Of a stretch of DNA of 64,000 nt, positions 1 to 64,000 are shown piece by piece. How positions within the stretch are numbered: the stretch's first letter is position 1; every line of letters begins with the position of its first letter. The DNA is from Paraglaciecola arctica BSs20135. Its GTDB lineage: Bacteria; Pseudomonadota; Gammaproteobacteria; Enterobacterales; Alteromonadaceae. Made by a program: the position numbers and the translations under genes. The notes under the pieces were generated by a model, which saw only the letters and a program-made list of their open reading frames with translations, was not told the origin of the DNA and did not search any database. Where the stretch lies: positions 310,001-374,000 of the forward strand of contig NZ_BAEO01000062.1 of NCBI RefSeq assembly GCF_000314995.1, read 5' to 3'.

Positions 1-340
1 CTGAAAAAAGATAATTTAATTTGTTCGAGGAGATACTAAATTCCTTGCCTAACTTAGTCGAACTAACCAGCTCAATAGGTGCATCAGGACTTTGGTGTGC
101 TGGTAATTGCGTTAAATCAAAATTTTCAGGCCATTCAATATAGTCTCCAAGTTTTACAGAGGTTTTAATCCTTCCTCCGGCTAGCTTGCCTTTAGCTGTC
201 AAAGCCCATTTCTCAGCGTCACGCACAATGAAGTTAACTTCTTTAAGCTTAGCAAAAAGAACCTTGGGTTCAAGACCTAGACGCTTAGCAGTGGCGGTAG
301 TAGAAAAATATTTGATGATCCAACCCTTAATCAAAATCAA
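1..340 (-). CDS. Partial unknown protein, possibly tandem winged-helix-like
   Basis: An open frame on the minus strand runs off the left edge, so the C-terminus is missing. About 113 residues are visible. They include a helix-turn-helix-like stretch (TATAKRLGLEPKVLFAKLKE), then W-x-LT-x-KGK-x-AGG and G-x-YIEWPE, and near the edge a second similar start (STKLGKEFSISSNKLNYLF). This suggests two copies of a small DNA-binding-like domain. The pattern recalls domains attached to phage antirepressors or nuclease-related proteins, but I cannot name the family. There is no ATG; the frame opens after a stop with only TTG codons (340 or 334), so the 5' end may be truncated or use a rare start. Confidence 0.45.
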   Translation of the reverse strand, partial: MILIKGWIIKYFSTTATAKRLGLEPKVLFAKLKEVNFIVRDAEKWALTAKGKLAGGRIKTSVKLGDYIEWPENFDLTQLPAHQSPDAPIELVSSTKLGKEFSISSNKLNYLFS

Positions 341-519
341 GATAAAATAGTGTATCCGAAAATGTTATTTATCGGTATTAATTGACAATCATTTCGTTAA
401 AGGTCCCCCCAAATTTTAGTTTCTATAATGAGTCTGAATTCAGGTTAACTAATAATTTTAGGTGTGAGACATAGGTTAACTTTGTTGCAATCCAAATTTA
501 TTGAGTGAAGCCCATAAAT

Positions 520-1017
520 TTAGTGCGGTATTGCACCTTGCCAATAGCCTACATCTAACCATTGATTATTTTTAAAGCCTACTTCCTTAAAATGTGCCAC
601 TTTAACCATGCCAAACTTTTCATGTAAAGCAACACTTGCGGCATTGGGTAATGTGATACCTCCAATTACTGAATGCATATTTCTAAGCTTAAGTTCAGCG
701 AATAGTGCTTTATATAGGGAGGTTCCCGCCCCCTTATTGGTGGATGTAGCTGACAAATATACGGTTATTTCTACAGAAAACCGATATGCAAATCGTTCTC
801 TCCATTTAGTTGCATATGCGTATCCAATAACATGTCCAAAATCGTCTTCTGCGACAATCCAAGGTAGGTTGTTGGACTTTACTTTGGATATACGCTCACT
901 CATATCATTTGGGATAATAATTTCAGTTTCAAAGGTAGCTAAAGTTTCAGAAATATAATAATTATAAATCTCTGTTATAGAATTTACGTCTTCATCAGAT
1001 ATTGTTCTTACCAGCAT
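520..1017 (-). CDS. GNAT family N-acetyltransferase (PAT/MnaT-like)
   Basis: About 165 residues, typical for the phosphinothricin/methionine-sulfone acetyltransferase branch of GNAT enzymes, which transfer acetyl from acetyl-CoA to the amino group of small molecules. Seen: an N-terminal MLVRTISDEDV segment, the family-typical YAYATKWRERFAYRFSVE block, an acetyl-CoA-binding region (TNKGAGTSLYKALF, a variant of Q-x-x-G-x-G/A) and a late ALHEKFGM motif. ATG 1017 is preferred; an in-frame TTG lies six codons upstream and GAGG is about 12 nt before the ATG. The substrate is not predictable. The family is well supported. Confidence 0.85.
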   Translation of the reverse strand: MLVRTISDEDVNSITEIYNYYISETLATFETEIIIPNDMSERISKVKSNNLPWIVAEDDFGHVIGYAYATKWRERFAYRFSVEITVYLSATSTNKGAGTSLYKALFAELKLRNMHSVIGGITLPNAASVALHEKFGMVKVAHFKEVGFKNNQWLDVGYWQGAIPH

Positions 1018-1063
1018 ATTTATTGCAAACCTCAACGGGTGGTATACTTAATCAAATATTGCC

Positions 1064-1088
1064 AATAAAAAACCGGCTTTCGCCGGTT
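1064..1088 (-). terminator. Rho-independent terminator after the chemoreceptor gene
   Basis: On the minus strand AACCGGC-GAAA-GCCGGTT is followed by a T run. The stem is perfect, 7 bp, with a GAAA tetraloop. It lies about 50 nt past the stop of the chemoreceptor gene, just before the acetyltransferase start region. Confidence 0.85.
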
Positions 1089-1107
1089 TCTCAAATACTC
1101 TCTAAAA

Positions 1108-1135
1108 AGCTCGTAGCTCGTAGCTCGTAGCTCGT
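1108..1135. repeat. Four tandem copies of a 7-bp repeat
   Basis: AGCTCGT is repeated four times without variation between the chemoreceptor stop codon and its terminator. The copies are in the transcribed 3' untranslated stretch. Similar agct/cgag-rich sequence occurs near 40230-40265. No function is evident. Confidence 0.8.
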
Positions 1136-1138
1136 AGC

Positions 1139-3163
1139 CTAAACCCTAAACTGCTGCACCGAGTTTTGTAACTCTTCGGCAAGCTTCGCCACCTCGTGAC
1201 TAGACTCAGAAGTCTGATTTGCGCCGACTGTGGTTTCTTCTGCTAAACTCACGATATTTTCAAGTTTTTCACTAATTTCTTGTGACACAACATTCTGCTC
1301 GCGGGCAGATTGTTCGATTTGACTACTGACATCAAAGGCTTTGTGCACTGCATCGGTAATTGACTCTAGTGTAATGGTGGCGTTTTCAGCTTGTGCTACA
1401 CAAACCGTAGTTTGCTCTTTACCTTGATTCATTACAGTTACAGCTTTTTCTGCACCTGCTTGTAATACTTCAATCATCGCGTTGATTTCTTGCGTTGATT
1501 GTTGTGTGCGACTTGCTAAGGTTCTAACTTCGTCTGCTACTACAGCGAACCCGCGGCCATGCTCACCTGCACGGGCTGCTTCGATAGCAGCGTTTAATGC
1601 AAGTAAGTTGGTCTGGTCGGCAACTCCTCTTATTACTTCTAAGATGCCGCCTATGCTGGCACTGTCTTGATGTAATTTATTAATCACTTCAGCCGCTTCT
1701 TCTACATCTTTAGCTAATATCAGGATCGTTCTTCTATTTTCTTCCGAAATCACTTTGACTTTTTCTGCTTCTGTATCTGCATGTTTAATCTGATTCAAGG
1801 TATCTTCGGCGCTTTTAGTCACTAGTTGCGAGGTACTGTGCATTTCAGTTGTTGCAGCGGCAACTTGTGCTACTTGTGATTTTTGCTCTTGGATTGACCT
1901 AGTGGTTTGTGCGGTGACCGTTGACGTTTCTTCAGCCGCAGCGGCCAATTGTGCTGCTCTCGAACTGATACCTGATATTAGGGTTTTTAAACTGTCGATT
2001 AGATTGTTACAGTTTTTAGCTAACTCACCGAATTCATCCTTCGCTGAATCATCAAGTTTGCGGGTTAGGTCGCCAGTAGAAACTATATGGAGTATTTCGT
2101 TGACTTTGCGTAGTGGTCTGACGATGGCAAGTACAGTTCTATAAGCAATACCAGCAGCGATGAGGACTGAAATTAAACCAATAACGATTGTAACCATTTT
2201 TCCCGTACTAACTGAGTCTGCAACATCTTCTTTTGCGTATTTTGCTTTGGTGTCGGCGAGTTTAAGTAGCTCATCAAGCTTTTGAATCGCGTTTTTGATA
2301 TTTTCTTCTGAGGCCTGATAAGCTGCTAATGCCTGGTTGCGGCTATTTAAGCGTTTGATTTGAGATTGAATTAGGCCGTTGGGTGACGAAATAGAATCGG
2401 TGACGCCTGCAATTAATTCATATAGTTCGCTTAACGTACCGCTGTCATCGTTGTCTCCAGCAGTAGTTTGAATTTGCTCAGTTTTTCCTTTGATTTGATC
2501 TACAACTAATTTGACTTCATTACCTATAGTGTCGGCTCTGACTAAGGTTTGAGTCTTAACATATTCAGCTCCTACTGTCAGTAGTGACATTAGACTAGAT
2601 TCAAGTCCGTTAGCGATCTCTGCAGCTTTAGATAACTGACTATTGCTCTGTACTTTGTCTAAATCTGCAAAATCAACAATTAAAGTTGAACCATCGTCAG
2701 AGTTATCTTCGATATTGCTGAGTAAATCTAATACTTTATTACCGTATTCTAAGTCGGCTTTTTTGTTATCAAATATGGCATTGACGTTTTCTATGTACTG
2801 ACGGTAAATATTTTCTGTTTCGATCAATGACGCTCGTAAATCTTGTTCTTTACTTACTACGCTAGTGAGGACGCGCAATTCATTGTCAAAATTGGTTTGG
2901 CTGTCTTCGAAGGCATTCTTTTTGATGTTTAATTCATCTAGTGTTGACTCATAATACGCTTCTGTAGTGAGACGGCCCATATTTAAAAATGATACTTTTA
3001 ATTGACTACTACCACTCACTGTAGGCATAGCTAAGGTATTAACTTCTTCAGTGGCGCTATCTATACTAGATAGACTGGACACTGCTACTCCTCCCAATAT
3101 AACCAACAGGAGTGTAATAATCGCAAATCCACCGATGACACGGTTAGCTACTGTAATTTTCAT
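1139..3163 (-). CDS. Methyl-accepting chemotaxis protein
   Basis: A 674-residue transmembrane chemoreceptor. Residues about 12-33 form the first membrane helix and about 323-348 the second, enclosing a ~290-residue, mostly helical periplasmic sensor. A HAMP linker follows (about 345-400), then the cytoplasmic coiled-coil signalling domain with the invariant hairpin tip ([20 protein letters not shown] and [10 protein letters not shown]) that binds CheA and CheW. No C-terminal CheR-binding pentapeptide is seen; the protein ends SVQQFRV. It is a single gene with its own terminator. The ligand is unknown. Confidence 0.93.
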
Positions 3164-3325
3164 GGAATGGCCCTAAATTAAGTTGGCAGTATCCGTACTG
3201 ACTTTTTATAATTTGATTACTAAATGCAACCTATTTTTATTAATCTACGACTATACCCGACTGAGTAATTATTTATAGCCCTAGAAATATTTATTAGTCT
3301 AAAGTCTTATAGACTTTTCCTATTA

Positions 3326-4159
3326 CTAGGTATCGACTGGTTTTGATTGATCTTGATATTCAACTGAAAATATTTCATCACTCGATAGATTTAGTAATGT
3401 CATGCTTTGTCCCCAAATATAGCCTGTATCTACACCACAAAATTGCTGAAGAAGGGTCCTTCCATTCAGTGAAGCCCAATGTCCAAATACCACTTTTTGG
3501 TTGCCATTGAGTTTTTTATTGGTCACGTTAAACCAAGGCGTTAAATTAACTGGCGCTTGGTCTGGTGAGGTTTTGCAATTAAAATCAAGTTCGTCACGGT
3601 TTTTAATAAAGCGCATACGTGTCATCGCATTGACGATAAAACGTAACCGTTCTGCTCCTTGTAAAGATTTCTGCCAAACGCAAGGCTGATTGCCGTACAT
3701 GTTGCCTAAAAACGCTTTCCAATGGCTACCCTGCAACTGTTCACTGACTTCAAGACTAAGTTTTAGTGCTTTTTTCACTGACCACTTAGGGTATAAACCA
3801 GCATGGGTGACTAAGGTATCTTGGTTAGCCATGAGTGCCAGCGGTTTGTGTCTTAACCAATTGATATGGGTTTTCAGAGTTGGGCTGGCAAGCAAAGTGT
3901 CTAATTTATCGTTAGGTTTCGCTTTGCGAATACCGGCGTAAATGGCCAGTAAATGTAAATCATGATTGCCTAAAACTGTATCAAAGCTGTCCCCTAAGGA
4001 ATGCAGATAATTGAGTGTTTCAAGAGGTTGAGGACCGCGGCCAATTAAATCACCAACTGCAATCAAGGAATCGTTTATAGGAGAAAAATCAATTTTTTCT
4101 AGTAGCCTTTGTAATCCCGTATAACAACCTTGAATGTCGCCGACAATATAAATAGCCAC
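3326..4159 (-). CDS. apaH: Bis(5'-nucleosyl)-tetraphosphatase, symmetrical
   Basis: A 277-residue enzyme that hydrolyses Ap4A to two ADP, limiting alarmone-like dinucleotides. The calcineurin-type phosphoesterase metal motifs are visible: GDIQGC near the N-terminus, GDLIGRGP (GDxxxRG), GNHDLHLLA and later FGHWASLNG. Length matches the family. It is the last gene of the lptD-surA-pdxA-rsmA-apaG-apaH operon, 5 nt after apaG, the same order as in Escherichia coli. Confidence 0.96.
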   Translation of the reverse strand: MAIYIVGDIQGCYTGLQRLLEKIDFSPINDSLIAVGDLIGRGPQPLETLNYLHSLGDSFDTVLGNHDLHLLAIYAGIRKAKPNDKLDTLLASPTLKTHINWLRHKPLALMANQDTLVTHAGLYPKWSVKKALKLSLEVSEQLQGSHWKAFLGNMYGNQPCVWQKSLQGAERLRFIVNAMTRMRFIKNRDELDFNCKTSPDQAPVNLTPWFNVTNKKLNGNQKVVFGHWASLNGRTLLQQFCGVDTGYIWGQSMTLLNLSSDEIFSVEYQDQSKPVDT

Positions 4160-4164
4160 AATCT

Positions 4165-4539
4165 TTAGTTGACTGCGTTAGGAACGGCTAAACTGAAAAC
4201 ATTGATTTCAGCTTGAAACCTCTCGCCATCTTCTCGTTGCATTTCATAATAGCCTTGCATTGTGCCCACTGGTGTATCTAAAACTGCACCGCTGGTGTAT
4301 TGAAAAGAATCACCAATCTGAATGTGAGGTTGTTCACCAATCACACCCGCACCTTGTACTTCAGTTTTTTCGCCATTGCCATCTGTGATAAGCCAGTATC
4401 GATTGAGCAGTTGTACGGATTGCTGGCCATTATTATGGATAGAAATTTTATATGCAAAAGCGTACTTATCTTTACCGGGTATCTGGTTTTTTAGATACTG
4501 AGTCTCAACTGTAATATCTACTTTATTAACTTGATTCAT
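4165..4539 (-). CDS. apaG: ApaG protein
   Basis: A 124-residue single-domain beta-sandwich protein (fibronectin-III-like fold, also called DUF525). Typical blocks are seen: YAFAYKISIHNNG, LLNRYWLITDGNG, V-x-GEQP and the C-terminal GTMQGYYEMQREDGE. The biochemical role is unclear, although mutants in related species affect Co2+ resistance and Mg2+ efflux. It lies between rsmA and apaH in the conserved operon. Confidence 0.95.
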   Translation of the reverse strand: MNQVNKVDITVETQYLKNQIPGKDKYAFAYKISIHNNGQQSVQLLNRYWLITDGNGEKTEVQGAGVIGEQPHIQIGDSFQYTSGAVLDTPVGTMQGYYEMQREDGERFQAEINVFSLAVPNAVN

Positions 4540-4571
4540 GTGTTATTTGACGCTGCCATACACTGTGATTT

Positions 4572-5372
4572 CTATGTTAAAGAGTCTACCGCATTGGCAA
4601 TTTTTGCATACTGTTCTAGCGATAAATTTTCAGCACGTAATTCAGGATTAATGTCTAAGTCGATAAGTTGTTGTTCAGTCAGGCTCTCTTTCAAACTATT
4701 ACGAATAGTCTTGCGTCTTTGGTTAAAGGCTTGTGCACAGACTTTATGCAAGGTTTCTTCGTTGATTAAAGTGACTGGTTTTTGCTGATGAGGTACAAGC
4801 CTTACCACAGCTGAGTCTACTTTAGGTGGCGGATTAAATGCCCCTGGTGGTACATGTAATACGGGTATTATTTGGCAATGATATTGAGCCATAACTGATA
4901 GACGGCCATAACTTTTGTTGCCTGGACTCGCTGCTAAACGATTAACCACTTCTTTTTGCAACATAAAGTGCATGTCTTGTACTTTATTAGCAAAAGAGAA
5001 TAAGTGGAACATTAAAGGTGTCGAAATATTGTAAGGCAGGTTGCCGAAAATACGTAAAGGTTTGTCATCTGATATTAATTGAGAAAAATCGAATTTTAGA
5101 GCATCGGCTTCAATAATAGTGAGCTTGCTTGCAATAAATGGATGGGTTCTTAACCTAGCGGCTAGATCCCTATCAAGTTCAATAACCGTGAGTTCATCTA
5201 ATAATTCGCATACTGGCTCGGTTAATGCTCCTAGTCCAGGGCCGATCTCAACCATGTGTTGGTCTTTTTGTGGCCCAATTACTGTGACTATTTGGTCAAT
5301 AACGTAGTTATCATGTAAAAAATTCTGGCCAAAACGTTTTCTGGCTGTATGCCCTAAATGTTGTTTACTCAT
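4572..5372 (-). CDS. rsmA: 16S rRNA dimethyladenosine transferase
   Basis: A 266-residue SAM-dependent methyltransferase that dimethylates two adjacent adenines in the 3'-terminal helix of 16S rRNA, a late ribosome assembly checkpoint; loss gives kasugamycin resistance. Seen: [11 protein letters not shown] at the N-terminus, the SAM-binding motif [12 protein letters not shown], the acidic motif VIELDRDLA and the catalytic [11 protein letters not shown]. It overlaps the end of pdxA by 8 nt, indicating translational coupling. Also called ksgA. Confidence 0.97.
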
Positions 5373-6351
5373 TATTTTTCGCCGCTATTGTAATAGCTTG
5401 TTGAATGGCTAGATTGAAACTGCCTGCGTCTGCTTGACCTGTGCCGGCTAAATCCAAGGCTGTACCGTGATCGACTGATGTGCGGATAAAGGGCAGACCT
5501 AAAGTGATGTTAACCGAGGCTCCAAAACCTTTATATTTTAATACGGGTAATCCTTGGTCATGATACATGGCCAATATTGCATCTGCTTGTTCTAAGTATT
5601 TGGGATTAAAGATAGTATCGGCGGGCAGTGGCCCTGTGATATTCAAGCCCTCTGCGCGCAAAGCATCTAGGGCAGGAATAATGACCAAAATTTCTTCTTT
5701 GCCAATATGCCCATTTTCACCCGCATGGGGATTTAAACCACAAACAAAAATGTGCGGTTTTTTAATACCAAATTTCAGCATTAAGTCGGTGTTGACTATA
5801 TGGAGTACCTTATGTAAACGCTCAAAGGTTATAGCCTTAGATACATAAGCCAAGGGAATATGAGTGGTGGCAAGCACTACCCTGAGGCCTTCTGTTGCTA
5901 ACATCATGACCACATCGTTGGTGTTAGACTCGTGAGCAAAAAATTCGGTGTGGCCACTAAAAGAAATGCCCGCTTCATTAATGATGCCTTTGTGCACAGG
6001 GCCTGTCACCACAGCATCAAATTCACCATCTAGATTCTTTTTGCATGCTTGGCGCAAGGTTTCCACTACATAATGGCCGTTATCGCTATCTAGCTTGCCA
6101 CTTTTAACTGCTACTTTAGTTTTTATATCAACCAAAAACAACTGCCCTGCAGGCAAAGTGTGCTCGGCACTTTCATCATAGGGTACTAAGGTTATGGCTA
6201 AGTTCAGTTGTTGTGCACGTTGCTTGAGCATCTCTCCATCAGCAAAAGCAACTAACTGTGCCGGCCATTCTTTTTGTGCAATGCCCAATAGTAAATCTGG
6301 ACCAATTCCCGCCGGCTCGCCTGGGGTAATAGCTAATTTTAGAGGTTTCAA
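5365..6351 (-). CDS. pdxA: 4-hydroxythreonine-4-phosphate dehydrogenase
   Basis: A 328-residue NAD-dependent enzyme of the DXP-dependent pyridoxal-phosphate pathway. It oxidises 4-phosphohydroxy-L-threonine, and the product condenses with DXP through PdxJ. Seen: [14 protein letters not shown] at the N-terminus, [22 protein letters not shown] and [16 protein letters not shown], which carry the metal-binding histidines. The gene starts one base before the surA stop region and overlaps rsmA. Confidence 0.97.
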
Positions 6352-7644
6352 TTATTCGCCTTGCTGTGGTAATACTTCAATGTAAGCACTGGCGCGTATT
6401 TCTCTTAACCAAACATCAGTCTCTTCAGCAAATTTACGTTGCCATAATAGTTGAGATGCTTTTTCTTCTTTGCGTTTTTCGGTTGCATCACCTACGCGTT
6501 TGCCAGTTAACTGCATAATATGCCAACCGTATTGAGTGCGAATAGGCTGACTGATTTCGTCCACTTCCAATTTAGTTAGGGTAGCTATGAATTCAGGAAC
6601 ATAGATGTTGGGATCTGCCCAGCCTAATTCTCCACCTTTTAAAGCTGAACCTGGATCGGCTGAATGCTCTTTGGCCAACTCAGCAAAATCTGCTTCACCG
6701 GCTAAAATTTGTTCACGGAATTCTTTAAGCATTTTTTCCGCTTTTTCATCGCTTAATATAACCGATGGCGCAATTAGAATATGTCGTGCGTTTACCTCGG
6801 CCACTTCGACTTTTTCGATACCACGAACATCTTTGACCTTTAGAATGTGAAACCCAGCACCACTTCTAATCGGACCTATTAAGTCGTCTTTATCTTTTTT
6901 ATCCACTGCTTCGGCAAACAATGTAGGCATGGAATTAATATTCATCCAACCCAAATCTCCGCCTTCAAGAGCGCGGGAGCCACCTGAAGATGCCGTAGCA
7001 ATTTTGGCAAATTCAGAACCTTTGGTAAGCAGTTCAAGCACTTTATCTGCGCGGATTTTAGCTTTTGCAATATCCTCATCTGTTGGCTCAGGTGGAAACT
7101 CTATTAGGATATGCCCCAGATTGAATTCTGCTTGCTGATCACCTTGCTCATCAATCAGTTTTACTAAATTAGCGATTTCTTGTTCGGTTATGTACACACG
7201 TCGGCGCACGTTGGCACGGCGTACTTCTCCTAATATCAGCTCTTTACGGATCTCTTCGCGGTAGACGTCGTATGTTACGCCTTCCCGAGCGACTTTTTCA
7301 CGAAACTCGGCAATTTCCATGTTTTCGCCTTTCGCAATATTGCCAATGGTTTGCTCAAGCTGTGGATCGCTGATCCGGATTCCCATACGTTCAGCCATCT
7401 GCATTTGCAGATTATCTATGATCAATTTTTCAATCGCTTGGGTGCGTAAGGCCCTGTCAGAAGGCAGAGTTTGGTCGTTAAGCGCAGCATTACGTTTTAC
7501 GACTGTAATTAATTCAGTTATTTGACTCTCTAACACCACACCTTGATCAACGATCACAGAAACACTGTCTAAGAGTTCGGGTGCGGCTTCTGTCTTAAAT
7601 GACAAGAAAGAGCTAATTAAAAAGGCTACTACTATTACTTTCAT
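6352..7644 (-). CDS. surA: Periplasmic peptidyl-prolyl isomerase / OMP chaperone
   Basis: A 430-residue periplasmic chaperone that escorts unfolded outer-membrane proteins, including LptD, to the Bam complex. A signal peptide covers about residues 1-20, followed by the SurA N-terminal chaperone domain, two parvulin domains (from about FNLGHILIEF and from NARHILIAPSVI, each ending in a GWHIMQ/GFHILK motif) and a short C-terminal helix that completes the chaperone module. Length and domain order are normal. It is separated from lptD by a 269-nt spacer made mostly of tandem repeats. Confidence 0.96.
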   Translation of the reverse strand: MKVIVVAFLISSFLSFKTEAAPELLDSVSVIVDQGVVLESQITELITVVKRNAALNDQTLPSDRALRTQAIEKLIIDNLQMQMAERMGIRISDPQLEQTIGNIAKGENMEIAEFREKVAREGVTYDVYREEIRKELILGEVRRANVRRRVYITEQEIANLVKLIDEQGDQQAEFNLGHILIEFPPEPTDEDIAKAKIRADKVLELLTKGSEFAKIATASSGGSRALEGGDLGWMNINSMPTLFAEAVDKKDKDDLIGPIRSGAGFHILKVKDVRGIEKVEVAEVNARHILIAPSVILSDEKAEKMLKEFREQILAGEADFAELAKEHSADPGSALKGGELGWADPNIYVPEFIATLTKLEVDEISQPIRTQYGWHIMQLTGKRVGDATEKRKEEKASQLLWQRKFAEETDVWLREIRASAYIEVLPQQGE

Positions 7645-7738
7645 GGTTATCTTTACTTTTTTAGTTAAAGGCGTTGTTTGATTACGCGCGTTGGGTATGT
7701 CAAAAGGTTAGCAACAATTAGTTAGCTCAAACCCCAAT

Positions 7739-7958
7739 TAGTTCAATACGTAAGATCGTCTACACTCAAACAACCTTCTCTTTAGTTCAATACGTAAGGT
7801 CGTCTATATCCTAACAAGCTTTTCTCTAGTGGAATACGTAAGATCGTCTATATCCTAACAAGCTTTTCTCTAGTGGAATATGAAAGATCGTTTATATCCT
7901 AACAAGCTTCTCGTTAGTTCAATAGATAAGGGCGTCTATATCCAAACAAACCCTCTCT
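7739..7958. repeat. Five 44-bp tandem repeats overlapping the 3' end of lptD
   Basis: Five consecutive 44-bp units start at 7739, 7783, 7827, 7871 and 7915. Units 2-4 are closely similar; units 1 and 5 are more diverged. Unit 5 is coding: it holds the last 14 codons of lptD (to LLN-stop). Units 1-4 lie beyond the stop, in the lptD-surA spacer. Read on the minus strand, each unit keeps a GYRR-like string and a stop (TAA or TAG) at the matching place. The period is not a multiple of three, so the copies sit in successive frames. The array therefore looks like tandem duplication of the end of lptD. Confidence 0.9.
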
Positions 7959-10109
7959 TAATAAGTTTCGAGTGGTGAAGTATACATTAAAGCCCGACTC
8001 AAATTCATCGGTACTTTGTGCTCCATTATCATCAAATCGGTTACTTAAGTAACGCTGGGCAACAAAACTAACTGTCCAGCAACATGATTCATATTGCACA
8101 CCCGTATAACTCTCTACTGTTCTGTTAAGTTTTAAATCATGATACCAGCGTCCAACCCATTGCCAATTTTTAGCTAAGGGCCAACTTGCTGTTATACCTA
8201 CTTGATTAATTTTTTCAGAGGATAAATCCCTCACGTATCGGTGGTTTATTTGCATGATCTTATTTTCGGCGAGTTGATATTCCAATGACAGACTACTGCG
8301 TTCTACCTTGTCAGTTATTGTTGAAACCTGTGCTTGGGTATGTACATACCATTTACTGCCTATTTGCCAATCTAGTTCAGCAGCTAATGCCGAGCGGTCA
8401 TCAACTTTGGATGCATCGACAACTTGGTTATCTTTTAAATAAAATATTTGTCCTAGACTGAGTTTAAAGCGTTCTTGGTTATTATTATCAACAAACCTTG
8501 ATGTCATACCAACAGTAATTTGATTGTTGTCGCTGATACGATCAAGCCCTGTAAATTCCTGTCCTCTAAATAACCCCGCTGAGTCATTAAATAGTCTAGT
8601 GGTATCGTATAGGCCAATGTTATTTTGGTCTTCAAAGCTGGTGTATAAATACTGGACCTTAGGTTCAAAAGTCTGGGTTGCTTGTGTACCAAACCAACTA
8701 GCAGGTCTTTCAAAAGCCAGAGAACCATAAACTTTGACTTGGCCTAAGGTACGAGAAACATTTTCTGCGAGAGCCGAGTCTTGGATGTTTTCCTGAATGT
8801 ACCGCGTATGTAAAACAGTCGCTTCAGCTAGAAACTCGCTCCATTGGTTTTTAAATGGGTAACGCACTGTAGGAGCAATATGGAAACGCGTCGCAGTTGG
8901 ATTATCTAACTCTCCGTTTTCAAAATAGGCTAATTCTGAATTTATTTGAAATTCGGCACCTAAACCTATTGGCGTTAAATAATTCAGTCTTATTTCGGGT
9001 AAGGCACGATAACTATCTGGATAGTTGCCCAAAACTTCAAAGTCTCTAAATTGTGCTGTGACATCTAGGTTCTGAGAAAAATAACTCAAACCTAAAGTCT
9101 TATATAAATGAGTATCAGCTCGATTGAAATAATCAGAACCTAAGTCAACTATATAGTTGTCGTCGCTTAATCCATTGATATCTGCATTGATCCGCCAATT
9201 TTTGCCTATTTGACCACTGTGAAAAAAGCGATAAAAATAACGTTCGGTGTCAGTATCTAGATCCCGATCGTCAGGTAAATATTCAATATTTGCCTGACCA
9301 GAATGTTGTTCGGTTAAATATCTAAATTCAGTTTTAAGTTGTAATCCGCGCTCAGTCATTAATCTTGGGCTGAACGTTAAATCATAGTTTGGCGCAATGT
9401 TCCAAAACACCGGCTGTTCGATACTAATACCAGTGGAACTATTGCTAGCAGGGATAGGATAGAGAATACCGGATTGTTTTTGATCGTTAATTGGGAAGGA
9501 AAAGTAGGGCAAATACAACACAGGTACGTCTTTAATATAGAATCGCGCGTGTTTAACTACGCCTCTGGATTGGTCTGGTGTAATTTCTATATTACTCGCT
9601 TGAATGCGCCACACCTCATCGTCTACTGGGCATGAGGTAAAACTAGACTCAATAAGGTTAATCCCTGTTGTTGCACCAAGGCTTATTTTTTCTGCCTTGC
9701 CGTGACCTTGCACGCTATTGAGTTGATAAAAAGATTCTTCAATGAGTAATTCATTGGAAATCCTATTTAGCTGCACACTTTGACTGGATACAGTGATGTT
9801 TTTGTCTTGAAAACTAACATTGCCTGTGGCGTTTAATGTCTGGGTTTGGCGATTGAGTAAGGCTTCGTCAGCTTTGATTTTGACCTGGGAACTATCTATT
9901 TCTACTTTGCCTTTGAATTGCGCAAAAGTATCTTGATTGATTTCACTATCCTCAGCCTTGACTTGAATTTGACCTTCAAGTAGCGAATTTTCGAGAATAG
10001 GTCCAGGCAAGGGAACAAAACAGACTTCCTGAGCATCGGCTAGCCCAATCGACATCAACAGTAGACTAATAAATATGATTTGTTTGTTTTGTATACTGGA
10101 CAAGTACAA
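7914..10109 (-). CDS. lptD: LPS-assembly protein LptD
   Basis: A 731-residue outer-membrane beta-barrel that, with lipoprotein LptE, inserts lipopolysaccharide into the outer leaflet. Residues about 1-26 are a signal peptide ending ADA. A periplasmic beta-jellyroll (OstA/LptA-like) domain spans about 50-190, and the rest is a 26-strand barrel. The cysteines needed for the family's rearranged disulfides are present: one just after the signal peptide (QEVCFVP), one in SFTSCPVDD and the adjacent pair in YESCCWTVSF. It is first in the operon with surA-pdxA-rsmA-apaG-apaH. Its last codons lie within a 44-bp tandem array. Confidence 0.95.
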   Translation of the reverse strand: MYLSSIQNKQIIFISLLLMSIGLADAQEVCFVPLPGPILENSLLEGQIQVKAEDSEINQDTFAQFKGKVEIDSSQVKIKADEALLNRQTQTLNATGNVSFQDKNITVSSQSVQLNRISNELLIEESFYQLNSVQGHGKAEKISLGATTGINLIESSFTSCPVDDEVWRIQASNIEITPDQSRGVVKHARFYIKDVPVLYLPYFSFPINDQKQSGILYPIPASNSSTGISIEQPVFWNIAPNYDLTFSPRLMTERGLQLKTEFRYLTEQHSGQANIEYLPDDRDLDTDTERYFYRFFHSGQIGKNWRINADINGLSDDNYIVDLGSDYFNRADTHLYKTLGLSYFSQNLDVTAQFRDFEVLGNYPDSYRALPEIRLNYLTPIGLGAEFQINSELAYFENGELDNPTATRFHIAPTVRYPFKNQWSEFLAEATVLHTRYIQENIQDSALAENVSRTLGQVKVYGSLAFERPASWFGTQATQTFEPKVQYLYTSFEDQNNIGLYDTTRLFNDSAGLFRGQEFTGLDRISDNNQITVGMTSRFVDNNNQERFKLSLGQIFYLKDNQVVDASKVDDRSALAAELDWQIGSKWYVHTQAQVSTITDKVERSSLSLEYQLAENKIMQINHRYVRDLSSEKINQVGITASWPLAKNWQWVGRWYHDLKLNRTVESYTGVQYESCCWTVSFVAQRYLSNRFDDNGAQSTDEFESGFNVYFTTRNLLREGLFGYRRPYLLN

Positions 10110-10349
10110 AGTGACCTAAAGTTGCATTTAAAGCAGCGAGTTAATACGTAATTTTAAAGGTTTCAATGGGATTTACCAGTAAACTTGCAAAAAAAGCCAT
10201 ATTTCGCCATTCTTTACTTTCATTTAGTCGCCATCATTGTTCAATAATAACAGAACGCCATAAAAACACTGTTAGCTTTCAAACAACTTCGAAAGCTGCA
10301 ATTACATATTTGGATTTACAAAAAAACACTGACTTTGAGTGAAGATCGT

Positions 10350-10739
10350 TGGAAATAGTTCAAGCTATCAGCGAGTAGTGAATAATCTTGCATAGTTAGG
10401 TCAAAAGATTGAAGGGCCTTGGATGTAGGTGAACGTTTTGGTCTAGAGATACTCTATTCTGCGTAGACTCAAGCAGTGGAAACATAGCAGTCGGTTTCAT
10501 AAACGCATTGTCATTGTTTGGCGCTAATTGTTTAGATGAGTTCTTGAGTGTGTTTAATGGCGATATTTTTATTGATTTAGGCATCTTATCTATACATTTA
10601 TAAGAAGGGGTTGAAGCACATTTGGCGATGGTCAATAATCCCAGCCTTAGATTATGAATTTTTATTAAACTGGGTATTAGTGACGTATGTACACCCCAAC
10701 GATTTTACGAATTAATTAAACAGAGTTTAGCGGAAACAA
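10350..10739 (+). pseudogene. Remnant of murU-like N-acetylmuramate-1-P uridylyltransferase
   Basis: Between lptD and djlA the plus strand holds pieces of a MurU-type nucleotidyltransferase in several frames: KLSAS, RVVNNLA-stop-LGQKIEG, VGERFGLEILYSA-stop-TQAVET-stop, then GFINALSLFGAN running into LSVFNGDIFIDLGIL, then EAHLAMVNNP, and near the end SDVCTPQRFYELIKQSL, which matches the family's W-x-DVGTPERL C-terminal motif. The order is colinear with intact MurU, but there are at least three in-frame stops, several frameshifts and an internal deletion of roughly 70 codons. In pseudomonads the intact order is lptD-amgK-murU next to djlA. No amgK is recognisable in 10110-10349, which holds only the lptD promoter side. 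Confidence 0.75.
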
Positions 10740-11570
10740 ATGATAGGAAAAATTTTAGGTACCATTTTTGGTTTTATGTTTGGGCGTATCCTAGGCGCGA
10801 TTTTAGGTTTTGTGATCGGACATATGTTCGACAAAGGTTATAGCCAAAACTTTAATCAAACGGGGGGATTCAACCGGTTTTTTGCCAGTCAAGATGATTT
10901 CAAATCCCAAGCAATTTTTTTCCACTGCCTGTTTTCGGTGATGGGACACCTTGCCAAAGCTGATGGCAAGGTGAGTGATATCGAAATACGCATGGCTAGT
11001 GCCTTGATGGATCAGATGAACCTTGAAGGGGATATGCGCAAAGAAGCACAGCAAGCCTTTAGGGATGGCAAAGCTGCTGATTTTGCGCTGAAGCAAACAG
11101 TTCAAGAGTTTAAAGAATCTTGCCATGGCCGCCGTGATATTTTGCAGGTGTATTTAGAAATATTAATTCAAGCGGCTTATGTTGACGGGAAGTTAGATAA
11201 AGCTGAACAAGCAATTTTAGAGACAGTCTCTCAATATTTAGGCTTTAGACAGCACGATTTACTCTATTTAATGTCAGCATTTGAAGCAGAAATGCGCTTT
11301 AGACAAGGTGCTGGTGGTAAACAAAACGCCAATGGACAAGCGTATTCTTCGCAACAGTCTTTGGATGATGCCTACAAAATATTAGGTGTGACAACATCTG
11401 ACGACGATAAAAGCATCAAAAAAGCTTACCGCAAGTTAATGAGTGAACATCACCCAGACAAGTTAGTTTCTAAAGGTTTACCTAAACAAGCCTTGGAGAT
11501 GGCAAAAAACAAAACCCAAGATATCCAGTCTGCCTATGAAATGATCAAGGAAAAACGCGGTTTTAAATAA
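10740..11570 (+). CDS. djlA: Co-chaperone DjlA
   Basis: A 276-residue inner-membrane J-domain protein that recruits DnaK to the cytoplasmic face of the membrane. The N-terminus is one glycine-patterned membrane segment (about residues 4-30), followed by a TerB-like helical domain (about 50-190) and a C-terminal J domain (about 212-276) with the diagnostic HPD in SEHHPDKLV. In E. coli it lies beside lptD; here the murU remnant lies between them. The ATG is preceded only by a weak GGAAA ribosome site. Confidence 0.95.
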   Translation: MIGKILGTIFGFMFGRILGAILGFVIGHMFDKGYSQNFNQTGGFNRFFASQDDFKSQAIFFHCLFSVMGHLAKADGKVSDIEIRMASALMDQMNLEGDMRKEAQQAFRDGKAADFALKQTVQEFKESCHGRRDILQVYLEILIQAAYVDGKLDKAEQAILETVSQYLGFRQHDLLYLMSAFEAEMRFRQGAGGKQNANGQAYSSQQSLDDAYKILGVTTSDDDKSIKKAYRKLMSEHHPDKLVSKGLPKQALEMAKNKTQDIQSAYEMIKEKRGFK

Positions 11571-11576
11571 CAAGTA

Positions 11577-11947
11577 TTGACCTTTACGCGGCTTGAACTC
11601 ATTGATTTATTCTTCCGATTTTCTTCAATTGGAAGTTTACTCTTCATTAATTTTATTTGGCTTGAGAAAGAAACAGCGGTACCTCTTTGGATCGCGCGGT
11701 GTGTTTGTGTGGTTATTTGTTATTGACTGCCCCTATAGACGACGCAATGTATGGACACTTGCGGGGAGTGGTTTTATTCCTAACCGAGTTGTTACCTTAT
11801 TGTTTATGGCCATATGTTTATATTTTGATAAAACCCGAAACACGTTTTAAAGAGACTCATTGGTTAATTAAGACGTCTGCCTGTTTTTTATTTTTGTGGT
11901 TGTTCTATTTTTTTGCGGTTATGCAAGGACTGAGAAAAATCGATTAA
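11577..11947 (+). pseudogene. Truncated membrane domain of an AraC-type regulator
   Basis: Two overlapping frames join into one plausible membrane protein. Frame one starts at TTG 11577 and reads TFTRLELIDLFFRFSSIGSL through IARCVCVVICY to a stop at 11724-11726. A second frame continues LLLTAPIDDAMYGHLRGVV, LTELLPYCLWPYVYILI and LWLFYFFAVMQGL, ending at 11947. The composite resembles the N-terminal membrane half of AraC-family regulators (L-L-T-x-P, W/Y-x-x-LRG, LPY-x-LW). No helix-turn-helix half follows. The best reading is a frameshifted and C-terminally deleted gene; alternatively the second frame alone is a small membrane protein of about 86 residues. Confidence 0.45.
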
Positions 11948-12014
11948 GGGTATCTTCAGTTTTTGTTCATTCTTTTTATTCCACACTAACAGCAGGTTTG
12001 AAAAGGAAAATGAA

Positions 12015-12767
12015 ATGAAAAGTTCAAGTTTGTTTATATTAAGTGGTTTATTTTTATCAAGCGTTGCTTGGGGTACAGAAAATGAAAGTTGGAGTGCCCA
12101 GTCAACTGAAAAACAATTCGAGAAGACAAGTGAGGTGATTTATAAAGCCTCTAATGGTAATCAGACTAATGTGTTGTCTATGACTGCCAACGTCCAGTCA
12201 AAAGCAGCAACTAGTATTAGTCATAAAAAGGATATACAGGCTAAGACTTTGATTGTCAGGCCTGAAGCTAAGGCAAGCAACCAGGAGTTTTGGATTTTTG
12301 ATGCTTGGGTAGAGTTTTTCCGTGATGATGATAGTGATGGGTACTTTAACCATTTTGCCGTCGAGTTTGATGTTGATACCGAATATAGCTCTGCAGAAGT
12401 TTATGCCAGATTATATTTAGGGATAGATGAAGTATTCAAGGAATATCATGCTACCTCCAATTTCAGCATTTATGCTGACAGCAGTCATGATAGTTTTGTT
12501 GTAGAAAGTGAATTGTTAAATGGTTTTCCTGCGGATGATTATGAGGTATTAATTGAATTGTATGATGCTTACAATGATGAGTTGGTAGCTGTTTATGATG
12601 GTAATGATGATGCCGATTTATATTTGTTATCCCTTGAGAGCAAAGAATACGAGTCTACTCAGGTAATAGTTGTGCATGAGCATGGGGGCAGTTTGAGTTT
12701 GCTAAGTTTGTTATTACTACCTCTAATTTCAGTTTGTCGCCGATTTAATAAAGTCTTATCTGATTAG
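12015..12767 (+). CDS. Choice-of-anchor H family protein with GlyGly-CTERM tail
   Basis: A 250-residue exported protein. The signal peptide covers about 1-20. A central acidic domain (about 93-215, from FWIFDAWVEFFRDDDSDG to DDADLYLLSLES) matches the choice-of-anchor H type of small beta domain. The C-terminus carries GG followed by a leucine-rich helix and a basic end (GGSLSLLSLLLLPLISVCRR), a GlyGly-CTERM signal. In known systems such tails are cleaved by rhombosortase and the protein is exported by type II secretion to the cell surface. The ATG follows AGGAAAATGAA. Its role is unknown. A strong terminator follows. Confidence 0.8.
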   Translation: MKSSSLFILSGLFLSSVAWGTENESWSAQSTEKQFEKTSEVIYKASNGNQTNVLSMTANVQSKAATSISHKKDIQAKTLIVRPEAKASNQEFWIFDAWVEFFRDDDSDGYFNHFAVEFDVDTEYSSAEVYARLYLGIDEVFKEYHATSNFSIYADSSHDSFVVESELLNGFPADDYEVLIELYDAYNDELVAVYDGNDDADLYLLSLESKEYESTQVIVVHEHGGSLSLLSLLLLPLISVCRRFNKVLSD

Positions 12768-12780
12768 GTACACCGAGTTA

Positions 12781-12817
12781 ATGAAGCAGACTTTTTAAAA
12801 GTCTGCTTCATTTTTTT
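12781..12817. terminator. Bidirectional terminator between convergent genes
   Basis: A perfect 12-bp stem, ATGAAGCAGACT (12781-12792) with AGTCTGCTTCAT (12800-12811), is followed by seven T on the plus strand and has A-rich sequence on the other side. It ends the GlyGly-CTERM gene. The hairpin also includes the last codons of the convergent ribbon-helix-helix gene. Confidence 0.85.
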
Positions 12818-13007
12818 GCGAGTCATCGGTTGCGACGACTTCAGTTGTCACTTTTTGTACTAACTTAACCCGACCATGTTTGACTAGTGTGTCTCTTAAC
12901 ACATATTCGATTTGGGCATTGACGCTGCGCAGATCATCATCTGCCCAACGTTGCATGGCTGCTAATACGTCAGCGTTTATTCTAAGAGGAAATGCTTTTT
13001 TAGACAC
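12795..13007 (-). CDS. Arc-like ribbon-helix-helix DNA-binding protein
   Basis: A 70-residue protein. The N-terminal half (SKKAFPLRINADVLAAMQRW, then ADDDLRSVNAQIEYVLRDTL) is a typical Arc/ribbon-helix-helix fold: the short beta strand FPLRIN inserts into the major groove and S-x-NAQIE begins helix 2. The tail is acidic and polar. It is the last gene of a three-gene operon with DUF4177 and SPFH proteins, 7 nt after its neighbour. It may autoregulate the operon through the palindrome at 14104-14118 (inference). It looks unlike a toxin-antitoxin antitoxin because no toxin is adjacent. Confidence 0.8.
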   Translation of the reverse strand: MSKKAFPLRINADVLAAMQRWADDDLRSVNAQIEYVLRDTLVKHGRVKLVQKVTTEVVATDDSQKNEADF

Positions 13008-13014
13008 CCTCTAC

Positions 13015-13218
13015 TTACCTAGGCCGCTTAAGAACAGCTTGTATATGAGAGGAGCCCCCGGCCCAAGTACTAGTCGTAGGTGCGCTACAACTGACCAGTT
13101 CCCAATTTTGTCTACCTAATTCATTTAGATTTGCTTCAAAACTATTTACATCTGGCTCCGGAACAAAAAAACCTTTAGTTTTAAGTTTTGAATTGACGAC
13201 CTTGTATTCCCACTGCAT
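13015..13218 (-). CDS. DUF4177 domain protein
   Basis: A 67-residue protein starting MQWEYKVVNSKLK and containing LNELGRQNWELVS, the signature of DUF4177, a tiny alpha-beta domain of unknown function. There is no signal peptide or membrane helix. It sits 12 nt downstream of the SPFH gene and 7 nt upstream of the ribbon-helix-helix gene, so the three are almost certainly co-transcribed. The ATG follows a clear AAGGAGTATGAGGT ribosome site. Confidence 0.85.
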   Translation of the reverse strand: MQWEYKVVNSKLKTKGFFVPEPDVNSFEANLNELGRQNWELVSCSAPTTSTWAGGSSHIQAVLKRPR

Positions 13219-13230
13219 ACCTCATACTCC

Positions 13231-14088
13231 TTAATACAAACTGCCACTATTAATGATGGGTTGAGCATTTTTATCGCCACATAATACCACTAACAAATTG
13301 CTTACCATCATAGCCTTGCGTTCTTCGTCAAGCTCTACAACGTTTTGAGCTTTTAACCTGTCTAACGCCATCTCAACCATGCCTACTGCACCTTCAACAA
13401 TCTTGCTGCGGGCAGCAATAATGGCGGTAGCTTGTTGCCGCTGTAACATGGCACTGGCAATTTCTGGTGAATACGCCAAGTGGCTGATTTTAGACTCATG
13501 CACTGTTAATCCTGCCTTGCCCAAACGCTCTTGAATTTCTTGTTTTAAAATTTCAGAAATATGTTGAGGATGGCTACGTAGCGCAATATCGGCACTGTCA
13601 TCATCTTGAGGATCGTAACAATAACTGCTGGCCATATTTCGAAGTGCTGACTCAGTTTGTATTGTCACATAACTTTCATAGTCATCCACCTCAAACATGG
13701 CTTCGGCCGAATCCGTAACAGACCAAACCACTATGGTGGCAATTTCTATTGGGTTACCTAGATTATCGTTGACCTTTATTTTGGCTGATTCAAAGTTACG
13801 AATACGCAATGACACCGTTTTGCGCATAAAAAATGGAATAGTCCAGCGTAAACCGTTACGTTTTTCAGTACCCACATAACTACCAAATAAAGTCATAACT
13901 TTGGCTTGATTAGGTTGCACCATAAAGAAGCCAGCCCAACAAACAAGCACAACAATAGAGCAGAAAATACTCATAGGAAGCAAAATTTTGTTCGCTATCA
14001 TTATGCCAAAACTAATTTGTAGTAAGGGTAAAACCACAAAAAAAGCCAAGTACCCGTTGATCGAAAACCCTTTTTTCTCAGTAATCAT
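13231..14088 (-). CDS. SPFH/Band 7 domain membrane protein
   Basis: A 285-residue protein with two N-terminal membrane segments (about 13-32 and 37-55) and an SPFH/Band 7 domain (about 57-245). Typical strings are [43 protein letters not shown] and, in the coiled part, [24 protein letters not shown] proteins form membrane-associated ring scaffolds of the stomatin/flotillin type. There is no NfeD partner; the partners here are DUF4177 and a ribbon-helix-helix protein. The start follows TAGGAGCTTTT. Confidence 0.9.
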
Positions 14089-14103
14089 AAAAGCTCCTAA
14101 GTG

Positions 14104-14118
14104 ATATCATAATGATAT
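14104..14118. promoter_or_regulatory. Inverted repeat upstream of the SPFH operon, possible operator
   Basis: ATATCAT-A-ATGATAT is a perfect 7-bp inverted repeat around one base. It lies 16-30 nt upstream of the SPFH start codon in the expected promoter region. Ribbon-helix-helix dimers usually bind such short symmetric sites, and the operon encodes one, so autoregulation is a reasonable inference. Confidence 0.45.
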
Positions 14119-14185
14119 TGTATTGAGGTTAGTCTTAATGCATTTAAAAAGCAAACTATTTGTAATTGCATTGATTGCATCAAGG

Positions 14186-14199
14186 TATTTCATGAAATA
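14186..14199. promoter_or_regulatory. 14-bp perfect palindrome in the SPFH-nuclease intergenic region
   Basis: TATTTCATGAAATA is fully self-complementary. It lies in the 427-nt gap between the divergent SPFH operon and the extracellular nuclease, next to a direct repeat of ATTGCAT. The rest of the gap holds no supported gene. It could be an operator for either side; no regulator family is assigned. Confidence 0.35.
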
Positions 14200-14415
14200 T
14201 TAAGGCCACTGAAGGGCTAGAACTTGTAAAGTTTGGTGATTAATTCGTTGAATTTATGGGAAAGTTGTCAGGTTTTTTATCACATTTGGTACATTGTTTT
14301 TTTTACTTTTTTCTAATTGTTTGTTTTGTATAGCAAAAAAAACTAGGTACAACTATTGCTTAATATCCAGACCAATGGGTCAAGTTTCCCGTTGTCCAAG
14401 CATGTATTCCACTCA

Positions 14416-14433
14416 CTGTCATACGGATGTCAC
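14416..14433 (+). promoter_or_regulatory. Pho-box-like site upstream of the secreted nuclease
   Basis: CTGTCAT-ACGG-ATGTCAC matches the two-half-site Pho box (CTGTCAT, 4-bp A/T spacer, CTGTCAC) at 13 of 14 half-site positions. The orientation is toward the nuclease gene, whose ATG is 82 nt downstream. The spacer is less A-rich than consensus and the -10 region is not obvious. The genome encodes PhoB-PhoR at 43.4-45.6 kb. Confidence 0.6.
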
Positions 14434-14515
14434 AGAAGTAAAAGAACATCGCTCGCACCAAAAGATAATTATTAAAAGTCGGAACACCGACACTTACAAA
14501 TTTTCAGGAGAAAAC

Positions 14516-17500
14516 ATGAAATTGAAATATCCAGCTCTGCTGGCCCTTGTTTGTGCGCCTATGGTTCACGCTGAAATTTTCTTTTCGGAATATGTTGAAG
14601 GATCTGGCAATAACAAGGCCCTAGAAATATACAATCCAACAAGCGCCGTGGTTGATTTAAGTACTTACGCCATTAATTTATTCAGTAATGGTGCAAGTAC
14701 TGCAAGCAGCTCACAAACACTCTCAGGAACGCTTGAACCGGGCGCTACCTTTGTGGTGATTACATCTAATTCAGCTGCAGCCGATGAACTTAAAGCGGTG
14801 GCGAACTTAACGAGCAGTACCATTAATCATAATGGCGATGATGCTTATACCTTGACTGATGGCTCCACTATTGTGGATGCTTTTGGTCAGGTTGGTAATG
14901 ATCCGGGGAGCCAGTGGGAAAGCGATGGCGTAGAAACGCAAAATCAAACCTTGCGTCGCAAATCCTCCGTCCTAACCGGAGATACTGATGCTTTAAATCT
15001 CTTTGCTCCTAGTGCAGAGTGGCAAGAGTTTGCTCAGGATGATTTTTCTGGTTTAGGTTCTCACACCGTTGATGGTGATGTCATCGAAGATATCGCTCCA
15101 TTCGTTGCTGCTTCTACTCCTGCCGATGGTGACCAATTTGTTGCTGTCACTAGCGACATCGTTGTCTCTTTTAGCGAAACAGTTAATGTCACGGCATGGA
15201 ACGATCTGAACTGCAGCCTAAGTGGTAATCATGGGGTTTCTATTACGGGCAGCGGTTCTACATATACTCTCAATCCTGATACAGATTTTGTTTTGGACGA
15301 AAGCTGTACACTAACCATATTTGCTGCCGACGTGACGGATGTAGATGGTACATCTCAAACTATGCCTGAAGATGTAATGATCACGTTCACCACAGGTGTA
15401 TTCCCACTGGTGATTAATGAATTACTGGATGATCCAGCTAATGATTTACCTGGTGATGCTAACGGAGACGGTACCCGAGATTCTAGCGATGATGAATTTG
15501 TAGAATTGGTGAATATTTCTGGTAGCGACTTGGATATTACCGGTTGGTCCATTGCTGATGGTGCCTCAACTCGTCATGTATTTCCGCAAGGATCTGTGGT
15601 TCCGGCAGATTGTGCCATTGTTGTATTTGGTGGAGGCGAGCCTACTGGCGTATTTGGTGGAGCAGTCATACAGACCGCGACATCTGGTGCTATTGGTCTC
15701 AATAACGGCGGCGATACTGTCACGGTTAGCAATGGCAGTGCCAGTGCAGTAATCACCTACGGTAGTGAAGGCAGTGATCAGTCGATCACTCGCAGCCCAG
15801 ATATTACCGGTGAGTTTGTGCAACACTCAAGCATTAACGGTGCGCTCTACTCAGCCGGTACAAAAACCGATGGAATTCCTTTTGATGGTTGTGAAATTCC
15901 AGATGCAGCGCCTTTTGTTGTTGAAAGCAGCCCCGCAGACGGTGCAATAGAAGTTGCAATATCATCTTCGATTAGTTTGACCTTCAGTGAGGCGGTTGCG
16001 GTTTCGGCCTGGAATGCTCTCAGTTGTTCAGTCAGTGGTCCGGTTTCTTTTAGTGTTGAGCAGGATGAGAATACCTTTGTGCTGCAGCCCGATACTCTGC
16101 TTGGGGTAAACGAGGTGTGTACTCTCACAGTTCCGGCAGAAAATGTGACCGATTTGGATGGTTCTGCCGATCCGATGGTGGTTGATTATATGCTTAGCTT
16201 CACTACTGTAGCTGAACTTTTGAGCTGTGATGCTACTTTTACCTTGATTTCTGTTATTCAGGGAGCGGGCGATGTGTCACCCATGGAGGGCGAAAACCTC
16301 AATGTTAAAGCTGTGGTGACTGCAGTTACACCAGCTTTAAGTGGTTTTTTTGTGCAGGAAGAATCTGCTGATTTTGACGCTGATCCCTTAACATCTGAAG
16401 GCTTGTTTGTTTTCAATCCAGACTCTTATGCGGTGCCACAATTAGGCGATGTAGTTGCACTTAAAGGTGGTGTGTCAGAGTTTTTTAACAAAACCCAGTT
16501 GACACTTACTGAGCAGCCAGTAGTTTGCGGGCAGGGTGAGACATCAAGTTCAGCAGTAACGCTTCCTCTTCCTGTTGACCACAACTATGAGTCTGTGGAA
16601 GGTATGTTGGTCGAGGTAGCTCAAGATCTGGTTGTAACTAATACTTTTGGCTACGGACGCTTTGGCCAGGTTGAGCTTTCGAGCGAGTTGCGCTTTATAC
16701 CTACCAATCTATTTACCCCAGGTTCTGCTGCGGCAATTGCAAAGGCCGAGGTAAATGCTCGTGATGTGATCATCATGGATGATGCCAATGACACGCAAAA
16801 CCCGCTTTCACTACCTTTCCCAACTGGTGGCTTGTCTCCACAAAATACCCTGCGCTTGAATGATACTGTGGCCAATTTAATAGGCGTGGTTGATTATAGG
16901 TTCAGTACCTTCATGATTAACCCTTCAGAGCCGCCAATTTTCATCAACAGTAATCCTCGGACTAATGAGCCAGAACTGCTTGCTGGAAATCTAAAGGTTG
17001 CCAGTCTTAATGTGCTCAACTACTTCACCTCGGTTGGTCCAGTGGGTAGCTGTTTTACAGTGGGAGGATTGGAATGTCGTGGCGCAAATAGTGCGGTAGA
17101 GTTTGAACGTCAAAGAGACAAAATGTTAGCGGCGCTAATCGCTATAAATGCTGATATTGTTGGTTTGATGGAAATTGAAAATAATGGATCTGGAGAAAGT
17201 AGTGCCATACAGGATGTAGTTAATGGGTTAAACGCAAGCTTAGGCGAGGGCACCTACGCCGTTGTTGATGCAGGTGGTCCTGTTGGTACTGATGCTATAG
17301 CGGTCGCTTTTATTTATAAACCTGCTGTGGTTTCTCTAGAGGGAGCGGTCGCCATTCTTAATAGTGATAACTCGATAGCAGACGATAATGGTCCATTATT
17401 TGTTGATACTAAAAACCGCCCAGCTTTGGCACAAAAGTTCTCATTGCTTGAAAACGGCGAAGAAATTGTTGTGTCCGTGAACCATCTGAAATCCAAAGGT

Positions 17501-18151
17501 TCTGGTTGTGGTGCTGGTGATGATGATACAACTACAGGTCAAGGTAGCTGTAACCTCACTAGAACCCGTGCAGCAGAAGCATTAACTGCCTTTTTAGCCG
17601 AGGAATTTGCAGATTTACCGACCTTAATCATCGGTGATTTGAATTCTTACGCAAAAGAAGATCCTATCGCTAAAATTGAAGATGCGGGTTACACCAACCT
17701 AGTCAATCATTTTGGTGGGGCAAGTGCTTATTCTTACAGCTTTGCTGGTGAAGTAGGTTATCTGGATCACGCGCTGGCCAACGATAAAGCGTTATCAAAA
17801 GTGGTTGATGTGACTGAGTGGCATATCAACGCTGATGAGCCGATTGTTTTTGATTACAATGTTGAGTTTAAAGACCCGACCAATGTCATTAATTATTATT
17901 CAGCTGACGCATACCGCATGTCTGACCATGATCCTGTTGTGATTGCTTTGCAGTTAGAAGCCGCAGCGGTAATTGGTGATTGGGATGCAGATGGTGATGT
18001 GGATATAGACGATTACCGTGGGCTACTACGAGCAATTCAGCGCCGCCAGTCTGTTGGTATGGAATTTGATTTAAATGAAGACGGTCGCATTACAACCCTT
18101 GATGCTCGCGTTCTTCTAACTTTGTGTACGCGCGCTCGTTGCGCAGCTTAA
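14516..18151 (+). CDS. ExeM/NucH-type extracellular endonuclease with dockerin
   Basis: A secreted nuclease of about 1211 residues. The frame is open further upstream, but ATG 14516 follows CAGGAG and begins a clean signal peptide (1-19, ending VHA). Domains in order: lamin-tail domain (about 20-165), bacterial Ig-like (190-290), second lamin-tail domain (297-450), second Ig-like (460-560), an OB-like domain (570-690), and an endonuclease/exonuclease/phosphatase domain (about 825-1145). The catalytic motifs are visible: LNVLNYF, MEIENNG, VNHLKSKG, IGDLNSY and RMSDHDPV. The C-terminus (about 1151-1211) is a dockerin with two Ca-binding loops, DWDADGDVDIDD and DLNEDGRITTLD. Relatives in Shewanella degrade extracellular DNA and typically end in a GlyGly-CTERM tail, which is absent here. 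A cohesin-like gene follows 17 nt later. Confidence 0.9.
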   Translation: MKLKYPALLALVCAPMVHAEIFFSEYVEGSGNNKALEIYNPTSAVVDLSTYAINLFSNGASTASSSQTLSGTLEPGATFVVITSNSAAADELKAVANLTSSTINHNGDDAYTLTDGSTIVDAFGQVGNDPGSQWESDGVETQNQTLRRKSSVLTGDTDALNLFAPSAEWQEFAQDDFSGLGSHTVDGDVIEDIAPFVAASTPADGDQFVAVTSDIVVSFSETVNVTAWNDLNCSLSGNHGVSITGSGSTYTLNPDTDFVLDESCTLTIFAADVTDVDGTSQTMPEDVMITFTTGVFPLVINELLDDPANDLPGDANGDGTRDSSDDEFVELVNISGSDLDITGWSIADGASTRHVFPQGSVVPADCAIVVFGGGEPTGVFGGAVIQTATSGAIGLNNGGDTVTVSNGSASAVITYGSEGSDQSITRSPDITGEFVQHSSINGALYSAGTKTDGIPFDGCEIPDAAPFVVESSPADGAIEVAISSSISLTFSEAVAVSAWNALSCSVSGPVSFSVEQDENTFVLQPDTLLGVNEVCTLTVPAENVTDLDGSADPMVVDYMLSFTTVAELLSCDATFTLISVIQGAGDVSPMEGENLNVKAVVTAVTPALSGFFVQEESADFDADPLTSEGLFVFNPDSYAVPQLGDVVALKGGVSEFFNKTQLTLTEQPVVCGQGETSSSAVTLPLPVDHNYESVEGMLVEVAQDLVVTNTFGYGRFGQVELSSELRFIPTNLFTPGSAAAIAKAEVNARDVIIMDDANDTQNPLSLPFPTGGLSPQNTLRLNDTVANLIGVVDYRFSTFMINPSEPPIFINSNPRTNEPELLAGNLKVASLNVLNYFTSVGPVGSCFTVGGLECRGANSAVEFERQRDKMLAALIAINADIVGLMEIENNGSGESSAIQDVVNGLNASLGEGTYAVVDAGGPVGTDAIAVAFIYKPAVVSLEGAVAILNSDNSIADDNGPLFVDTKNRPALAQKFSLLENGEEIVVSVNHLKSKGSGCGAGDDDTTTGQGSCNLTRTRAAEALTAFLAEEFADLPTLIIGDLNSYAKEDPIAKIEDAGYTNLVNHFGGASAYSYSFAGEVGYLDHALANDKALSKVVDVTEWHINADEPIVFDYNVEFKDPTNVINYYSADAYRMSDHDPVVIALQLEAAAVIGDWDADGDVDIDDYRGLLRAIQRRQSVGMEFDLNEDGRITTLDARVLLTLCTRARCAA

Positions 18152-18168
18152 TTAAAGGAAGTAGTAAA

Positions 18169-18735
18169 ATGAAAAAAATATTTTTAGCAATCGCCCTAAC
18201 TTGGGCATCAGTAGCGCAGGCAAACATCATCGAAATTAGTACCGATGAAGTGACAGTAACAGCAGGAGAAGAAGTCAATTTTGTAATTGATTTAGTTAAC
18301 TTTGAAGAATTTGACTTTTTGAGCTTTTCCTTAGGTTTCGATGACACACTATTAAGTTTTGACGAAACTAGCCTAACAAGCGATTTTGCATTTGCAGATT
18401 TGATCAGTGGACCGTTCGATGGATTAGATGTTTTTGCAGATCCGGGTAAGCTTTTGTTTACTTTGACAGCTGATTTCTTAATAGGTGAAACTTTTATGGG
18501 CGCGGCTAACTTAGTGACCTTTAATTTTCTAGCAACCGGTACTGGTGTTGCGAACTTCACTCCAGTGTTCGAATCGTTCGATAGTTTGTCGCTCAGCCAA
18601 ACTGAACTTGATGCTCCAAATTTCCGAGTTGCAGCTGACGTAAATCCAGTATCTGAGCCATCAGCACTTGGATTGTTTGCTGTATTTTTACTTGGTGGGG
18701 GTGTTTTACGTCGCCGTTTAGTTGCTTCAAAGTAA
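18169..18735 (+). CDS. Cohesin-like protein with PEP-CTERM-type tail
   Basis: A 188-residue exported protein. The start is ATG 18169 after AAAGGAAG. The signal peptide is about residues 1-18 (ending AQA). The mature domain (about 19-160) has a cohesin-like beta-sandwich pattern: ISTDEVTVTAGEEVNFVIDL, then LSFSLGFDDTLLSFDE and LVTFNFLATGTGVANFT. The C-terminus is SEPS, a hydrophobic GLFAVFLLGGGVL stretch and RRR, a PEP-CTERM-like exosortase signal. It lies 17 nt after the dockerin-bearing nuclease and before a terminator, so the two form an operon. The likely role is to bind the nuclease dockerin and hold it at the surface (inference). The cohesin assignment is by pattern only. Confidence 0.7.
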   Translation: MKKIFLAIALTWASVAQANIIEISTDEVTVTAGEEVNFVIDLVNFEEFDFLSFSLGFDDTLLSFDETSLTSDFAFADLISGPFDGLDVFADPGKLLFTLTADFLIGETFMGAANLVTFNFLATGTGVANFTPVFESFDSLSLSQTELDAPNFRVAADVNPVSEPSALGLFAVFLLGGGVLRRRLVASK

Positions 18736-18744
18736 GCTGATTGA

Positions 18745-18800
18745 TTGCCCCTCTTACGGGGCAATGTTGAAAAAAAGCCTAGCTTCTAGCTAGGCTTTTT
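18745..18800. terminator. Double hairpin between convergent genes
   Basis: The first stem is TTGCCCC-TCTTAC-GGGGCAA (18745-18764 region). The second is AAAAGCCTAGC with GCTAGGCTTTT (18773-18800), followed by T on both strands. It terminates the nuclease-cohesin operon on the plus strand and the acyl-CoA dehydrogenase gene on the minus strand. Confidence 0.85.
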
Positions 18801-18829
18801 CCTGTTTTTAAGCTACTAACAGTAGTTAA

Positions 18830-20590
18830 TTATTGATAATCAAATTCTGCATCACTCACAACCATTAAATCATCTGCCCCATTAAACAAGTTTGTTTTAA
18901 AGCCATCCTTTCTAGGCAACAACCTTTTTAGATAAAAAGCACAAGTGTTGGCTTTACCAGACTTGATACTGGCGTTATCTGAACGTTCAGCAGTATCCGC
19001 CATACTCAACCAAATTACGCCTAACAAACAATAAGCACTGTAGTGCATAAAGTCGTACGCGGTGCCCGCTAAATCAACAGCATTTTGTTGTTTTAACTCA
19101 GTTGCGGCAGCAAACCATTCGGTTAATAATTCTGTTGCTTGGGTTTGTTTATCTGCATTAGTCATTTGTTGTATTTTGCTATTAAACAATGCGAAGGTGT
19201 CTTCAAGCATAGTGCCTTTGTCACGGGCGAGCTTTCTAGAGATTAAATCAAGGGCTTGAATACCGTTGGTACCTTCATACAATTGGGTAATTCTGGCGTC
19301 ACGTACTAGTTGTTCCATTCCCCATTCACGTATAAAGCCATGGCCTCCAAAAACTTGTACACCTAGATTACTCATCTCGCTACCCATGTCTGTCATAAAA
19401 CCTTTAACTATAGGAGTTAAGAAAGAGATAACACTTTTAGCTTTATGTTTATCTTCGTCAGTACCAAAACGTTCGATATCCATTTGTTGTGCATACAGCA
19501 AAGCTAAAGCACGACAGCCTTCAGCTATGGCTTTTTGGGTAAGTAACATCCTGCGCACGTCAGGCTGGTGGATAATAGGATCTGCTTTTTTGTTTTGCTC
19601 CTGCACACCTTGAGGTGCACGTGATTGCAAACGCTCCCGGGCATAGGTCAGCGCTCCTTGATAAGACGCTTCGATAATGCCAAGACCTTGCATACCTACT
19701 TGAAAACGTGCGTCGTTCATCATGGTAAACATACAAGCAAGCCCGTTATTTGCCTCACCGACTAAAAAGCCCTGAGCACCATCAAAATTCATTACACAAG
19801 TAGGGCTAGCTTTAATCCCCATTTTCTTTTCTATACTGCCCACAGTAACCGAGTTTCTTTGGCCAATACCACCGTCGTCAAGAGGGAAAAACTTTGGTGT
19901 TAAAAATAAACTAATGCCTTTCACTCCCGGAGGTGCATCCGGAAGTCTAGCAAGAACCAAATGAATGATATTGTCGGTCCAGTCGTGATCACCTGAAGAT
20001 ATAAATATTTTACTTCCGGTAATATTAAAACTGCCATCTTCATTGGGTATCGCTTTAGTACTCAATAAGCTTAAGTCAGTTCCTGCATGGGGCTCTGTTA
20101 AGCACATAGTGCCAGTCCATTCACCCGAAATGAGTTTGGCTAAATAGGTACGCTTAAGGTCATCGTTGGCATGTTTAGTGATGGCTAATATAGCGCTTTC
20201 GTTAAGCATGCCAGTTAAGCGCCAGCTTAAGTTGGCTGAATCGAGCATTTCGTGTACAGGCACTGCTACGGTATTTGGCAGGTCTTGCCCTTCATAGTCG
20301 GCGCTACCTAACATAGCATTCCATCCGTTTGCTACGTATTCTTTATATGCCTCTGCAAACCCATCAGGGGTAGTGACATTTCCATCAATTAGTTTGGCAC
20401 CTTGCTCGTCACCTTCGCGATTTAGAGGGGCGATGACTTCTTCAGCAAATTTTGCGCCTTGTTGTAAAATTTCATTGACTAACTCCTGATCAAAATCTTC
20501 TAATCCTAGCTTTTGATAATGTTCCGATAGGTTTAACCAGTCATGTAATACAAATTGCATATCTTTAATTGGGGCGATGTATTGAGGCAT
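18830..20590 (-). CDS. Acyl-CoA dehydrogenase with C-terminal extension
   Basis: A 586-residue FAD-dependent acyl-CoA dehydrogenase of the long type that carries the acetyl-CoA-dehydrogenase-like C-terminal domain (the DmdC/AcdA branch). It catalyses alpha-beta desaturation of acyl-CoA or 3-methylthiopropanoyl-CoA-type substrates. Seen: MPQYIAPIKDMQFVL, MCLTEPHAGTDLS, KIFISSGDHD, GGHGFIREWGMEQLVRDARI and the catalytic-base region LYEGTNGIQALDL. It is a single gene. Whether it serves fatty acid degradation or DMSP-derived substrates cannot be told from sequence alone. Confidence 0.9.
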   Translation of the reverse strand: MPQYIAPIKDMQFVLHDWLNLSEHYQKLGLEDFDQELVNEILQQGAKFAEEVIAPLNREGDEQGAKLIDGNVTTPDGFAEAYKEYVANGWNAMLGSADYEGQDLPNTVAVPVHEMLDSANLSWRLTGMLNESAILAITKHANDDLKRTYLAKLISGEWTGTMCLTEPHAGTDLSLLSTKAIPNEDGSFNITGSKIFISSGDHDWTDNIIHLVLARLPDAPPGVKGISLFLTPKFFPLDDGGIGQRNSVTVGSIEKKMGIKASPTCVMNFDGAQGFLVGEANNGLACMFTMMNDARFQVGMQGLGIIEASYQGALTYARERLQSRAPQGVQEQNKKADPIIHQPDVRRMLLTQKAIAEGCRALALLYAQQMDIERFGTDEDKHKAKSVISFLTPIVKGFMTDMGSEMSNLGVQVFGGHGFIREWGMEQLVRDARITQLYEGTNGIQALDLISRKLARDKGTMLEDTFALFNSKIQQMTNADKQTQATELLTEWFAAATELKQQNAVDLAGTAYDFMHYSAYCLLGVIWLSMADTAERSDNASIKSGKANTCAFYLKRLLPRKDGFKTNLFNGADDLMVVSDAEFDYQ

Positions 20591-20802
20591 AGAAATAATC
20601 TCTAAAAATCTAATATGGTAGGGATTATACGGTTATTTAGAGGGTTTTGGTTGCTAAAAGTCACCTAATGACTATTAAACGTGGTGATGCGGAGCGAGTG
20701 ATTTTATGAATGTTTGTTGCTATTAGCTGATTTCATATACCAAAAACACCTTAAAAGTCCCGCTGAAACCTGCATTTACGAGAGGATTTGGGTTTACTCA
20801 AA

Positions 20803-21366
20803 TTACTCTAATTGATTATAGGCTTCACGCAAACTTATCAAATCGATGTCTGTTACCCATTGGTCTTGCTGTGTATCAAATGGGTTAATGAGGGAAATTT
20901 GACTGGTTTTTCGTTTCGCCCAGGATGGCACAGGAAATTGCTGCAGTTGGCTAGAATAGTCATCTGTAAGTTTGCAGGCAAAATAGTGAGTTTGATTTGG
21001 GGCTGTATATAATAACTTACCAACTTCTACATTTAGTCCCGTTGTTTTCCAAACTGCTAGATGCGCCGTACATTGAGCGCTGGTTGATTTTAGTTGTTTA
21101 TGTGTTGGAACATTCCAACCCTCATCTCCATGATTTTTGATTGCTAGAAGTTGAACGTTTGATTTTATAAGACAGGCTGCTGGCGAAGGTTCTATATCTG
21201 TATATAATACATTCGCTCTACACATAGGGTCAGACGGGATATCTCTAGTACATCCTAGTACAAAAATTGTTGCAACGACTAATAATTTATTCAACACAAT
21301 GTTAGGTACACTTATGGCATGGGTATGAATTTTGATTATTATCACATCAATTTTCTGATCCTTCAT
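20803..21366 (-). CDS. Degenerate Nudix-like lipoprotein
   Basis: A 187-residue protein. A hydrophobic segment ending VLGC (Cys about residue 39) looks like a lipobox; the true start may be GTG 21297, which would shorten the N-region. The mature part has Nudix-fold landmarks: ACLIKSNVQLLAI, EGWNVPTHKQLKSTSAQCTA, LAVWKTTGLNVEVGKLL and HYFACKL. In an active Nudix box the pattern is G-x5-E-x7-REUxEExGU. Here the first Gly and Glu are missing and REVWEETG is replaced by LAVWKTTG, so metal binding should be lost. It is a single gene, divergent from the RND operon, and probably non-catalytic. Confidence 0.6.
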   Translation of the reverse strand: MKDQKIDVIIIKIHTHAISVPNIVLNKLLVVATIFVLGCTRDIPSDPMCRANVLYTDIEPSPAACLIKSNVQLLAIKNHGDEGWNVPTHKQLKSTSAQCTAHLAVWKTTGLNVEVGKLLYTAPNQTHYFACKLTDDYSSQLQQFPVPSWAKRKTSQISLINPFDTQQDQWVTDIDLISLREAYNQLE

Positions 21367-21442
21367 AATTAATTATAAAGATTGGCAATTTATCATTTGC
21401 CGCAAAGGTCTTATACGGCTCTACATTTAAATAGGTCATCTC

Positions 21443-22504
21443 ATGTCTAAAGGATTAAAGTTTTCTCCGTTATTAATTGCTGCTGTTTTGTGTATTGGCT
21501 TAGTGGTGTATTTGTATCTACCAAAGGATGTATCTCAGCAAGTTAATCAAGCTAGTGTCACTTTTGTGAAAGTGCATCGCACTGCCGAAGAGGACTTTGA
21601 GGTAGTGGTTGAAGCTTTAGGTACGGGAAAAGCCAATGAGTCTGTTTTTATAACCACGCAAACTTCAGATATTGTACAGAAAATTCATTTCGATGATGGT
21701 GATTTAGTCAAACAAGGTCAGTTATTACTTGAGCTTAATGATACCGAAGAAAAGGCCAAATTAACTGCGTTAGATGTCAATCTGCAAGAAGCGTTGCGAC
21801 AGTTAAATCGGATCACTAATCTGGCCAAAAATAATGTCGCTTCCGAGCAATTATTAGATGAGCAACAGGCCAAAGTAAATGTACTGAAAGCAGAAATGGA
21901 TGTAGCAAAAACTCAATTAGATGAATTGTTTGTAAGAACACCTTTTGATGGTGTTTTAGGGGTGCGTCAGATAAGCGTTGGGGCCTTAGTCACGCCGGGT
22001 GATGTGATCACTACATTGGATGACCTAAGTATTATTAAAGTCGATTTCGATATTGCAGAATCTCATTTGGCTAGTGTGGCCCTTGGGCAACTGGTAAGGG
22101 CTACGTCCATTGCTTACCCTGATCAGATCTTTGAAGGTAAAATAACCAGTATTGCTTCGCGCGTTAATGCGTCGACTAGGTCGGTGCAAATTCGTGCCAA
22201 TATAAAAAACCAAGATCTGAAACTTCGTCCAGGCATGTTGCTACAAATTCTGCTGCAAAAGCAGGTTCTTAAAACTTTAGTGTTGCCAGAAATAGTCCTT
22301 GTGCCAGCTGAAGACAAACAGTTTGTTTTTGTGGTGAAAGACAATCAAGTCGAGTTGGTTGAAGTCAAAGTGGGGCTGCGGAAACCTGGAAAGGTGCAGA
22401 TATTAAGTGGGTTACAAGTAGGTGATGTGGTTGTTACAGAAGGCACACTTAAATTGCGCTCTGGTTCTAAAGTGACTTTTGACACTGCGAATAGCGAGGA
22501 ATAA
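21443..22504 (+). CDS. RND efflux periplasmic adaptor
   Basis: A 353-residue membrane-fusion protein. One N-terminal membrane anchor (about 10-27) is followed by a split barrel-sandwich/lipoyl region (IHFDDGDLVKQGQLLLELND and VRTPFDGVLGVRQISVGALV), a short alpha-hairpin between them, a beta-barrel and a membrane-proximal domain. It links the inner-membrane pump to an outer-membrane TolC-type channel, which is not encoded nearby. It lies 3 nt before the permease gene. Confidence 0.93.
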   Translation: MSKGLKFSPLLIAAVLCIGLVVYLYLPKDVSQQVNQASVTFVKVHRTAEEDFEVVVEALGTGKANESVFITTQTSDIVQKIHFDDGDLVKQGQLLLELNDTEEKAKLTALDVNLQEALRQLNRITNLAKNNVASEQLLDEQQAKVNVLKAEMDVAKTQLDELFVRTPFDGVLGVRQISVGALVTPGDVITTLDDLSIIKVDFDIAESHLASVALGQLVRATSIAYPDQIFEGKITSIASRVNASTRSVQIRANIKNQDLKLRPGMLLQILLQKQVLKTLVLPEIVLVPAEDKQFVFVVKDNQVELVEVKVGLRKPGKVQILSGLQVGDVVVTEGTLKLRSGSKVTFDTANSEE

Positions 22505-22507
22505 GTC

Positions 22508-25500
22508 ATGTTTTTATCGGATATTTCAGTTAAACGGCCTGTTTTTGCATCAGTTGTGAATCTACTGTTAGTGGTATTTGGTATTGTTTCGATTAGTTTT
22601 TTGAGTCTTCGAGAATATCCAGATATCGACCCACCTATTGTATCAATTAACACCAACTATTCAGGGGCGTCAGCTTCTATTGTTGAAAGCCGTATTACCC
22701 AGTTATTAGAAGATAGAATTAGCGGTATCGAGGGCATTAAGAATATTTCCTCAACCAGTAGTAATGGTCGTTCTTCGATTAGCATTGAGTTTAATTTGTC
22801 CCGAGATATCGACGCTGCATCAAATGATGTGCGTGAACGTGTTAGCCGCGCATTAAATAACTTACCCGACCAAGCCGAACCGCCAGAAGTATCCAAATCT
22901 AGCTCCGATGAAGATGTGATTGTTTGGTACAACCTGCGCAGTGACAATTTATCCGTTATGGAACTGACCGATTATGCAGACAGGTTTATTGTTGATCGCC
23001 TGTCTGTTGCGGAAGGGGTGGCTCGTGTGCGCCTTGGTGGTGGTCGAAGTTATGCGATGAAAGTGTGGCTTGATCGTAATGCTATGGCAGCTCGACAAAT
23101 AACAGTAAATGATATTGAAAATGTAATTCGTTCTGAAAACGTTGAATTACCAGCTGGTGAAGTTGAGTCCATTAATCGTGATTTTGAGGTGCGAGTAGCA
23201 AGAAGTTTCTTAACCCCAGATGATTTTGCCAATTTAACTATCAAAGCTAGTGCCGACGGTTATTTGGTTAAGTTGAGTGAAGTTGCTCGTGTTGAATTAG
23301 GCGCAGAAGACGACGAAACTGAGTTTCGTGGTGGCGGCGTCAATATGATTGGTTTGGGTATTATTAAACAATCAAAAGCCAATACACTTGAGGTTGCTAG
23401 AGCGGCAAAAAAAGCCATTCAACAAATAGAGCAGACTCTGCCTGACAACATTTTTATAGTGCCAAGTTATGATTCATCTGTTTTTATTGAAGCTTCAATC
23501 AACGAAGTCTACGAAACCTTAGCAATAGCTATGTTGATGGTGGTGTTGGTTATATATATCTTTTTAGGAAATTTTCGAGCGACGATCATACCGGCGATTA
23601 CCGTTCCGGTGTCTTTGGTTGCGGCCTTTATTGTTATGTATGCCTTAGGTTTTTCGATTAACTTACTAACTTTACTGGCTTTAGTGCTCGGCATTGGTTT
23701 AGTGGTTGATGACGCCATAGTTGTGCTAGAAAATATTTCAAGACGAATAGAAATGGGAGAACCGCCTATTTTGGCATCCTATAGAGGGGCTAGAGAAGTC
23801 GGGTTTGCAGTTGTTGCAACAACATTAGTACTTATAGCCGTATTTGTTCCTTTGGTATTTTTGCAGGGGAACATAGGTAGGTTGTTTACCGAATTTGCTT
23901 TAGCGATTGCCGCAGCAGTGGCCTTTTCGAGTGTGACCGCCCTGACACTTTCCCCTATGTTATGTTCACTCTTGCTTAAAAAACGCCAAAAACAAAGTGG
24001 TTTTGCCTATTGGGTTGATACTAAATTTAACCTAATTGAAAAGAGTTATTATCGTGCCCTAGGCACAACCTTACACCAACCCTGGCTAATGGGATTGTTG
24101 GTGTTGGCAAGTATTATTGCTTTAATCAAATTAGGTCAAGTTTTGCCTAGTGAATTTGTCCCCAAAGAAGACCGTGGTAACTTTTTTATTCGCGTACAAA
24201 CAGCCGAAGGTTCTAGTTTTGAAAGCAATTCCATCAATATGAAAAAGATTGAAGATATCTTACTAGAATATTTAGAAAGAGGTGAAGTAGGTAGAGTGTT
24301 AGTTCGTTCACCTGGCTTTGGTGGCTCCGCAGGCATTGGTATAGTTGGCATGCCTTTAGGAGATGATAGAAAACGCTCAACCTTTGAACTGATGGATGAA
24401 ATCAGTACTAAATTGGCGGAAATTCCTGATGTACGGGCCTTCGCTATTATGCGTAGTAGTATTGGTGGAGGGGGGCTAGGCCAGCCAGTGCAATTTGTGT
24501 TGCAAGGTAATACCTACGAAGACTTAGTTAAGTGGCGAGATATTGTTTTAGAAAAAGCTCGCACTAATCCAAATTTAATCCGCCTTGACTCAGATTATAA
24601 AGAAACTTGGCCTCAGCTATTAGTGAATATTGATAAAGATAGAGCTGCAGATTTAGGGGTTTCTATCAGTGAAATAGGCCGAACATTAGAAACCATGTTA
24701 GGCCAAAGACGAGTATCCACATACTTAGATAAAGGGCAAGAATACGATGTGATTATGGAAGGCGAAGAGTCTGACTATCGAAGCCCTTCTAGCATTGAAA
24801 ATATCTACGTACGCTCAAGCCAAAGTAATCAATTGATCCCTTTAGATAATTTATTGTCTACAGAGGAGCGAGCTACCTCGTCTAGGCTTAACAGGTATAA
24901 CCGAATGCGAAGTATTACTATTAGTGCTAATTTAGCTGATGGTTATACAGTAGGGGATGCCTTAGAATATTTACGGGAAATTGTGGATACAGAGCTTCCT
25001 GAGGAAGTATCAATTGACTACAAAGGCGAGTCGCAGTTATATCAAGAAGCCGGTAGTTCTATTTTGTTTATATTTGCTTTAGCACTGGCAGTCACTTATT
25101 TGATTTTAGCCGCGCAGTTCGAAAGTTGGATCCATCCATTAGTTATTATGTTAACTGTTCCTCTCGCTTTGTTAGGAGCGTTCGTGGGACTGTACTTTTC
25201 AGATATGACCTTAAATATCTACAGCCAAATTGGGCTGGTGATGTTAATTGGATTAGCGGCTAAAAATGGGATCCTCATTGTTGAGTTTGCTAATCAATTA
25301 AGAGATGCCGGTGTGGAGTTTGAACAAGCTTTGCGCCGAGCTGCCTCGCAACGTCTTAGACCAATAGTGATGACGGGCTTCACTACAGTATTCAGTTCAT
25401 TACCCCTAGTTATGGCCAGCGGTGCCGGATCAGAAAGCAGGACTGTGATTGGTATGGTTATTTTTGCTGGGGTGTTGGTCTCAGCCTTTTTAACCTTATA

Positions 25501-25612
25501 CATAGTGCCTACAGCCTATTATCTGCTTGCCAGGCATTCTAGCTCTCCTAATGAACGGGCGCAGCTAATCAGTAAGCTCTCAGACGATATCCCTTATCGC
25601 AAGGGCGAATAA
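22508..25612 (+). CDS. RND (HAE1-type) efflux permease
   Basis: A 1034-residue inner-membrane proton-driven exporter with 12 predicted membrane helices and two large periplasmic loops. The start MFLSDISVKRPVFASVVNLL is typical. The proton-relay aspartates lie in GIGLVVDDAIVVLEN (helix 4), and the matching helix 10 region is LIGLAAKNGILIVEFANQLRD. It resembles multidrug pumps of the MexF/VexB class, but the substrate is unknown. It forms an operon with the adaptor; no local regulator is visible. The ATG is 3 nt after the adaptor stop. Confidence 0.95.
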   Translation: MFLSDISVKRPVFASVVNLLLVVFGIVSISFLSLREYPDIDPPIVSINTNYSGASASIVESRITQLLEDRISGIEGIKNISSTSSNGRSSISIEFNLSRDIDAASNDVRERVSRALNNLPDQAEPPEVSKSSSDEDVIVWYNLRSDNLSVMELTDYADRFIVDRLSVAEGVARVRLGGGRSYAMKVWLDRNAMAARQITVNDIENVIRSENVELPAGEVESINRDFEVRVARSFLTPDDFANLTIKASADGYLVKLSEVARVELGAEDDETEFRGGGVNMIGLGIIKQSKANTLEVARAAKKAIQQIEQTLPDNIFIVPSYDSSVFIEASINEVYETLAIAMLMVVLVIYIFLGNFRATIIPAITVPVSLVAAFIVMYALGFSINLLTLLALVLGIGLVVDDAIVVLENISRRIEMGEPPILASYRGAREVGFAVVATTLVLIAVFVPLVFLQGNIGRLFTEFALAIAAAVAFSSVTALTLSPMLCSLLLKKRQKQSGFAYWVDTKFNLIEKSYYRALGTTLHQPWLMGLLVLASIIALIKLGQVLPSEFVPKEDRGNFFIRVQTAEGSSFESNSINMKKIEDILLEYLERGEVGRVLVRSPGFGGSAGIGIVGMPLGDDRKRSTFELMDEISTKLAEIPDVRAFAIMRSSIGGGGLGQPVQFVLQGNTYEDLVKWRDIVLEKARTNPNLIRLDSDYKETWPQLLVNIDKDRAADLGVSISEIGRTLETMLGQRRVSTYLDKGQEYDVIMEGEESDYRSPSSIENIYVRSSQSNQLIPLDNLLSTEERATSSRLNRYNRMRSITISANLADGYTVGDALEYLREIVDTELPEEVSIDYKGESQLYQEAGSSILFIFALALAVTYLILAAQFESWIHPLVIMLTVPLALLGAFVGLYFSDMTLNIYSQIGLVMLIGLAAKNGILIVEFANQLRDAGVEFEQALRRAASQRLRPIVMTGFTTVFSSLPLVMASGAGSESRTVIGMVIFAGVLVSAFLTLYIVPTAYYLLARHSSSPNERAQLISKLSDDIPYRKGE

Positions 25613-25638
25613 AATTTTCAGGTTAGGGCTTAACAAAC

Positions 25639-25672
25639 AAAAAAGCCTCAGCTGTTGCTGGGGCTTTTTATT
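25639..25672. terminator. Terminator after the RND operon
   Basis: AAAAGCCTCAGC-TGTT-GCTGGGGCTTTT has one wobble pair and A/T tracts on both sides, so it can serve the plus-strand RND operon and, weakly, the convergent minus-strand gene at 25721. Confidence 0.85.
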
Positions 25673-25720
25673 ATTTAACTGAGCTGGGCCAATTCGCTTA
25701 GGCCATTTGAAAATTAACCG

Positions 25721-26188
25721 TTAAAATTGTTTATCAATGCGTACCGATCCATTCGCTAAATAAATCATACGAATTTTGTCGTGGGTGTGAAAAATCATTT
25801 CAGGGTCGAGATCTTGCACCACCATATACTCATCACCATTATCGATACTGATCATCAATTCAACTAACTGAATAGTTATTTCTTGAACTCGCGAATGCTT
25901 GTCATTAGCAATCGAGCTGCCTAACATCGCACCTAGTACAGTGGTAATAGCACGTCCGCTGCCACTGCCAAATTGGTTACCTATGGTGCCACCAATTAGC
26001 GCACTACCAAACACCTTCCAGCCATGATTACGATCTTCGATTAACTCTGTTTCTGTGACCCGGCGAACCGAAGTGACTTTACCAAACAACACTTTATCGA
26101 CGGGCACGGCTTGATTACGTTGATAATCGGCTAAGGCTTGAGGCATATGCCCCGCCAACAGTATTATGCAAACTAACAGTGCTTTCAT
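25721..26188 (-). CDS. Glycine-zipper outer-membrane protein (SlyB-like)
   Basis: A 155-residue exported protein. The signal peptide is about 1-20 (ending ALA); no lipobox cysteine is visible, unlike classic SlyB lipoproteins. A glycine-zipper segment (GSALIGGTIGNQFGSGSGRA, then VLGAMLGSSIAND) is flanked by a small beta domain with VGKVTSVRRV-like and VRIDKQF ends. Such proteins sit in or near the outer membrane and stabilise it under stress. It is downstream of lpoB and probably in its transcript. The substrate or partner is unknown. Confidence 0.75.
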   Translation of the reverse strand: MKALLVCIILLAGHMPQALADYQRNQAVPVDKVLFGKVTSVRRVTETELIEDRNHGWKVFGSALIGGTIGNQFGSGSGRAITTVLGAMLGSSIANDKHSRVQEITIQLVELMISIDNGDEYMVVQDLDPEMIFHTHDKIRMIYLANGSVRIDKQF

Positions 26189-26234
26189 GGTGTTATCCTC
26201 AGTTAAATCTTTGCTGAATTACTAGAAATTTAAA

Positions 26235-26837
26235 TTACCAGCCCACTAATTTTTTATTACTGGTTTTACGTATTTCAGTTTCATCCGCCCATTCAATTAA
26301 ACCACTTTCTAAGTCCATTAAGCGCATTGTAAATTTATAATACACATCAGATTTATCTGCATTTGTTTTAACTATACTGGCTAAATTTCCATACAGCATA
26401 TACTCAGCACCGACTTGTTTACCAAATTGAACCGCTTTGTTTGGGTTGACTAAATCACCTTCATTTTGATAGTTGAGCTGTTCGCGCACCGCGCTTACTT
26501 TACCCATATCTACAAAACGAAACTTACCCGATCGCAATAGCTGGGTTGAAATAGAATCTGTTAACGACTCAGTATCAATATGTTCACTGGTTTTATTTTT
26601 TATAGAATCGACAAACACAATGGGACGTTTATTAGCGGTCATTGTGCCAACTACGGGTGATTGTATGAGAGATTCTGTCATTTGATTGGCAATTTTTTGT
26701 AAATCCGTTGAGCCAAAATTAATATCGGTAGTTTCAACTGCGTTGGCGTCGCCATAACTCACCACTGTTTTATTTGCACAGCCCGCCAGTAGGCTTATTG
26801 ACAGTCCCATAACACTTACTAAAAGTAATTTTTTCAT
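26235..26837 (-). CDS. lpoB: Penicillin-binding protein activator LpoB
   Basis: A 200-residue outer-membrane lipoprotein. The start is ATG 26837, with AAGGA 8 nt upstream, rather than a longer open frame. The lipobox is LLAGC (Cys about residue 19). The globular domain carries INFGSTDLQKIANQMTESL, VDSIKNKTSEHIDTE, KFRFVDMGKVS, GAEYMLYGNL and the C-terminal IEWADETEIRKTS. LpoB reaches through the peptidoglycan to activate PBP1b. It sits with a COG3014-type lipoprotein gene upstream and a glycine-zipper protein downstream, a known neighbourhood in marine gammaproteobacteria. Confidence 0.92.
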   Translation of the reverse strand: MKKLLLVSVMGLSISLLAGCANKTVVSYGDANAVETTDINFGSTDLQKIANQMTESLIQSPVVGTMTANKRPIVFVDSIKNKTSEHIDTESLTDSISTQLLRSGKFRFVDMGKVSAVREQLNYQNEGDLVNPNKAVQFGKQVGAEYMLYGNLASIVKTNADKSDVYYKFTMRLMDLESGLIEWADETEIRKTSNKKLVGW

Positions 26838-26993
26838 TAACTTATCCTTGGATTTTAGGTTGGTTGCTGTGTTTTTGTAGAGCAACCTGTTGTTAAATCA
26901 TCATGTCTTAGATGTGGTCACTATAAGGTGTGATATCAATAGCGACACAATCAATTTCATTTTTAACTTCAAGCTATTTTTGCTGAAGCTCTG

Positions 26994-28427
26994 TTATAAC
27001 TGTGTAAGCTTATGACCTTGAAAGTTTCCAATAGTTGTCATATTTAATAAGCTTATCCGCTTAGCTTGAATATCTACTTCAATTAACTCCGTTTTATCGC
27101 CAAAGTTAATGTCAATTAGCTGTTTTCCTGCAGGTAAGGAGAGCCTTAATATTTGTACTTCATCGGGCAAGGTTAACCAACTGCGTGTATCTGCTTGTTC
27201 TGAGGCTGCGTTGTAAATTACTGCCAGAATATTACCAATGTCGCCACCTTCTTTACTCATAGTACTGCGTAGCTTTTCTTTGGCTACAAGTCGCAAGGCT
27301 TGGCGTGTTACTAAGCCAGGCATTTGTTCTTGTAACTGTTTAGAAGCGAGAGACTGTAATCTCACAATTTGTTCTGATGTATAGGTTTGCCCAGCTACAG
27401 TGATCTTCAAGGGGGTATACCTTGTCAGCGTTCCCTGGTAAACCGGCAAGGCAAAACTAAAAAGTCGTGGTTGATTATAACCACTAAAAATTGGCAGGTT
27501 AAGCGCCACTTCTTGTTTGGGATTAATCGCTCCGTTTTCGATTAAAATAACTAACTCCCCAGCGTCAGTAATTTTATTCGATTGATAAGCACCGTATTTA
27601 GCCGAAAATAATGCCAAATCATCAGTCATATTGAGTTTTGTGGCCAGACGTAGCACATCTTGTTGTAAATAATGGTTGTTTGGGTAGATTTCTAATGCAC
27701 GTTTATAATCAATGTAGGCATCATTGGGCTGCAATGCGGCTTCATACAATAGGCCTGACAAATAAAAGGTGTAAGCATTTTGAAAACCGTTTTTAATATC
27801 GCCAATCATTGCTGACATAGAGGGGTATGCTTGGTTTAAAGATTTTTTGTCAAAGTTTGCTTGTTCTTTAGCTAAGTCCTGCTGATTTTGCTTTAAGGCA
27901 TTTTCTTGCACTAAATTTGCGCGTCGCACTTCAACCAAGGCACCTTCCAGTTGCCCTAAAAATAGGTAATTTAATGCTTGATAACTATGTAGCATCGTTT
28001 GTTCATATGCTGGCACATGATAGGCAATCGCATTGTCACTACTGACTAATGCAGCCATATTGGAAGCTCCACCACTGAGCCTAAGCTTGGCTTTAGTCGC
28101 TTCTTCATCTAATACATTGGACACTAAGGCAAAGTCTTTGCGGCTTTGTGCCCAGTCATTTGCTAGATAATGTAAACGAGCCTTTTCAAGTAGGTTTAAG
28201 GTGTAGTTATTCTGATTGGTTTTTGGTTCTACGATCATTGTCGCAGCGGCTTTAAAATCACCTTTTAGTTGGGCATTCCTAGCGTTTCTAAGTTGCTCAG
28301 CATAATCTGAAAATAAGTCTTTGAATCCCATACTTGTACAAGCAGAAAAACTCAGTATTAGACTGAGTAGGATTAAGCGTTTTAATAAACGATTTGGACT
28401 TAACAATGTAAAAACGAATAAATGCAT
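26994..28427 (-). CDS. COG3014-type lipoprotein, TPR-like
   Basis: A 477-residue conserved protein that I recognise as COG3014. An N-terminal hydrophobic stretch ends FSAC (a lipobox-like site near residue 30). Helical tetratricopeptide-like segments follow (for example ARNAQLKGDFKAAATMIVEP and LYEAALQPNDAYIDYKRALE), then a beta-rich C-terminal half (VVLIENGA-like, LPDEVQILRLSLPAGKQLI). No catalytic motif is seen. Its placement directly upstream of lpoB suggests a role in cell-wall synthase control, but this is inference. Confidence 0.75.
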   Translation of the reverse strand: MHLFVFTLLSPNRLLKRLILLSLILSFSACTSMGFKDLFSDYAEQLRNARNAQLKGDFKAAATMIVEPKTNQNNYTLNLLEKARLHYLANDWAQSRKDFALVSNVLDEEATKAKLRLSGGASNMAALVSSDNAIAYHVPAYEQTMLHSYQALNYLFLGQLEGALVEVRRANLVQENALKQNQQDLAKEQANFDKKSLNQAYPSMSAMIGDIKNGFQNAYTFYLSGLLYEAALQPNDAYIDYKRALEIYPNNHYLQQDVLRLATKLNMTDDLALFSAKYGAYQSNKITDAGELVILIENGAINPKQEVALNLPIFSGYNQPRLFSFALPVYQGTLTRYTPLKITVAGQTYTSEQIVRLQSLASKQLQEQMPGLVTRQALRLVAKEKLRSTMSKEGGDIGNILAVIYNAASEQADTRSWLTLPDEVQILRLSLPAGKQLIDINFGDKTELIEVDIQAKRISLLNMTTIGNFQGHKLTQL

Positions 28428-28518
28428 GTAAACAGGTAATCTTATAATAAGCGAATATCAGACCAGATTAAGACAGCAAAGTAACGCTTTAATTCGCAGT
28501 AAGTACAGTGTTACTTAA

Positions 28519-28558
28519 ATAAAAAAGCCCTGACAATAAACATTGCCAGGGCTTTTTT
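28519..28558 (-). terminator. Terminator of the rpsU-yqeY-dnaG-rpoD operon
   Basis: On the minus strand AAAAAAGCCCTGGCAATG pairs across a short loop with CATTGTCAGGGCTTTTTT (one wobble or mismatch), with a long T run. It lies about 17 nt past the rpoD stop. Confidence 0.9.
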
Positions 28559-28574
28559 AATCATTAGATTTTGA

Positions 28575-30401
28575 CTATTCGTCTAAGAAACTTTTCAGTT
28601 GCTCAGAGCGACTAGGGTGACGCAGTTTACGCAAAGCTTTGGCTTCGATTTGACGAATACGTTCACGTGTAACATCAAATTGTTTACCAACTTCCTCAAG
28701 CGTATGGTCAGTGTTCATATCAATACCAAAACGCATTCTAAGTACTTTTGCTTCACGAGCCGTTAGGCCAGCTAACACTTCCTGAGTCGCGTCTTTTAAG
28801 CTGCCACCTGTGGCTGAGTCTAAAGGCTGCACTATAGTGCTGTCTTCGATGAAATCACCTAAGTGTGAATCTTCGTCATCACCGATAGGGGTTTCCATTG
28901 AGATAGGCTCTTTGGCAATTTTTAATACCTTACGAACTTTGTCTTCTGGCATTAACATACGTTCTGACAATTCTTCAGGTGTTGGCTCGCGGCCCATTTC
29001 TTGTAACATCTGACGAGAGATACGATTTAATTTATTAATCGTTTCAATCATATGCACAGGAATACGAATAGTACGAGCTTGGTCGGCAATTGAACGAGTA
29101 ATAGCCTGACGTATCCACCAAGTTGCGTAAGTTGAAAACTTATAACCACGACGGTATTCAAACTTATCTACTGCTTTCATCAGACCGATATTACCTTCTT
29201 GGATAAGATCCAAGAACTGCAAACCACGGTTAGTATATTTTTTCGCAATGGAGATAACCAAACGTAAGTTAGCTTCAACCATTTCTTTCTTGGCGCGGCG
29301 CGCTTTGGCTTCACCAATAGACATGCGGCGATTGATATCTTTGATATCAGCAATGATCAATCCGGTTTCTTCTTCAACCGCATTCATTTTACCGATTGCA
29401 CGTTCTAATTCTTCTTGATGTCCGCGCATTTCTTCTGCATAAGGTAAGGCAGAATCAAGTATTTTGAATAACCAAACAGTGGATGTTTCGTTGCCAGCAA
29501 AAGCTTTGATAAAATCTTTTTTCGGCATTTTTGCCGTTTCCACACAGTGTTTCATTACTATGCGTTCTTGCACACGAATTCTGTTCATCATGCTGCGCAT
29601 GTTTTTAACCATACGGTCAAATTGCTTAGGCGTGAGTCTAAATTCTTTAAAGACTTCGCTTAGTTCAAAAATTTGAACTCGGGCTTCTTTATGTGAACGG
29701 CCTTTTGCATTGATAACATCACGGGCTTTTTCGTATTGAATACGCAGTGCAGTGAATTTTTCACGAGCTAGTTCAGGATCTGGCCCTGTATCTTCTTCTT
29801 CCTCGTCTTCATCATCGTCACCATCTTCTTCAGCTAATTCTTCTTTAGATAATTCAGAACCAACATGTGTGGCGGTAGGGGCTACGTCTTGTTCGTTTGG
29901 ATCAACAAAACCGATAATGATGTCACTAAGGCGAATTTCTTCTGCTTCGAATAAGTCCCACTGGTCAAGTAAATGAGTAATGGCTTCAGGATATTCTGCA
30001 ACAGAGCACTGAACCTGATTAATTCCTTCTTCGATACGTTTGGCGATTACAATTTCGCCTTCACGTGTTAGAAGTTCAACTGTGCCCATTTCACGCATGT
30101 ACATACGTACTGGGTCAGTAGTACGACCAATCTCACTTTCTACTGTTGAGAGAGCTTGAGCTGCGGCTTCAGCGGCTTCATCATCAGTATCGCTTTCTTG
30201 CATCAAAAGCTCATCTTTATCAGGGGCAGTTTCAAATACCTTTATGCCCATGTCATTGATCATGCGGATAATGTCTTCCATTTGATCTGAATCGACAATA
30301 TCTTGAGGTAGGTGGTCGTTAACTTCCGCGAAAGTCAAATAGCCTTGTTCTTTACCTTTAGCAATGAGGAGTTTTATTTGCGACTGCTTGCTTTGCACCA
30401 T
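28575..30401 (-). CDS. rpoD: RNA polymerase sigma factor RpoD (sigma-70)
   Basis: The 608-residue primary sigma factor. The start is set at ATG 30401 because [20 protein letters not shown] aligns with the E. coli N-terminus; the frame is open 20 codons further. Seen: region 1.1, region 1.2 ([17 protein letters not shown]), a very acidic insert ([13 protein letters not shown]), region 2 ([20 protein letters not shown] and [14 protein letters not shown]), region 3 and region 4.2 ([20 protein letters not shown]). It is the last gene of the macromolecular synthesis operon. Confidence 0.98.
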
Positions 30402-30586
30402 ATAACTTACGCTTCTCGAATTAGTTGAATATTCATCAAACCTCTCACAGAGAGGATTCACGCTGTAATTTGCTTAATATACCCAGTAAATACTTTGTAA
30501 ATACTACGGTGTTAGCGAATTAGCCAGTATAGCAGACTCACTATACATTGGGCTAGATGTTGGGTCATTTTTGTTCTTTTACAAGG

Positions 30587-32353
30587 TTACCTTTGTTCTT
30601 TTATTAGAAGATTGAGTTCTTGTTTTTCTTCATTGGTTAATTTACTCACCCTAGACTTAGAAAACAACTCATCCATACGGCTTTGTAAATGCCAATCTAA
30701 TAGCTTGGCAAAGCTATCTTCAAACACGGCTGTTTGGTTTTGTTCTGCGTATTCCCACATCATTAATTTAGCTAATTGAGCACTTTGGGCATGACCCCGA
30801 AAATGTTCTAAGACCTGTGCCGTGTTCGCAAGAGGCTTAGCTAAACAAAATTGGTAAAGCTCAATTAACATGGCCATGCCAGGGATATCAACTGATACTA
30901 AAGGCGTGGGATCAGCGGCGCTACATTTAATCGCTAAACCTGGATCATCTAATAATAGCCTAATCATCATGCGTACCGGTGATATTGTACTCTTATTAGG
31001 CGTGTTAAAATCTAACTTCTTTGGATTTTTTCTTTGATTTGCTTGAGCGATATCACGCTCTAACTTATGTTTGTTTTGGTCACCCATATAGTTACTTAAA
31101 TCAGATAATAAAATTTCTCGAATATTATCGCCGACTATTTGTTCTATTAATGGTATAGCCTCAGCTTTTAACGCAGCTTTGCCTTCATTACTGCTTACGT
31201 GATGACGCTGTAATAAGTTATCAAAAAAGAATTTAGACAAGGGAACTGAATCGTTCTTTAGTTTTTCTTCAAAGGTTTCTTTGCCAATTTTACGGACTAA
31301 AGTATCTGGGTCTTCGCCATCGGGTAAAAATAAAAATTTCATTTCTACCCCATCTTTTAAGAAAGGCAGTGCATTTTCTAAAGCGCGCCACGCTGCTTCT
31401 CTGCCTGCACGATCACCATCGTAACAACATACTATTTCACTGGTGGCGCGGAATAACATTTGGATATGCTCAGCTGTAGTGGCGGTGCCAAGAGAGGCCA
31501 CAGCATAGTCGATACCAAATTGTCCTAGCGCGACAACATCCATATAACCTTCAACAATCATCACTCGGGCTAAATTTCGATGTGCTTGTTTAGCTTGGTA
31601 AAAACCATACAGCTCATGGCCTTTATGGAATATACGGGTTTCTGGTGAATTCAGATATTTGGGGCCGCCATCGTCTAATACCCTGCCACCAAAACCAATA
31701 ACGCGGCCGCGTTTTTCACGAATGGGAAACATAATACGGTCGCGGAAAAAGTCGAAGCGCCGCCTGTTATCATTTTCTGTGATAAGTTTTAAATCGAGTA
31801 ACTGTTCTTGATACACCGGACTTATGCCGAAGGTTTTTAACACTGAATCCCATTCAGGTGGCGCGAAACCCATATCGAAGGCTTTGACTATTTCACCGCT
31901 GAGCCCTCGATTTTTTAAATAATTGACTGCTTTATCTTTGTCAGGATGCACTTTGAGTTGTTGGGCAAAGTATTTCGCTACTTTTTCCATTAACTCGTAA
32001 TCGCTCTCTTTTTGTTGTTTTTGTTCAGCTGACGGGGGAGGTGCACCGCCTTTTTCTCGCGGCACCTCAATACTATGGTATTGAGCGAGTTCTTCGATGG
32101 CTTCTGGAAATTCTAGGCGGTCAAATTCCATCAAAAATGAAATAACGTTGCCATGTGCGCCACAACCAAAGCAGTGATAAAACTGTTTATCTTGGCTTAC
32201 CGTAAAAGAAGGACTTTTTTCATCGTGAAAAGGGCAGCAGGCTTGATGATTACGTCCGGCTTTTTTTAAGCGGACACGACTATCAATCACTTCAATTATG
32301 TCTGTGCGAGCAATAATGTCATCAATAAACTCGCGGGGGATACGACCAGACAT
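30587..32353 (-). CDS. dnaG: DNA primase
   Basis: A 588-residue primase that makes RNA primers at the replication fork. An N-terminal CHC2 zinc domain (CCPFHDEKSPSF and FYHCFGCGAHGN) is followed by the RNA polymerase/TOPRIM core (VMIVEGYMDVVAL, CCYDGDRAGREA, FLPDGEDPDTLV) and a C-terminal DnaB-binding helical domain. The length is normal. It sits between yqeY and rpoD; the 185-nt gap to rpoD holds no recognisable gene and may contain an internal promoter. Confidence 0.97.
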   Translation of the reverse strand: MSGRIPREFIDDIIARTDIIEVIDSRVRLKKAGRNHQACCPFHDEKSPSFTVSQDKQFYHCFGCGAHGNVISFLMEFDRLEFPEAIEELAQYHSIEVPREKGGAPPPSAEQKQQKESDYELMEKVAKYFAQQLKVHPDKDKAVNYLKNRGLSGEIVKAFDMGFAPPEWDSVLKTFGISPVYQEQLLDLKLITENDNRRRFDFFRDRIMFPIREKRGRVIGFGGRVLDDGGPKYLNSPETRIFHKGHELYGFYQAKQAHRNLARVMIVEGYMDVVALGQFGIDYAVASLGTATTAEHIQMLFRATSEIVCCYDGDRAGREAAWRALENALPFLKDGVEMKFLFLPDGEDPDTLVRKIGKETFEEKLKNDSVPLSKFFFDNLLQRHHVSSNEGKAALKAEAIPLIEQIVGDNIREILLSDLSNYMGDQNKHKLERDIAQANQRKNPKKLDFNTPNKSTISPVRMMIRLLLDDPGLAIKCSAADPTPLVSVDIPGMAMLIELYQFCLAKPLANTAQVLEHFRGHAQSAQLAKLMMWEYAEQNQTAVFEDSFAKLLDWHLQSRMDELFSKSRVSKLTNEEKQELNLLIKEQR

Positions 32354-32423
32354 TAGACCTTCTCAATTAACATAAACGGCTGAATATTGTGCCATATACT
32401 TTGGCAAATTTAAGCACTTAAAC

Positions 32424-32449
32424 AAACAAACCGCATCAAAGTGCGGTTT
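32424..32449 (-). terminator. Stem-loop between yqeY and dnaG
   Basis: AAACCGCA and TGCGGTTT form an 8-bp stem with a 6-nt loop, followed on the minus strand by TTTG repeats (GTTTGTTTG). It looks like a partial terminator that would lower dnaG expression relative to rpsU, as in the E. coli operon. Confidence 0.6.
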
Positions 32450-32478
32450 ATAAATATTGAACTAATAAGTGGGATTTG

Positions 32479-32940
32479 CTAAGAATTAAGTTTGGCTTTT
32501 ATTTTGCCACTTAATTTGCCCATATCAGCACGGCCTTGAACTTGTGGTTTTAATAAGCCCATGACTTTGCCCATATCCTGCATATTTGCAGCACCAGATT
32601 CAGCCATAGCTTGCACAATTAGAGCGTCGAGCTCTTCTTCGCTAAGGGCTTTAGGCATAAAATCTTGCAAAATAACAATTTCTGCTAGTTCGATATCAAG
32701 TAAATCTTGTCGACCCGCAGTCTCATATTGACTGGCCGCATCTTTTCGCTGTTTTACCATCTTGATTAAAATAGCAAGCACACCATCATCATCGAGAGCA
32801 ATATAATCGGGATCAGTACGGCCATCGATCTCATGTTGCTTTACAGCAGACAAAGCCATGCGAATAGTACCCAGACGAATTTTGTCTTTGGCACGCATAG
32901 CATCTTTTTGTGCATTTTTTAAATCATCTAATAAAGACAT
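32479..32940 (-). CDS. GatB/YqeY domain protein
   Basis: A 153-residue protein matching the YqeY family, related to the tail domain of the amidotransferase subunit GatB. Seen: KDAMRAKDKIRLGTIRMALS, an LIKMVKQRKDAASQYETAGR block, ILQDFMPKALSEEEL, and the C-terminal DMGKVMGLLKPQVQGRADMG. It has no catalytic residues and the molecular role is unclear; tRNA binding has been suggested. It is conserved between rpsU and dnaG in many gammaproteobacteria. Confidence 0.93.
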   Translation of the reverse strand: MSLLDDLKNAQKDAMRAKDKIRLGTIRMALSAVKQHEIDGRTDPDYIALDDDGVLAILIKMVKQRKDAASQYETAGRQDLLDIELAEIVILQDFMPKALSEEELDALIVQAMAESGAANMQDMGKVMGLLKPQVQGRADMGKLSGKIKAKLNS

Positions 32941-32988
32941 GGAATGACTCAGTAAAAACGGAAAAAGGATGTGTGATAAAACGACTTA

Positions 32989-33022
32989 AAGCGCGTGGTT
33001 TTTAACTACAAACAACGCGCTT
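32989..33022. other. Stem-loop between rpsU and yqeY
   Basis: AAGCGCGTGGTTT pairs with AAACAACGCGCTT (13 bp with one mismatch) around an 8-nt loop. There is no T run, so it is more likely an RNA-processing or stability element in the operon mRNA than a terminator. Confidence 0.5.
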
Positions 33023-33032
33023 CAGAAGAGAT

Positions 33033-33248
33033 TTAGTACAATCTGATGCGACGAGCGTTTTCGCGAGATAACTTCTTCAAAAGACGTTTCTTAGCGGCAG
33101 CTTTCTTACGTTTACGTTCCCAAGTAGGTTTTTCAAAAAATTCGCGACGACGAACTTCAGAAAGTACACCTGCTTTTTCACATGAACGTTTAAAACGACG
33201 CAATGCAACATCAAAAGGTTCGTTTTCTCTAACTTTAACGATTGGCAT
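33033..33248 (-). CDS. rpsU: 30S ribosomal protein S21
   Basis: 71 residues, the standard length: [20 protein letters not shown], followed by the [18 protein letters not shown] segment and a highly basic tail. S21 binds the platform of the small subunit and helps mRNA anti-Shine-Dalgarno pairing. It is the first gene of the rpsU-yqeY-dnaG-rpoD operon and is divergent from tsaD. Confidence 0.98.
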
Positions 33249-33465
33249 TCAACTCTTACCTCAAAAAATAAAAATATATCGTGCCGGTATAAGAATAGCC
33301 GACTCGGTTAAAAATGGTGCGGAATTCTAATCATATCCGCAATGGATGTAAAGTCTTGATAGCTTAAAAAACTGATTAATTGCAACAAATGCCAGAATAA
33401 ATTGGCGGTTTAACCACTAATCAGTAAAATGCCGTTAGTTTAAACCTATGTGTTAGAAATTGAAT

Positions 33466-34479
33466 ATGCGTGTATTAGGTATTGAAACGTCTTGTGATGA
33501 GACTGGTGTGGCTATTTATGACGACCAACAAGGCTTGTTGGCTCATCAATTGTATAGCCAAGTGAAATTACATGCTGATTATGGCGGCGTAGTGCCTGAG
33601 CTAGCTTCCAGAGATCATGTGAGAAAGTTAATACCTTTAATAAAAGAAACTTTGCGAGAAGCAAATTGCAGCGCCAAAGACATAGACGGTATTGCTTTTA
33701 CCAAAGGACCCGGTTTAGTTGGGGCATTGTTAGTGGGCTCATCAGTCGCGCGCAGTTTGGCATACGCTTGGAATAAGCCTGCAGTGGGCGTGCATCACAT
33801 GGAAGGGCACCTGTTAGCCCCTATGTTAGACGAGCCTGTACCTGAATTTCCCTTTGTTGCTCTTTTAGTGTCTGGCGGTCATTCTATGATGGTGAAAGTA
33901 GCAGGTATTGGTCAATATGAAGTCTTGGGTGAATCGGTAGACGATGCAGCCGGAGAAGCCTTTGATAAAACAGCTAAGTTACTTGGGCTCGAGTATCCTG
34001 GAGGTCCTTTATTAGCTAAATTAGCCGAGAAGGGTGAAGCTGGCCATTATAAGTTTCCACGGCCCATGACCACTAAACCTGGTTTAGATTTTAGTTTTAG
34101 TGGTTTAAAAACTTTTGCCGCCAATACGATCCGAGCATCAGACGGTTCAGAGCAAACTCGGGCAAACATCGCCTACGCCTTTCAAGAAGCCGTAGTCGAT
34201 ACCTTAGCCATTAAATGCAAGCGTGCCTTAAAACACACTAACTTAAAACGTTTGGTTATTGCCGGTGGAGTGAGCGCAAATAAACAATTGCGCGAAGAAC
34301 TCGCTGCCATGATGAAGTCAATTAAAGGTGAGGTGTTTTATCCTAGATTAGAATTCTGTACCGACAACGGCGCTATGATCGCTTATGCAGGATTGCAGCG
34401 ACTAAAAGCCGGTGAAATTGAAGGATTGTCTACTAAAGCTAGACCTCGTTGGTCATTGGAAGAATTGCAAAAAGTGTAG
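33466..34479 (+). CDS. tsaD: tRNA N6-threonylcarbamoyladenosine transferase TsaD
   Basis: A 337-residue ASKHA-fold enzyme that, with TsaB and TsaE, transfers threonylcarbamoyl to A37 of ANN-decoding tRNAs. The start is ATG 33466 ([14 protein letters not shown]); the frame also opens with TTG two codons earlier. Metal-ligand motif [10 protein letters not shown], and [23 protein letters not shown] and [11 protein letters not shown] are all present. It is divergent from rpsU, a classic arrangement. Confidence 0.97.
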
Positions 34480-34524
34480 TTAGAAAAATAGCGTTTAAGG
34501 CATATTACTCTGAGTGTAAAAGGT

Positions 34525-35124
34525 TTATTTAATCGAGTTTTTTTGCGAAACCTTTGGTTCTTTTCCTTGTATTAATCGAACAATATTGCCTTTGTGACGC
34601 AATATAATTAACAAGCTTAATATCGCCACTGGAAGTGTATATTCAGGTTTTAGCATCCAAGTTATTAAAGGTGCTAGGCCGACCGAAAGAATAGCAGCTA
34701 GGGAAGAGTAGTTAGTTAAACTTACAATAACTCCCCATGTCACTATTAATATAGCTGCTATATCAAGACCAAGAGGTAATATTGTGCCAAATGCAGTGGC
34801 AACCGCTTTGCCACCAGAAAAATCAAAAAATACTGGGAACATATGACCTATACAGGCAAAAACGGCAACAAAGGCCAGATCAATAGGCTCTAGGCCGAGA
34901 TAGTAACTACCCCACACTGGGATCGTGCCTTTTAACACGTCAAAAACTAATACTAATATCGCTGGATATTTCCCTCCAAGGCGCAATACGTTGGTTGCGC
35001 CAGGATTACCTGAGCCTTGATCTCTAGGGTCGCCTAAGCTGAATAACCGGCATACCAAAATGGCACTGGAAATAGAACCGAGTAGATAGGCCGAAGCAAA
35101 CATTAATATTGTTAGTGCTGTCAT
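34525..35124 (-). CDS. plsY: Acyl-phosphate glycerol-3-phosphate acyltransferase
   Basis: A 199-residue inner-membrane enzyme that makes lysophosphatidic acid from acyl-phosphate and glycerol 3-phosphate, the first step of phospholipid synthesis. About five membrane helices are predicted. Conserved motifs are DQGSGNPGATNVLRLGG, the GHMFPVFFDFSGGKAVAT stretch and late LRHKGNIVRLIQG. It is convergent with tsaD and divergent from folB, an arrangement common in gammaproteobacteria. Confidence 0.96.
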   Translation of the reverse strand: MTALTILMFASAYLLGSISSAILVCRLFSLGDPRDQGSGNPGATNVLRLGGKYPAILVLVFDVLKGTIPVWGSYYLGLEPIDLAFVAVFACIGHMFPVFFDFSGGKAVATAFGTILPLGLDIAAILIVTWGVIVSLTNYSSLAAILSVGLAPLITWMLKPEYTLPVAILSLLIILRHKGNIVRLIQGKEPKVSQKNSIK

Positions 35125-35199
35125 GTACTTGTATTAAAAAAATGAGTTACAATTTAGCAGAATATACCAAACCTCCATAAAATGCAGCGCGGATCACCA

Positions 35200-35559
35200 A
35201 TGGATAAAATTCATATTGAAGGACTAGAGGTCTTTGCGTTGATTGGCGTATATGACTGGGAGAGAGAACATCAACAGCGGTTAATTGTGGATGTTGAGCT
35301 TTGTGCCGACCTTTCTATGGCGGCGCAAACTGATAATGTAGATAATACGCTTAATTACGCGCAAATAGCCCAAGGCATCAAAGACTTTGCTGCAAAAAGC
35401 CAATTTAAACTGATTGAAGCTTTGGCAAGCCATATGGTTGACTGGTTGTTGCAATCCTTTCCAATGCTTAAAAAAGTACGATTAAAGCTGAGTAAGCCTG
35501 ATATTCTGGCGAACGCTAAGAATGTCGCAGTAGAATTTACTAAGGAACAAACTCTTTGA
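35200..35559 (+). CDS. folB: Dihydroneopterin aldolase
   Basis: 119 residues from ATG 35200 (an upstream in-frame ATG at 35182 is possible). It converts 7,8-dihydroneopterin to 6-hydroxymethyl-dihydropterin and glycolaldehyde in folate synthesis. Seen: LEVFALIGVYDWEREHQQ, the NTLNYAQIA active-site stretch, LIEALASHMVDWLL and VRLKLSKPDIL. It is the first gene of a folB-folK-uppP operon; its stop overlaps the folK start. Confidence 0.95.
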   Translation: MDKIHIEGLEVFALIGVYDWEREHQQRLIVDVELCADLSMAAQTDNVDNTLNYAQIAQGIKDFAAKSQFKLIEALASHMVDWLLQSFPMLKKVRLKLSKPDILANAKNVAVEFTKEQTL

Positions 35560-36077
35560 GTATTGACACTGAGCAAATACATATCATCTATATTAGTGTC
35601 GGTAGTAATGTGGATAAAGAAAAACACACTAAGGCTGGATTACAGGGAATGTACCAAGCATTTGGTGAGCTGACTCTGTCTTCTGTTTTTGAAAGTGAAT
35701 CGGTGGGATTTGAAGGCAATAATTTTTACAACTTGGTTATTAAAGCCAATACTAAGTTATCCATTGCAGAAGTCTGCAGTGTTCTTAAAAAAATTGAACA
35801 AGACAACAAACGACAGCGTGGTGAGCAAAAGTTTGCTCCTCGAACCTTAGATTTAGATTTACTACTATACGACCGCCAAGTGACGTCTCAGCCCATAATA
35901 TTACCTCGTCCTGAAGTACTTTATAATGCATTTGTGCTTAAACCTTTAGCCGAAATTGCCGCTGATGAAGTCCATCCAGAAGTGAACACAAGTTACGCCA
36001 ATCTTTGGCAAGCATATGACAAAAGCCAACAAAAACTGTGGGCGATTAAATTTGATTGGAGCCCAACTCGAAAATGA
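35556..36077 (+). CDS. folK: 6-hydroxymethyl-dihydropterin pyrophosphokinase
   Basis: About 173 residues, starting at TTG 35556, which overlaps the folB stop; AAGGA is 9 nt upstream and there is no nearby ATG, so this unusual start is favoured. It transfers pyrophosphate from ATP to hydroxymethyl-dihydropterin. Seen: IYISVGSNVDKEKH, SVFESESVGFEGN, the signature RTLDLDLLLYD, and ILPRPEVLYNAFVLKPLAEI. It is translationally coupled to folB and uppP. Confidence 0.94.
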   Translation: MSIDTEQIHIIYISVGSNVDKEKHTKAGLQGMYQAFGELTLSSVFESESVGFEGNNFYNLVIKANTKLSIAEVCSVLKKIEQDNKRQRGEQKFAPRTLDLDLLLYDRQVTSQPIILPRPEVLYNAFVLKPLAEIAADEVHPEVNTSYANLWQAYDKSQQKLWAIKFDWSPTRK

Positions 36078-36874
36078 CCTTATTCGAAATTATTATCTTG
36101 GCGATCATTCAAGGGTTAACTGAATTTTTACCTATATCTAGCTCAGCGCACTTAATTTTACCTTCCGAAGTTTTAGGCTGGAATAATCAAGGTATGGCTT
36201 TTGATGTGGCAGTGCATGTAGGAAGTCTACTGGCAATTATTATCTACTTTCGAGAGGATATCTGGCGTTTAACTGGGGCTTGGTTTAGTTATGGTCTTAG
36301 TGCAAATCAAACCCAAGATAGTCGCTTAGGATGGTGGATCATCATTGCCACTATCCCTGCTGTAATTTTGGGGTTTGCTCTCAAAGACTTCATAGAAATA
36401 TATACCCGTTCAGCTCTAGTGATTGCAATTACCACTATTGGTTTTGGTTTGTTGCTTTGGTACGCAGATTATAAGGCCACACAAACTAAAACTGTGCATC
36501 AGATTACCTGGAAAAATGCGATTTTTATAGGGCTTGCACAAGCAATCGCTATTATCCCTGGAACGTCACGTTCTGGTATTACTATGACTGCTGGACTGAT
36601 GATTGGTCTCGATAGGGAAAGTGCCGCTAGATTTTCATTTTTATTGTCTATACCAGTGATACTAGGTGCTGGACTACTTGCTACATATGACTTAATACAA
36701 ACCCCTGACGCTGTGGATTGGCAAGCGCTAATCTTTGGTGCTGCATTTTCATTTGTTAGTGCTTATGCTTGTATTTACCTATTTTTAGCCTGGATCTCCA
36801 AAATTGGAATGTTGCCATTTGTGATCTATAGATTGATCCTAGGTGCTGCACTATTATTGTTTGTATTTATATAG
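36074..36874 (+). CDS. uppP: Undecaprenyl-diphosphatase
   Basis: 266 residues from ATG 36074, which overlaps the folK stop (ATGA). A polytopic inner-membrane enzyme that recycles undecaprenyl diphosphate to the monophosphate lipid carrier and confers bacitracin resistance. Both conserved motifs are clear: GLTEFLPISSSAHLIL near the N-terminus and IIPGTSRSGITMTAGLMIGL. About eight membrane helices. Also known as bacA. Confidence 0.96.
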   Translation: MTLFEIIILAIIQGLTEFLPISSSAHLILPSEVLGWNNQGMAFDVAVHVGSLLAIIIYFREDIWRLTGAWFSYGLSANQTQDSRLGWWIIIATIPAVILGFALKDFIEIYTRSALVIAITTIGFGLLLWYADYKATQTKTVHQITWKNAIFIGLAQAIAIIPGTSRSGITMTAGLMIGLDRESAARFSFLLSIPVILGAGLLATYDLIQTPDAVDWQALIFGAAFSFVSAYACIYLFLAWISKIGMLPFVIYRLILGAALLLFVFI

Positions 36875-36893
36875 GGACTGGGCCATTTATTCG

Positions 36894-37003
36894 CCTACCT
36901 TTGTTGTTCATCTTTCGTTTAGAAGGGCTAAACTTCAAGACGAACGCCTCGGTATACAAATAAATGACCTCAGTCTCGGCTGACATATGAAAGATCAACA
37001 ACC
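36894..37003. other. Imperfect nested inverted repeat upstream of hinT
   Basis: Opposed arms flank a small hairpin (GTTTAG-AAGGG-CTAAAC, 36918-36934). The outer pairs include GTTGTTCATCTTTCG (near 36903) with its imperfect complement ATGAAAGATCAACAAC (near 36987), and CCATTTATTCGCCTACC with GGTATACAAATAAATGACC. The whole could fold into a branched structure in the uppP-hinT gap. No known family is recognised. Confidence 0.4.
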
Positions 37004-37018
37004 CCTAAGGAAGAAGCC

Positions 37019-37387
37019 ATGAGCGAAACTATTTTTACCAAGATAATCAATAAAGAAATCCCAGCCGACATTATTTATGAAGATGAATTAGCTTTGGCGT
37101 TTAGTGATATTAATCCCCAAGCCCCTATACATTTTTTGGTCATCCCCAAAAAGCCGATTGCTACTATAAATGATATCGAAGAGGCCGATAAAGCCTTAGT
37201 GGGACATTTGTATTGGGTGGCAGCACATTTAGCTGAAAAACAGGGTTTTGCTAAAGATGGTTACAGAGCTGTGATGAATTGTAACGAAAATGGCGGGCAA
37301 ACTGTGTACCACATCCATTTACATGTGCTAGCAGGCAAAGCCATGGGCTGGCCACCTTATCAGGACCAGCCTAAAACTTTGAATTAA
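37019..37387 (+). CDS. hinT: HIT family purine nucleoside phosphoramidase
   Basis: A 122-residue histidine-triad protein. The catalytic triad motif HIHLHVLAG and the C-terminal MGWPPYQDQP are typical of the HinT branch, as are the start FTKIINKEIPADIIYEDELA and HFLVIPKKPI. It hydrolyses purine nucleoside phosphoramidates and aminoacyl-adenylates. The ATG follows AAGGAAGAAGCC. It is a single gene. Confidence 0.93.
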   Translation: MSETIFTKIINKEIPADIIYEDELALAFSDINPQAPIHFLVIPKKPIATINDIEEADKALVGHLYWVAAHLAEKQGFAKDGYRAVMNCNENGGQTVYHIHLHVLAGKAMGWPPYQDQPKTLN

Positions 37388-37392
37388 CAAAC

Positions 37393-37425
37393 CAAGTATT
37401 GAGGGGCAGATAAGCTCAATACTTG
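37393..37425. terminator. Stem-loop between convergent hinT and M49 peptidase genes
   Basis: CAAGTATTGAG and CTCAATACTTG form a perfect 11-bp stem with an 11-nt loop in the 56-nt gap. No strong T run follows, so termination may be weak or Rho-assisted. Confidence 0.55.
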
Positions 37426-37443
37426 ACCATTTACCCTTTGAGA

Positions 37444-39147
37444 TTAAAGCCCTAGAACCTTAACACCTTGTTTGAAATTTACGTCTACTGGAATATCAGC
37501 AGCAGTTAATCTATCTAAGTCTTGCTGTAACAGAGCTTTGATAACACCTTTTTCAGCAACTAATTTTGTCACACCTTCATAGTCGCCATCACCTTGTAGA
37601 GTCAGTATTTTATTTGATAAGGCGTCAATAGCTTTACTCATATTCTGCATGTCGACTTGGTATAAACCATCTTCGTTACGACTAAAGGCTTGGTGATCCT
37701 GAAAAAAGTTAAACCTGATCATATTGGCTTTTCCGTGTGCGCTAGATGCTCCGAAGCGAACAGAACGAAAAATTCCCGCCATAAAGGTGACGTAATAATC
37801 TTCTAACATTCCTTCTTCAATGACACCTTTGGCTAATAGTTGTTGAACCATATACAGTCCTAAAATATCGGCTTTGCCTTCTTCTAATGCTGACGCGTGT
37901 TCCTTTAAAGCCTGTCTAACCGTTTGTTCACTTCCTAATACTGATTTGATGCCAAGCCCATGGGCCACTTCATGAAACATAGTGTTAGCGAAAAAAGCGC
38001 TGAAAGTAATGTGTTGACGTTGTTCAGGCACAATCAATTGTTTAGAAATAGGTACTAAAATATTATCAAATTTGGCGCGCATGGCATTTTTGAGTTGTAA
38101 CCTACGGGTGCCTTTTTTCAGTTGTACTTCTTCGTCGTTTGGCAAGTTGATGGCAATAGTTTTACTACCGGCGTTTGAATGTCCTGCGTAATAAATCACA
38201 TCGTAGGCATTTAAATCAGCATTGGCTCCTGGCATTTGTGCTTTGTACTTTTCCTCAACCGGCAAGCCTTGTTGCAGCTCAGGTAAGAAAGATGCATATT
38301 TACTAAGCCTCTCGCTCCACGCCAAATCCTTCAATAATACGTAAGACTCAAATGCTGCTCGATAACCAAATAGCTGGTCTTCGTAGGTCTCAATGGGACC
38401 ATAAACTAATTCGATAGGATTGGTCTTCATATCCATCCACGCATAGTCAGACGGTTGATAATTGTTGGTTAATAACGCTTCAGCCCGTAATTTGAGATAA
38501 GCCGCAAAACTTTTATCCTCAGCTAAAGTGGCTGCTTTTGTTAGCAGTGTTGAGGCTTCTTTTAGTTCTTCGGCAAAGTAAGTTGAGTAGGGGATCGCAA
38601 TTAACTGGCCCATTTTATCTCTACGCACCATAGAATATAAGCCATTTTTGTCTGCAAAGTTGCTGGCTTCAAATTCTGTCTTGGTCATATCTGCGGGATA
38701 AAATTGCGCACCTAACGGTTTTTCATCAGTATTCGACAGGAAAACTTGGTCACCATCTAATCTATCCCAAGGGCCATAGTTGATATTGGCAAAATTTTGG
38801 GTTTTGTTGTCAGCTATAGCAGCTAAAAACGTGTCTTTGTTGTCACCAAAAGCCTGACGCCAAAATAAATCATCCATAATCACTGATGCTTCAATCAATA
38901 TGGCTAACATTTGTCTCTGGTTGTCACTTAAATGATCTATGTCAGCAGAAAGTGTGACGGGGAAATAAATATTGAGGCGGTTTTCGTAGCCTTCAATAAG
39001 TGAAAACGCTACATCTTTATCAGTTGCTATGATCACGGTTGGTGGGATCTGAACTGTATCATTTGTGGGTTTATTGCATGATGAAGCCAGTGTTGAACAA
39101 ACGACTAATGCTATTGCTGAAATGTATGATTTTGAAAGAACTTTCAT
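37444..39147 (-). CDS. M49-type (dipeptidyl-peptidase III-like) lipoprotein
   Basis: 567 residues. The N-terminal signal ends in a lipobox-like ASSC. The catalytic zinc motif is the pentapeptide HEVAH (in TMFHEVAHGLGIKSV), followed about 50 residues later by EEGKADILGLY, whose Glu is the third ligand. Eukaryotic DPP III has a hexapeptide HELLGH; bacterial relatives often carry the HExxH form. The family cleaves dipeptides from oligopeptide N-termini. As a lipoprotein it would act in the periplasm or outside. It is a single gene with no obvious partner. Confidence 0.82.
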   Translation of the reverse strand: MKVLSKSYISAIALVVCSTLASSCNKPTNDTVQIPPTVIIATDKDVAFSLIEGYENRLNIYFPVTLSADIDHLSDNQRQMLAILIEASVIMDDLFWRQAFGDNKDTFLAAIADNKTQNFANINYGPWDRLDGDQVFLSNTDEKPLGAQFYPADMTKTEFEASNFADKNGLYSMVRRDKMGQLIAIPYSTYFAEELKEASTLLTKAATLAEDKSFAAYLKLRAEALLTNNYQPSDYAWMDMKTNPIELVYGPIETYEDQLFGYRAAFESYVLLKDLAWSERLSKYASFLPELQQGLPVEEKYKAQMPGANADLNAYDVIYYAGHSNAGSKTIAINLPNDEEVQLKKGTRRLQLKNAMRAKFDNILVPISKQLIVPEQRQHITFSAFFANTMFHEVAHGLGIKSVLGSEQTVRQALKEHASALEEGKADILGLYMVQQLLAKGVIEEGMLEDYYVTFMAGIFRSVRFGASSAHGKANMIRFNFFQDHQAFSRNEDGLYQVDMQNMSKAIDALSNKILTLQGDGDYEGVTKLVAEKGVIKALLQQDLDRLTAADIPVDVNFKQGVKVLGL

Positions 39148-39385
39148 TGCGTCACCTTTTTTTATTGTTGTATTGCGCTATTTAACTTAATTCATAGGAA
39201 ATATAACAAATTTTTGGCTTTTAATGCGTTTATCATATCTAGATACTATAAAAAAGTGTGCTAGCATTTACATTCTTTTACATTCTTTAATTTGATTGCT
39301 TAAATGTTCAGGTGGGAAAAAAGAAAACTATTTTCATAGACTTACCTTAGGGTTCGATTTGTTTTGACAGAATATAGGAAATCAC

Positions 39386-40222
39386 ATGGCTACAGAAAAC
39401 GCACTTCTCACTATTTTGGTAGAAAAAATTAATAACGATACATTGGTTCTACCCACATTACCTGCAATTGCACTGAAGGTAAGGAGAGCGGCGGACGACC
39501 CAGATATTAATTTAAATGCAATGGCCGATGTCATCAGCCAAGATCCATCTTTAAGCGCACGTATGATTAAAATTTCAAATAGTGCATATTTAGGTCGATC
39601 GGTTAAAGTCATCTCAGCGCAACAAGCTGTCACTCGTATTGGTTTGCGTCAAATTAAAAATATCTCTACCGCTTTGGCAATGGAACAACTCTTTGTATCC
39701 AAAAACCCCATAGTCAAAGAGTACATGTCTCGAATTTGGGCAGATACCATTGAAATTGTGGCAAGTTCAATGGCAGCATTACAAGTGCACACCAAACAAA
39801 CCAAAAACCGCGCCCTAAACCTTGATTCAATGATGTTGGCTGCCTTAGTGCATAATATTGGTGTGTTACCAATATTGACCGAAGCAGAACGCCATGCAGA
39901 TGTTTTTGCTAATCCAACATTCTTGAATGTGGCCATTGATAAAATGGCAGGTAAAATTGGTGCTAGTATCATGACAGAATGGGGCTTTGAACCAGAGTTT
40001 GTGAATGTGGCTCAGAATTGGAAAGATTTATCTGTCATTTCTGACGATGTTTCTTACTTAGATTTAGTTAGGTTAGGTGCAACACTTTGTGGCAAGTTTG
40101 AGAGCCATAAAGAAGCGGTTTTTAATGCCGCAATAGAAAAAGGCATTGTTGATAATTTGTCGGCATTACTTAGTGATGAATTTGATGAACTGCGTGATAG
40201 CGCAAAGCTCATTTTTCAATAG
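39386..40222 (+). CDS. HDOD domain signalling protein
   Basis: A 278-residue cytoplasmic protein consisting of one HDOD domain (residues about 20-215): LPTLPAIALKVRRAADDPD, VISQDPSLSARMIKISNSAY and AVTRIGLRQIKNIS are typical. Later His/Asp positions suggest an HD-like fold, but the key metal pair is not convincing, as usual for HDOD. These proteins act as output or adaptor modules in stress, motility or c-di-GMP signalling. It is single; its partner is not apparent. Confidence 0.88.
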   Translation: MATENALLTILVEKINNDTLVLPTLPAIALKVRRAADDPDINLNAMADVISQDPSLSARMIKISNSAYLGRSVKVISAQQAVTRIGLRQIKNISTALAMEQLFVSKNPIVKEYMSRIWADTIEIVASSMAALQVHTKQTKNRALNLDSMMLAALVHNIGVLPILTEAERHADVFANPTFLNVAIDKMAGKIGASIMTEWGFEPEFVNVAQNWKDLSVISDDVSYLDLVRLGATLCGKFESHKEAVFNAAIEKGIVDNLSALLSDEFDELRDSAKLIFQ

Positions 40223-40300
40223 GGTTGAAAAAAGCTGCGAGCTACTAGTTTCGAGCCAGCGAGCTTAAAGACACAAAGAACAAAAGTTTTAAGATAAGAA

Positions 40301-40328
40301 ATAAGGAAAAGTATTCGCTTTTCCTTAT
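40301..40328. terminator. Hairpin between HDOD gene and rdgC
   Basis: ATAAGGAAAAG pairs with CTTTTCCTTAT (11 bp, 6-nt loop) in the 151-nt convergent gap. Nearby sequence is rich in agct/cgag words like those at 1108-1135. Confidence 0.65.
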
Positions 40329-40373
40329 TAGTCATTAGTCTAGAATTATTTTGCTAGAAGCTCGCTTTTTCCG

Positions 40374-41282
40374 TTAACTCACTTTTTCATCGTCTAAGTT
40401 AAATATCTCTTTAAGTCGTTTTGCAAAACGCACTACTTCACCAGACATCAAAGCAAAATTAGCATCCAATCTGGCTAACATTTGATCTTTAGGTATATCG
40501 TCGTTTTGTTCTCTAATCACATCGGTGAATTTCAAACGTTTGATGCTTAAATCTTCTTGAATAATAGCTGTAAGAGTTTCATTCCATTCAATCGCAATTT
40601 TTTGAACTGACTTTCCAGCTTCTAAATGATGCTTGATTTCGTCGCAGTATAAATCCTGATTTTTACAACGAATAATAGCTCCGTCTTCTTCCAGAGCTTT
40701 GAGTTCTGCTTCTTCTAATACACTAATATCTGATGGCGCAGAATTATCTTTTAACCATGATGTTAAATCTGCTTGCACAGATTGTCTTGCCAAAGGTACA
40801 ACAGGTAAAGATCCTATGGCTTTACGCACCATGGCCAAAAAGGCTTCAGCTTTACCATCTGCAGAGGCATCTACTACCACTAAATTATCTTTGATAGAGA
40901 TGAAACCGTGTGTATAACTATTTTTAGTGAAGGCTTGTGGCAACAATCGATGAATGATCTCTTGCTTCATATCCTGCTGGGCTTTTTTGCCTACTGGAGA
41001 GCCTGTCTCAGCCTCAATTAGCGCAACTTTGTCCGCTAATTCAGCATTCACAACCACAGCTGGTAAGATACGTTCTTGTTTTTTTAGAGTCATCCAAATT
41101 CTACCCGCAGTAGCATGGATTAAGGTCTCGCCCTGATTAAAGGGAGAAGCCCACCCCATTGTGGCTAATTCTTGACTGCCGCAAGGGCGAAATTTGAACT
41201 CAGCAAGTTTGTCTTCAAAGTCTTGTTCTTTGAAATCCATATCTTGGGTAATTGCATAAAGCTTTAGATTTTTAAACCACAT
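40374..41282 (-). CDS. rdgC: Recombination-associated protein RdgC
   Basis: 302 residues, the normal length. Seen: MWFKNLKLYAITQDMDF, FRPCGSQELATMGWASPF and the central KVALIEAETGSPVGKKAQQD. RdgC forms a ring around double-stranded DNA and restrains RecA; it is nucleoid-associated. Single gene, full length. Confidence 0.95.
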   Translation of the reverse strand: MWFKNLKLYAITQDMDFKEQDFEDKLAEFKFRPCGSQELATMGWASPFNQGETLIHATAGRIWMTLKKQERILPAVVVNAELADKVALIEAETGSPVGKKAQQDMKQEIIHRLLPQAFTKNSYTHGFISIKDNLVVVDASADGKAEAFLAMVRKAIGSLPVVPLARQSVQADLTSWLKDNSAPSDISVLEEAELKALEEDGAIIRCKNQDLYCDEIKHHLEAGKSVQKIAIEWNETLTAIIQEDLSIKRLKFTDVIREQNDDIPKDQMLARLDANFALMSGEVVRFAKRLKEIFNLDDEKVS

Positions 41283-41465
41283 GAAAATAATCCGCTAATA
41301 GTTGGGGCTGTTTATGATTCGAGTTAAAAATTGTTTCAATCTCAAACGATACTGATGCTTGGATTGCGAAAAATAAACAAGCCTTCAGCGCAGAGTCGCG
41401 CTATTAAAAAAGGCCGTAGAGATTATCAGGAATTGACCTTATCTACTATGCGTAAAAGGCAGAAA

Positions 41466-43191
41466 TTAAACGGGGATTGTGATTTTGTATTGCAGGCCTT
41501 TGTCAGGTTGACTAAATGCTTCTATTTCGCCTCCTAACGTTTGGGTCACTAAGTTGTACATAATATGTGTACCTAAGCCGCTTCCGCCTTTGCCTCTGCG
41601 GGTAGTAAAAAATGCATCAAAATGTCGTTCTAGGGTACCTTCATCAAGACCTCTTCCATCGTCTCTGTAGTCGATAATAAGGTTGCCGTCTTGCTCGGAA
41701 ATATCAAGATTAATGGCGCCTTTAAGTTTGTCTTCGAAGCCATGGATCAGAGAGTTCATTATCATGTTGGTTAATATTTGTGCTAGCACGCCAGGCGCAC
41801 ATTTAATTGATAAATCGTCTGGACAATGAATATCGATAGTATGTTGAGTCTTCTTAAAATTTGGCGCCAAAGATTGCACAACTTCAGATAAATACTCACT
41901 GACATTGATTTCTCTTACAGCTTCACTTGTTTGATCAACAGCAACTTGCTTAAAACTTGAAATAAGATCGGAGGCACGATTTAAATTGTTTGTTAATAAC
42001 GTGATGGTTTGTTGAGCCTCTGACAAAAACGATGTCATGGTATTGCCTGTTAGTTTTTTATCGTCATAGGCGTTTTGAAGTTTTTTTTACTCTGTCTTGC
42101 AAAAAGCTGGTTGCTGTAACACTTACACCTAAAGGAGTATTTACGTCGTGGGCAATGCCCGCTACTAAACCTCCCAGTGATGCCATTCTTTCTGATTCAA
42201 CCAATTGGTCTTTCGCCATCTGAATGGTTTCCATCGATGTCGCTAATTCAGTATTTCGTTTACGTAGTTCATCTTCGATAAATTGGCGGTTTTCGTTTTC
42301 TTGGCGCAATTCCCGTTGATTAATTAATAACTCATCTTTTTGTTGTTCTAAGTCCAACATGATCCTGCTCAGTGTGGCAGTTTTTTTAGCCACTTCTTCT
42401 TCTAAGGAGCTATTTTGATCATCTAATCTCAGGTTGGCTTGTTGTAATTCATTTTGAGTACCAGCAAGCTTAGATTGAAACACAATCATTTCATCGATTA
42501 ATTTATTGTAAGACGTCTCTAATACCTTTAATTCATTATCTTCATCGATGCTCAAATCAAGCTTGGAAGATTCAGGGTCGTCTAGGTTGAAGTCGGTAAT
42601 TTGTTGGGTTAATTCATTGAGCGGATTTGTCAGCATAGTGCGAAATGCGCTCATAAATAGAAAAACTAAAAATGCTGTTTTGACTATGGCATTACCAATC
42701 AAGAAAAGTATACCTACTTCTATTCTTCCAAAGATAATGGTTGAACTTGAATATAAAGTGACATCACCGACTAATGATGTTCTACCAGAGAATTCAAAAA
42801 TTAATGGAAAACTGTAACCAAAGGTTCCGCCCGTATGATCTCTCACTACACCTTTAGTGATCGATTCACCGGCTAATTTAGAAGTACGCCCTAAATCGGC
42901 TATATAGTTACTATTTTCATCTCGAATTTGCACCCCTTCAACTATAGGCAGCTCCATCAAACCTACCGCGATAGATTTGGCCTGAGGTGTATTAAGCTCC
43001 CAAATAGCGCGAGTTAAACTAGTACTGAAGGTGTTTTTTAAAGTTTTAAGCTCATCTTCGATATGACTTTTTGCGTTTACATATTCAGTAAAAACTTGGC
43101 CTGCGGTCACAATCAGAGTTAGCACAAAATAAACCGACAGCACTCTGGCTAAAAGCTTTCTGGATAACCCTTGTTTGACGTTTGACATCAA
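41466..43191 (-). pseudogene. Sensor histidine kinase split by a +1 base in an A8 run
   Basis: The first part (43191 down to 42064, 375 codons) has a membrane helix (about 13-33), an extracytoplasmic sensor, a second helix (about 165-185), a HAMP-like linker, a coiled coil and the phosphoacceptor motif LGGLVAGIAHDVNTPLG. It then runs VKKTSKRL-stop. The second part (42038 down to 41466) holds the rest of the dimerisation helix and the ATPase (NMIMNSLIHGF, DYRDDGRGLD, GGSGLGTHIMYNLV). Removing one A from the eight-A run at 42081-42088 (T on the plus strand) gives VKKLQNAYDDKKLTGNTMTS, joining the halves into one open frame of about 574 codons. Either this is a genuine frameshift mutation or phase-variable tract, or a sequencing error. 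Function of the intact kinase is unknown; no partner regulator is adjacent. Confidence 0.85.
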
Positions 43192-43362
43192 TGTTTATAT
43201 TTCCTGTCGTTTAAACTGCATAGGAAGAATATGCGGAATGAAAAAAATAAACAAGACGTCTAAGCAACAATGTGTTTTAAGGTGTAGATTAATCAAAGTA
43301 GTATAGGCCTGTGGTCTATTCGAATGTTGTTTTTATAGTCCAAATGTAGTCTAAAATGCTCA

Positions 43363-43380
43363 CCGTAATAAAACTGTCAC
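43363..43380 (+). promoter_or_regulatory. Pho box upstream of phoB
   Basis: CCGTAAT-AAAA-CTGTCAC matches the 18-bp Pho box (CTGTCAT-AWAW-CTGTCAC); the second half is perfect and the spacer ideal. It lies 45 nt upstream of the phoB ATG, with an AATAAT -10 candidate at 43391-43396, about 10 nt after the box. This indicates autoactivation of phoB by PhoB under phosphate starvation, as known in other gammaproteobacteria. Confidence 0.85.
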
Positions 43381-43425
43381 ACAAAATCTGAATAATGCGT
43401 CGTTAATGCAGCAAGGAACATAAAA

Positions 43426-44115
43426 ATGGCAAAACGTATTTTACTGGTGGAAGACGAAGCTCCGATCCGCGACATGTTGAAATTTGTGCTGGAACAATCG
43501 GGTTATGAAACCGTTGAGGCTGAAGATTTTCAAATAGCCTTAGACAAGATTGTAGAGCCTTTTCCTGATTTGATTTTATTAGACTGGATGTTACCAGGTG
43601 GCACCGGCGTGCAATTAGCGAAAAAACTCAAGCAACATGAGTATGCTCGAGATATTCCTATTATAATGTTAACTGCCAGAGGTGAGGAAGAAGACAAAAT
43701 TAGGGGCTTGGAAGCCGGTGCTGATGATTATGTGACTAAACCTTTTTCGCCAAAAGAATTGGTGGCAAGAGTCAAAGCGGTGATCAGACGTGTTTCTCCT
43801 ACATCAAGCGAAGATGCCATTGATTACCAAGGTTTGAAACTCGATCCTCTATCCCATCGTGTGACATCTAATGAGACCCCTATTGATATGGGACCAACAG
43901 AATTTAAGCTTCTGCACTTTTTTATGACTCATTCTGAGCGAGTCTATAGCCGTGAGCAGTTGTTGGACAACGTTTGGGGAACTAACGTATATGTTGAAGA
44001 TCGAACAGTAGACGTGCACATTAGAAGGTTACGTAAAGCCTTGTCTGAGTTTTCTCATGATAATATGATCCAAACAGTGCGCGGTGCAGGTTATCGTTTT
44101 TCGAGTAGGGTGTAG
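43426..44115 (+). CDS. phoB: Phosphate regulon response regulator PhoB
   Basis: A 229-residue OmpR-family regulator. A receiver domain (1-120) has the acidic pocket [10 protein letters not shown], phosphoacceptor Asp53 in [10 protein letters not shown], and Lys in [18 protein letters not shown]. The C-terminal winged helix follows ([28 protein letters not shown] and VRGAGYRFS). It activates phosphate acquisition genes at Pho boxes; its own promoter has one. The kinase gene phoR follows after a repeat-bearing 177-nt spacer. Confidence 0.96.
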
Positions 44116-44220
44116 AGCCCTCAGCTAAAGAGAGCCTTCAGCTAAAAGAGAGCCTTCAGCTAAAAGAAAGCCCTCAGCTAAAAGAGCCCTCAGCTATATG
44201 TGATATGTGCCCTCAGCTAC
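44116..44220. repeat. Six degenerate tandem repeats between phoB and phoR
   Basis: The core AGCCYTCAGCTA recurs six times, starting near 44116, 44133, 44151, 44169, 44185 and 44208 (spacings 17, 18, 18, 16 and 23), separated by AAAGAG-type linkers. The array begins right after the phoB stop and fills most of the spacer to phoR. It contains no coding potential of its own. Confidence 0.85.
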
Positions 44221-44292
44221 ATGAGAGCAAAACTATTAGTTCTCAGAAAAACGAATATATTTTAGTTGCTTTAAAAGGAATCTAGGCCCCAG

Positions 44293-45615
44293 ATGAATCA
44301 CTCTTATCCTTGGTTAAGAAGCATAGCCAGAGTCATCAGTTTTCTGGCAGCTTGTACGTTACTTGGCTTCTATATTAATGAACTAACTCTTATCTTGCTG
44401 ATTGGTGTCTTTGGGTTGCTTGGCTGGCACTACTGGCGGCTTTATAGGCTCAACCATTGGTTATGGCATAGCAAAAAGATATCTCCTCCTACAGCCCGAG
44501 GTATTTGGTCGCATATTTATCAAGGAATTTATGGCGCTAACTTAAAAAGTCGTAATAAGCGCAAAGCTTTGGGTGAGATCATTCGTCGTTTTCGGCAAGG
44601 TTCAGAAGCGCTTCCCGATGCGGCAATTATAGTCGATGGTTGTGGTGATATAACCTGGTGTAACCGACTTGCGAGAATTGAGTTGGGTTTGAGTTGGCCC
44701 GACGATATGGGTAAGAAAGTATATGAATGTATTAACGATAAGCAGTTTGTAAGCTTTTATCACGCTAATAGTTTTGCTCAACCTATAGAAATCATATCGC
44801 CGATTAATCCCAATAAAGTATTAGAACTTAGGGTCGTGCCTTATGAAGATGAACAATTGATGGTGCTCTTTCGTGATGTCACACGTTTGACACAAATTGA
44901 AAAAATGCGTAAGGATTTTGTTGCCAATGTGTCTCATGAATTAAAAACACCTCTAACCGTGATTAATGGTTACTTAGAAATGTTGCCACTAAATGGCGAT
45001 GTACCAGAACCCATGATGGTTAAGGCTATCAGTGAAATGCGCACTCAGTCTCTGCGTATGCAAAGTTTAATTGAAGAACTATTGGTGTTGTCACGTATTG
45101 AAGCGAGTACTGAAAGAGCATTTGAAAAATTGGTGAATGTACCGCAATTGTTATGGCAAATTCAGATAGAAGCAGAAGCTCTCAATCGAGATAGAAAACA
45201 TAAATTATTTTTTGATATTTCGCCAATTTTATATGTGTATGGTAATGAAAATGAGCTACGCAGCGCCTTCTCAAATTTAATTTTTAATGGCATCCATTAT
45301 ACCCCTAACGGTGGTGTCATCGAAGTTAAATGGGGCTTAGAAGGTAAACAAGTTAAATTCAGTGTGAAAGATAACGGTGAAGGTATTGCATCTGAACATA
45401 TTAAAAGGCTAACCGAACGTTTTTATCGAGTGGATAAAGCCAGATCACGCACCACTGGCGGCTCTGGATTAGGTCTATCCATTGTTAAACATGTTTTGTC
45501 TCATCATAATTCAGTTCTAAACATTGAAAGTAAGCTAGGAAAAGGCTCGACTTTCTCATGTTGCTTTTCTCCAGAACAGACTTACATAGTCGAAAAACCT
45601 ATTGGTACCCTATAA
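44293..45615 (+). CDS. phoR: Phosphate regulon sensor kinase PhoR
   Basis: A 440-residue membrane histidine kinase with two closely spaced N-terminal membrane helices (about 12-45), a cytoplasmic PAS-like region (about 100-200), a dimerisation/phosphoacceptor domain with His near residue 215 (ANVSHELKTPLTVINGYLE) and an ATPase domain (VKDNGEGIASEHI and TGGSGLGLSIVKHVL). It has almost no periplasmic loop, typical of PhoR, which senses phosphate through the Pst transporter and PhoU, neither of which is in this window. Confidence 0.95.
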   Translation: MNHSYPWLRSIARVISFLAACTLLGFYINELTLILLIGVFGLLGWHYWRLYRLNHWLWHSKKISPPTARGIWSHIYQGIYGANLKSRNKRKALGEIIRRFRQGSEALPDAAIIVDGCGDITWCNRLARIELGLSWPDDMGKKVYECINDKQFVSFYHANSFAQPIEIISPINPNKVLELRVVPYEDEQLMVLFRDVTRLTQIEKMRKDFVANVSHELKTPLTVINGYLEMLPLNGDVPEPMMVKAISEMRTQSLRMQSLIEELLVLSRIEASTERAFEKLVNVPQLLWQIQIEAEALNRDRKHKLFFDISPILYVYGNENELRSAFSNLIFNGIHYTPNGGVIEVKWGLEGKQVKFSVKDNGEGIASEHIKRLTERFYRVDKARSRTTGGSGLGLSIVKHVLSHHNSVLNIESKLGKGSTFSCCFSPEQTYIVEKPIGTL

Positions 45616-45673
45616 CCTCATCCTGTTTGTAAAAATATCTGTTTCACATAAAGCCGATACTTTTTAGTATTTT

Positions 45674-45703
45674 ATGACTTTTGTCATCCCTAAGTCATGA
45701 CTT
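45674..45703. promoter_or_regulatory. Symmetric elements / weak Pho-box-like site before the MacAB-like operon
   Basis: ATGAC-TTTT-GTCAT is followed by CCCTA and the palindrome AAGTCATGACTT. TTGTCAT-CCCT-AAGTCAT (45681-45698) also has Pho-box spacing, but only about 10-11 of 14 half-site matches. It lies about 145 nt upstream of the adaptor GTG. It could be a PhoB site or an operator for another dimeric regulator. Confidence 0.3.
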
Positions 45704-45843
45704 ATGGCTAATCCATTTTTTATATTTTTATGCCATGATTATCTAATATCAAGTCTTTAAGTTGATTAATAAATCAGCGCTTTACCTTTTGCTTTTAGAG
45801 GGTAATCTTGACTACATAAATAGCTAATTTAATAGAGGTTAGG

Positions 45844-46872
45844 GTGACGGATAAAAGTGAATTGTTGCAACAACTTAAAATAGATAGAAACCCAACCCAA
45901 GAAAAGACTGGGATAAAATTTTGGCAAGTTTTGTTGTTGCTGGTTATCTGTTGTGTTTTGTCTATTTGGGCAACCCTTAACTATTTTGTGCCTGTGCAAA
46001 CAGTTGAAAAAAATAGTCCTTTTGGAACTCAAGTTAATAACAAAACCCAGTCAAGTTCGACAAAGTCTTCAGAGCCAGCAAAACCAATTGTTCAAGCAAA
46101 CGACACTATCCTCAACTCATCCGGTTACATAACCGCCAGGCGTATGGCTACGGTATCTTCCGAAGTCATGGGGCTGATCACCCAAGTTAATGTAGAAGAA
46201 GGTATGAATGTCGAAGAAGGACAAATCCTCGCCACCCTTGATAGTAATTTAGCCGAGGTAAATCTTGATTACGCCCGTGCGCAATTAGATGTGCTACAAG
46301 CAAGACGTAAAGCTATTTTAGTTAACCTAGATGAAGCAAAAATCAATTATCAGCGCACCCTTAACAATACCTATTCAAGTGAAATCGAACGCACCCGTGG
46401 ATTTGCTAATCAGCAGAATTTGTTAGCCAATTTAGAAAGTGCAGACGCTGATTTACAGGTCGCTAAAATAGAAATTCGCCGCCAACAAGAACGTCTAGAC
46501 GATCATACTATCAGAGCGCCATTTAGTGGTGTAGTGACTCAAAAAAATGCCCAACCTGGTGAAATAGTTGCACCTTCGTCAGCAGGAGGTGGTTTTACGC
46601 GTACGGGTATCTGCACCATAGTAGATATGAGCTCTCTAGAAATAGAAGTGGACGTAAATGAATCTTTTATTGGTCGTGTTTATCCCGGTCAAAAGGTTAA
46701 TGCCACCTTAGACGCTTACCCAGATTGGCCAATACCCGCTTCAGTAATTGCCACTATACCCACTGCAGACAGGGCGAAAGCCACAGTACAAGTCAGAATT
46801 AAAATCGAATTAGAAGACCCGAGGATCCTGCCTGAAATGGGCGTAAAAGTTGGGTTTATGAAAGACAGCTAA
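45844..46872 (+). CDS. MacA-like periplasmic adaptor of an ABC exporter
   Basis: A 342-residue membrane-fusion protein. The start is GTG 45844 after AGAGGTTAGG. One membrane anchor (about 25-48) is followed by a Ser/Thr/Lys-rich linker, a biotinyl-lipoyl domain (VSSEVMGLITQVNVEEGMNV and HTIRAPFSGVVTQKNAQPGE), an alpha-hairpin and a beta-barrel (VDVNESFIGRVYPGQKVNAT). It should couple the ABC permeases encoded downstream to an outer-membrane channel. It is first in a four-gene operon. Confidence 0.9.
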   Translation: MTDKSELLQQLKIDRNPTQEKTGIKFWQVLLLLVICCVLSIWATLNYFVPVQTVEKNSPFGTQVNNKTQSSSTKSSEPAKPIVQANDTILNSSGYITARRMATVSSEVMGLITQVNVEEGMNVEEGQILATLDSNLAEVNLDYARAQLDVLQARRKAILVNLDEAKINYQRTLNNTYSSEIERTRGFANQQNLLANLESADADLQVAKIEIRRQQERLDDHTIRAPFSGVVTQKNAQPGEIVAPSSAGGGFTRTGICTIVDMSSLEIEVDVNESFIGRVYPGQKVNATLDAYPDWPIPASVIATIPTADRAKATVQVRIKIELEDPRILPEMGVKVGFMKDS

Positions 46873-46915
46873 TACACAAAAATAGAAATAGAAAAAGAAT
46901 AAGAGGATAATAAGC

Positions 46916-47614
46916 ATGAGCAGTCAAAATTTATTTGAATTGAGTCAAGTTGCTAAGCGATTTACTAAAGGCAAAGAGACTATCAGCATTTTCCACGATT
47001 TGAATATGCAAATTAAAGAAGGCGATTTTTTGGCCATTATGGGTCCTTCCGGCTCAGGCAAAACCACTTTGCTAAATTTACTTGGCGGTGTGGACCAACC
47101 CACCGAAGGTCAAATTACCTTTGATGGCCAGCGCATTGATAACCTTAGCGAAGGACAGCTGGCAAAATGGCGAGCTAATAATATTGGTTTTATTTTCCAG
47201 TTTTATAATTTAATGCCTATGTTAAATGCGGCGCGTAATGTGGAGTTACCTTTATTACTAACTAACATGAGCCGCAGCGAGCGAAAACAACAAGTGAAAG
47301 TTGCCTTAGAGCTTGTTGGTTTAAGTGACAGAGCCAGTCATATGCCAAGCGAAATGTCCGGTGGTCAACAACAGCGAGTGGCGATTGCCAGAGCCGTAGT
47401 GTCCGACCCTAAATTTTTACTCTGTGATGAGCCTACTGGCGATTTGGATAGGCAAACTGCTGATGAAATTTTGCAGACATTGCAGCTTCTTAATGAAAAG
47501 TTTGGCAAAACCATAGTTATGGTCACTCACGATCCTTCTGCCGCTAAATTTGCCAAACATACTGTGCATCTCAACAAAGGGGAGTTTGTTAAAGCAGAGG
47601 AGTTATTGGTATGA
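46916..47614 (+). CDS. ABC transporter ATP-binding protein (MacB/LolD-type)
   Basis: A 232-residue ATPase. Walker A GPSGSGKTTLLNLL, Q-loop FIFQFYNLMPML, signature MSGGQQQRVAIARAV, Walker B KFLLCDEPTGDLD and switch His in VMVTHD are intact. The sequence belongs to the MacB/LolD/FtsE class that works with FtsX-like permeases. It overlaps the next gene by 4 nt. Confidence 0.95.
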   Translation: MSSQNLFELSQVAKRFTKGKETISIFHDLNMQIKEGDFLAIMGPSGSGKTTLLNLLGGVDQPTEGQITFDGQRIDNLSEGQLAKWRANNIGFIFQFYNLMPMLNAARNVELPLLLTNMSRSERKQQVKVALELVGLSDRASHMPSEMSGGQQQRVAIARAVVSDPKFLLCDEPTGDLDRQTADEILQTLQLLNEKFGKTIVMVTHDPSAAKFAKHTVHLNKGEFVKAEELLV

Positions 47615-48768
47615 AAGACTTGTATCTAGTCTATAAAAATTTAACCCGAAAAAAGATGCGTTTGTTTTTGACTACCTTTGCCATATTTATCGCGTTTTTG
47701 ATTTTTGGGGCCATTATGACCTTGCGCGGAGCCCTAAACTCTGGGGTTGAAATGTCGGCAGATAATCGTTTGGTCGTAGTACATAAAACTAACTTCACTA
47801 ATCCTTTACCTTATTCTTATGTGAATAAAACTCAAGCAATAGAAGGGGTTAAACAAGTCACCCATGCCAATTGGTTTGGTGGTTATTATCAGGAGCCTGC
47901 GAATCAAGTGGTGACCTTTGCAGTCGACCCCGAGAGTTATTTAGAGGTCTACCCCGAATTAGTAGTAGAACCTACTCAGCGTAATGCATGGCTGAATAAT
48001 CAGGCTAGTGTATTAGTTGGCGAGCGTATCGCTTTGGCTAATGGCTGGAAGGTAGGCGACAGTATTCCACTGTCATCGAATATTTTTTCTCACAAAGACG
48101 GAGGCCAAACTTGGGACTTTGTGATTGCAGGCATATTTAGTGGTGCGGAAGAAAAAACCGATACTAGTTACGTGTTATTCCATTATAAATATTTTAATGA
48201 AACCCAATCTTGGGGCGGAGATAATATTGGTTGGTTAATCATTACTACCCTTGATCCGTCAATGAATGAAAGTGTTGCCAAAGCCATAGATAGTAATTTT
48301 GCCAATTCTAATGCCGAAACCGACACCAGCACCGAACAAGCCTTTAATAAAGCCTTTATAGAACAAATAGGTAATATTGGACTGATTATTTTTGGTGTGG
48401 TGTTTATGGCATTTTTTACCATCTTAATTGTGGTGGGTAACACTATGGTTCTGGCGATCAGAGAACGCACCGCTGAGATTGCGGTACTAAAAACTTTGGG
48501 TTTTGAATCAATGCGCATTTTTAAGATGGTGCTTATTGAGTCCTGTTTGTTAGCCTTTTTAGGTGGTTTATTAGGTCTAGGTGCGGCTTATTTACTTATT
48601 CAAGTGGCATCAGAATACCTTGCAAGATTTTTACCTAATCTGGTGTTAGATCAAAGTATCCTATTACAAGCTTTGGGTTATATGTTGTTACTGGGTCTAG
48701 TCACAGGTATTGCACCGGCTATCAGCGCACTGCGTTTAAACATTATCACTGCATTCAATAGGGGTTAG
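47611..48768 (+). CDS. ABC transporter permease, FtsX/MacB-like
   Basis: A 385-residue permease with one N-terminal membrane helix, a large extracytoplasmic domain (about 50-255) and three C-terminal helices. The coupling region IRERTAEIAVLKTLGFESMR is typical of FtsX-like permeases, which use mechanotransmission rather than substrate translocation. It overlaps the ATPase gene and precedes a second permease by 2 nt. The two permeases would form a heterodimer, in contrast to the fused MacB homodimer. Confidence 0.92.
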   Translation: MKDLYLVYKNLTRKKMRLFLTTFAIFIAFLIFGAIMTLRGALNSGVEMSADNRLVVVHKTNFTNPLPYSYVNKTQAIEGVKQVTHANWFGGYYQEPANQVVTFAVDPESYLEVYPELVVEPTQRNAWLNNQASVLVGERIALANGWKVGDSIPLSSNIFSHKDGGQTWDFVIAGIFSGAEEKTDTSYVLFHYKYFNETQSWGGDNIGWLIITTLDPSMNESVAKAIDSNFANSNAETDTSTEQAFNKAFIEQIGNIGLIIFGVVFMAFFTILIVVGNTMVLAIRERTAEIAVLKTLGFESMRIFKMVLIESCLLAFLGGLLGLGAAYLLIQVASEYLARFLPNLVLDQSILLQALGYMLLLGLVTGIAPAISALRLNIITAFNRG

Positions 48769-48770
48769 TT

Positions 48771-49958
48771 ATGAGTAATATTATGTCGCAAAGTACTGCC
48801 GTTATAGTGATGAATATTCGCAGTTTGCCTAGACGTTTGTGGATGTCATTGGCGATGGTTTTTGCTAGTGCCGTAGTAGTGGCCATATTGTTGGCCTTTC
48901 TGGCTATGGCAAAAGGTTTTGAAGCCACTATGCAAAGTGCCGGGTCGGATGATATCGCTTTTTTTATGCGCACAGGTTCGGCCGCTGAATTAAATAGTTC
49001 TGCCTCAAAAGAGCAAGTTAACTTAATCGAAAACGCGCCGGGTATTATCAAAGATGAGCAGGGGCAACTGGTCTCTCCTGAGTTATATGTAATTGTAGAT
49101 GGCGTTAAAAAAAGCACCCAGCAAGAAGCTAATATTCCCCTAAGAGGTTTAAGTCAGCGGGGCGTGGATATGCGTAAAGGCTTCACCCTTATGGCGGGTC
49201 GAATGTTTACTCCGGGTACAGATGAGTTGATAGTTGGCGCGGGTATATTGCGCGAGTTTGATGGCTTTGATCTTGGTCAGGAAATTCATTTTGGGAAATA
49301 TACATGGAAAGTTGTAGGGGTGTTTTCAACGGGCGGTAATGTGTTTGAAAGTGAGTTGTGGGCCGATGCTAAAGTGATTCAAAATTTGTATAATCGTGGT
49401 AGTTCCTATCAAACCGTGCGGGCTAGAATAGGTTCTCCAGATGATATAGCGGCAATTAATGACTATTTAAAATCAGAGCCTAGACTGACTCACGAGGTGC
49501 AAACTGAATCCGCTTATTTTGCCACCCAAGGTAAAAGTTTAGAGTATATGGCGATATTTGGTTGGGTGATTAGCTCCATAATGGCGCTGGGAGCCTTAGC
49601 GGGGGCGCTCAACACTATGTATACTTCCGTATCCGATAGAGCTATGGAAATCGCGACTTTACGAGCCATTGGTTTTAGTTCTATGTCGGCCTTTATTGGC
49701 ACTATGGTAGAGGCCATGACCTTAGCGGTGCTTGGTAGTTTAGTGGGAGCATTGGTGGCATTTATCTTTTTTGATGGCCTCAATGCGTCCACCTTAGGCG
49801 GCAGTTTTACTCAAGTGGTATTTAGCTTTCAGTTGACTTCGGACTTGTTTGTTAAAGGTATTACTATGGCACTAGTCATTGGTTTTATCAGTGGTGTATT
49901 TCCCGCTTGGCGCGCTGCAAGGGTGCCAGTGATAGTGGCGTTCCAATCTGCTAGGTAA
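48771..49958 (+). CDS. ABC transporter permease, FtsX/MacB-like
   Basis: A 395-residue paralogue-like partner of the preceding permease, with the same layout: an N-terminal helix (about 20-45), an extracytoplasmic domain, and three helices at the end. The conserved coupling motif is SDRAMEIATLRAIGFSSM. The extracytoplasmic part contains LRGLSQRGVDMRKGF, seen in this family. Last gene of the operon; a terminator follows 45 nt later. Likely substrates are lipids, peptides or antimicrobial compounds, but none can be assigned. Confidence 0.92.
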   Translation: MSNIMSQSTAVIVMNIRSLPRRLWMSLAMVFASAVVVAILLAFLAMAKGFEATMQSAGSDDIAFFMRTGSAAELNSSASKEQVNLIENAPGIIKDEQGQLVSPELYVIVDGVKKSTQQEANIPLRGLSQRGVDMRKGFTLMAGRMFTPGTDELIVGAGILREFDGFDLGQEIHFGKYTWKVVGVFSTGGNVFESELWADAKVIQNLYNRGSSYQTVRARIGSPDDIAAINDYLKSEPRLTHEVQTESAYFATQGKSLEYMAIFGWVISSIMALGALAGALNTMYTSVSDRAMEIATLRAIGFSSMSAFIGTMVEAMTLAVLGSLVGALVAFIFFDGLNASTLGGSFTQVVFSFQLTSDLFVKGITMALVIGFISGVFPAWRAARVPVIVAFQSAR

Positions 49959-50003
49959 ATATCTCAGATTAATCTAAACCTAAACCTTGTCCTATTAAGA
50001 AGT

Positions 50004-50029
50004 CGAGTAGTCAATACTCGGTTTTTTTT
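50004..50029 (+). terminator. Rho-independent terminator after the MacAB-like operon
   Basis: CGAGTA-GTCAA-TACTCG with a G and then eight T. Short but clean stem, 45 nt past the last permease stop. Confidence 0.8.
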
Positions 50030-50140
50030 GCTTTTGTGCAGATAGAAAATGAATAGATATTAGTTGGATTTCTGTAAGCGTCTCATTTAAGGTGCTGACT
50101 TAATCTGTATATTTAGTGGTATTCAAATGGAATTTAAAAA

Positions 50141-51376
50141 ATGAAAAAAACACTCAGTTTGAAAGGTATAGGCCTTGGCTTTTTAATTGTGATCTTAGTG
50201 TTGTTGGTAGTCTACCAAAAAAACCTCACACGCTTGTATACCGCAGTGACCTTATACGATAAAGATAAAATCGCTAATAACTTTTTGACTATGTATGAGT
50301 CTTTTAACGCAACTGTTATTCCTGCCAGTTCACAACCTTTGCCATTCCCCGTTGACCCCCAACCTTTACCTGAGTTATTTGACTACGAAAAACAGCCTAT
50401 GACTTTAACAACTTTCCTCGAAGATACACAAACAACGGGGTTGTTAGTGTTAAAAGATGGCAATATTGTCTATGAAAATTATTGGTTTGGCCATGCCAGA
50501 GATAAGCAGCATATTTCATTTTCTATGGCTAAGTCCTTTGTCTCAGCCTTAATGGGTATTGCAATCGAAGAGGGCTTTGTGACTAGCATCGAAGAGGCCG
50601 TTACTGATTATGTACCAGAATTAGTGGGCAGTGGTTATGAAGGCGTACGCATAAAAGACGTATTACAAATGTCTTCTGGCGTGGGCTTTAATGAAGATTA
50701 TGGTGACTTTAATTCTGACATTAATCGATTTTCTAGGGCTACAGCCTTTGGCACTTCTTTAGATGATTTTTCAGCTTCATTAGTTCGAGAAAGAGAGCCA
50801 GGCACTTATCACCATTATGTGAGTATCGATACTCAGGTGTTGGGTATGGTGTTAACCCGTGCTACGGGGCAAAGTTTAAGCCATTATTTGTCTGAAAAAA
50901 TCTGGCAACCGTTAGGCATGGAATATAAAGCTTTTTGGTTAGCCGATGATGATGGCATGGAGTTAGCGTTGGGTGGGCTTAATGTGTCTTTACGTGACTA
51001 CGCTAAGTTAGGTTGGCTTTACCTTAACCAAGGTACTTGGACTGACAACCTCAACCATACTCAGCAAATAGTGCCCAAACAATGGGTTATTGATTCAACT
51101 AGAGCCGATGCCCCACATTTGGTTGCAGGCGAAAATAACCCAGCATCATCATCTTCGTTTGGCTATGGGTATCAATGGTGGCTGCCACTTGGTGCTGAAG
51201 ACGAATTTGCCGCTCAAGGTATTTATGACCAATATATCTATATCGACCCAGATCAAAAACTGGTTATAGTTAAAAACTCAGCCAACTATAGATACACGGA
51301 TAAAAGTTTAAACTGGAAAGCCAAACATTATGCGATGTTTCGTGCCATCAGTGAGCATTTTTCTAATAAACAGTAG
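50141..51376 (+). CDS. Serine hydrolase, beta-lactamase/6-aminohexanoate-dimer hydrolase-like
   Basis: 411 residues. One N-terminal membrane helix (about 8-26) anchors a periplasmic class C beta-lactamase fold. The nucleophile motif is SMAK (in FSMAKSFVSALMG), the YxS/N-equivalent is in HHYVSIDTQVLGM, and the C-terminal SFGYGYQWWLP is typical of the 6-aminohexanoate-dimer hydrolase/esterase branch. The substrate may be a peptide, ester or amide; resistance is not implied. Single gene. Confidence 0.87.
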   Translation: MKKTLSLKGIGLGFLIVILVLLVVYQKNLTRLYTAVTLYDKDKIANNFLTMYESFNATVIPASSQPLPFPVDPQPLPELFDYEKQPMTLTTFLEDTQTTGLLVLKDGNIVYENYWFGHARDKQHISFSMAKSFVSALMGIAIEEGFVTSIEEAVTDYVPELVGSGYEGVRIKDVLQMSSGVGFNEDYGDFNSDINRFSRATAFGTSLDDFSASLVREREPGTYHHYVSIDTQVLGMVLTRATGQSLSHYLSEKIWQPLGMEYKAFWLADDDGMELALGGLNVSLRDYAKLGWLYLNQGTWTDNLNHTQQIVPKQWVIDSTRADAPHLVAGENNPASSSSFGYGYQWWLPLGAEDEFAAQGIYDQYIYIDPDQKLVIVKNSANYRYTDKSLNWKAKHYAMFRAISEHFSNKQ

Positions 51377-51400
51377 ACAATAAAAAAATTAAAAAATTTG

Positions 51401-51535
51401 AACCTCAGAGGGCACAGAGTTCACGGAGGAAAGATAAAAATAGGTTTGCTTAAGATTAAATGCTTTATAGTTTATTTTTTACCATTAAGTATGTCGCTTT
51501 TCTCTGTGCAGCGAAGCCTTCTTTTCCTCTGTAGT
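51401..51535. repeat. Dispersed inverted-repeat element, copy A
   Basis: The left arm (51401-51433) contains GGGCACAGAG and CACGGAGGAAAG. The right arm (51497-51535) contains TTTTCTCTGTGCAGCGAAGC followed by CTTCTTTTCCTCTGTAGT, its imperfect complement. The arms flank about 60 nt of AT-rich sequence. Related copies are at 53799-53926 and, partly, 60831-60910. The open frame of the S9 peptidase extends into this copy but is not thought to be translated. Confidence 0.75.
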
Positions 51536-51610
51536 AAGATATCTTTGTCTTTTGCCCTAACGCTATTTATCTATCGTTTAGTCACCGATACTGTTGATAG
51601 GAGTATGTAT

Positions 51611-53773
51611 ATGTCGTTATATTTTAATTTATGTGTAGGAATAATTATATTGTCTTTGTTATCCAGTTGCAGCAGTCAAAAAAAGTCTGAATCATTTTCT
51701 CGTTTATCTCAGTTAGAGGAAATTGCACCTCAAGCAGAATCTAAAACCTATCAAGCGGAATATCACGGTTTGACCTTAACCGATGATTATCATTGGCTTA
51801 GAGATCAGGATTATCCAGAGGTAAACGACAACCCCGTGCTGGATTACCTCAAGGCTGAAAACGACTATTATGCAAAGTTTTTGACACCCCACAAAAGTTT
51901 GGTTGATACCTTGTTCGAGGAATTTAAAGGTCGAGTTGATGAAACCGATACTTCTGTTCCTTGGCAAAAAAATGGCTATGAATATCGCTGGTATTTTAAA
52001 CCTGGTAATGAATATAAAACTTGGGTTAGACGCAAGTTAGATAGTGATGTTGAGCAAGTTTTTATGGATGAAAACCTGTTAGCTCAAGGCCATGAATACT
52101 TCTCTTTGGAGGATTGGGATATTAGCCCGGATAATGTCTATTTGGCATATTCGGTCGACACTGATGGTAGTGAGCGAAACATCATTAAAATCAAAAATTT
52201 AATAAACAATGAATATTTTGAAGATGAATTAATTAATACGACAGGCTCTGTGCAGTTTAGCCAAGACAACCAAAGTCTTATTTATTCTTTATTACATAAA
52301 GATAAATGGCTGCCATTGAGTGTGAATGTGCATAAGTTGGGTACTCAACAAGATCAAGATAACGTGTTAGTAAGCGAACTTGATGAGTCGTTTTATTTAG
52401 GATTTTATGTTACCAGTAGTGAGCAATATTTAGTCTTGACTACAGGTGATTCTGATAGGACAGAAGTGTCAGTTGCCAGTATGGCTGACTTAAACCAAGC
52501 GCCAGAAATGCTGAATACAAGGGAGCAGAATTTTAAGTTAGAAGTGGACCATGGTAATGGTTACTTTTATATGTTGACTAACGATACCCACCTCAACTTT
52601 AGAATAGCCAAAACCCAAGAAGGCCAATTAGAATACGATCAATGGCAGACTGTTTTTGCAGGATCAGACAGTCGTTACTTCAAACATATCCAAATATTTA
52701 AAGATTTTGTGGCGATTGGCCAGAGTATACAAGGTTTAGAGTCGATCAGTATTTTGCCCAATCAAGGGGCTAGCCATGAAATAGCATTGCCTGAAAAAGT
52801 GGCCAGTGTCGGTTTAGGTAATAATCCTGAATTCTCACAACAACAAGTGCGTATTCAATACGAATCAATGATTACACCCGACAGCACCTACGATTACGAT
52901 GTTTCTAAAAAAACACTAAATTTGCGTAAAGCTAGAAAAATTCCATCTGGTTATGATAAAAGTTTATACACAACCGAGCGTATTATGGCTGATGCCCGTG
53001 ATGGCGTTAAAGTACCGATCACCCTAGTGTATAAAAAGGGCTTTAAGAAAGACGGCTCTCAGCCTTTATATCTTTATGCCTACGGTGGTTATGGGATCGG
53101 CATGGATCCTAGCTTTTCTACTACTCGTTTAAGTTTACTAGACAGAGGTTTTGCTTTTGCCTATGCACACGTCCGTGGCGGCGATGAAATGGGTTATCAA
53201 TGGTATTTGGACGGCAAATTAGACAAAAGAACTAATACCTTTAATGACTTTGTTGATGTAGCTAAACACTTGATCGATGAGGGATATGTTGCCAAAGGTA
53301 ACATATCTATTAAAGGAGGCAGTGCTGGTGGCGAACTAATGGGGGCTGTTGTCAATCAAGCTCCAGAGTTATGGCGTTCGGTTACTCTGGCAGTACCTTT
53401 TGTTGATGTGCTTAATACTATGCTTGATGGAACCTTACCCCTCACGCCCCCTGAATGGGGTGAATGGGGAAATCCTTTAGTCAGCAAAAAAATATTTGAA
53501 TACATTCAAAGTTACTCGCCCTATGACAATATTCAAGCCAAAGAATACCCTCCTATGTTAGTAACTGGTGGCTTAAACGATCCACGAGTCACCTATTGGG
53601 AGCCAGCAAAATGGACCGCAAAAATGCGTGCAACCAAAACAGACAATAACTTATTGGTGATGCGCATGAATATGGGGGCAGGGCATTTTTCTAATACTGG
53701 AAGGTATGGTCGTCTAAAAGACTCTGCCGAAGAATACGCCTTTGCACTCATCGCCCATGGCATAAAACAGTAG
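51611..53773 (+). CDS. S9 family prolyl oligopeptidase, lipoprotein
   Basis: About 720 residues from ATG 51611; AGGAG is 8 nt upstream, and the longer open frame above runs through a repeat. The signal has a lipobox LLSSC (Cys near residue 20). A seven-bladed propeller (about 100-430) precedes the alpha/beta hydrolase domain. The catalytic serine is in KGGSAGGELMG, the Asp in VTGGLNDPRVTYWEPAKW, and the His in GAGHFSNTGR. It is a S9A-type enzyme that cleaves short peptides after proline or basic residues; the lipoprotein tail places it outside the cytoplasm. Similar to protease II/oligopeptidase B in the TYWEPAKW region. Confidence 0.92.
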   Translation: MSLYFNLCVGIIILSLLSSCSSQKKSESFSRLSQLEEIAPQAESKTYQAEYHGLTLTDDYHWLRDQDYPEVNDNPVLDYLKAENDYYAKFLTPHKSLVDTLFEEFKGRVDETDTSVPWQKNGYEYRWYFKPGNEYKTWVRRKLDSDVEQVFMDENLLAQGHEYFSLEDWDISPDNVYLAYSVDTDGSERNIIKIKNLINNEYFEDELINTTGSVQFSQDNQSLIYSLLHKDKWLPLSVNVHKLGTQQDQDNVLVSELDESFYLGFYVTSSEQYLVLTTGDSDRTEVSVASMADLNQAPEMLNTREQNFKLEVDHGNGYFYMLTNDTHLNFRIAKTQEGQLEYDQWQTVFAGSDSRYFKHIQIFKDFVAIGQSIQGLESISILPNQGASHEIALPEKVASVGLGNNPEFSQQQVRIQYESMITPDSTYDYDVSKKTLNLRKARKIPSGYDKSLYTTERIMADARDGVKVPITLVYKKGFKKDGSQPLYLYAYGGYGIGMDPSFSTTRLSLLDRGFAFAYAHVRGGDEMGYQWYLDGKLDKRTNTFNDFVDVAKHLIDEGYVAKGNISIKGGSAGGELMGAVVNQAPELWRSVTLAVPFVDVLNTMLDGTLPLTPPEWGEWGNPLVSKKIFEYIQSYSPYDNIQAKEYPPMLVTGGLNDPRVTYWEPAKWTAKMRATKTDNNLLVMRMNMGAGHFSNTGRYGRLKDSAEEYAFALIAHGIKQ

Positions 53774-53798
53774 GTATTAAAATATGAAAAGATAATTC

Positions 53799-53926
53799 AC
53801 CACGGAGGAAAAGGAGGGCACAGAGGAAAAGCAAAAACTATGTGTAGTTTCGGCTAAAATGAAAAACCAAATATCTATTATTTATCGTTTTTCTCTGTGC
53901 AGCGAAGCCTTCTTTTTCTCTGTGGT
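53799..53926. repeat. Dispersed inverted-repeat element, copy B
   Basis: The most symmetric copy: ACCACGGAGGAAAAGGAGGG and CACAGAGGAAAAG at the left (53799-53831) oppose TTTTTCTCTGTGCAGCGAAG and CCTTCTTTTTCTCTGTGGT at the right (53887-53926). It could fold into a long hairpin. It resembles the CACAGAGG/CACGGAGG repeats scattered in many proteobacterial genomes. The rest of this gene-free stretch (53927-54158) shows nothing recognisable before the rmlC remnant. Confidence 0.8.
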
Positions 53927-54158
53927 AAGAACGCTTTTTGTGGTTTTATCTACTACTGAAAAGCTTGGCTGTTTAGCTGGGGGGTATTGGCTTGCTGGAA
54001 TGGCTGAAATTAGGATGCAATGTTTAAGTAGCCCTTTTTCAATGCCAAGTTATTGAAAAGCCACTGAAAGTTATACCAATAAGCAACACCTACATCTGTC
54101 CAATAATATACGCCTGATACTAATATTTTCCAGTGAGAATTATTTCTGTGCTACTCGA

Positions 54159-54320
54159 CTAAGGGAATTTCGGAGCGCTTAAAAAGCTTTCACCCACAAC
54201 ATCTTTGGCACACAGTGAAGGCTGTTCGTTATTCACCAGCGGCCAATCTATAGCCAGACTCGGATCATCCCATTTTATAGATATTTCTGATTGAGGATGA
54301 TAATAGTCGGTGCATTTATT
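54159..54320 (-). pseudogene. rmlC: 3' fragment of rmlC (dTDP-4-dehydrorhamnose 3,5-epimerase)
   Basis: In one open frame the minus strand encodes only the last 53 residues of Rml[20 protein letters not shown], then PSLAIDWPLVNNEQPSL and FLSAPKFP-stop. This C-terminal tail is diagnostic. About 130 N-terminal residues, including the catalytic His/Tyr region, are missing. The fragment begins inside the last codons of rmlA (overlap 54316-54320), so a deletion fused the rmlA end to the rmlC tail. It cannot yield an active epimerase. Confidence 0.85.
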
Positions 54321-55197
54321 TGTACCCTCCTGCGACTTTTAGCAGGTATTGACCGTAGCCAGTTTTCTGCAGGTTATTGCCTATTTCAATTAATTGGTCG
54401 ATGCTAATCCAACCTTGGCGATAAGCAATCTCCTCCAAACAAGCCACCTTTAAACCTTGTCGCTTTTCAATTGTTTGCACAAACTGGCCAGCGTCCAATA
54501 ACGAGTCATGGGTGCCGGTATCTAGCCATGCGAAACCACGTCCCAATAAGGAAACATTCAGCTTGTTTTGTTGCATATAGGCAACATTTAAGTCTGTTAT
54601 CTCAAGCTCTCCTCGAATATTTGGCCTGATTTGTTTAGCCATTTCCACCACATGGTTGTCATAAAAGTACAAACCGGTAACCGCAAAATTTGATTTTGGG
54701 GCACTGGGCTTTTCTTCAATACTGATGGCTTTACCTTGTTGATTAAATTCCACCACTCCAAAACGCTGTGGATCATTCACATGATAACCAAACACAGTTG
54801 CACCATTTTTAAGCTGTACTGCGGCTTTGAGCTTGTCAGAAAAATACGGGCCATAAAAAATATTGTCACCTAGAACCAAACTAACATTGTCGTTGCCTAT
54901 AAAAGATTCGCCTAGAATAAAAGCCTGAGCTAACCCATCAGGACTCGGCTGAATGGTGTAACTAATATTCAGCCCAAAGGCACTACCATCTCCTAATAGT
55001 TTTATGAAGTTAGCCTGATCTTCGGGCGTGGTAATAATCAAAATATCCTGAATACCCGCCAACATCAGTACCGATAACGGATAATAAATCATGGGTTTGT
55101 CGTAAATAGGCAATAGTTGCTTGGAAGTGCCTTGGGTAATAGGATGTAATCTAGTCCCAGAACCACCCGCTAAAATAATGCCTTTGTACTTAGCCAT
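54316..55197 (-). CDS. rmlA: Glucose-1-phosphate thymidylyltransferase
   Basis: A 293-residue enzyme that makes dTDP-glucose from dTTP and glucose 1-phosphate. N-terminal nucleotide-binding motif [19 protein letters not shown], then [31 protein letters not shown] and [19 protein letters not shown]. The sequence is intact, ending AGGYK-stop. It lies 137 nt after rmlB, and the rmlC remnant follows. It feeds dTDP-sugar synthesis. Confidence 0.96.
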
Positions 55198-55334
55198 CTG
55201 ACTTCCTTAAAAATGTTTATTAAATGCAAAAAATTAAATCTATTAACTATCAAAACTAAAAACCAAGAGCTATTCACTGTCACATATAAGATGTTTCTAA
55301 CTAATGCGACTTTCTGAAAATTCCTCCATTACAG

Positions 55335-56417
55335 CTAAGCACCCAAACGGTCAAGTTTATATTCACCTGACAGAACCCGTTTCCACCATTGGTTATTATC
55401 CAAATACCATACTACTGTTTTGCGCAGACCTGATTCAAAGGTTTCCTGTGGTGACCAATCAAGCTCATTTTGAATTTTACTCGCGTCTATGGCGTATCGA
55501 GCATCATGTCCTGGCCGGTCTTTTACAAAAGTAATTAAATTGCGATAATTTTTGATGTCATTTGGTTTATTGGGAGCCAACTCATCTAATAATTCACATA
55601 TAGACTCAACAACATCTATATTTCGTTTTTCGTTATGGCCACCAATATTATAGGTTTGTGCCACCTTGCCTGACTTAACTACTGTATACAAAGCTCGTGC
55701 ATGATCTTCAACGTACAACCAGTCTCTTATTTGGTTACCATCTCCATATACTGGTAGAGGTTTACCAGCAAGGGCATTCAAAATTATATGCGGGACGAGT
55801 TTTTCAGGAAAGTGATAGGGACCATAATTGTTCGAGCAATTAGTAATAACTGTAGGAAAATCATAAGTACGCTGCCATGCACGAACGAGATGATCTGAAC
55901 TGGCTTTACTTGCAGAATAGGGCGAGCTTGGTGCATAGGCAGTGTTTTCTGTAAATAAAGGTAAATCAGCGCCAGTTGGTAACTCATGTGGATGAGGTAA
56001 GTCACCATACACTTCATCTGTTGAAATATGATGAAAGATAAAGTTCTGCTTTTTATCAGGCAGTAAGTTGGTCCAATATGCCCGCGCCGCTTCGAGTAAT
56101 GTATAAGTGCCCACTACGTTAGTTTGGATAAACTCTCCAGGACCATCAATGGAACGGTCTACATGAGATTCCGCGGCTAAATGCATCACCGCATCGGGCT
56201 GATGCTGCTCAAAAACGCGATTTACCGCCAATCTGTCACAAATATCCACTTTTTCAAAGATATACCGAGCAGAGTGTAATTCACTGGGGATAGATTCTTC
56301 ATTGCCTGCATAGGTGAGTTTATCTAGGTTAATGACAACATCATCGGATGTAGTCAGTATATGCCTTACAACTGCACTCCCAATAAAGCCCGCTCCACCT
56401 GTTACCAATAACTTCAT
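55335..56417 (-). CDS. rmlB: dTDP-glucose 4,6-dehydratase
   Basis: A 360-residue short-chain dehydrogenase-type enzyme that converts dTDP-glucose to dTDP-4-keto-6-deoxyglucose. NAD-binding [13 protein letters not shown] at the N-terminus, catalytic [11 protein letters not shown] and [15 protein letters not shown] (YxxxK), and [18 protein letters not shown] are all typical. It is the first gene of what was an rmlB-rmlA-rmlC cluster; no rmlD is present here. Confidence 0.96.
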
Positions 56418-56656
56418 CTAGACTTTCCGTATATTTTTGTAACACTTCAGTCAGCAAGTCTATAGAACATAAGTGGCTTTGGAAACTTATCTAATTGGGC
56501 AACTGTCTTTTAAAAAAAGCAACTGCCTCAAATTCTGATAGAACTAATTCCGTCAATTAGCATAAGTGACAGTTTTATATTTATGGGTTGCCCTTCTTTT
56601 TAGAATCAATTCTGGGTAATGTTGCCTATTACCAAATATTATTAAGGAATATAGTT

Positions 56657-59080
56657 GTGATACGAATCTTTTTACTCTGTCTTTTACTTATCCCCGCGTT
56701 GACTTTTGCAACCGACTCTAAGAAACCAACAAGTGTTGCGGATTTCACTGAAAAAATGTCCCATCAAACGGGCTTTTACGATTTTTATTATCAAATCGAA
56801 CAAGACAAAGTTTTCCTCAAAATTGACAAGTTTGATCAACCTTTTCTGTTTCAAAGTAGTATGCCACAAGGTATTGGTTCGAATGACATAGGTTTAGATC
56901 GTGGGCAACTGGGTGATACCCGATTAGTTAAATTCGAGCGTTTTGGCAACAAAGTATTGCTTAAACAGTTGAACACTCAGTATCGCGCTAGTTCATCTAA
57001 CCTTGCCGAACAAGCGAGTATTGATGAGGCCTTCGCTGACTCAGTGATTGCTGGTTTTACCATAGTTGCCACTGAGGGGGATGTGGTAGTCATCGATTAC
57101 ACCGACTTTTTACTGTCTGATATTCATCAAATTTCTCAAAGTTTAACTAGCACTAAGCAAGGTAGTTACAAGGTTGATCCAACACGTAGCGGGGTGTTTT
57201 TAAAGCGTAGTAAGGCATTCCCTAATAATACCGAGTTGGAAGCTTTAGTGACCTTTGGAGGCTCTAAACCTGGGCAGTATGTTAATCAAGTCACTCCCGA
57301 TCCTATTAGTATTTCGGTACATTTACACCATTCACTTGTGAAGTTACCAGACACGAATTATCAGCCTAGACAATTTGTACCTTTTTCTGGATTTTGGTCG
57401 GTGGGTTACCAAGATTATTCTGTGTCGATAGAAGATAGTATGACAAAGCAATTTATACCTCGGCACCGTTTGAGTAAAAAGCAACCCAACTCAAAAATGA
57501 GTGAAGCCGTTGCCCCTATTATTTATTACCTTGATCCCGGTATTCCCGAACCCGTAATGAGTGCCCTAAAAGATGGGGCGTCATGGTGGGATCAAGCTTT
57601 TAGTGCTATTGGTTACAAAAATGCTTTTCAAGTCAAAGTATTACCTGCAGACGCAGATCCTATGGATATACGTTATAACGTGATCCAGTGGGTACATAGA
57701 GCCACACGGGGTTGGTCTTATGGTTCTTCTATTATTGATCCCCGTACTGGCGAAATTATTAAGGGTCATGTCACTTTAGGTTCACTGCGCGTAAAGCAGG
57801 ATTATTTGATTGCCTTAGGTTTGACTAGTCCGTTTAATGCCGATGGAACCGATAGCCCATCTGATAACCAAGTGGATATATCTAAACAAAAAGAAATGGC
57901 ACTGGCACGTATCCGTCAACTATCAGCCCATGAAGTAGGGCACACCCTGGGTATCGCTCACAACTTTGCCGCTAGCGAATATGGCCGAGAGTCAGTTATG
58001 GATTATCCTCATCCTTTGGTTAGTGTGCACAATGGCAAAATTAGTCTAGATAATGCTTACGACGTGGGCATGGGGCAGTGGGATAAATATGTGGTGGCTT
58101 ATGGTTATCAAGAATATCCAGATGCTAATACCGAAAAACAGGCGCTAAATCGATTAGTTGTTGATGCTAGAGATAAAGGCTTTAAGTACCAATCCGATCC
58201 TGATGCTCGAGGGTCATATGCCGCCAATGGTGAGGGGCATCTTTGGGACAATGGTGCCGACCCTGTCAGTGAGTTAAAGCGTATCAGCGAAGTACGTGAA
58301 GTGGCCATGGCTAACTTTGGTCTTAAAACAATTAAAACAGGTGCGACTTTATCTTCATTGGAAGAAACCTTCGCACCTATTTATTTGTTACATCGTTACC
58401 AATTAGATGCTGTTGCTAAGTTAATTGGAGGGGTGAGTTACGAGTACGAATTAAAAGGGGATTATTCAACGCCAAAAGGTGTCCATGTTATTTCTGCTGA
58501 ACAGCAAAAAAGTGCATTAGCTGCAATGCTTAACACTTTGCAAAGTGATTTCCTGAGCATTCCTGGATCATTAACTCAACTTATCACCCCTAAAGCTTAT
58601 GGTGAAAGTCGTAATCGTGAAAGTTTTAAAGGTCGAACTGGGCATACGTTTGACCCCATCAGCGCGGCAGAATCTGCAGCAGGTTATAGCCTTAACTTAT
58701 TGTTAAAAGCTGAGCGTCTCAATCGGATTGCTCAACAACAAGAACGTCTCAAGGGTGCACCTGATGTGGCGTATTTATTGACTGAATTGTTTAAGAAATC
58801 CATTAAAAATGGTGTCGACAAGGACCACCCACAGCTGAGTAATAGGGTGAACTATTTGGTATTGGACCAAGTGGTAAAAGCGATGCAGCAAGAAAACTTG
58901 GCTCCTGAAGTGCGGGGCGAAATTCAATTACAATTGATTGATTTACATAAGTGGTTAAAAAACAAAGGGCGCAATGCACACAACGAAGTGATGGCCCGTC
59001 AGCTGGAGCAATACTGGCGTTTAGGAGAGTGGAGATCTCAGTTCAAATTAAAGCCTTTACCTCCAGGGTCGCCAATTTAG
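56657..59080 (+). CDS. Zinc-dependent metalloprotease (DUF5117/DUF4953 type)
   Basis: About 807 residues from GTG 56657 (AAGGA 8 nt upstream; the frame is open to 56588 without a good start). The signal peptide is about 1-19 (ending TFA). An N-terminal DUF5117-like domain is followed by a metzincin catalytic region with HEVGHTLGIAHNF (HExxHxxGxxH) and a Met-turn VMDYPHP. The C-terminal part contains the DUF4953-like helical region. It is an exported peptidase of unknown substrate. It is single, ending before a bidirectional terminator. Confidence 0.9.
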   Translation: MIRIFLLCLLLIPALTFATDSKKPTSVADFTEKMSHQTGFYDFYYQIEQDKVFLKIDKFDQPFLFQSSMPQGIGSNDIGLDRGQLGDTRLVKFERFGNKVLLKQLNTQYRASSSNLAEQASIDEAFADSVIAGFTIVATEGDVVVIDYTDFLLSDIHQISQSLTSTKQGSYKVDPTRSGVFLKRSKAFPNNTELEALVTFGGSKPGQYVNQVTPDPISISVHLHHSLVKLPDTNYQPRQFVPFSGFWSVGYQDYSVSIEDSMTKQFIPRHRLSKKQPNSKMSEAVAPIIYYLDPGIPEPVMSALKDGASWWDQAFSAIGYKNAFQVKVLPADADPMDIRYNVIQWVHRATRGWSYGSSIIDPRTGEIIKGHVTLGSLRVKQDYLIALGLTSPFNADGTDSPSDNQVDISKQKEMALARIRQLSAHEVGHTLGIAHNFAASEYGRESVMDYPHPLVSVHNGKISLDNAYDVGMGQWDKYVVAYGYQEYPDANTEKQALNRLVVDARDKGFKYQSDPDARGSYAANGEGHLWDNGADPVSELKRISEVREVAMANFGLKTIKTGATLSSLEETFAPIYLLHRYQLDAVAKLIGGVSYEYELKGDYSTPKGVHVISAEQQKSALAAMLNTLQSDFLSIPGSLTQLITPKAYGESRNRESFKGRTGHTFDPISAAESAAGYSLNLLLKAERLNRIAQQQERLKGAPDVAYLLTELFKKSIKNGVDKDHPQLSNRVNYLVLDQVVKAMQQENLAPEVRGEIQLQLIDLHKWLKNKGRNAHNEVMARQLEQYWRLGEWRSQFKLKPLPPGSPI

Positions 59081-59156
59081 GCGCCATAATAGCGGTGCTG
59101 GACGGAATGGCTTGGCCGGGTTCAGGTTATTTAGAATAGATTAGTGTTATATACAA

Positions 59157-59197
59157 AAAAGGTGGGCATAAAATATTAAATTTTATGCCCACCTTTT
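59157..59197. terminator. Bidirectional terminator
   Basis: AAAAGGTGGGCATAAAAT pairs with ATTTTATGCCCACCTTTT around a 5-nt loop, an 18-bp perfect stem with A/T ends. It serves the convergent metalloprotease and the gene at 59228. Confidence 0.9.
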
Positions 59198-59227
59198 ATT
59201 TCCTTAAAATTTTCTTTTTCGTTAGTT

Positions 59228-60659
59228 TTAACCCCGATAGCCGAAAAACTTATTTTTTATAATTTCTTCTGCTACACCTTCAGGCAAACTTTTTTGCCAA
59301 TCACCTTTGCCACTAGCCACTTGTTTAAGAAGCTTACGTGAAAAGATATTCAACAACGACGGGTCACTACATTCGATACCATGTAAGAAATCGTTTTCTA
59401 ACAGATGACGATACAAAAAGCGTAAGTGTTCTGGTACTTTTACATTAGTAAACTCACTGATTTGGCCATCTTCGTCTATTTCTGGATAGATAAACAAACG
59501 TGTGTTGTCTGGAAACAGTTTACCAAAAGCTTCTAAAATTCCGCCTTCAACACCTCGATAAAAACTTTCATCAAATATTTGTTTAACATTGACCATGCCC
59601 AACACTATGCCAATTTGTAATTGGGTAAACTGACGGAAATAAGCTCTGAGTGAGAAATAACGAGTGTAATCCGAGACCATCACGTTGTAACCAAGAGAGT
59701 TGAGCAGATGTACTCTTGCAACTATGTCACTTTCTGGCACTTTAGCATCGTTGCCGTGTGCGTCATTCAGAGATATTTCTGCGATGGCAATGGTATTTTC
59801 CGGATCAACTCCAGGTAAGGTTGAAAATGATTGTTGACCTTGCTCAATCATATCCACATTTAATTTGGTGACTGGGCGGAACGAGCCTCGAATAGTAAGT
59901 ATATTTTTTTTGTTATAACATCTCAGCAGGAACGCCTACAGTGCCATCAGGTTTAAACATTATGGCACGGGTTTTCCAACTACGAATAAGGTGGATATTT
60001 TTGGTTCTATTATCTACATCTTCAAAATAAGGACCATCAAAATCAATTGAATCAATTTCTATACGATTAGCTTTTATGCCATCGGTCAATGAATCAATTA
60101 TTTGTTTAGGGTTTTCAAAGTAATGGTAGGCTGCATAGATTAAGTTAACACCTAATACCCCCAAAGCTTGTTGTTGAGCTTCGGCATTGTCATCTAACAT
60201 TCTTACATGCACTGTAATAGTTGATGGTAGAGCTCCAGGGTACATTTGCACTCGTATACCACACCACGCATGGCATTCATTTTTACGGTTAAAGCTTTTG
60301 GCTGCCACTGTGGCGGCATAACTAAAGTAACGAGATGACTTAGAACGTGTATCACCAACTCGATCAACTACTAAGTCGAACTCTTGTTCCATCATGGCTT
60401 TAACGCGGCCTTTGCTGACATAACGCCTATCTTCTTGCACGCCATAAATAGCATCTGAAAACTTCATATCATAAGCCGACATGGTTTTGGCAATAGTGCC
60501 TGCCGCCGCACCCGCCAAAAAGAAATGCCGTGCAACTTCTTGCCCGGCACCAATTTCTACTATGGTCCCGTATTTCTTCTCATCAAGGTTCAGACGTAGT
60601 GCTTTTTGAGTTGTGGTACGTGAACTCACATTGTTACGAGGGTCGATATTTTTTTCCAT
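59228..60659 (-). pseudogene. Conserved ~475-residue protein, frameshifted
   Basis: The first segment (60659 down to 59913; MEKNIDPRNNVSSRTTTQKA, YGTIVEIGAGQEVARHFFLA, ending GVPAEML-stop) and the second (59857 down to 59228; DMIEQGQQSFSTLPG, ending KNKFFGYRG) are halves of one protein. The joining sequence YNKKNILTIRGSFRPVTKLN is present in the second frame. The break is at the sequence TTATAAC just before an A8 run; loss of one TA pair from TTATATAAC would explain it. The intact family is widespread, and is sometimes labelled nicotinate-nucleotide adenylyltransferase or TonB-dependent receptor without good evidence. I give no function. The start follows GGAGACATC. Confidence 0.75.
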
Positions 60660-60830
60660 GATGTCTCCAAAAGAAGCGGCAAATGAGTGAATACCACTAT
60701 TGTAGCCTTTTTTTATCAGAGCATTGATCTAAATTTTTATCTTAGATGCGACTAATTCATTGAATAATATGATGAAAAGGTTAATAGAAAGTTAATTTCT
60801 AGGTGTGGTGGATAGTAAAGATAAAAATTC

Positions 60831-60910
60831 ATCACAGAGGAAAATGGGGCACGGAGGAAAGTAGACACTATGAGGCTTAGCTAAAAGTAAAAGCAAAGAA
60901 AGCTTCGCAC
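60831..60910. repeat. Dispersed repeat element, copy C (partial)
   Basis: ATCACAGAGGAAAATGGGGC and ACGGAGGAAAG match the left arm of the elements at 51401 and 53799; AAAGAAAGCTTCGCAC further on resembles the complement of their right arm but in direct orientation, so this copy seems rearranged. It lies in the 573-nt gene-free gap (60660-61232), which also holds the element at 60928. Confidence 0.6.
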
Positions 60911-60927
60911 CATCATCCGTTTAACTC

Positions 60928-61102
60928 CACGTCATTCCCGCGAAGGCGGGAACCCCCAACAACATCTGAGAGATCGATAAAAACCTTGGTTTATCATCTT
61001 AAATAATTAGTGAGAATATAACTTTGTTGTTGTTTTTTTATAACATCTCAATTTAAGTTACAGTAGCTATTAGTAGGTTCCCGCCTTCGCGGGAATGACG
61101 TG
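60928..61102. repeat. REPIN-like pair of inverted 27-bp REP sequences
   Basis: CACGTCATTCCCGCGAAGGC (60928-60954, ending GGGAACC) and its exact reverse complement ending GGGAATGACGTG (61076-61102) are 27 bp each, 121 nt apart. Each arm is itself a hairpin (CCCGC-GAAG-GCGGG). This matches the well known CGTCATTCCCGCGAAGGCGGGAAT dispersed repeat. It resembles a REPIN or small mobile-like element, and contains no coding frame. Confidence 0.85.
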
Positions 61103-61232
61103 TAATAGCCTGTAAATCCTCACCGTCTGTAATCTGCTATAACCGCTAAGTCGGACAGCGAGCTATGTCTGTCGGGTATTGGCACATTCGAGCTAGTCAG
61201 CTTTGCTCTTATCTTTTCTATTCGTTGCTTTT

Positions 61233-61811
61233 TCAACAGCGTAAATGGTTACCGCTGCGTGTAATCCCGAGGATAATACCTGTTTGGTCGAAGGCTATTT
61301 CTACTTCGTCACCACTGATTATTTGACTATCTATTTGTTGAATATTGCTTAGGGCTGAGATCAATTCATTGGATAATTGTAGTACTTCATTTTCGCAATT
61401 TTTTAATTGCCAGCCCTCATCCACAAGTTGCAGAACTGCCTTGGTTTTGTGGTGTGCTGCGTAGGTTTTCTGTTGCGCTAAGTAATCATTGTAATGTTTG
61501 GCATAACGACTATTGATGCTGTCAGATAAACTTTTAGTATCATTATCCAAAGTATGTAATTGCACAACTTGATAATTTATCTCTGTTGAAACTTGATCGG
61601 GCCGTTGAATCAATAACAAACTCATTAGCAGCAAAGTACTGGCAGCAACAGCAACATAACCGATACGCCTAAAAATATACCTAATGCTTTGGTTATCCTG
61701 CTGTTTAGCCAATACATGGCGTTTGATTGCAGCCGGGGCAGTGTGTTGACGTTTTCGCTTAGCAAAATGTTGCTCTAGCGCATCATCCGAGTGTTGATTT
61801 TGTTTAGTCAT
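61233..61811 (-). CDS. Membrane protein paired with an ECF sigma factor, possible anti-sigma factor
   Basis: 192 residues. The N-terminal ~45 residues are polar and basic and could bind a sigma factor (inferred); one membrane helix (about 52-70) leads to an extracytoplasmic part with a coiled-coil-like segment. No conserved zinc-binding anti-sigma motif is seen, and only two cysteines exist. Its start overlaps the end of the ECF sigma gene by 8 nt, so the two are coupled. The role as anti-sigma is suggested by position only. Confidence 0.6.
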   Translation of the reverse strand: MTKQNQHSDDALEQHFAKRKRQHTAPAAIKRHVLAKQQDNQSIRYIFRRIGYVAVAASTLLLMSLLLIQRPDQVSTEINYQVVQLHTLDNDTKSLSDSINSRYAKHYNDYLAQQKTYAAHHKTKAVLQLVDEGWQLKNCENEVLQLSNELISALSNIQQIDSQIISGDEVEIAFDQTGIILGITRSGNHLRC

Positions 61812-62382
61812 TTTGTTCCCCGCAATGTTTGTTTAGCACTTTGCGCATATTGTCTTTGGCGTATCGCAGTCTGCTTTTGATCGTTTCTATTGGGCTATGA
61901 GTGATGCTGGCAATGTCTTGTAAAGTAAAGCCCTCTTGCTGCAAACAAAATGCTTCTCTTTGCTCAAATGCCAAGGATAGAAGTGCATAGTCAAATACAG
62001 CACTGACGCCTTCATCATCTAGGCTGAATTCTATATTTTGTTCTAAATCTACCAGTTGCTCGATATCATCACCATTATGTTTGTTACGACGAAATTCATC
62101 AATTAACTGGTTGCGCGCCAATGTAAATAACCAAGCTTTAAATTGTCCTGAGCGCTGATAAAGATGTTTTTTTTCTATAACTTTCAACCAAGTCTTTTGG
62201 CAGATATCTTTCGCTAAAGTAGGGTCAGAAAGTGTGAGTACAAAGTGGTATAAGTCGTTACCACATGTATCGTATAACTTGGAAAGTAACGCTCTGTCAC
62301 CCGAATGGGCATAACGCAACATCAGGCTTTCATTAGTTGTTCTATCGAATAGTCTTGTTTTTAAGGTCAACGCAAAACTCAT
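61804..62382 (-). CDS. ECF-type RNA polymerase sigma factor
   Basis: 192 residues, the usual size of a two-domain sigma factor. Sigma region 2 (about 40-105) includes DICQKTWLKVIEK and FKAWLFTLARNQLIDEFRR; an acidic linker follows, and region 4 (about 135-190) includes REAFCLQQEGFTLQDIAS and IETIKSRLRYAKDNMRKVL. It is translationally coupled to a membrane protein gene, suggesting signal-controlled release. The target promoters are unknown; a TonB gene lies upstream. Confidence 0.9.
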   Translation of the reverse strand: MSFALTLKTRLFDRTTNESLMLRYAHSGDRALLSKLYDTCGNDLYHFVLTLSDPTLAKDICQKTWLKVIEKKHLYQRSGQFKAWLFTLARNQLIDEFRRNKHNGDDIEQLVDLEQNIEFSLDDEGVSAVFDYALLSLAFEQREAFCLQQEGFTLQDIASITHSPIETIKSRLRYAKDNMRKVLNKHCGEQND

Positions 62383-62477
62383 AGACGTTCCTTATTAAAA
62401 TTAGCTTTGCCCACGCATTAAATATAAACAAGTGGGCAGCTTAGATTTATCCTTAATTTCTTAGCACCAAGTTACAG

Positions 62478-63116
62478 TTAACTAGCCAATTTAAAATCTA
62501 GCATGACCATCATGCCATCTTGAGCTTGTGCTTTGCCAGCTTGAATATTCGGTTTATATTTCCATTTTGCCAATGCACGTTTAGCTGCTTGGTTAAACAT
62601 TCGTTTGGGTTCGGCATCTAGTACTTGAATATTATTGACTGTACCAGATGGGGTAACCGAAAAACTTAGTTTAACCCAACCTTCAATACCGTCTTTGGCG
62701 GCCATAGTCGGATATTTAGGTTCCACTCTAACTATGGGTCTAGCATCTCCACCAGGGGAACTAAAGTCCGGTTTTATGTTATTTCTGATATTTGGCGCAT
62801 TGAAGGTTGACGCGAATAATGTCGTATCTATGCCAATATCAGGGTCTGTATTAATTATCTTAGCAACTAACTTAGGAATTGGCAGGGGAATGGGTTTAGG
62901 CTTAATTGTACGTCGCTCAATGGGTGGTTTTTCTTTTATATCTAGCGTTAATGTAATTGTTGGATGTTCAGTTACCTTAGTGACATTGATTTGATCATTC
63001 TTAATCAGTTTTTGCATGCCGACAAATAATGCAAAGGTAATCACTATGGCAACTGTAGTTATAGCTATAAACTTATTCAGTTTGAAGTCTGTGGTTAGCG
63101 CAGGCAGTGTATGCAT
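62478..63116 (-). CDS. Energy transducer TonB
   Basis: 212 residues. A single N-terminal membrane helix (about 17-36) is followed by a proline/lysine-rich linker (IKPKPIPLPIPK) and the TonB C-terminal domain (about 125-210) with VRVEPKYPTMAAKDGIEGWV, FSVTPSGTVNNIQVL and RALAKWKYKP. It should transfer proton-motive energy to outer-membrane receptors. No exbB or exbD is adjacent, so it would use a complex encoded elsewhere or act in a specialised system. It precedes the ECF sigma gene. Confidence 0.88.
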   Translation of the reverse strand: MHTLPALTTDFKLNKFIAITTVAIVITFALFVGMQKLIKNDQINVTKVTEHPTITLTLDIKEKPPIERRTIKPKPIPLPIPKLVAKIINTDPDIGIDTTLFASTFNAPNIRNNIKPDFSSPGGDARPIVRVEPKYPTMAAKDGIEGWVKLSFSVTPSGTVNNIQVLDAEPKRMFNQAAKRALAKWKYKPNIQAGKAQAQDGMMVMLDFKLAS

Positions 63117-63235
63117 AATATTTCTCCGTTGGTTTCATCTGAGTAACGAAACACAAAACTAAAAGGGGGGAAATATTTTTAAAACTTTTGAATTTTATGG
63201 GCTAAAGAGCATAGTCTTAATTGGTCAGTTGAAGG

Positions 63236-64000
63236 CTAAATGATCAATTTTTCAAGGTCTTTCACCCTCAAACCCTTCCAATCAGAATCGAATATGATGC
63301 TGTCGACTAGATTTTGAGCGTTTTCTAAGGTCGAATTTTTCATATTTCCATGGAACTTGAAATATTTAGTGTTTATTCCTGGGTTTCGTTTTACATATTC
63401 AGTATACAAACCATGCCAGACCGCGGCCTTATAATTATCTTTGTTTTTAAGTAATACAAGATATAAAATTCAAAAATTTCAGGTGCGAGATCGTTTAATA
63501 ATTCTGTACGATCAAGTATCAAATCAGCAATTTTTCTGGCCTCACCCATACTCCGAGATGCCGCTTCAGCCATCATCACAGTGTAAACGTCCTGATGAAC
63601 GTTTTCTACCATATCTACGCCATTAACCATAGACTCCCAATAATCAGAATTGCCAGTTTTTTTGTAAAGCCACAGGTTGATCTCAGGCCTTATTCCTTTA
63701 GTTTCTTTGACTATTTTATCTTGATATTTTGGGATATTGGCAATAGCTAAAAATCGTGATATTTCATCAGACTTTTGTATAGAGCTTTGTGCTAAAACCA
63801 CATTCTCTAAGCAGGCCTTGTACTTATCAAGCACGGTTAGGGCTACATATGCATTCTTGACAGTCTTATTGCGACTTTGGTTAACAAGAGCCCGGATGGT
63901 ATTTGCCCTAGGTAAACTACATAAAGCACCATCGTGTGTTAAATCACATATTTCTTTATGTTTTTGATCAGTACATAACATCACAGCCGAGCCGGTAACT
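63236..64000 (-). pseudogene. DUF2989-like lipoprotein, 5' partial and frameshifted
   Basis: The gene enters from the right edge (its start is outside). The first frame runs VTGSAVMLCTDQKHKEICDL, AYVALTVLDKYKACLEN and LAPEIFEFYILYYLK to a stop at 63391. Inserting one base in the A5 run at 63444-63448 restores KNKDNYKAAVWHGLYTEYVK and RNPGINTKYFKFHGN through to LIIS-like end and a stop at 63236, with no stop across about 68 codons. The pattern resembles DUF2989, a cysteine-bearing envelope protein family of unknown function. Either a 1-base deletion or a sequencing error is responsible. Confidence 0.6.

Follow-up and report, generated by a model that had tools for sequence, protein, structure and literature searches.

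The window, a stretch of 64,000 nucleotides from Paraglaciecola arctica BSs20135, carries the gene of a secreted nuclease preceded by a Pho-box-like site and, 17 nt past the nuclease stop codon, a small gene encoding a cohesin (Table 1). The coordinates predicted originally for both genes and for the Pho-like 18-mer were all correct. The nuclease was proposed to be of the ExeM/NucH type, and this was confirmed by a match to the NCBIfam model NF033681 (ExeM_NucH) that covers the whole profile (E 1.7e-183). Its architecture comprises a signal-peptide-like start, two lamin-tail domains, two Big_5 Ig-like domains, an endonuclease/exonuclease/phosphatase (EEP) core and a C-terminal dockerin. The terminator-like hairpin 3' of the cohesin gene is weak evidence, because a scan of 14100-18900 gives 9 such sites where 4.1 are expected. 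No sigma-70-like promoter was detected by a scan of the plus strand of the same interval.

Table 1. Features of the nuclease-cohesin locus and the phoB gene, in window coordinates.
Feature	Position	Strand	Basis or remark
Pho-box-like 18-mer	14416..14433	+	13/14 half-site bases; starts 100 nt 5' of nuclease ATG
ExeM/NucH-type secreted nuclease, 1211 aa	14516..18151	+	ATG 14516, stop 18151
ExeM_NucH domain (residues 597-1147)	16304..17956	+	NF033681, 611.4 bits (curated cut-off 300)
Type I dockerin, C-x4-C end (Cys 1204, Cys 1209)	17975..18148	+	PF00404 match 17975-18115
Cohesin protein, 188 aa, signal-peptide-like start, PEP-CTERM-like tail	18169..18735	+	Family profile, Foldseek
Cohesin domain as in alignment A3 (residues 19-158; acidic, calculated pI 4.05)	18223..18642	+	
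PEP-CTERM-like segment (SEPS, hydrophobic stretch, RRR)	18646..18717	+	PF07589, sub-threshold
Terminator-like hairpin, 3' of cohesin gene	18772..18800	+	13 pairs, 5 G-C
phoB	43426..44103	+	TIGR02154, 366.9 bits (cut-off 296.2); putative start codon

The nuclease was also predicted to end in a two-loop dockerin in place of the GlyGly-CTERM tail of its relatives, and both parts of this proposal held. Its C-terminus passes the Pfam dockerin profile PF00404 (27.0 bits, cut-off 22.9), and the protein falls far below the cut-off of NF033680 (ExeM-GG; 392.6 bits against 1300) and is not a member of that family. By profile and by its two Ca-binding loops the module is a type I dockerin, for which Ca-dependent binding of a cohesin is predicted. 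The dockerin model reached a pLDDT of 84.8, and its top 19 Foldseek matches were all dockerins (best E 0.07). Among 87 dockerins with a neighbouring cohesin, four alignment columns hold an invariant Asp in 87/87 sequences, and the C-x4-C motif closes the domain in 85, the remaining two having no residue at those columns. The positions beside the Ca loops are strongly variable.

The downstream protein was harder to classify. As a single query it had no match to the Pfam cohesin family (PF00963), retrieved one irrelevant match from the PDB at E ≤ 10 and found no loci in the genome contigs. Profiles were built from 12 sequences, comprising relatives and neighbours of dockerin genes (A2), and from 53 members trimmed of signal peptides and tails (A3), whose sequences differ widely (mean column identity 23%). 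Against the PDB, the top matches of A2 were cellulosomal cohesins (E 6.3e-12), and the top match of A3 reached E 2.9e-13. Scaffoldin, cohesin, cellulosome or NagJ entries made up 27 of the 30 A3 matches at E ≤ 0.1; the other three were two designed Ig proteins and one entry named ribonucleases G and E. PF00963 itself was matched by 21 of the 53 cohesin relatives at E ≤ 0.01, the window member not being among them. An AlphaFold2 model made with six sequences was of moderate confidence (pLDDT 69.5). Among the 50 Foldseek matches listed for it, 49 were cohesins or cellulosome scaffolds by title and one was a pilin; only 6 had E ≤ 0.001, and the TM-scores by query length were modest (0.35-0.53). 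The prediction of a cohesin gene 17 nt downstream is thus upheld by the family profile and by Foldseek, but not by a PF00963 match of the lone protein. On these grounds the 188-aa protein is a cohesin by family profile, with a beta-sandwich fold predicted at moderate confidence.

The pair reported here is one of many. The original prediction, whose reading of the pair our data support, had not foreseen that it recurs with different enzymes. In the P. arctica genome, profile A1 detected five dockerin genes, each adjoining a cohesin ORF (downstream in three, upstream in two), and a sixth cohesin gene is also present. The five paired cohesin ORFs are of 203-244 aa and have space for one domain. 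No cellulosome-type scaffoldin with several cohesins was found in this genome among the cohesins within reach of profile A3.

We then sampled 196 genomes of the family, which we take to be Alteromonadaceae in the GTDB sense. Dockerin was found in 102 and cohesin in 89 of them (both in 86, dockerin only in 16, cohesin only in 3). Among the 150 dockerin places listed, 121 had a listed cohesin on the same strand within 5.5 kb, and in 107 of these the cohesin started at most 600 nt downstream. Conversely, 115 of the 150 cohesins listed were near a listed dockerin and 35 were not, one of the latter being a place in the P. arctica genome that is already paired (L053). A second class made up of solitary cohesins found no support: in 17 of 19 newly examined loci the cohesin has a neighbouring dockerin ORF that scores 15 bits or more, and of the other two, one had a neighbour of only 9.9 bits and one lay beside masked DNA. 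In the loci examined, 94/108 dockerin ORFs were paired (cohesin downstream in 77, upstream in 17), as were 87/89 cohesin ORFs; these counts omit three duplicate loci (L130, L131, L133) as well as any dockerin ORF that is masked in part, and are not random-sample fractions because loci were chosen for dockerin or cohesin, best matches first.

Pairs were also present in 5/5 named loci, those of Paraglaciecola hydrolytica, Thalassomonas sp. RHCl1, Bowmanella pacifica, a Gammaproteobacteria MAG and a Colwellia MAG. The scaffold name of the Gammaproteobacteria MAG reads Psychrobiaceae. Class-wide, among 369 genomes, dockerin was found in 19; 16 of these lie outside the family, 8 of them with a same-strand cohesin nearby, in one case 776 nt away.

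The Pho-box-like site deserves separate consideration. Scored against what we take to be the Pho-box consensus, it is the sole site of 13/14 grade in the window, where 0.1 are expected per 64 kb (both strands, 20 Markov copies). The proposed link to phosphate gained further ground from the phoB gene found in the same window, itself preceded by a 12/14 Pho-like site at 43363-43380 (12/14 sites are expected at 0.7 per 64 kb). We surveyed 33 nuclease upstream sequences, the window included, taken from signal-peptide starts of which a few are doubtful (L118, L216, L223). Sites of at least 12/14 preceded 9/33 nucleases (0.07 expected) and sites of at least 11/14 preceded 18/33 (1.2 expected), with 15 of these 18 beginning 81-135 nt upstream of the start codon used. 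A control set of 52 upstreams from non-nuclease dockerin genes, up to two of them from duplicate loci, yielded no score of 12 or more and a single 11 (1.7 expected). The 13/14 site thus not only stands as predicted but recurs 5' of related nucleases and not of other dockerin genes. It tracks the nuclease rather than the pair, because several such nucleases (e.g., L217, L218, L222) have no neighbouring cohesin.

It could be argued that the site at 14416 is not a working PhoB site, since 15/33 nuclease upstreams score 10 or lower and the upstream sequences are mutually related. In an earlier, poorer survey, moreover, only 1/24 upstreams reached 12, that of the window itself, and 4/24 reached 11; this survey was set aside because many of the chosen starts fell inside genes. 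We regard a non-working site as unlikely in view of the excess over expectation in the better survey, the similar spacing from the start codon, the near-empty controls and the presence of phoB. Phosphate starvation also raises expression of exeM in Shewanella oneidensis, according to an excerpt of the study (PMC6085458). With a Pho box and PhoB in the same genome, the nuclease is a candidate member of the Pho regulon that would be induced at low phosphate.

The enzymes that carry the dockerin are diverse. Dockerin proteins cluster into 20 groups, the largest of which has 55 members and includes the window nuclease. Representatives of 18 of the 19 other groups (one shortened to its first 1000 residues) match M43, M4, M9 and S8 peptidases, BNR_4, porphyranase, lambda-carrageenase, GH42, PKD, VWA and other domains. 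Neighbouring cohesins accompany, among others, nucleases, M4, M9, M43 and S8 peptidases, a porphyranase and a lambda-carrageenase, but none adjoins the GH42-type protein (L089).

Exceptions to pairing occur: 14 of the 108 dockerin ORFs are without a neighbouring cohesin, and 10 of these belong to the nuclease group. Nine loci have the acyl-CoA dehydrogenase gene of the window as the downstream neighbour of the nuclease; a cohesin gene stands between the two in three of them and is absent in six. The cohesin gene was therefore gained or lost while the dockerin was kept. Two of the six nucleases without cohesin (L079, L093) have an added end, ...LFSR. A scaffold elsewhere in the genome serving the unpaired dockerins was considered and found unsupported, as 8/14 re-searched genomes gave no cohesin match at E ≤ 1; in G272 the single weak match sits, by eye, beside another dockerin-like ORF. 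One-to-one pairing is usual but not universal: at L061-L063 one cohesin gene is flanked by two dockerin genes, and L088 has four dockerin genes with two cohesins.

Such shared cohesins, together with unpaired dockerin genes whose genomes encode cohesins at other places (G364, G368, G391, G417), would fit a pooled platform, in which all cohesins of a cell would bind any of its dockerin enzymes and no pair would be private. Most dockerin ORFs, however, have a cohesin neighbour of their own, and the distances between dockerins are correlated with those between their cohesins (Mantel r 0.44, p 0.0005, 87 pairs). Within 42 nuclease pairs a dockerin-cohesin correlation of 0.47 is left once the catalytic domain is controlled for. 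The cohesin is tied just as closely to the catalytic domain (partial 0.52), so that joint inheritance explains part of the dockerin-cohesin correlation. Taking into account also the strong variation of the dockerin beside its Ca loops, we consider a pooled platform improbable and favor pairs that are mostly private.

The tail of the cohesin bears on where such a pair would reside. A PEP-CTERM-like tail had been predicted. The SEPS motif, hydrophobic stretch and RRR are visible, and 29 of the 53 cohesin relatives match PF07589 at E ≤ 0.01, but the window tail has no match at this level and stays below the cut-offs of both PF07589 (11.6 bits against 20.7) and TIGR02595 (13.9 bits against 16). 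A search of the genome for an exosortase, which had been suggested as a check, found one PF09721 protein (E 5.7e-70), identified as XrtA (332.6 bits, cut-off 208). Exosortase was present in 99/102 dockerin-positive and 51/94 dockerin-negative genomes (Fisher p 1.4e-13, with genomes counted regardless of kinship), and in 88 of the 89 cohesin-positive ones. Exosortase is missing from three dockerin-positive genomes (G244, G353, G457), in none of which a cohesin was detected; the same is true of 13 dockerin-positive genomes with exosortase.

Would the cohesin rather bind the dockerin within the envelope, as a membrane-held escort for export or folding and not as the final surface anchor? Its tail alone (helix and RRR) would suffice for retention in the inner membrane, the tail scores below threshold as a PEP-CTERM, and ExeM of Shewanella was located almost only with the inner membrane, as far as an excerpt of the report tells (PMC6085458). 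Against this stand the PEP-CTERM matches in more than half of the relatives and the exosortase in nearly every cohesin-positive genome, XrtA being the one here. An escort confined to the envelope is therefore quite unlikely in our judgment, and a surface or matrix anchor is the preferred reading.

Among the 30 best-scoring ExeM loci (98 genomes), a cohesin lay within about 1.5 kb in 16/18 with a dockerin and in 0/12 without one. That the genes are merely linked, with the cohesin domain recognizing something other than the dockerin, would suit the great divergence of the cohesin sequences but is very improbable for known partners that co-occur at locus after locus and whose cohesin is missing at all 12 of these ExeM loci that have no dockerin.

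From the gene anatomy, the family identities, the recurring linkage, the co-occurrence with exosortase and the nuclease-linked Pho box, we infer a likely arrangement of neighbor-encoded and mostly one-to-one pairs. In each, a cohesin sorted by exosortase would keep its secreted hydrolase at the surface or matrix, with the nuclease under phosphate control. The nuclease would be secreted with a dockerin that binds Ca and is probably closed by a disulfide of its C-x4-C motif. Binding would then consist in capture of this dockerin by the single cohesin domain encoded in the next gene. For sorting, the cohesin would be exported, kept in the inner membrane through its PEP-CTERM helix and subsequently processed by XrtA, after which it may reach the cell surface or the exopolysaccharide matrix. 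Held there, the nuclease would remain close to its producer. Induction would come through phosphate scarcity, upon which PhoB may turn on the nuclease, the putative benefit being the use of DNA as a phosphorus source. Other secreted enzymes would employ the same module, most of them with a neighbor-encoded cohesin, and no shared many-cohesin scaffold would be involved.

The repeated arrangement with several secreted enzymes suggests a common way to keep digestive enzymes near the cell. With somewhat less assurance, we lean toward plug-and-socket display being general in gram-negative marine bacteria, where most secreted dockerin hydrolases would have their own exosortase-sorted single cohesin encoded alongside, for surface anchoring that is addressable, separately regulated, scaffold-free and of a specificity co-evolved pair by pair.

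By profile and predicted fold these proteins resemble the cohesins and type I dockerins of cellulosomal pairs in Clostridium and its relatives. Here, in contrast, each protein of the set examined has one cohesin, whose gene lies beside that of its enzyme; the cargo consists of nucleases, peptidases and enzymes acting on algal polysaccharides, the cohesin has a PEP-CTERM-like tail, and the dockerin ends in C-x4-C. Cohesin- and dockerin-like modules outside cellulosomes were reportedly described by Peer et al. in 2009. The modules found here are likewise non-cellulosomal but form a unit of two genes that recurs and for which we propose a function. Likeness to PEP-CTERM/exosortase sorting lies in the XrtA of the genome and the PEP-CTERM-like tails of the cohesins, with the difference that the sorted protein would be one to which a second secreted protein docks. 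The ExeM/NucH core is common to ExeM of S. oneidensis, which has a GlyGly-CTERM-type membrane tail according to the same excerpt (PMC6085458), whereas the protein studied here has a dockerin and a separate cohesin.

An excerpt of a review on archaea, cohesins and exosortases calls the function of cohesin/dockerin proteins outside cellulosomes not known (PMC5244752). In the open-licence literature we did not find cohesin, dockerin and PEP-CTERM together, nor dockerin with PEP-CTERM; cohesin with exosortase was found only in that archaeal review (PMC5244752). Each of the four components, cohesin, dockerin, PEP-CTERM sorting and ExeM, is known; their repeated use as an enzyme-by-enzyme anchoring module was not found in this literature and may be recorded elsewhere.

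The pattern gives a concrete proposed function to non-cellulosomal cohesins and dockerins and to a class of PEP-CTERM proteins. If true, it would explain how costly secreted enzymes are retained near the cell, with one of them tied to phosphate supply, and it would provide dozens of natural single-cohesin pairs for studies of binding specificity and for enzyme display. The position of the dockerin is not fixed, the module being N-terminal or internal in some proteins (L132, L133, L137, L139, L140, L151).

Dockerin and cohesin genes do not always lie side by side in one fixed arrangement. At five loci (L137, L139, L140, L151 and L052) the order is reversed, with the cohesin gene ahead of the dockerin gene, and in the first four the dockerin lies close to the N-terminus of a large protein encoded after the cohesin gene. 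Three loci (L061, L062 and L063) carry one cohesin gene between two dockerin genes, encoding a nuclease and an S8 subtilase, and a single 18-kb stretch at L088 holds four dockerin ORFs and two cohesin genes. All four of these ORFs fall in the same group of dockerin proteins, their BNR_4 type being judged from the group representative.

No cohesin gene adjoins the dockerin nucleases of L079 and L093. At both loci the nuclease ORF is extended at its C-terminus, and the extra stretch terminates in LFSR.

Locus L231 has an ORF whose end, judged by eye, resembles a two-loop dockerin lacking the closing C-x4-C cysteine pair; directly 3' of this ORF lies a cohesin match that scores weakly, at 22 bits. 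As this example suggests, pairs more divergent than those detected may exist.

The window also encodes a protein with a GlyGly-CTERM tail, for which both profile matches exceed their cut-offs, and the cell therefore probably uses a second C-terminal sorting system. The nuclease gene shares the same 64-kb window with phoB.

Further features of the window (site score, half-site bases matching the Pho-box consensus)
Feature	Position	Score
Choice-of-anchor H family protein, GlyGly-CTERM tail	12015-12767	NF038116, 137.8 bits; TIGR03501, 19.1 bits
phoB, with a Pho-like site just 5' of it	43363-44103	Site, 12/14
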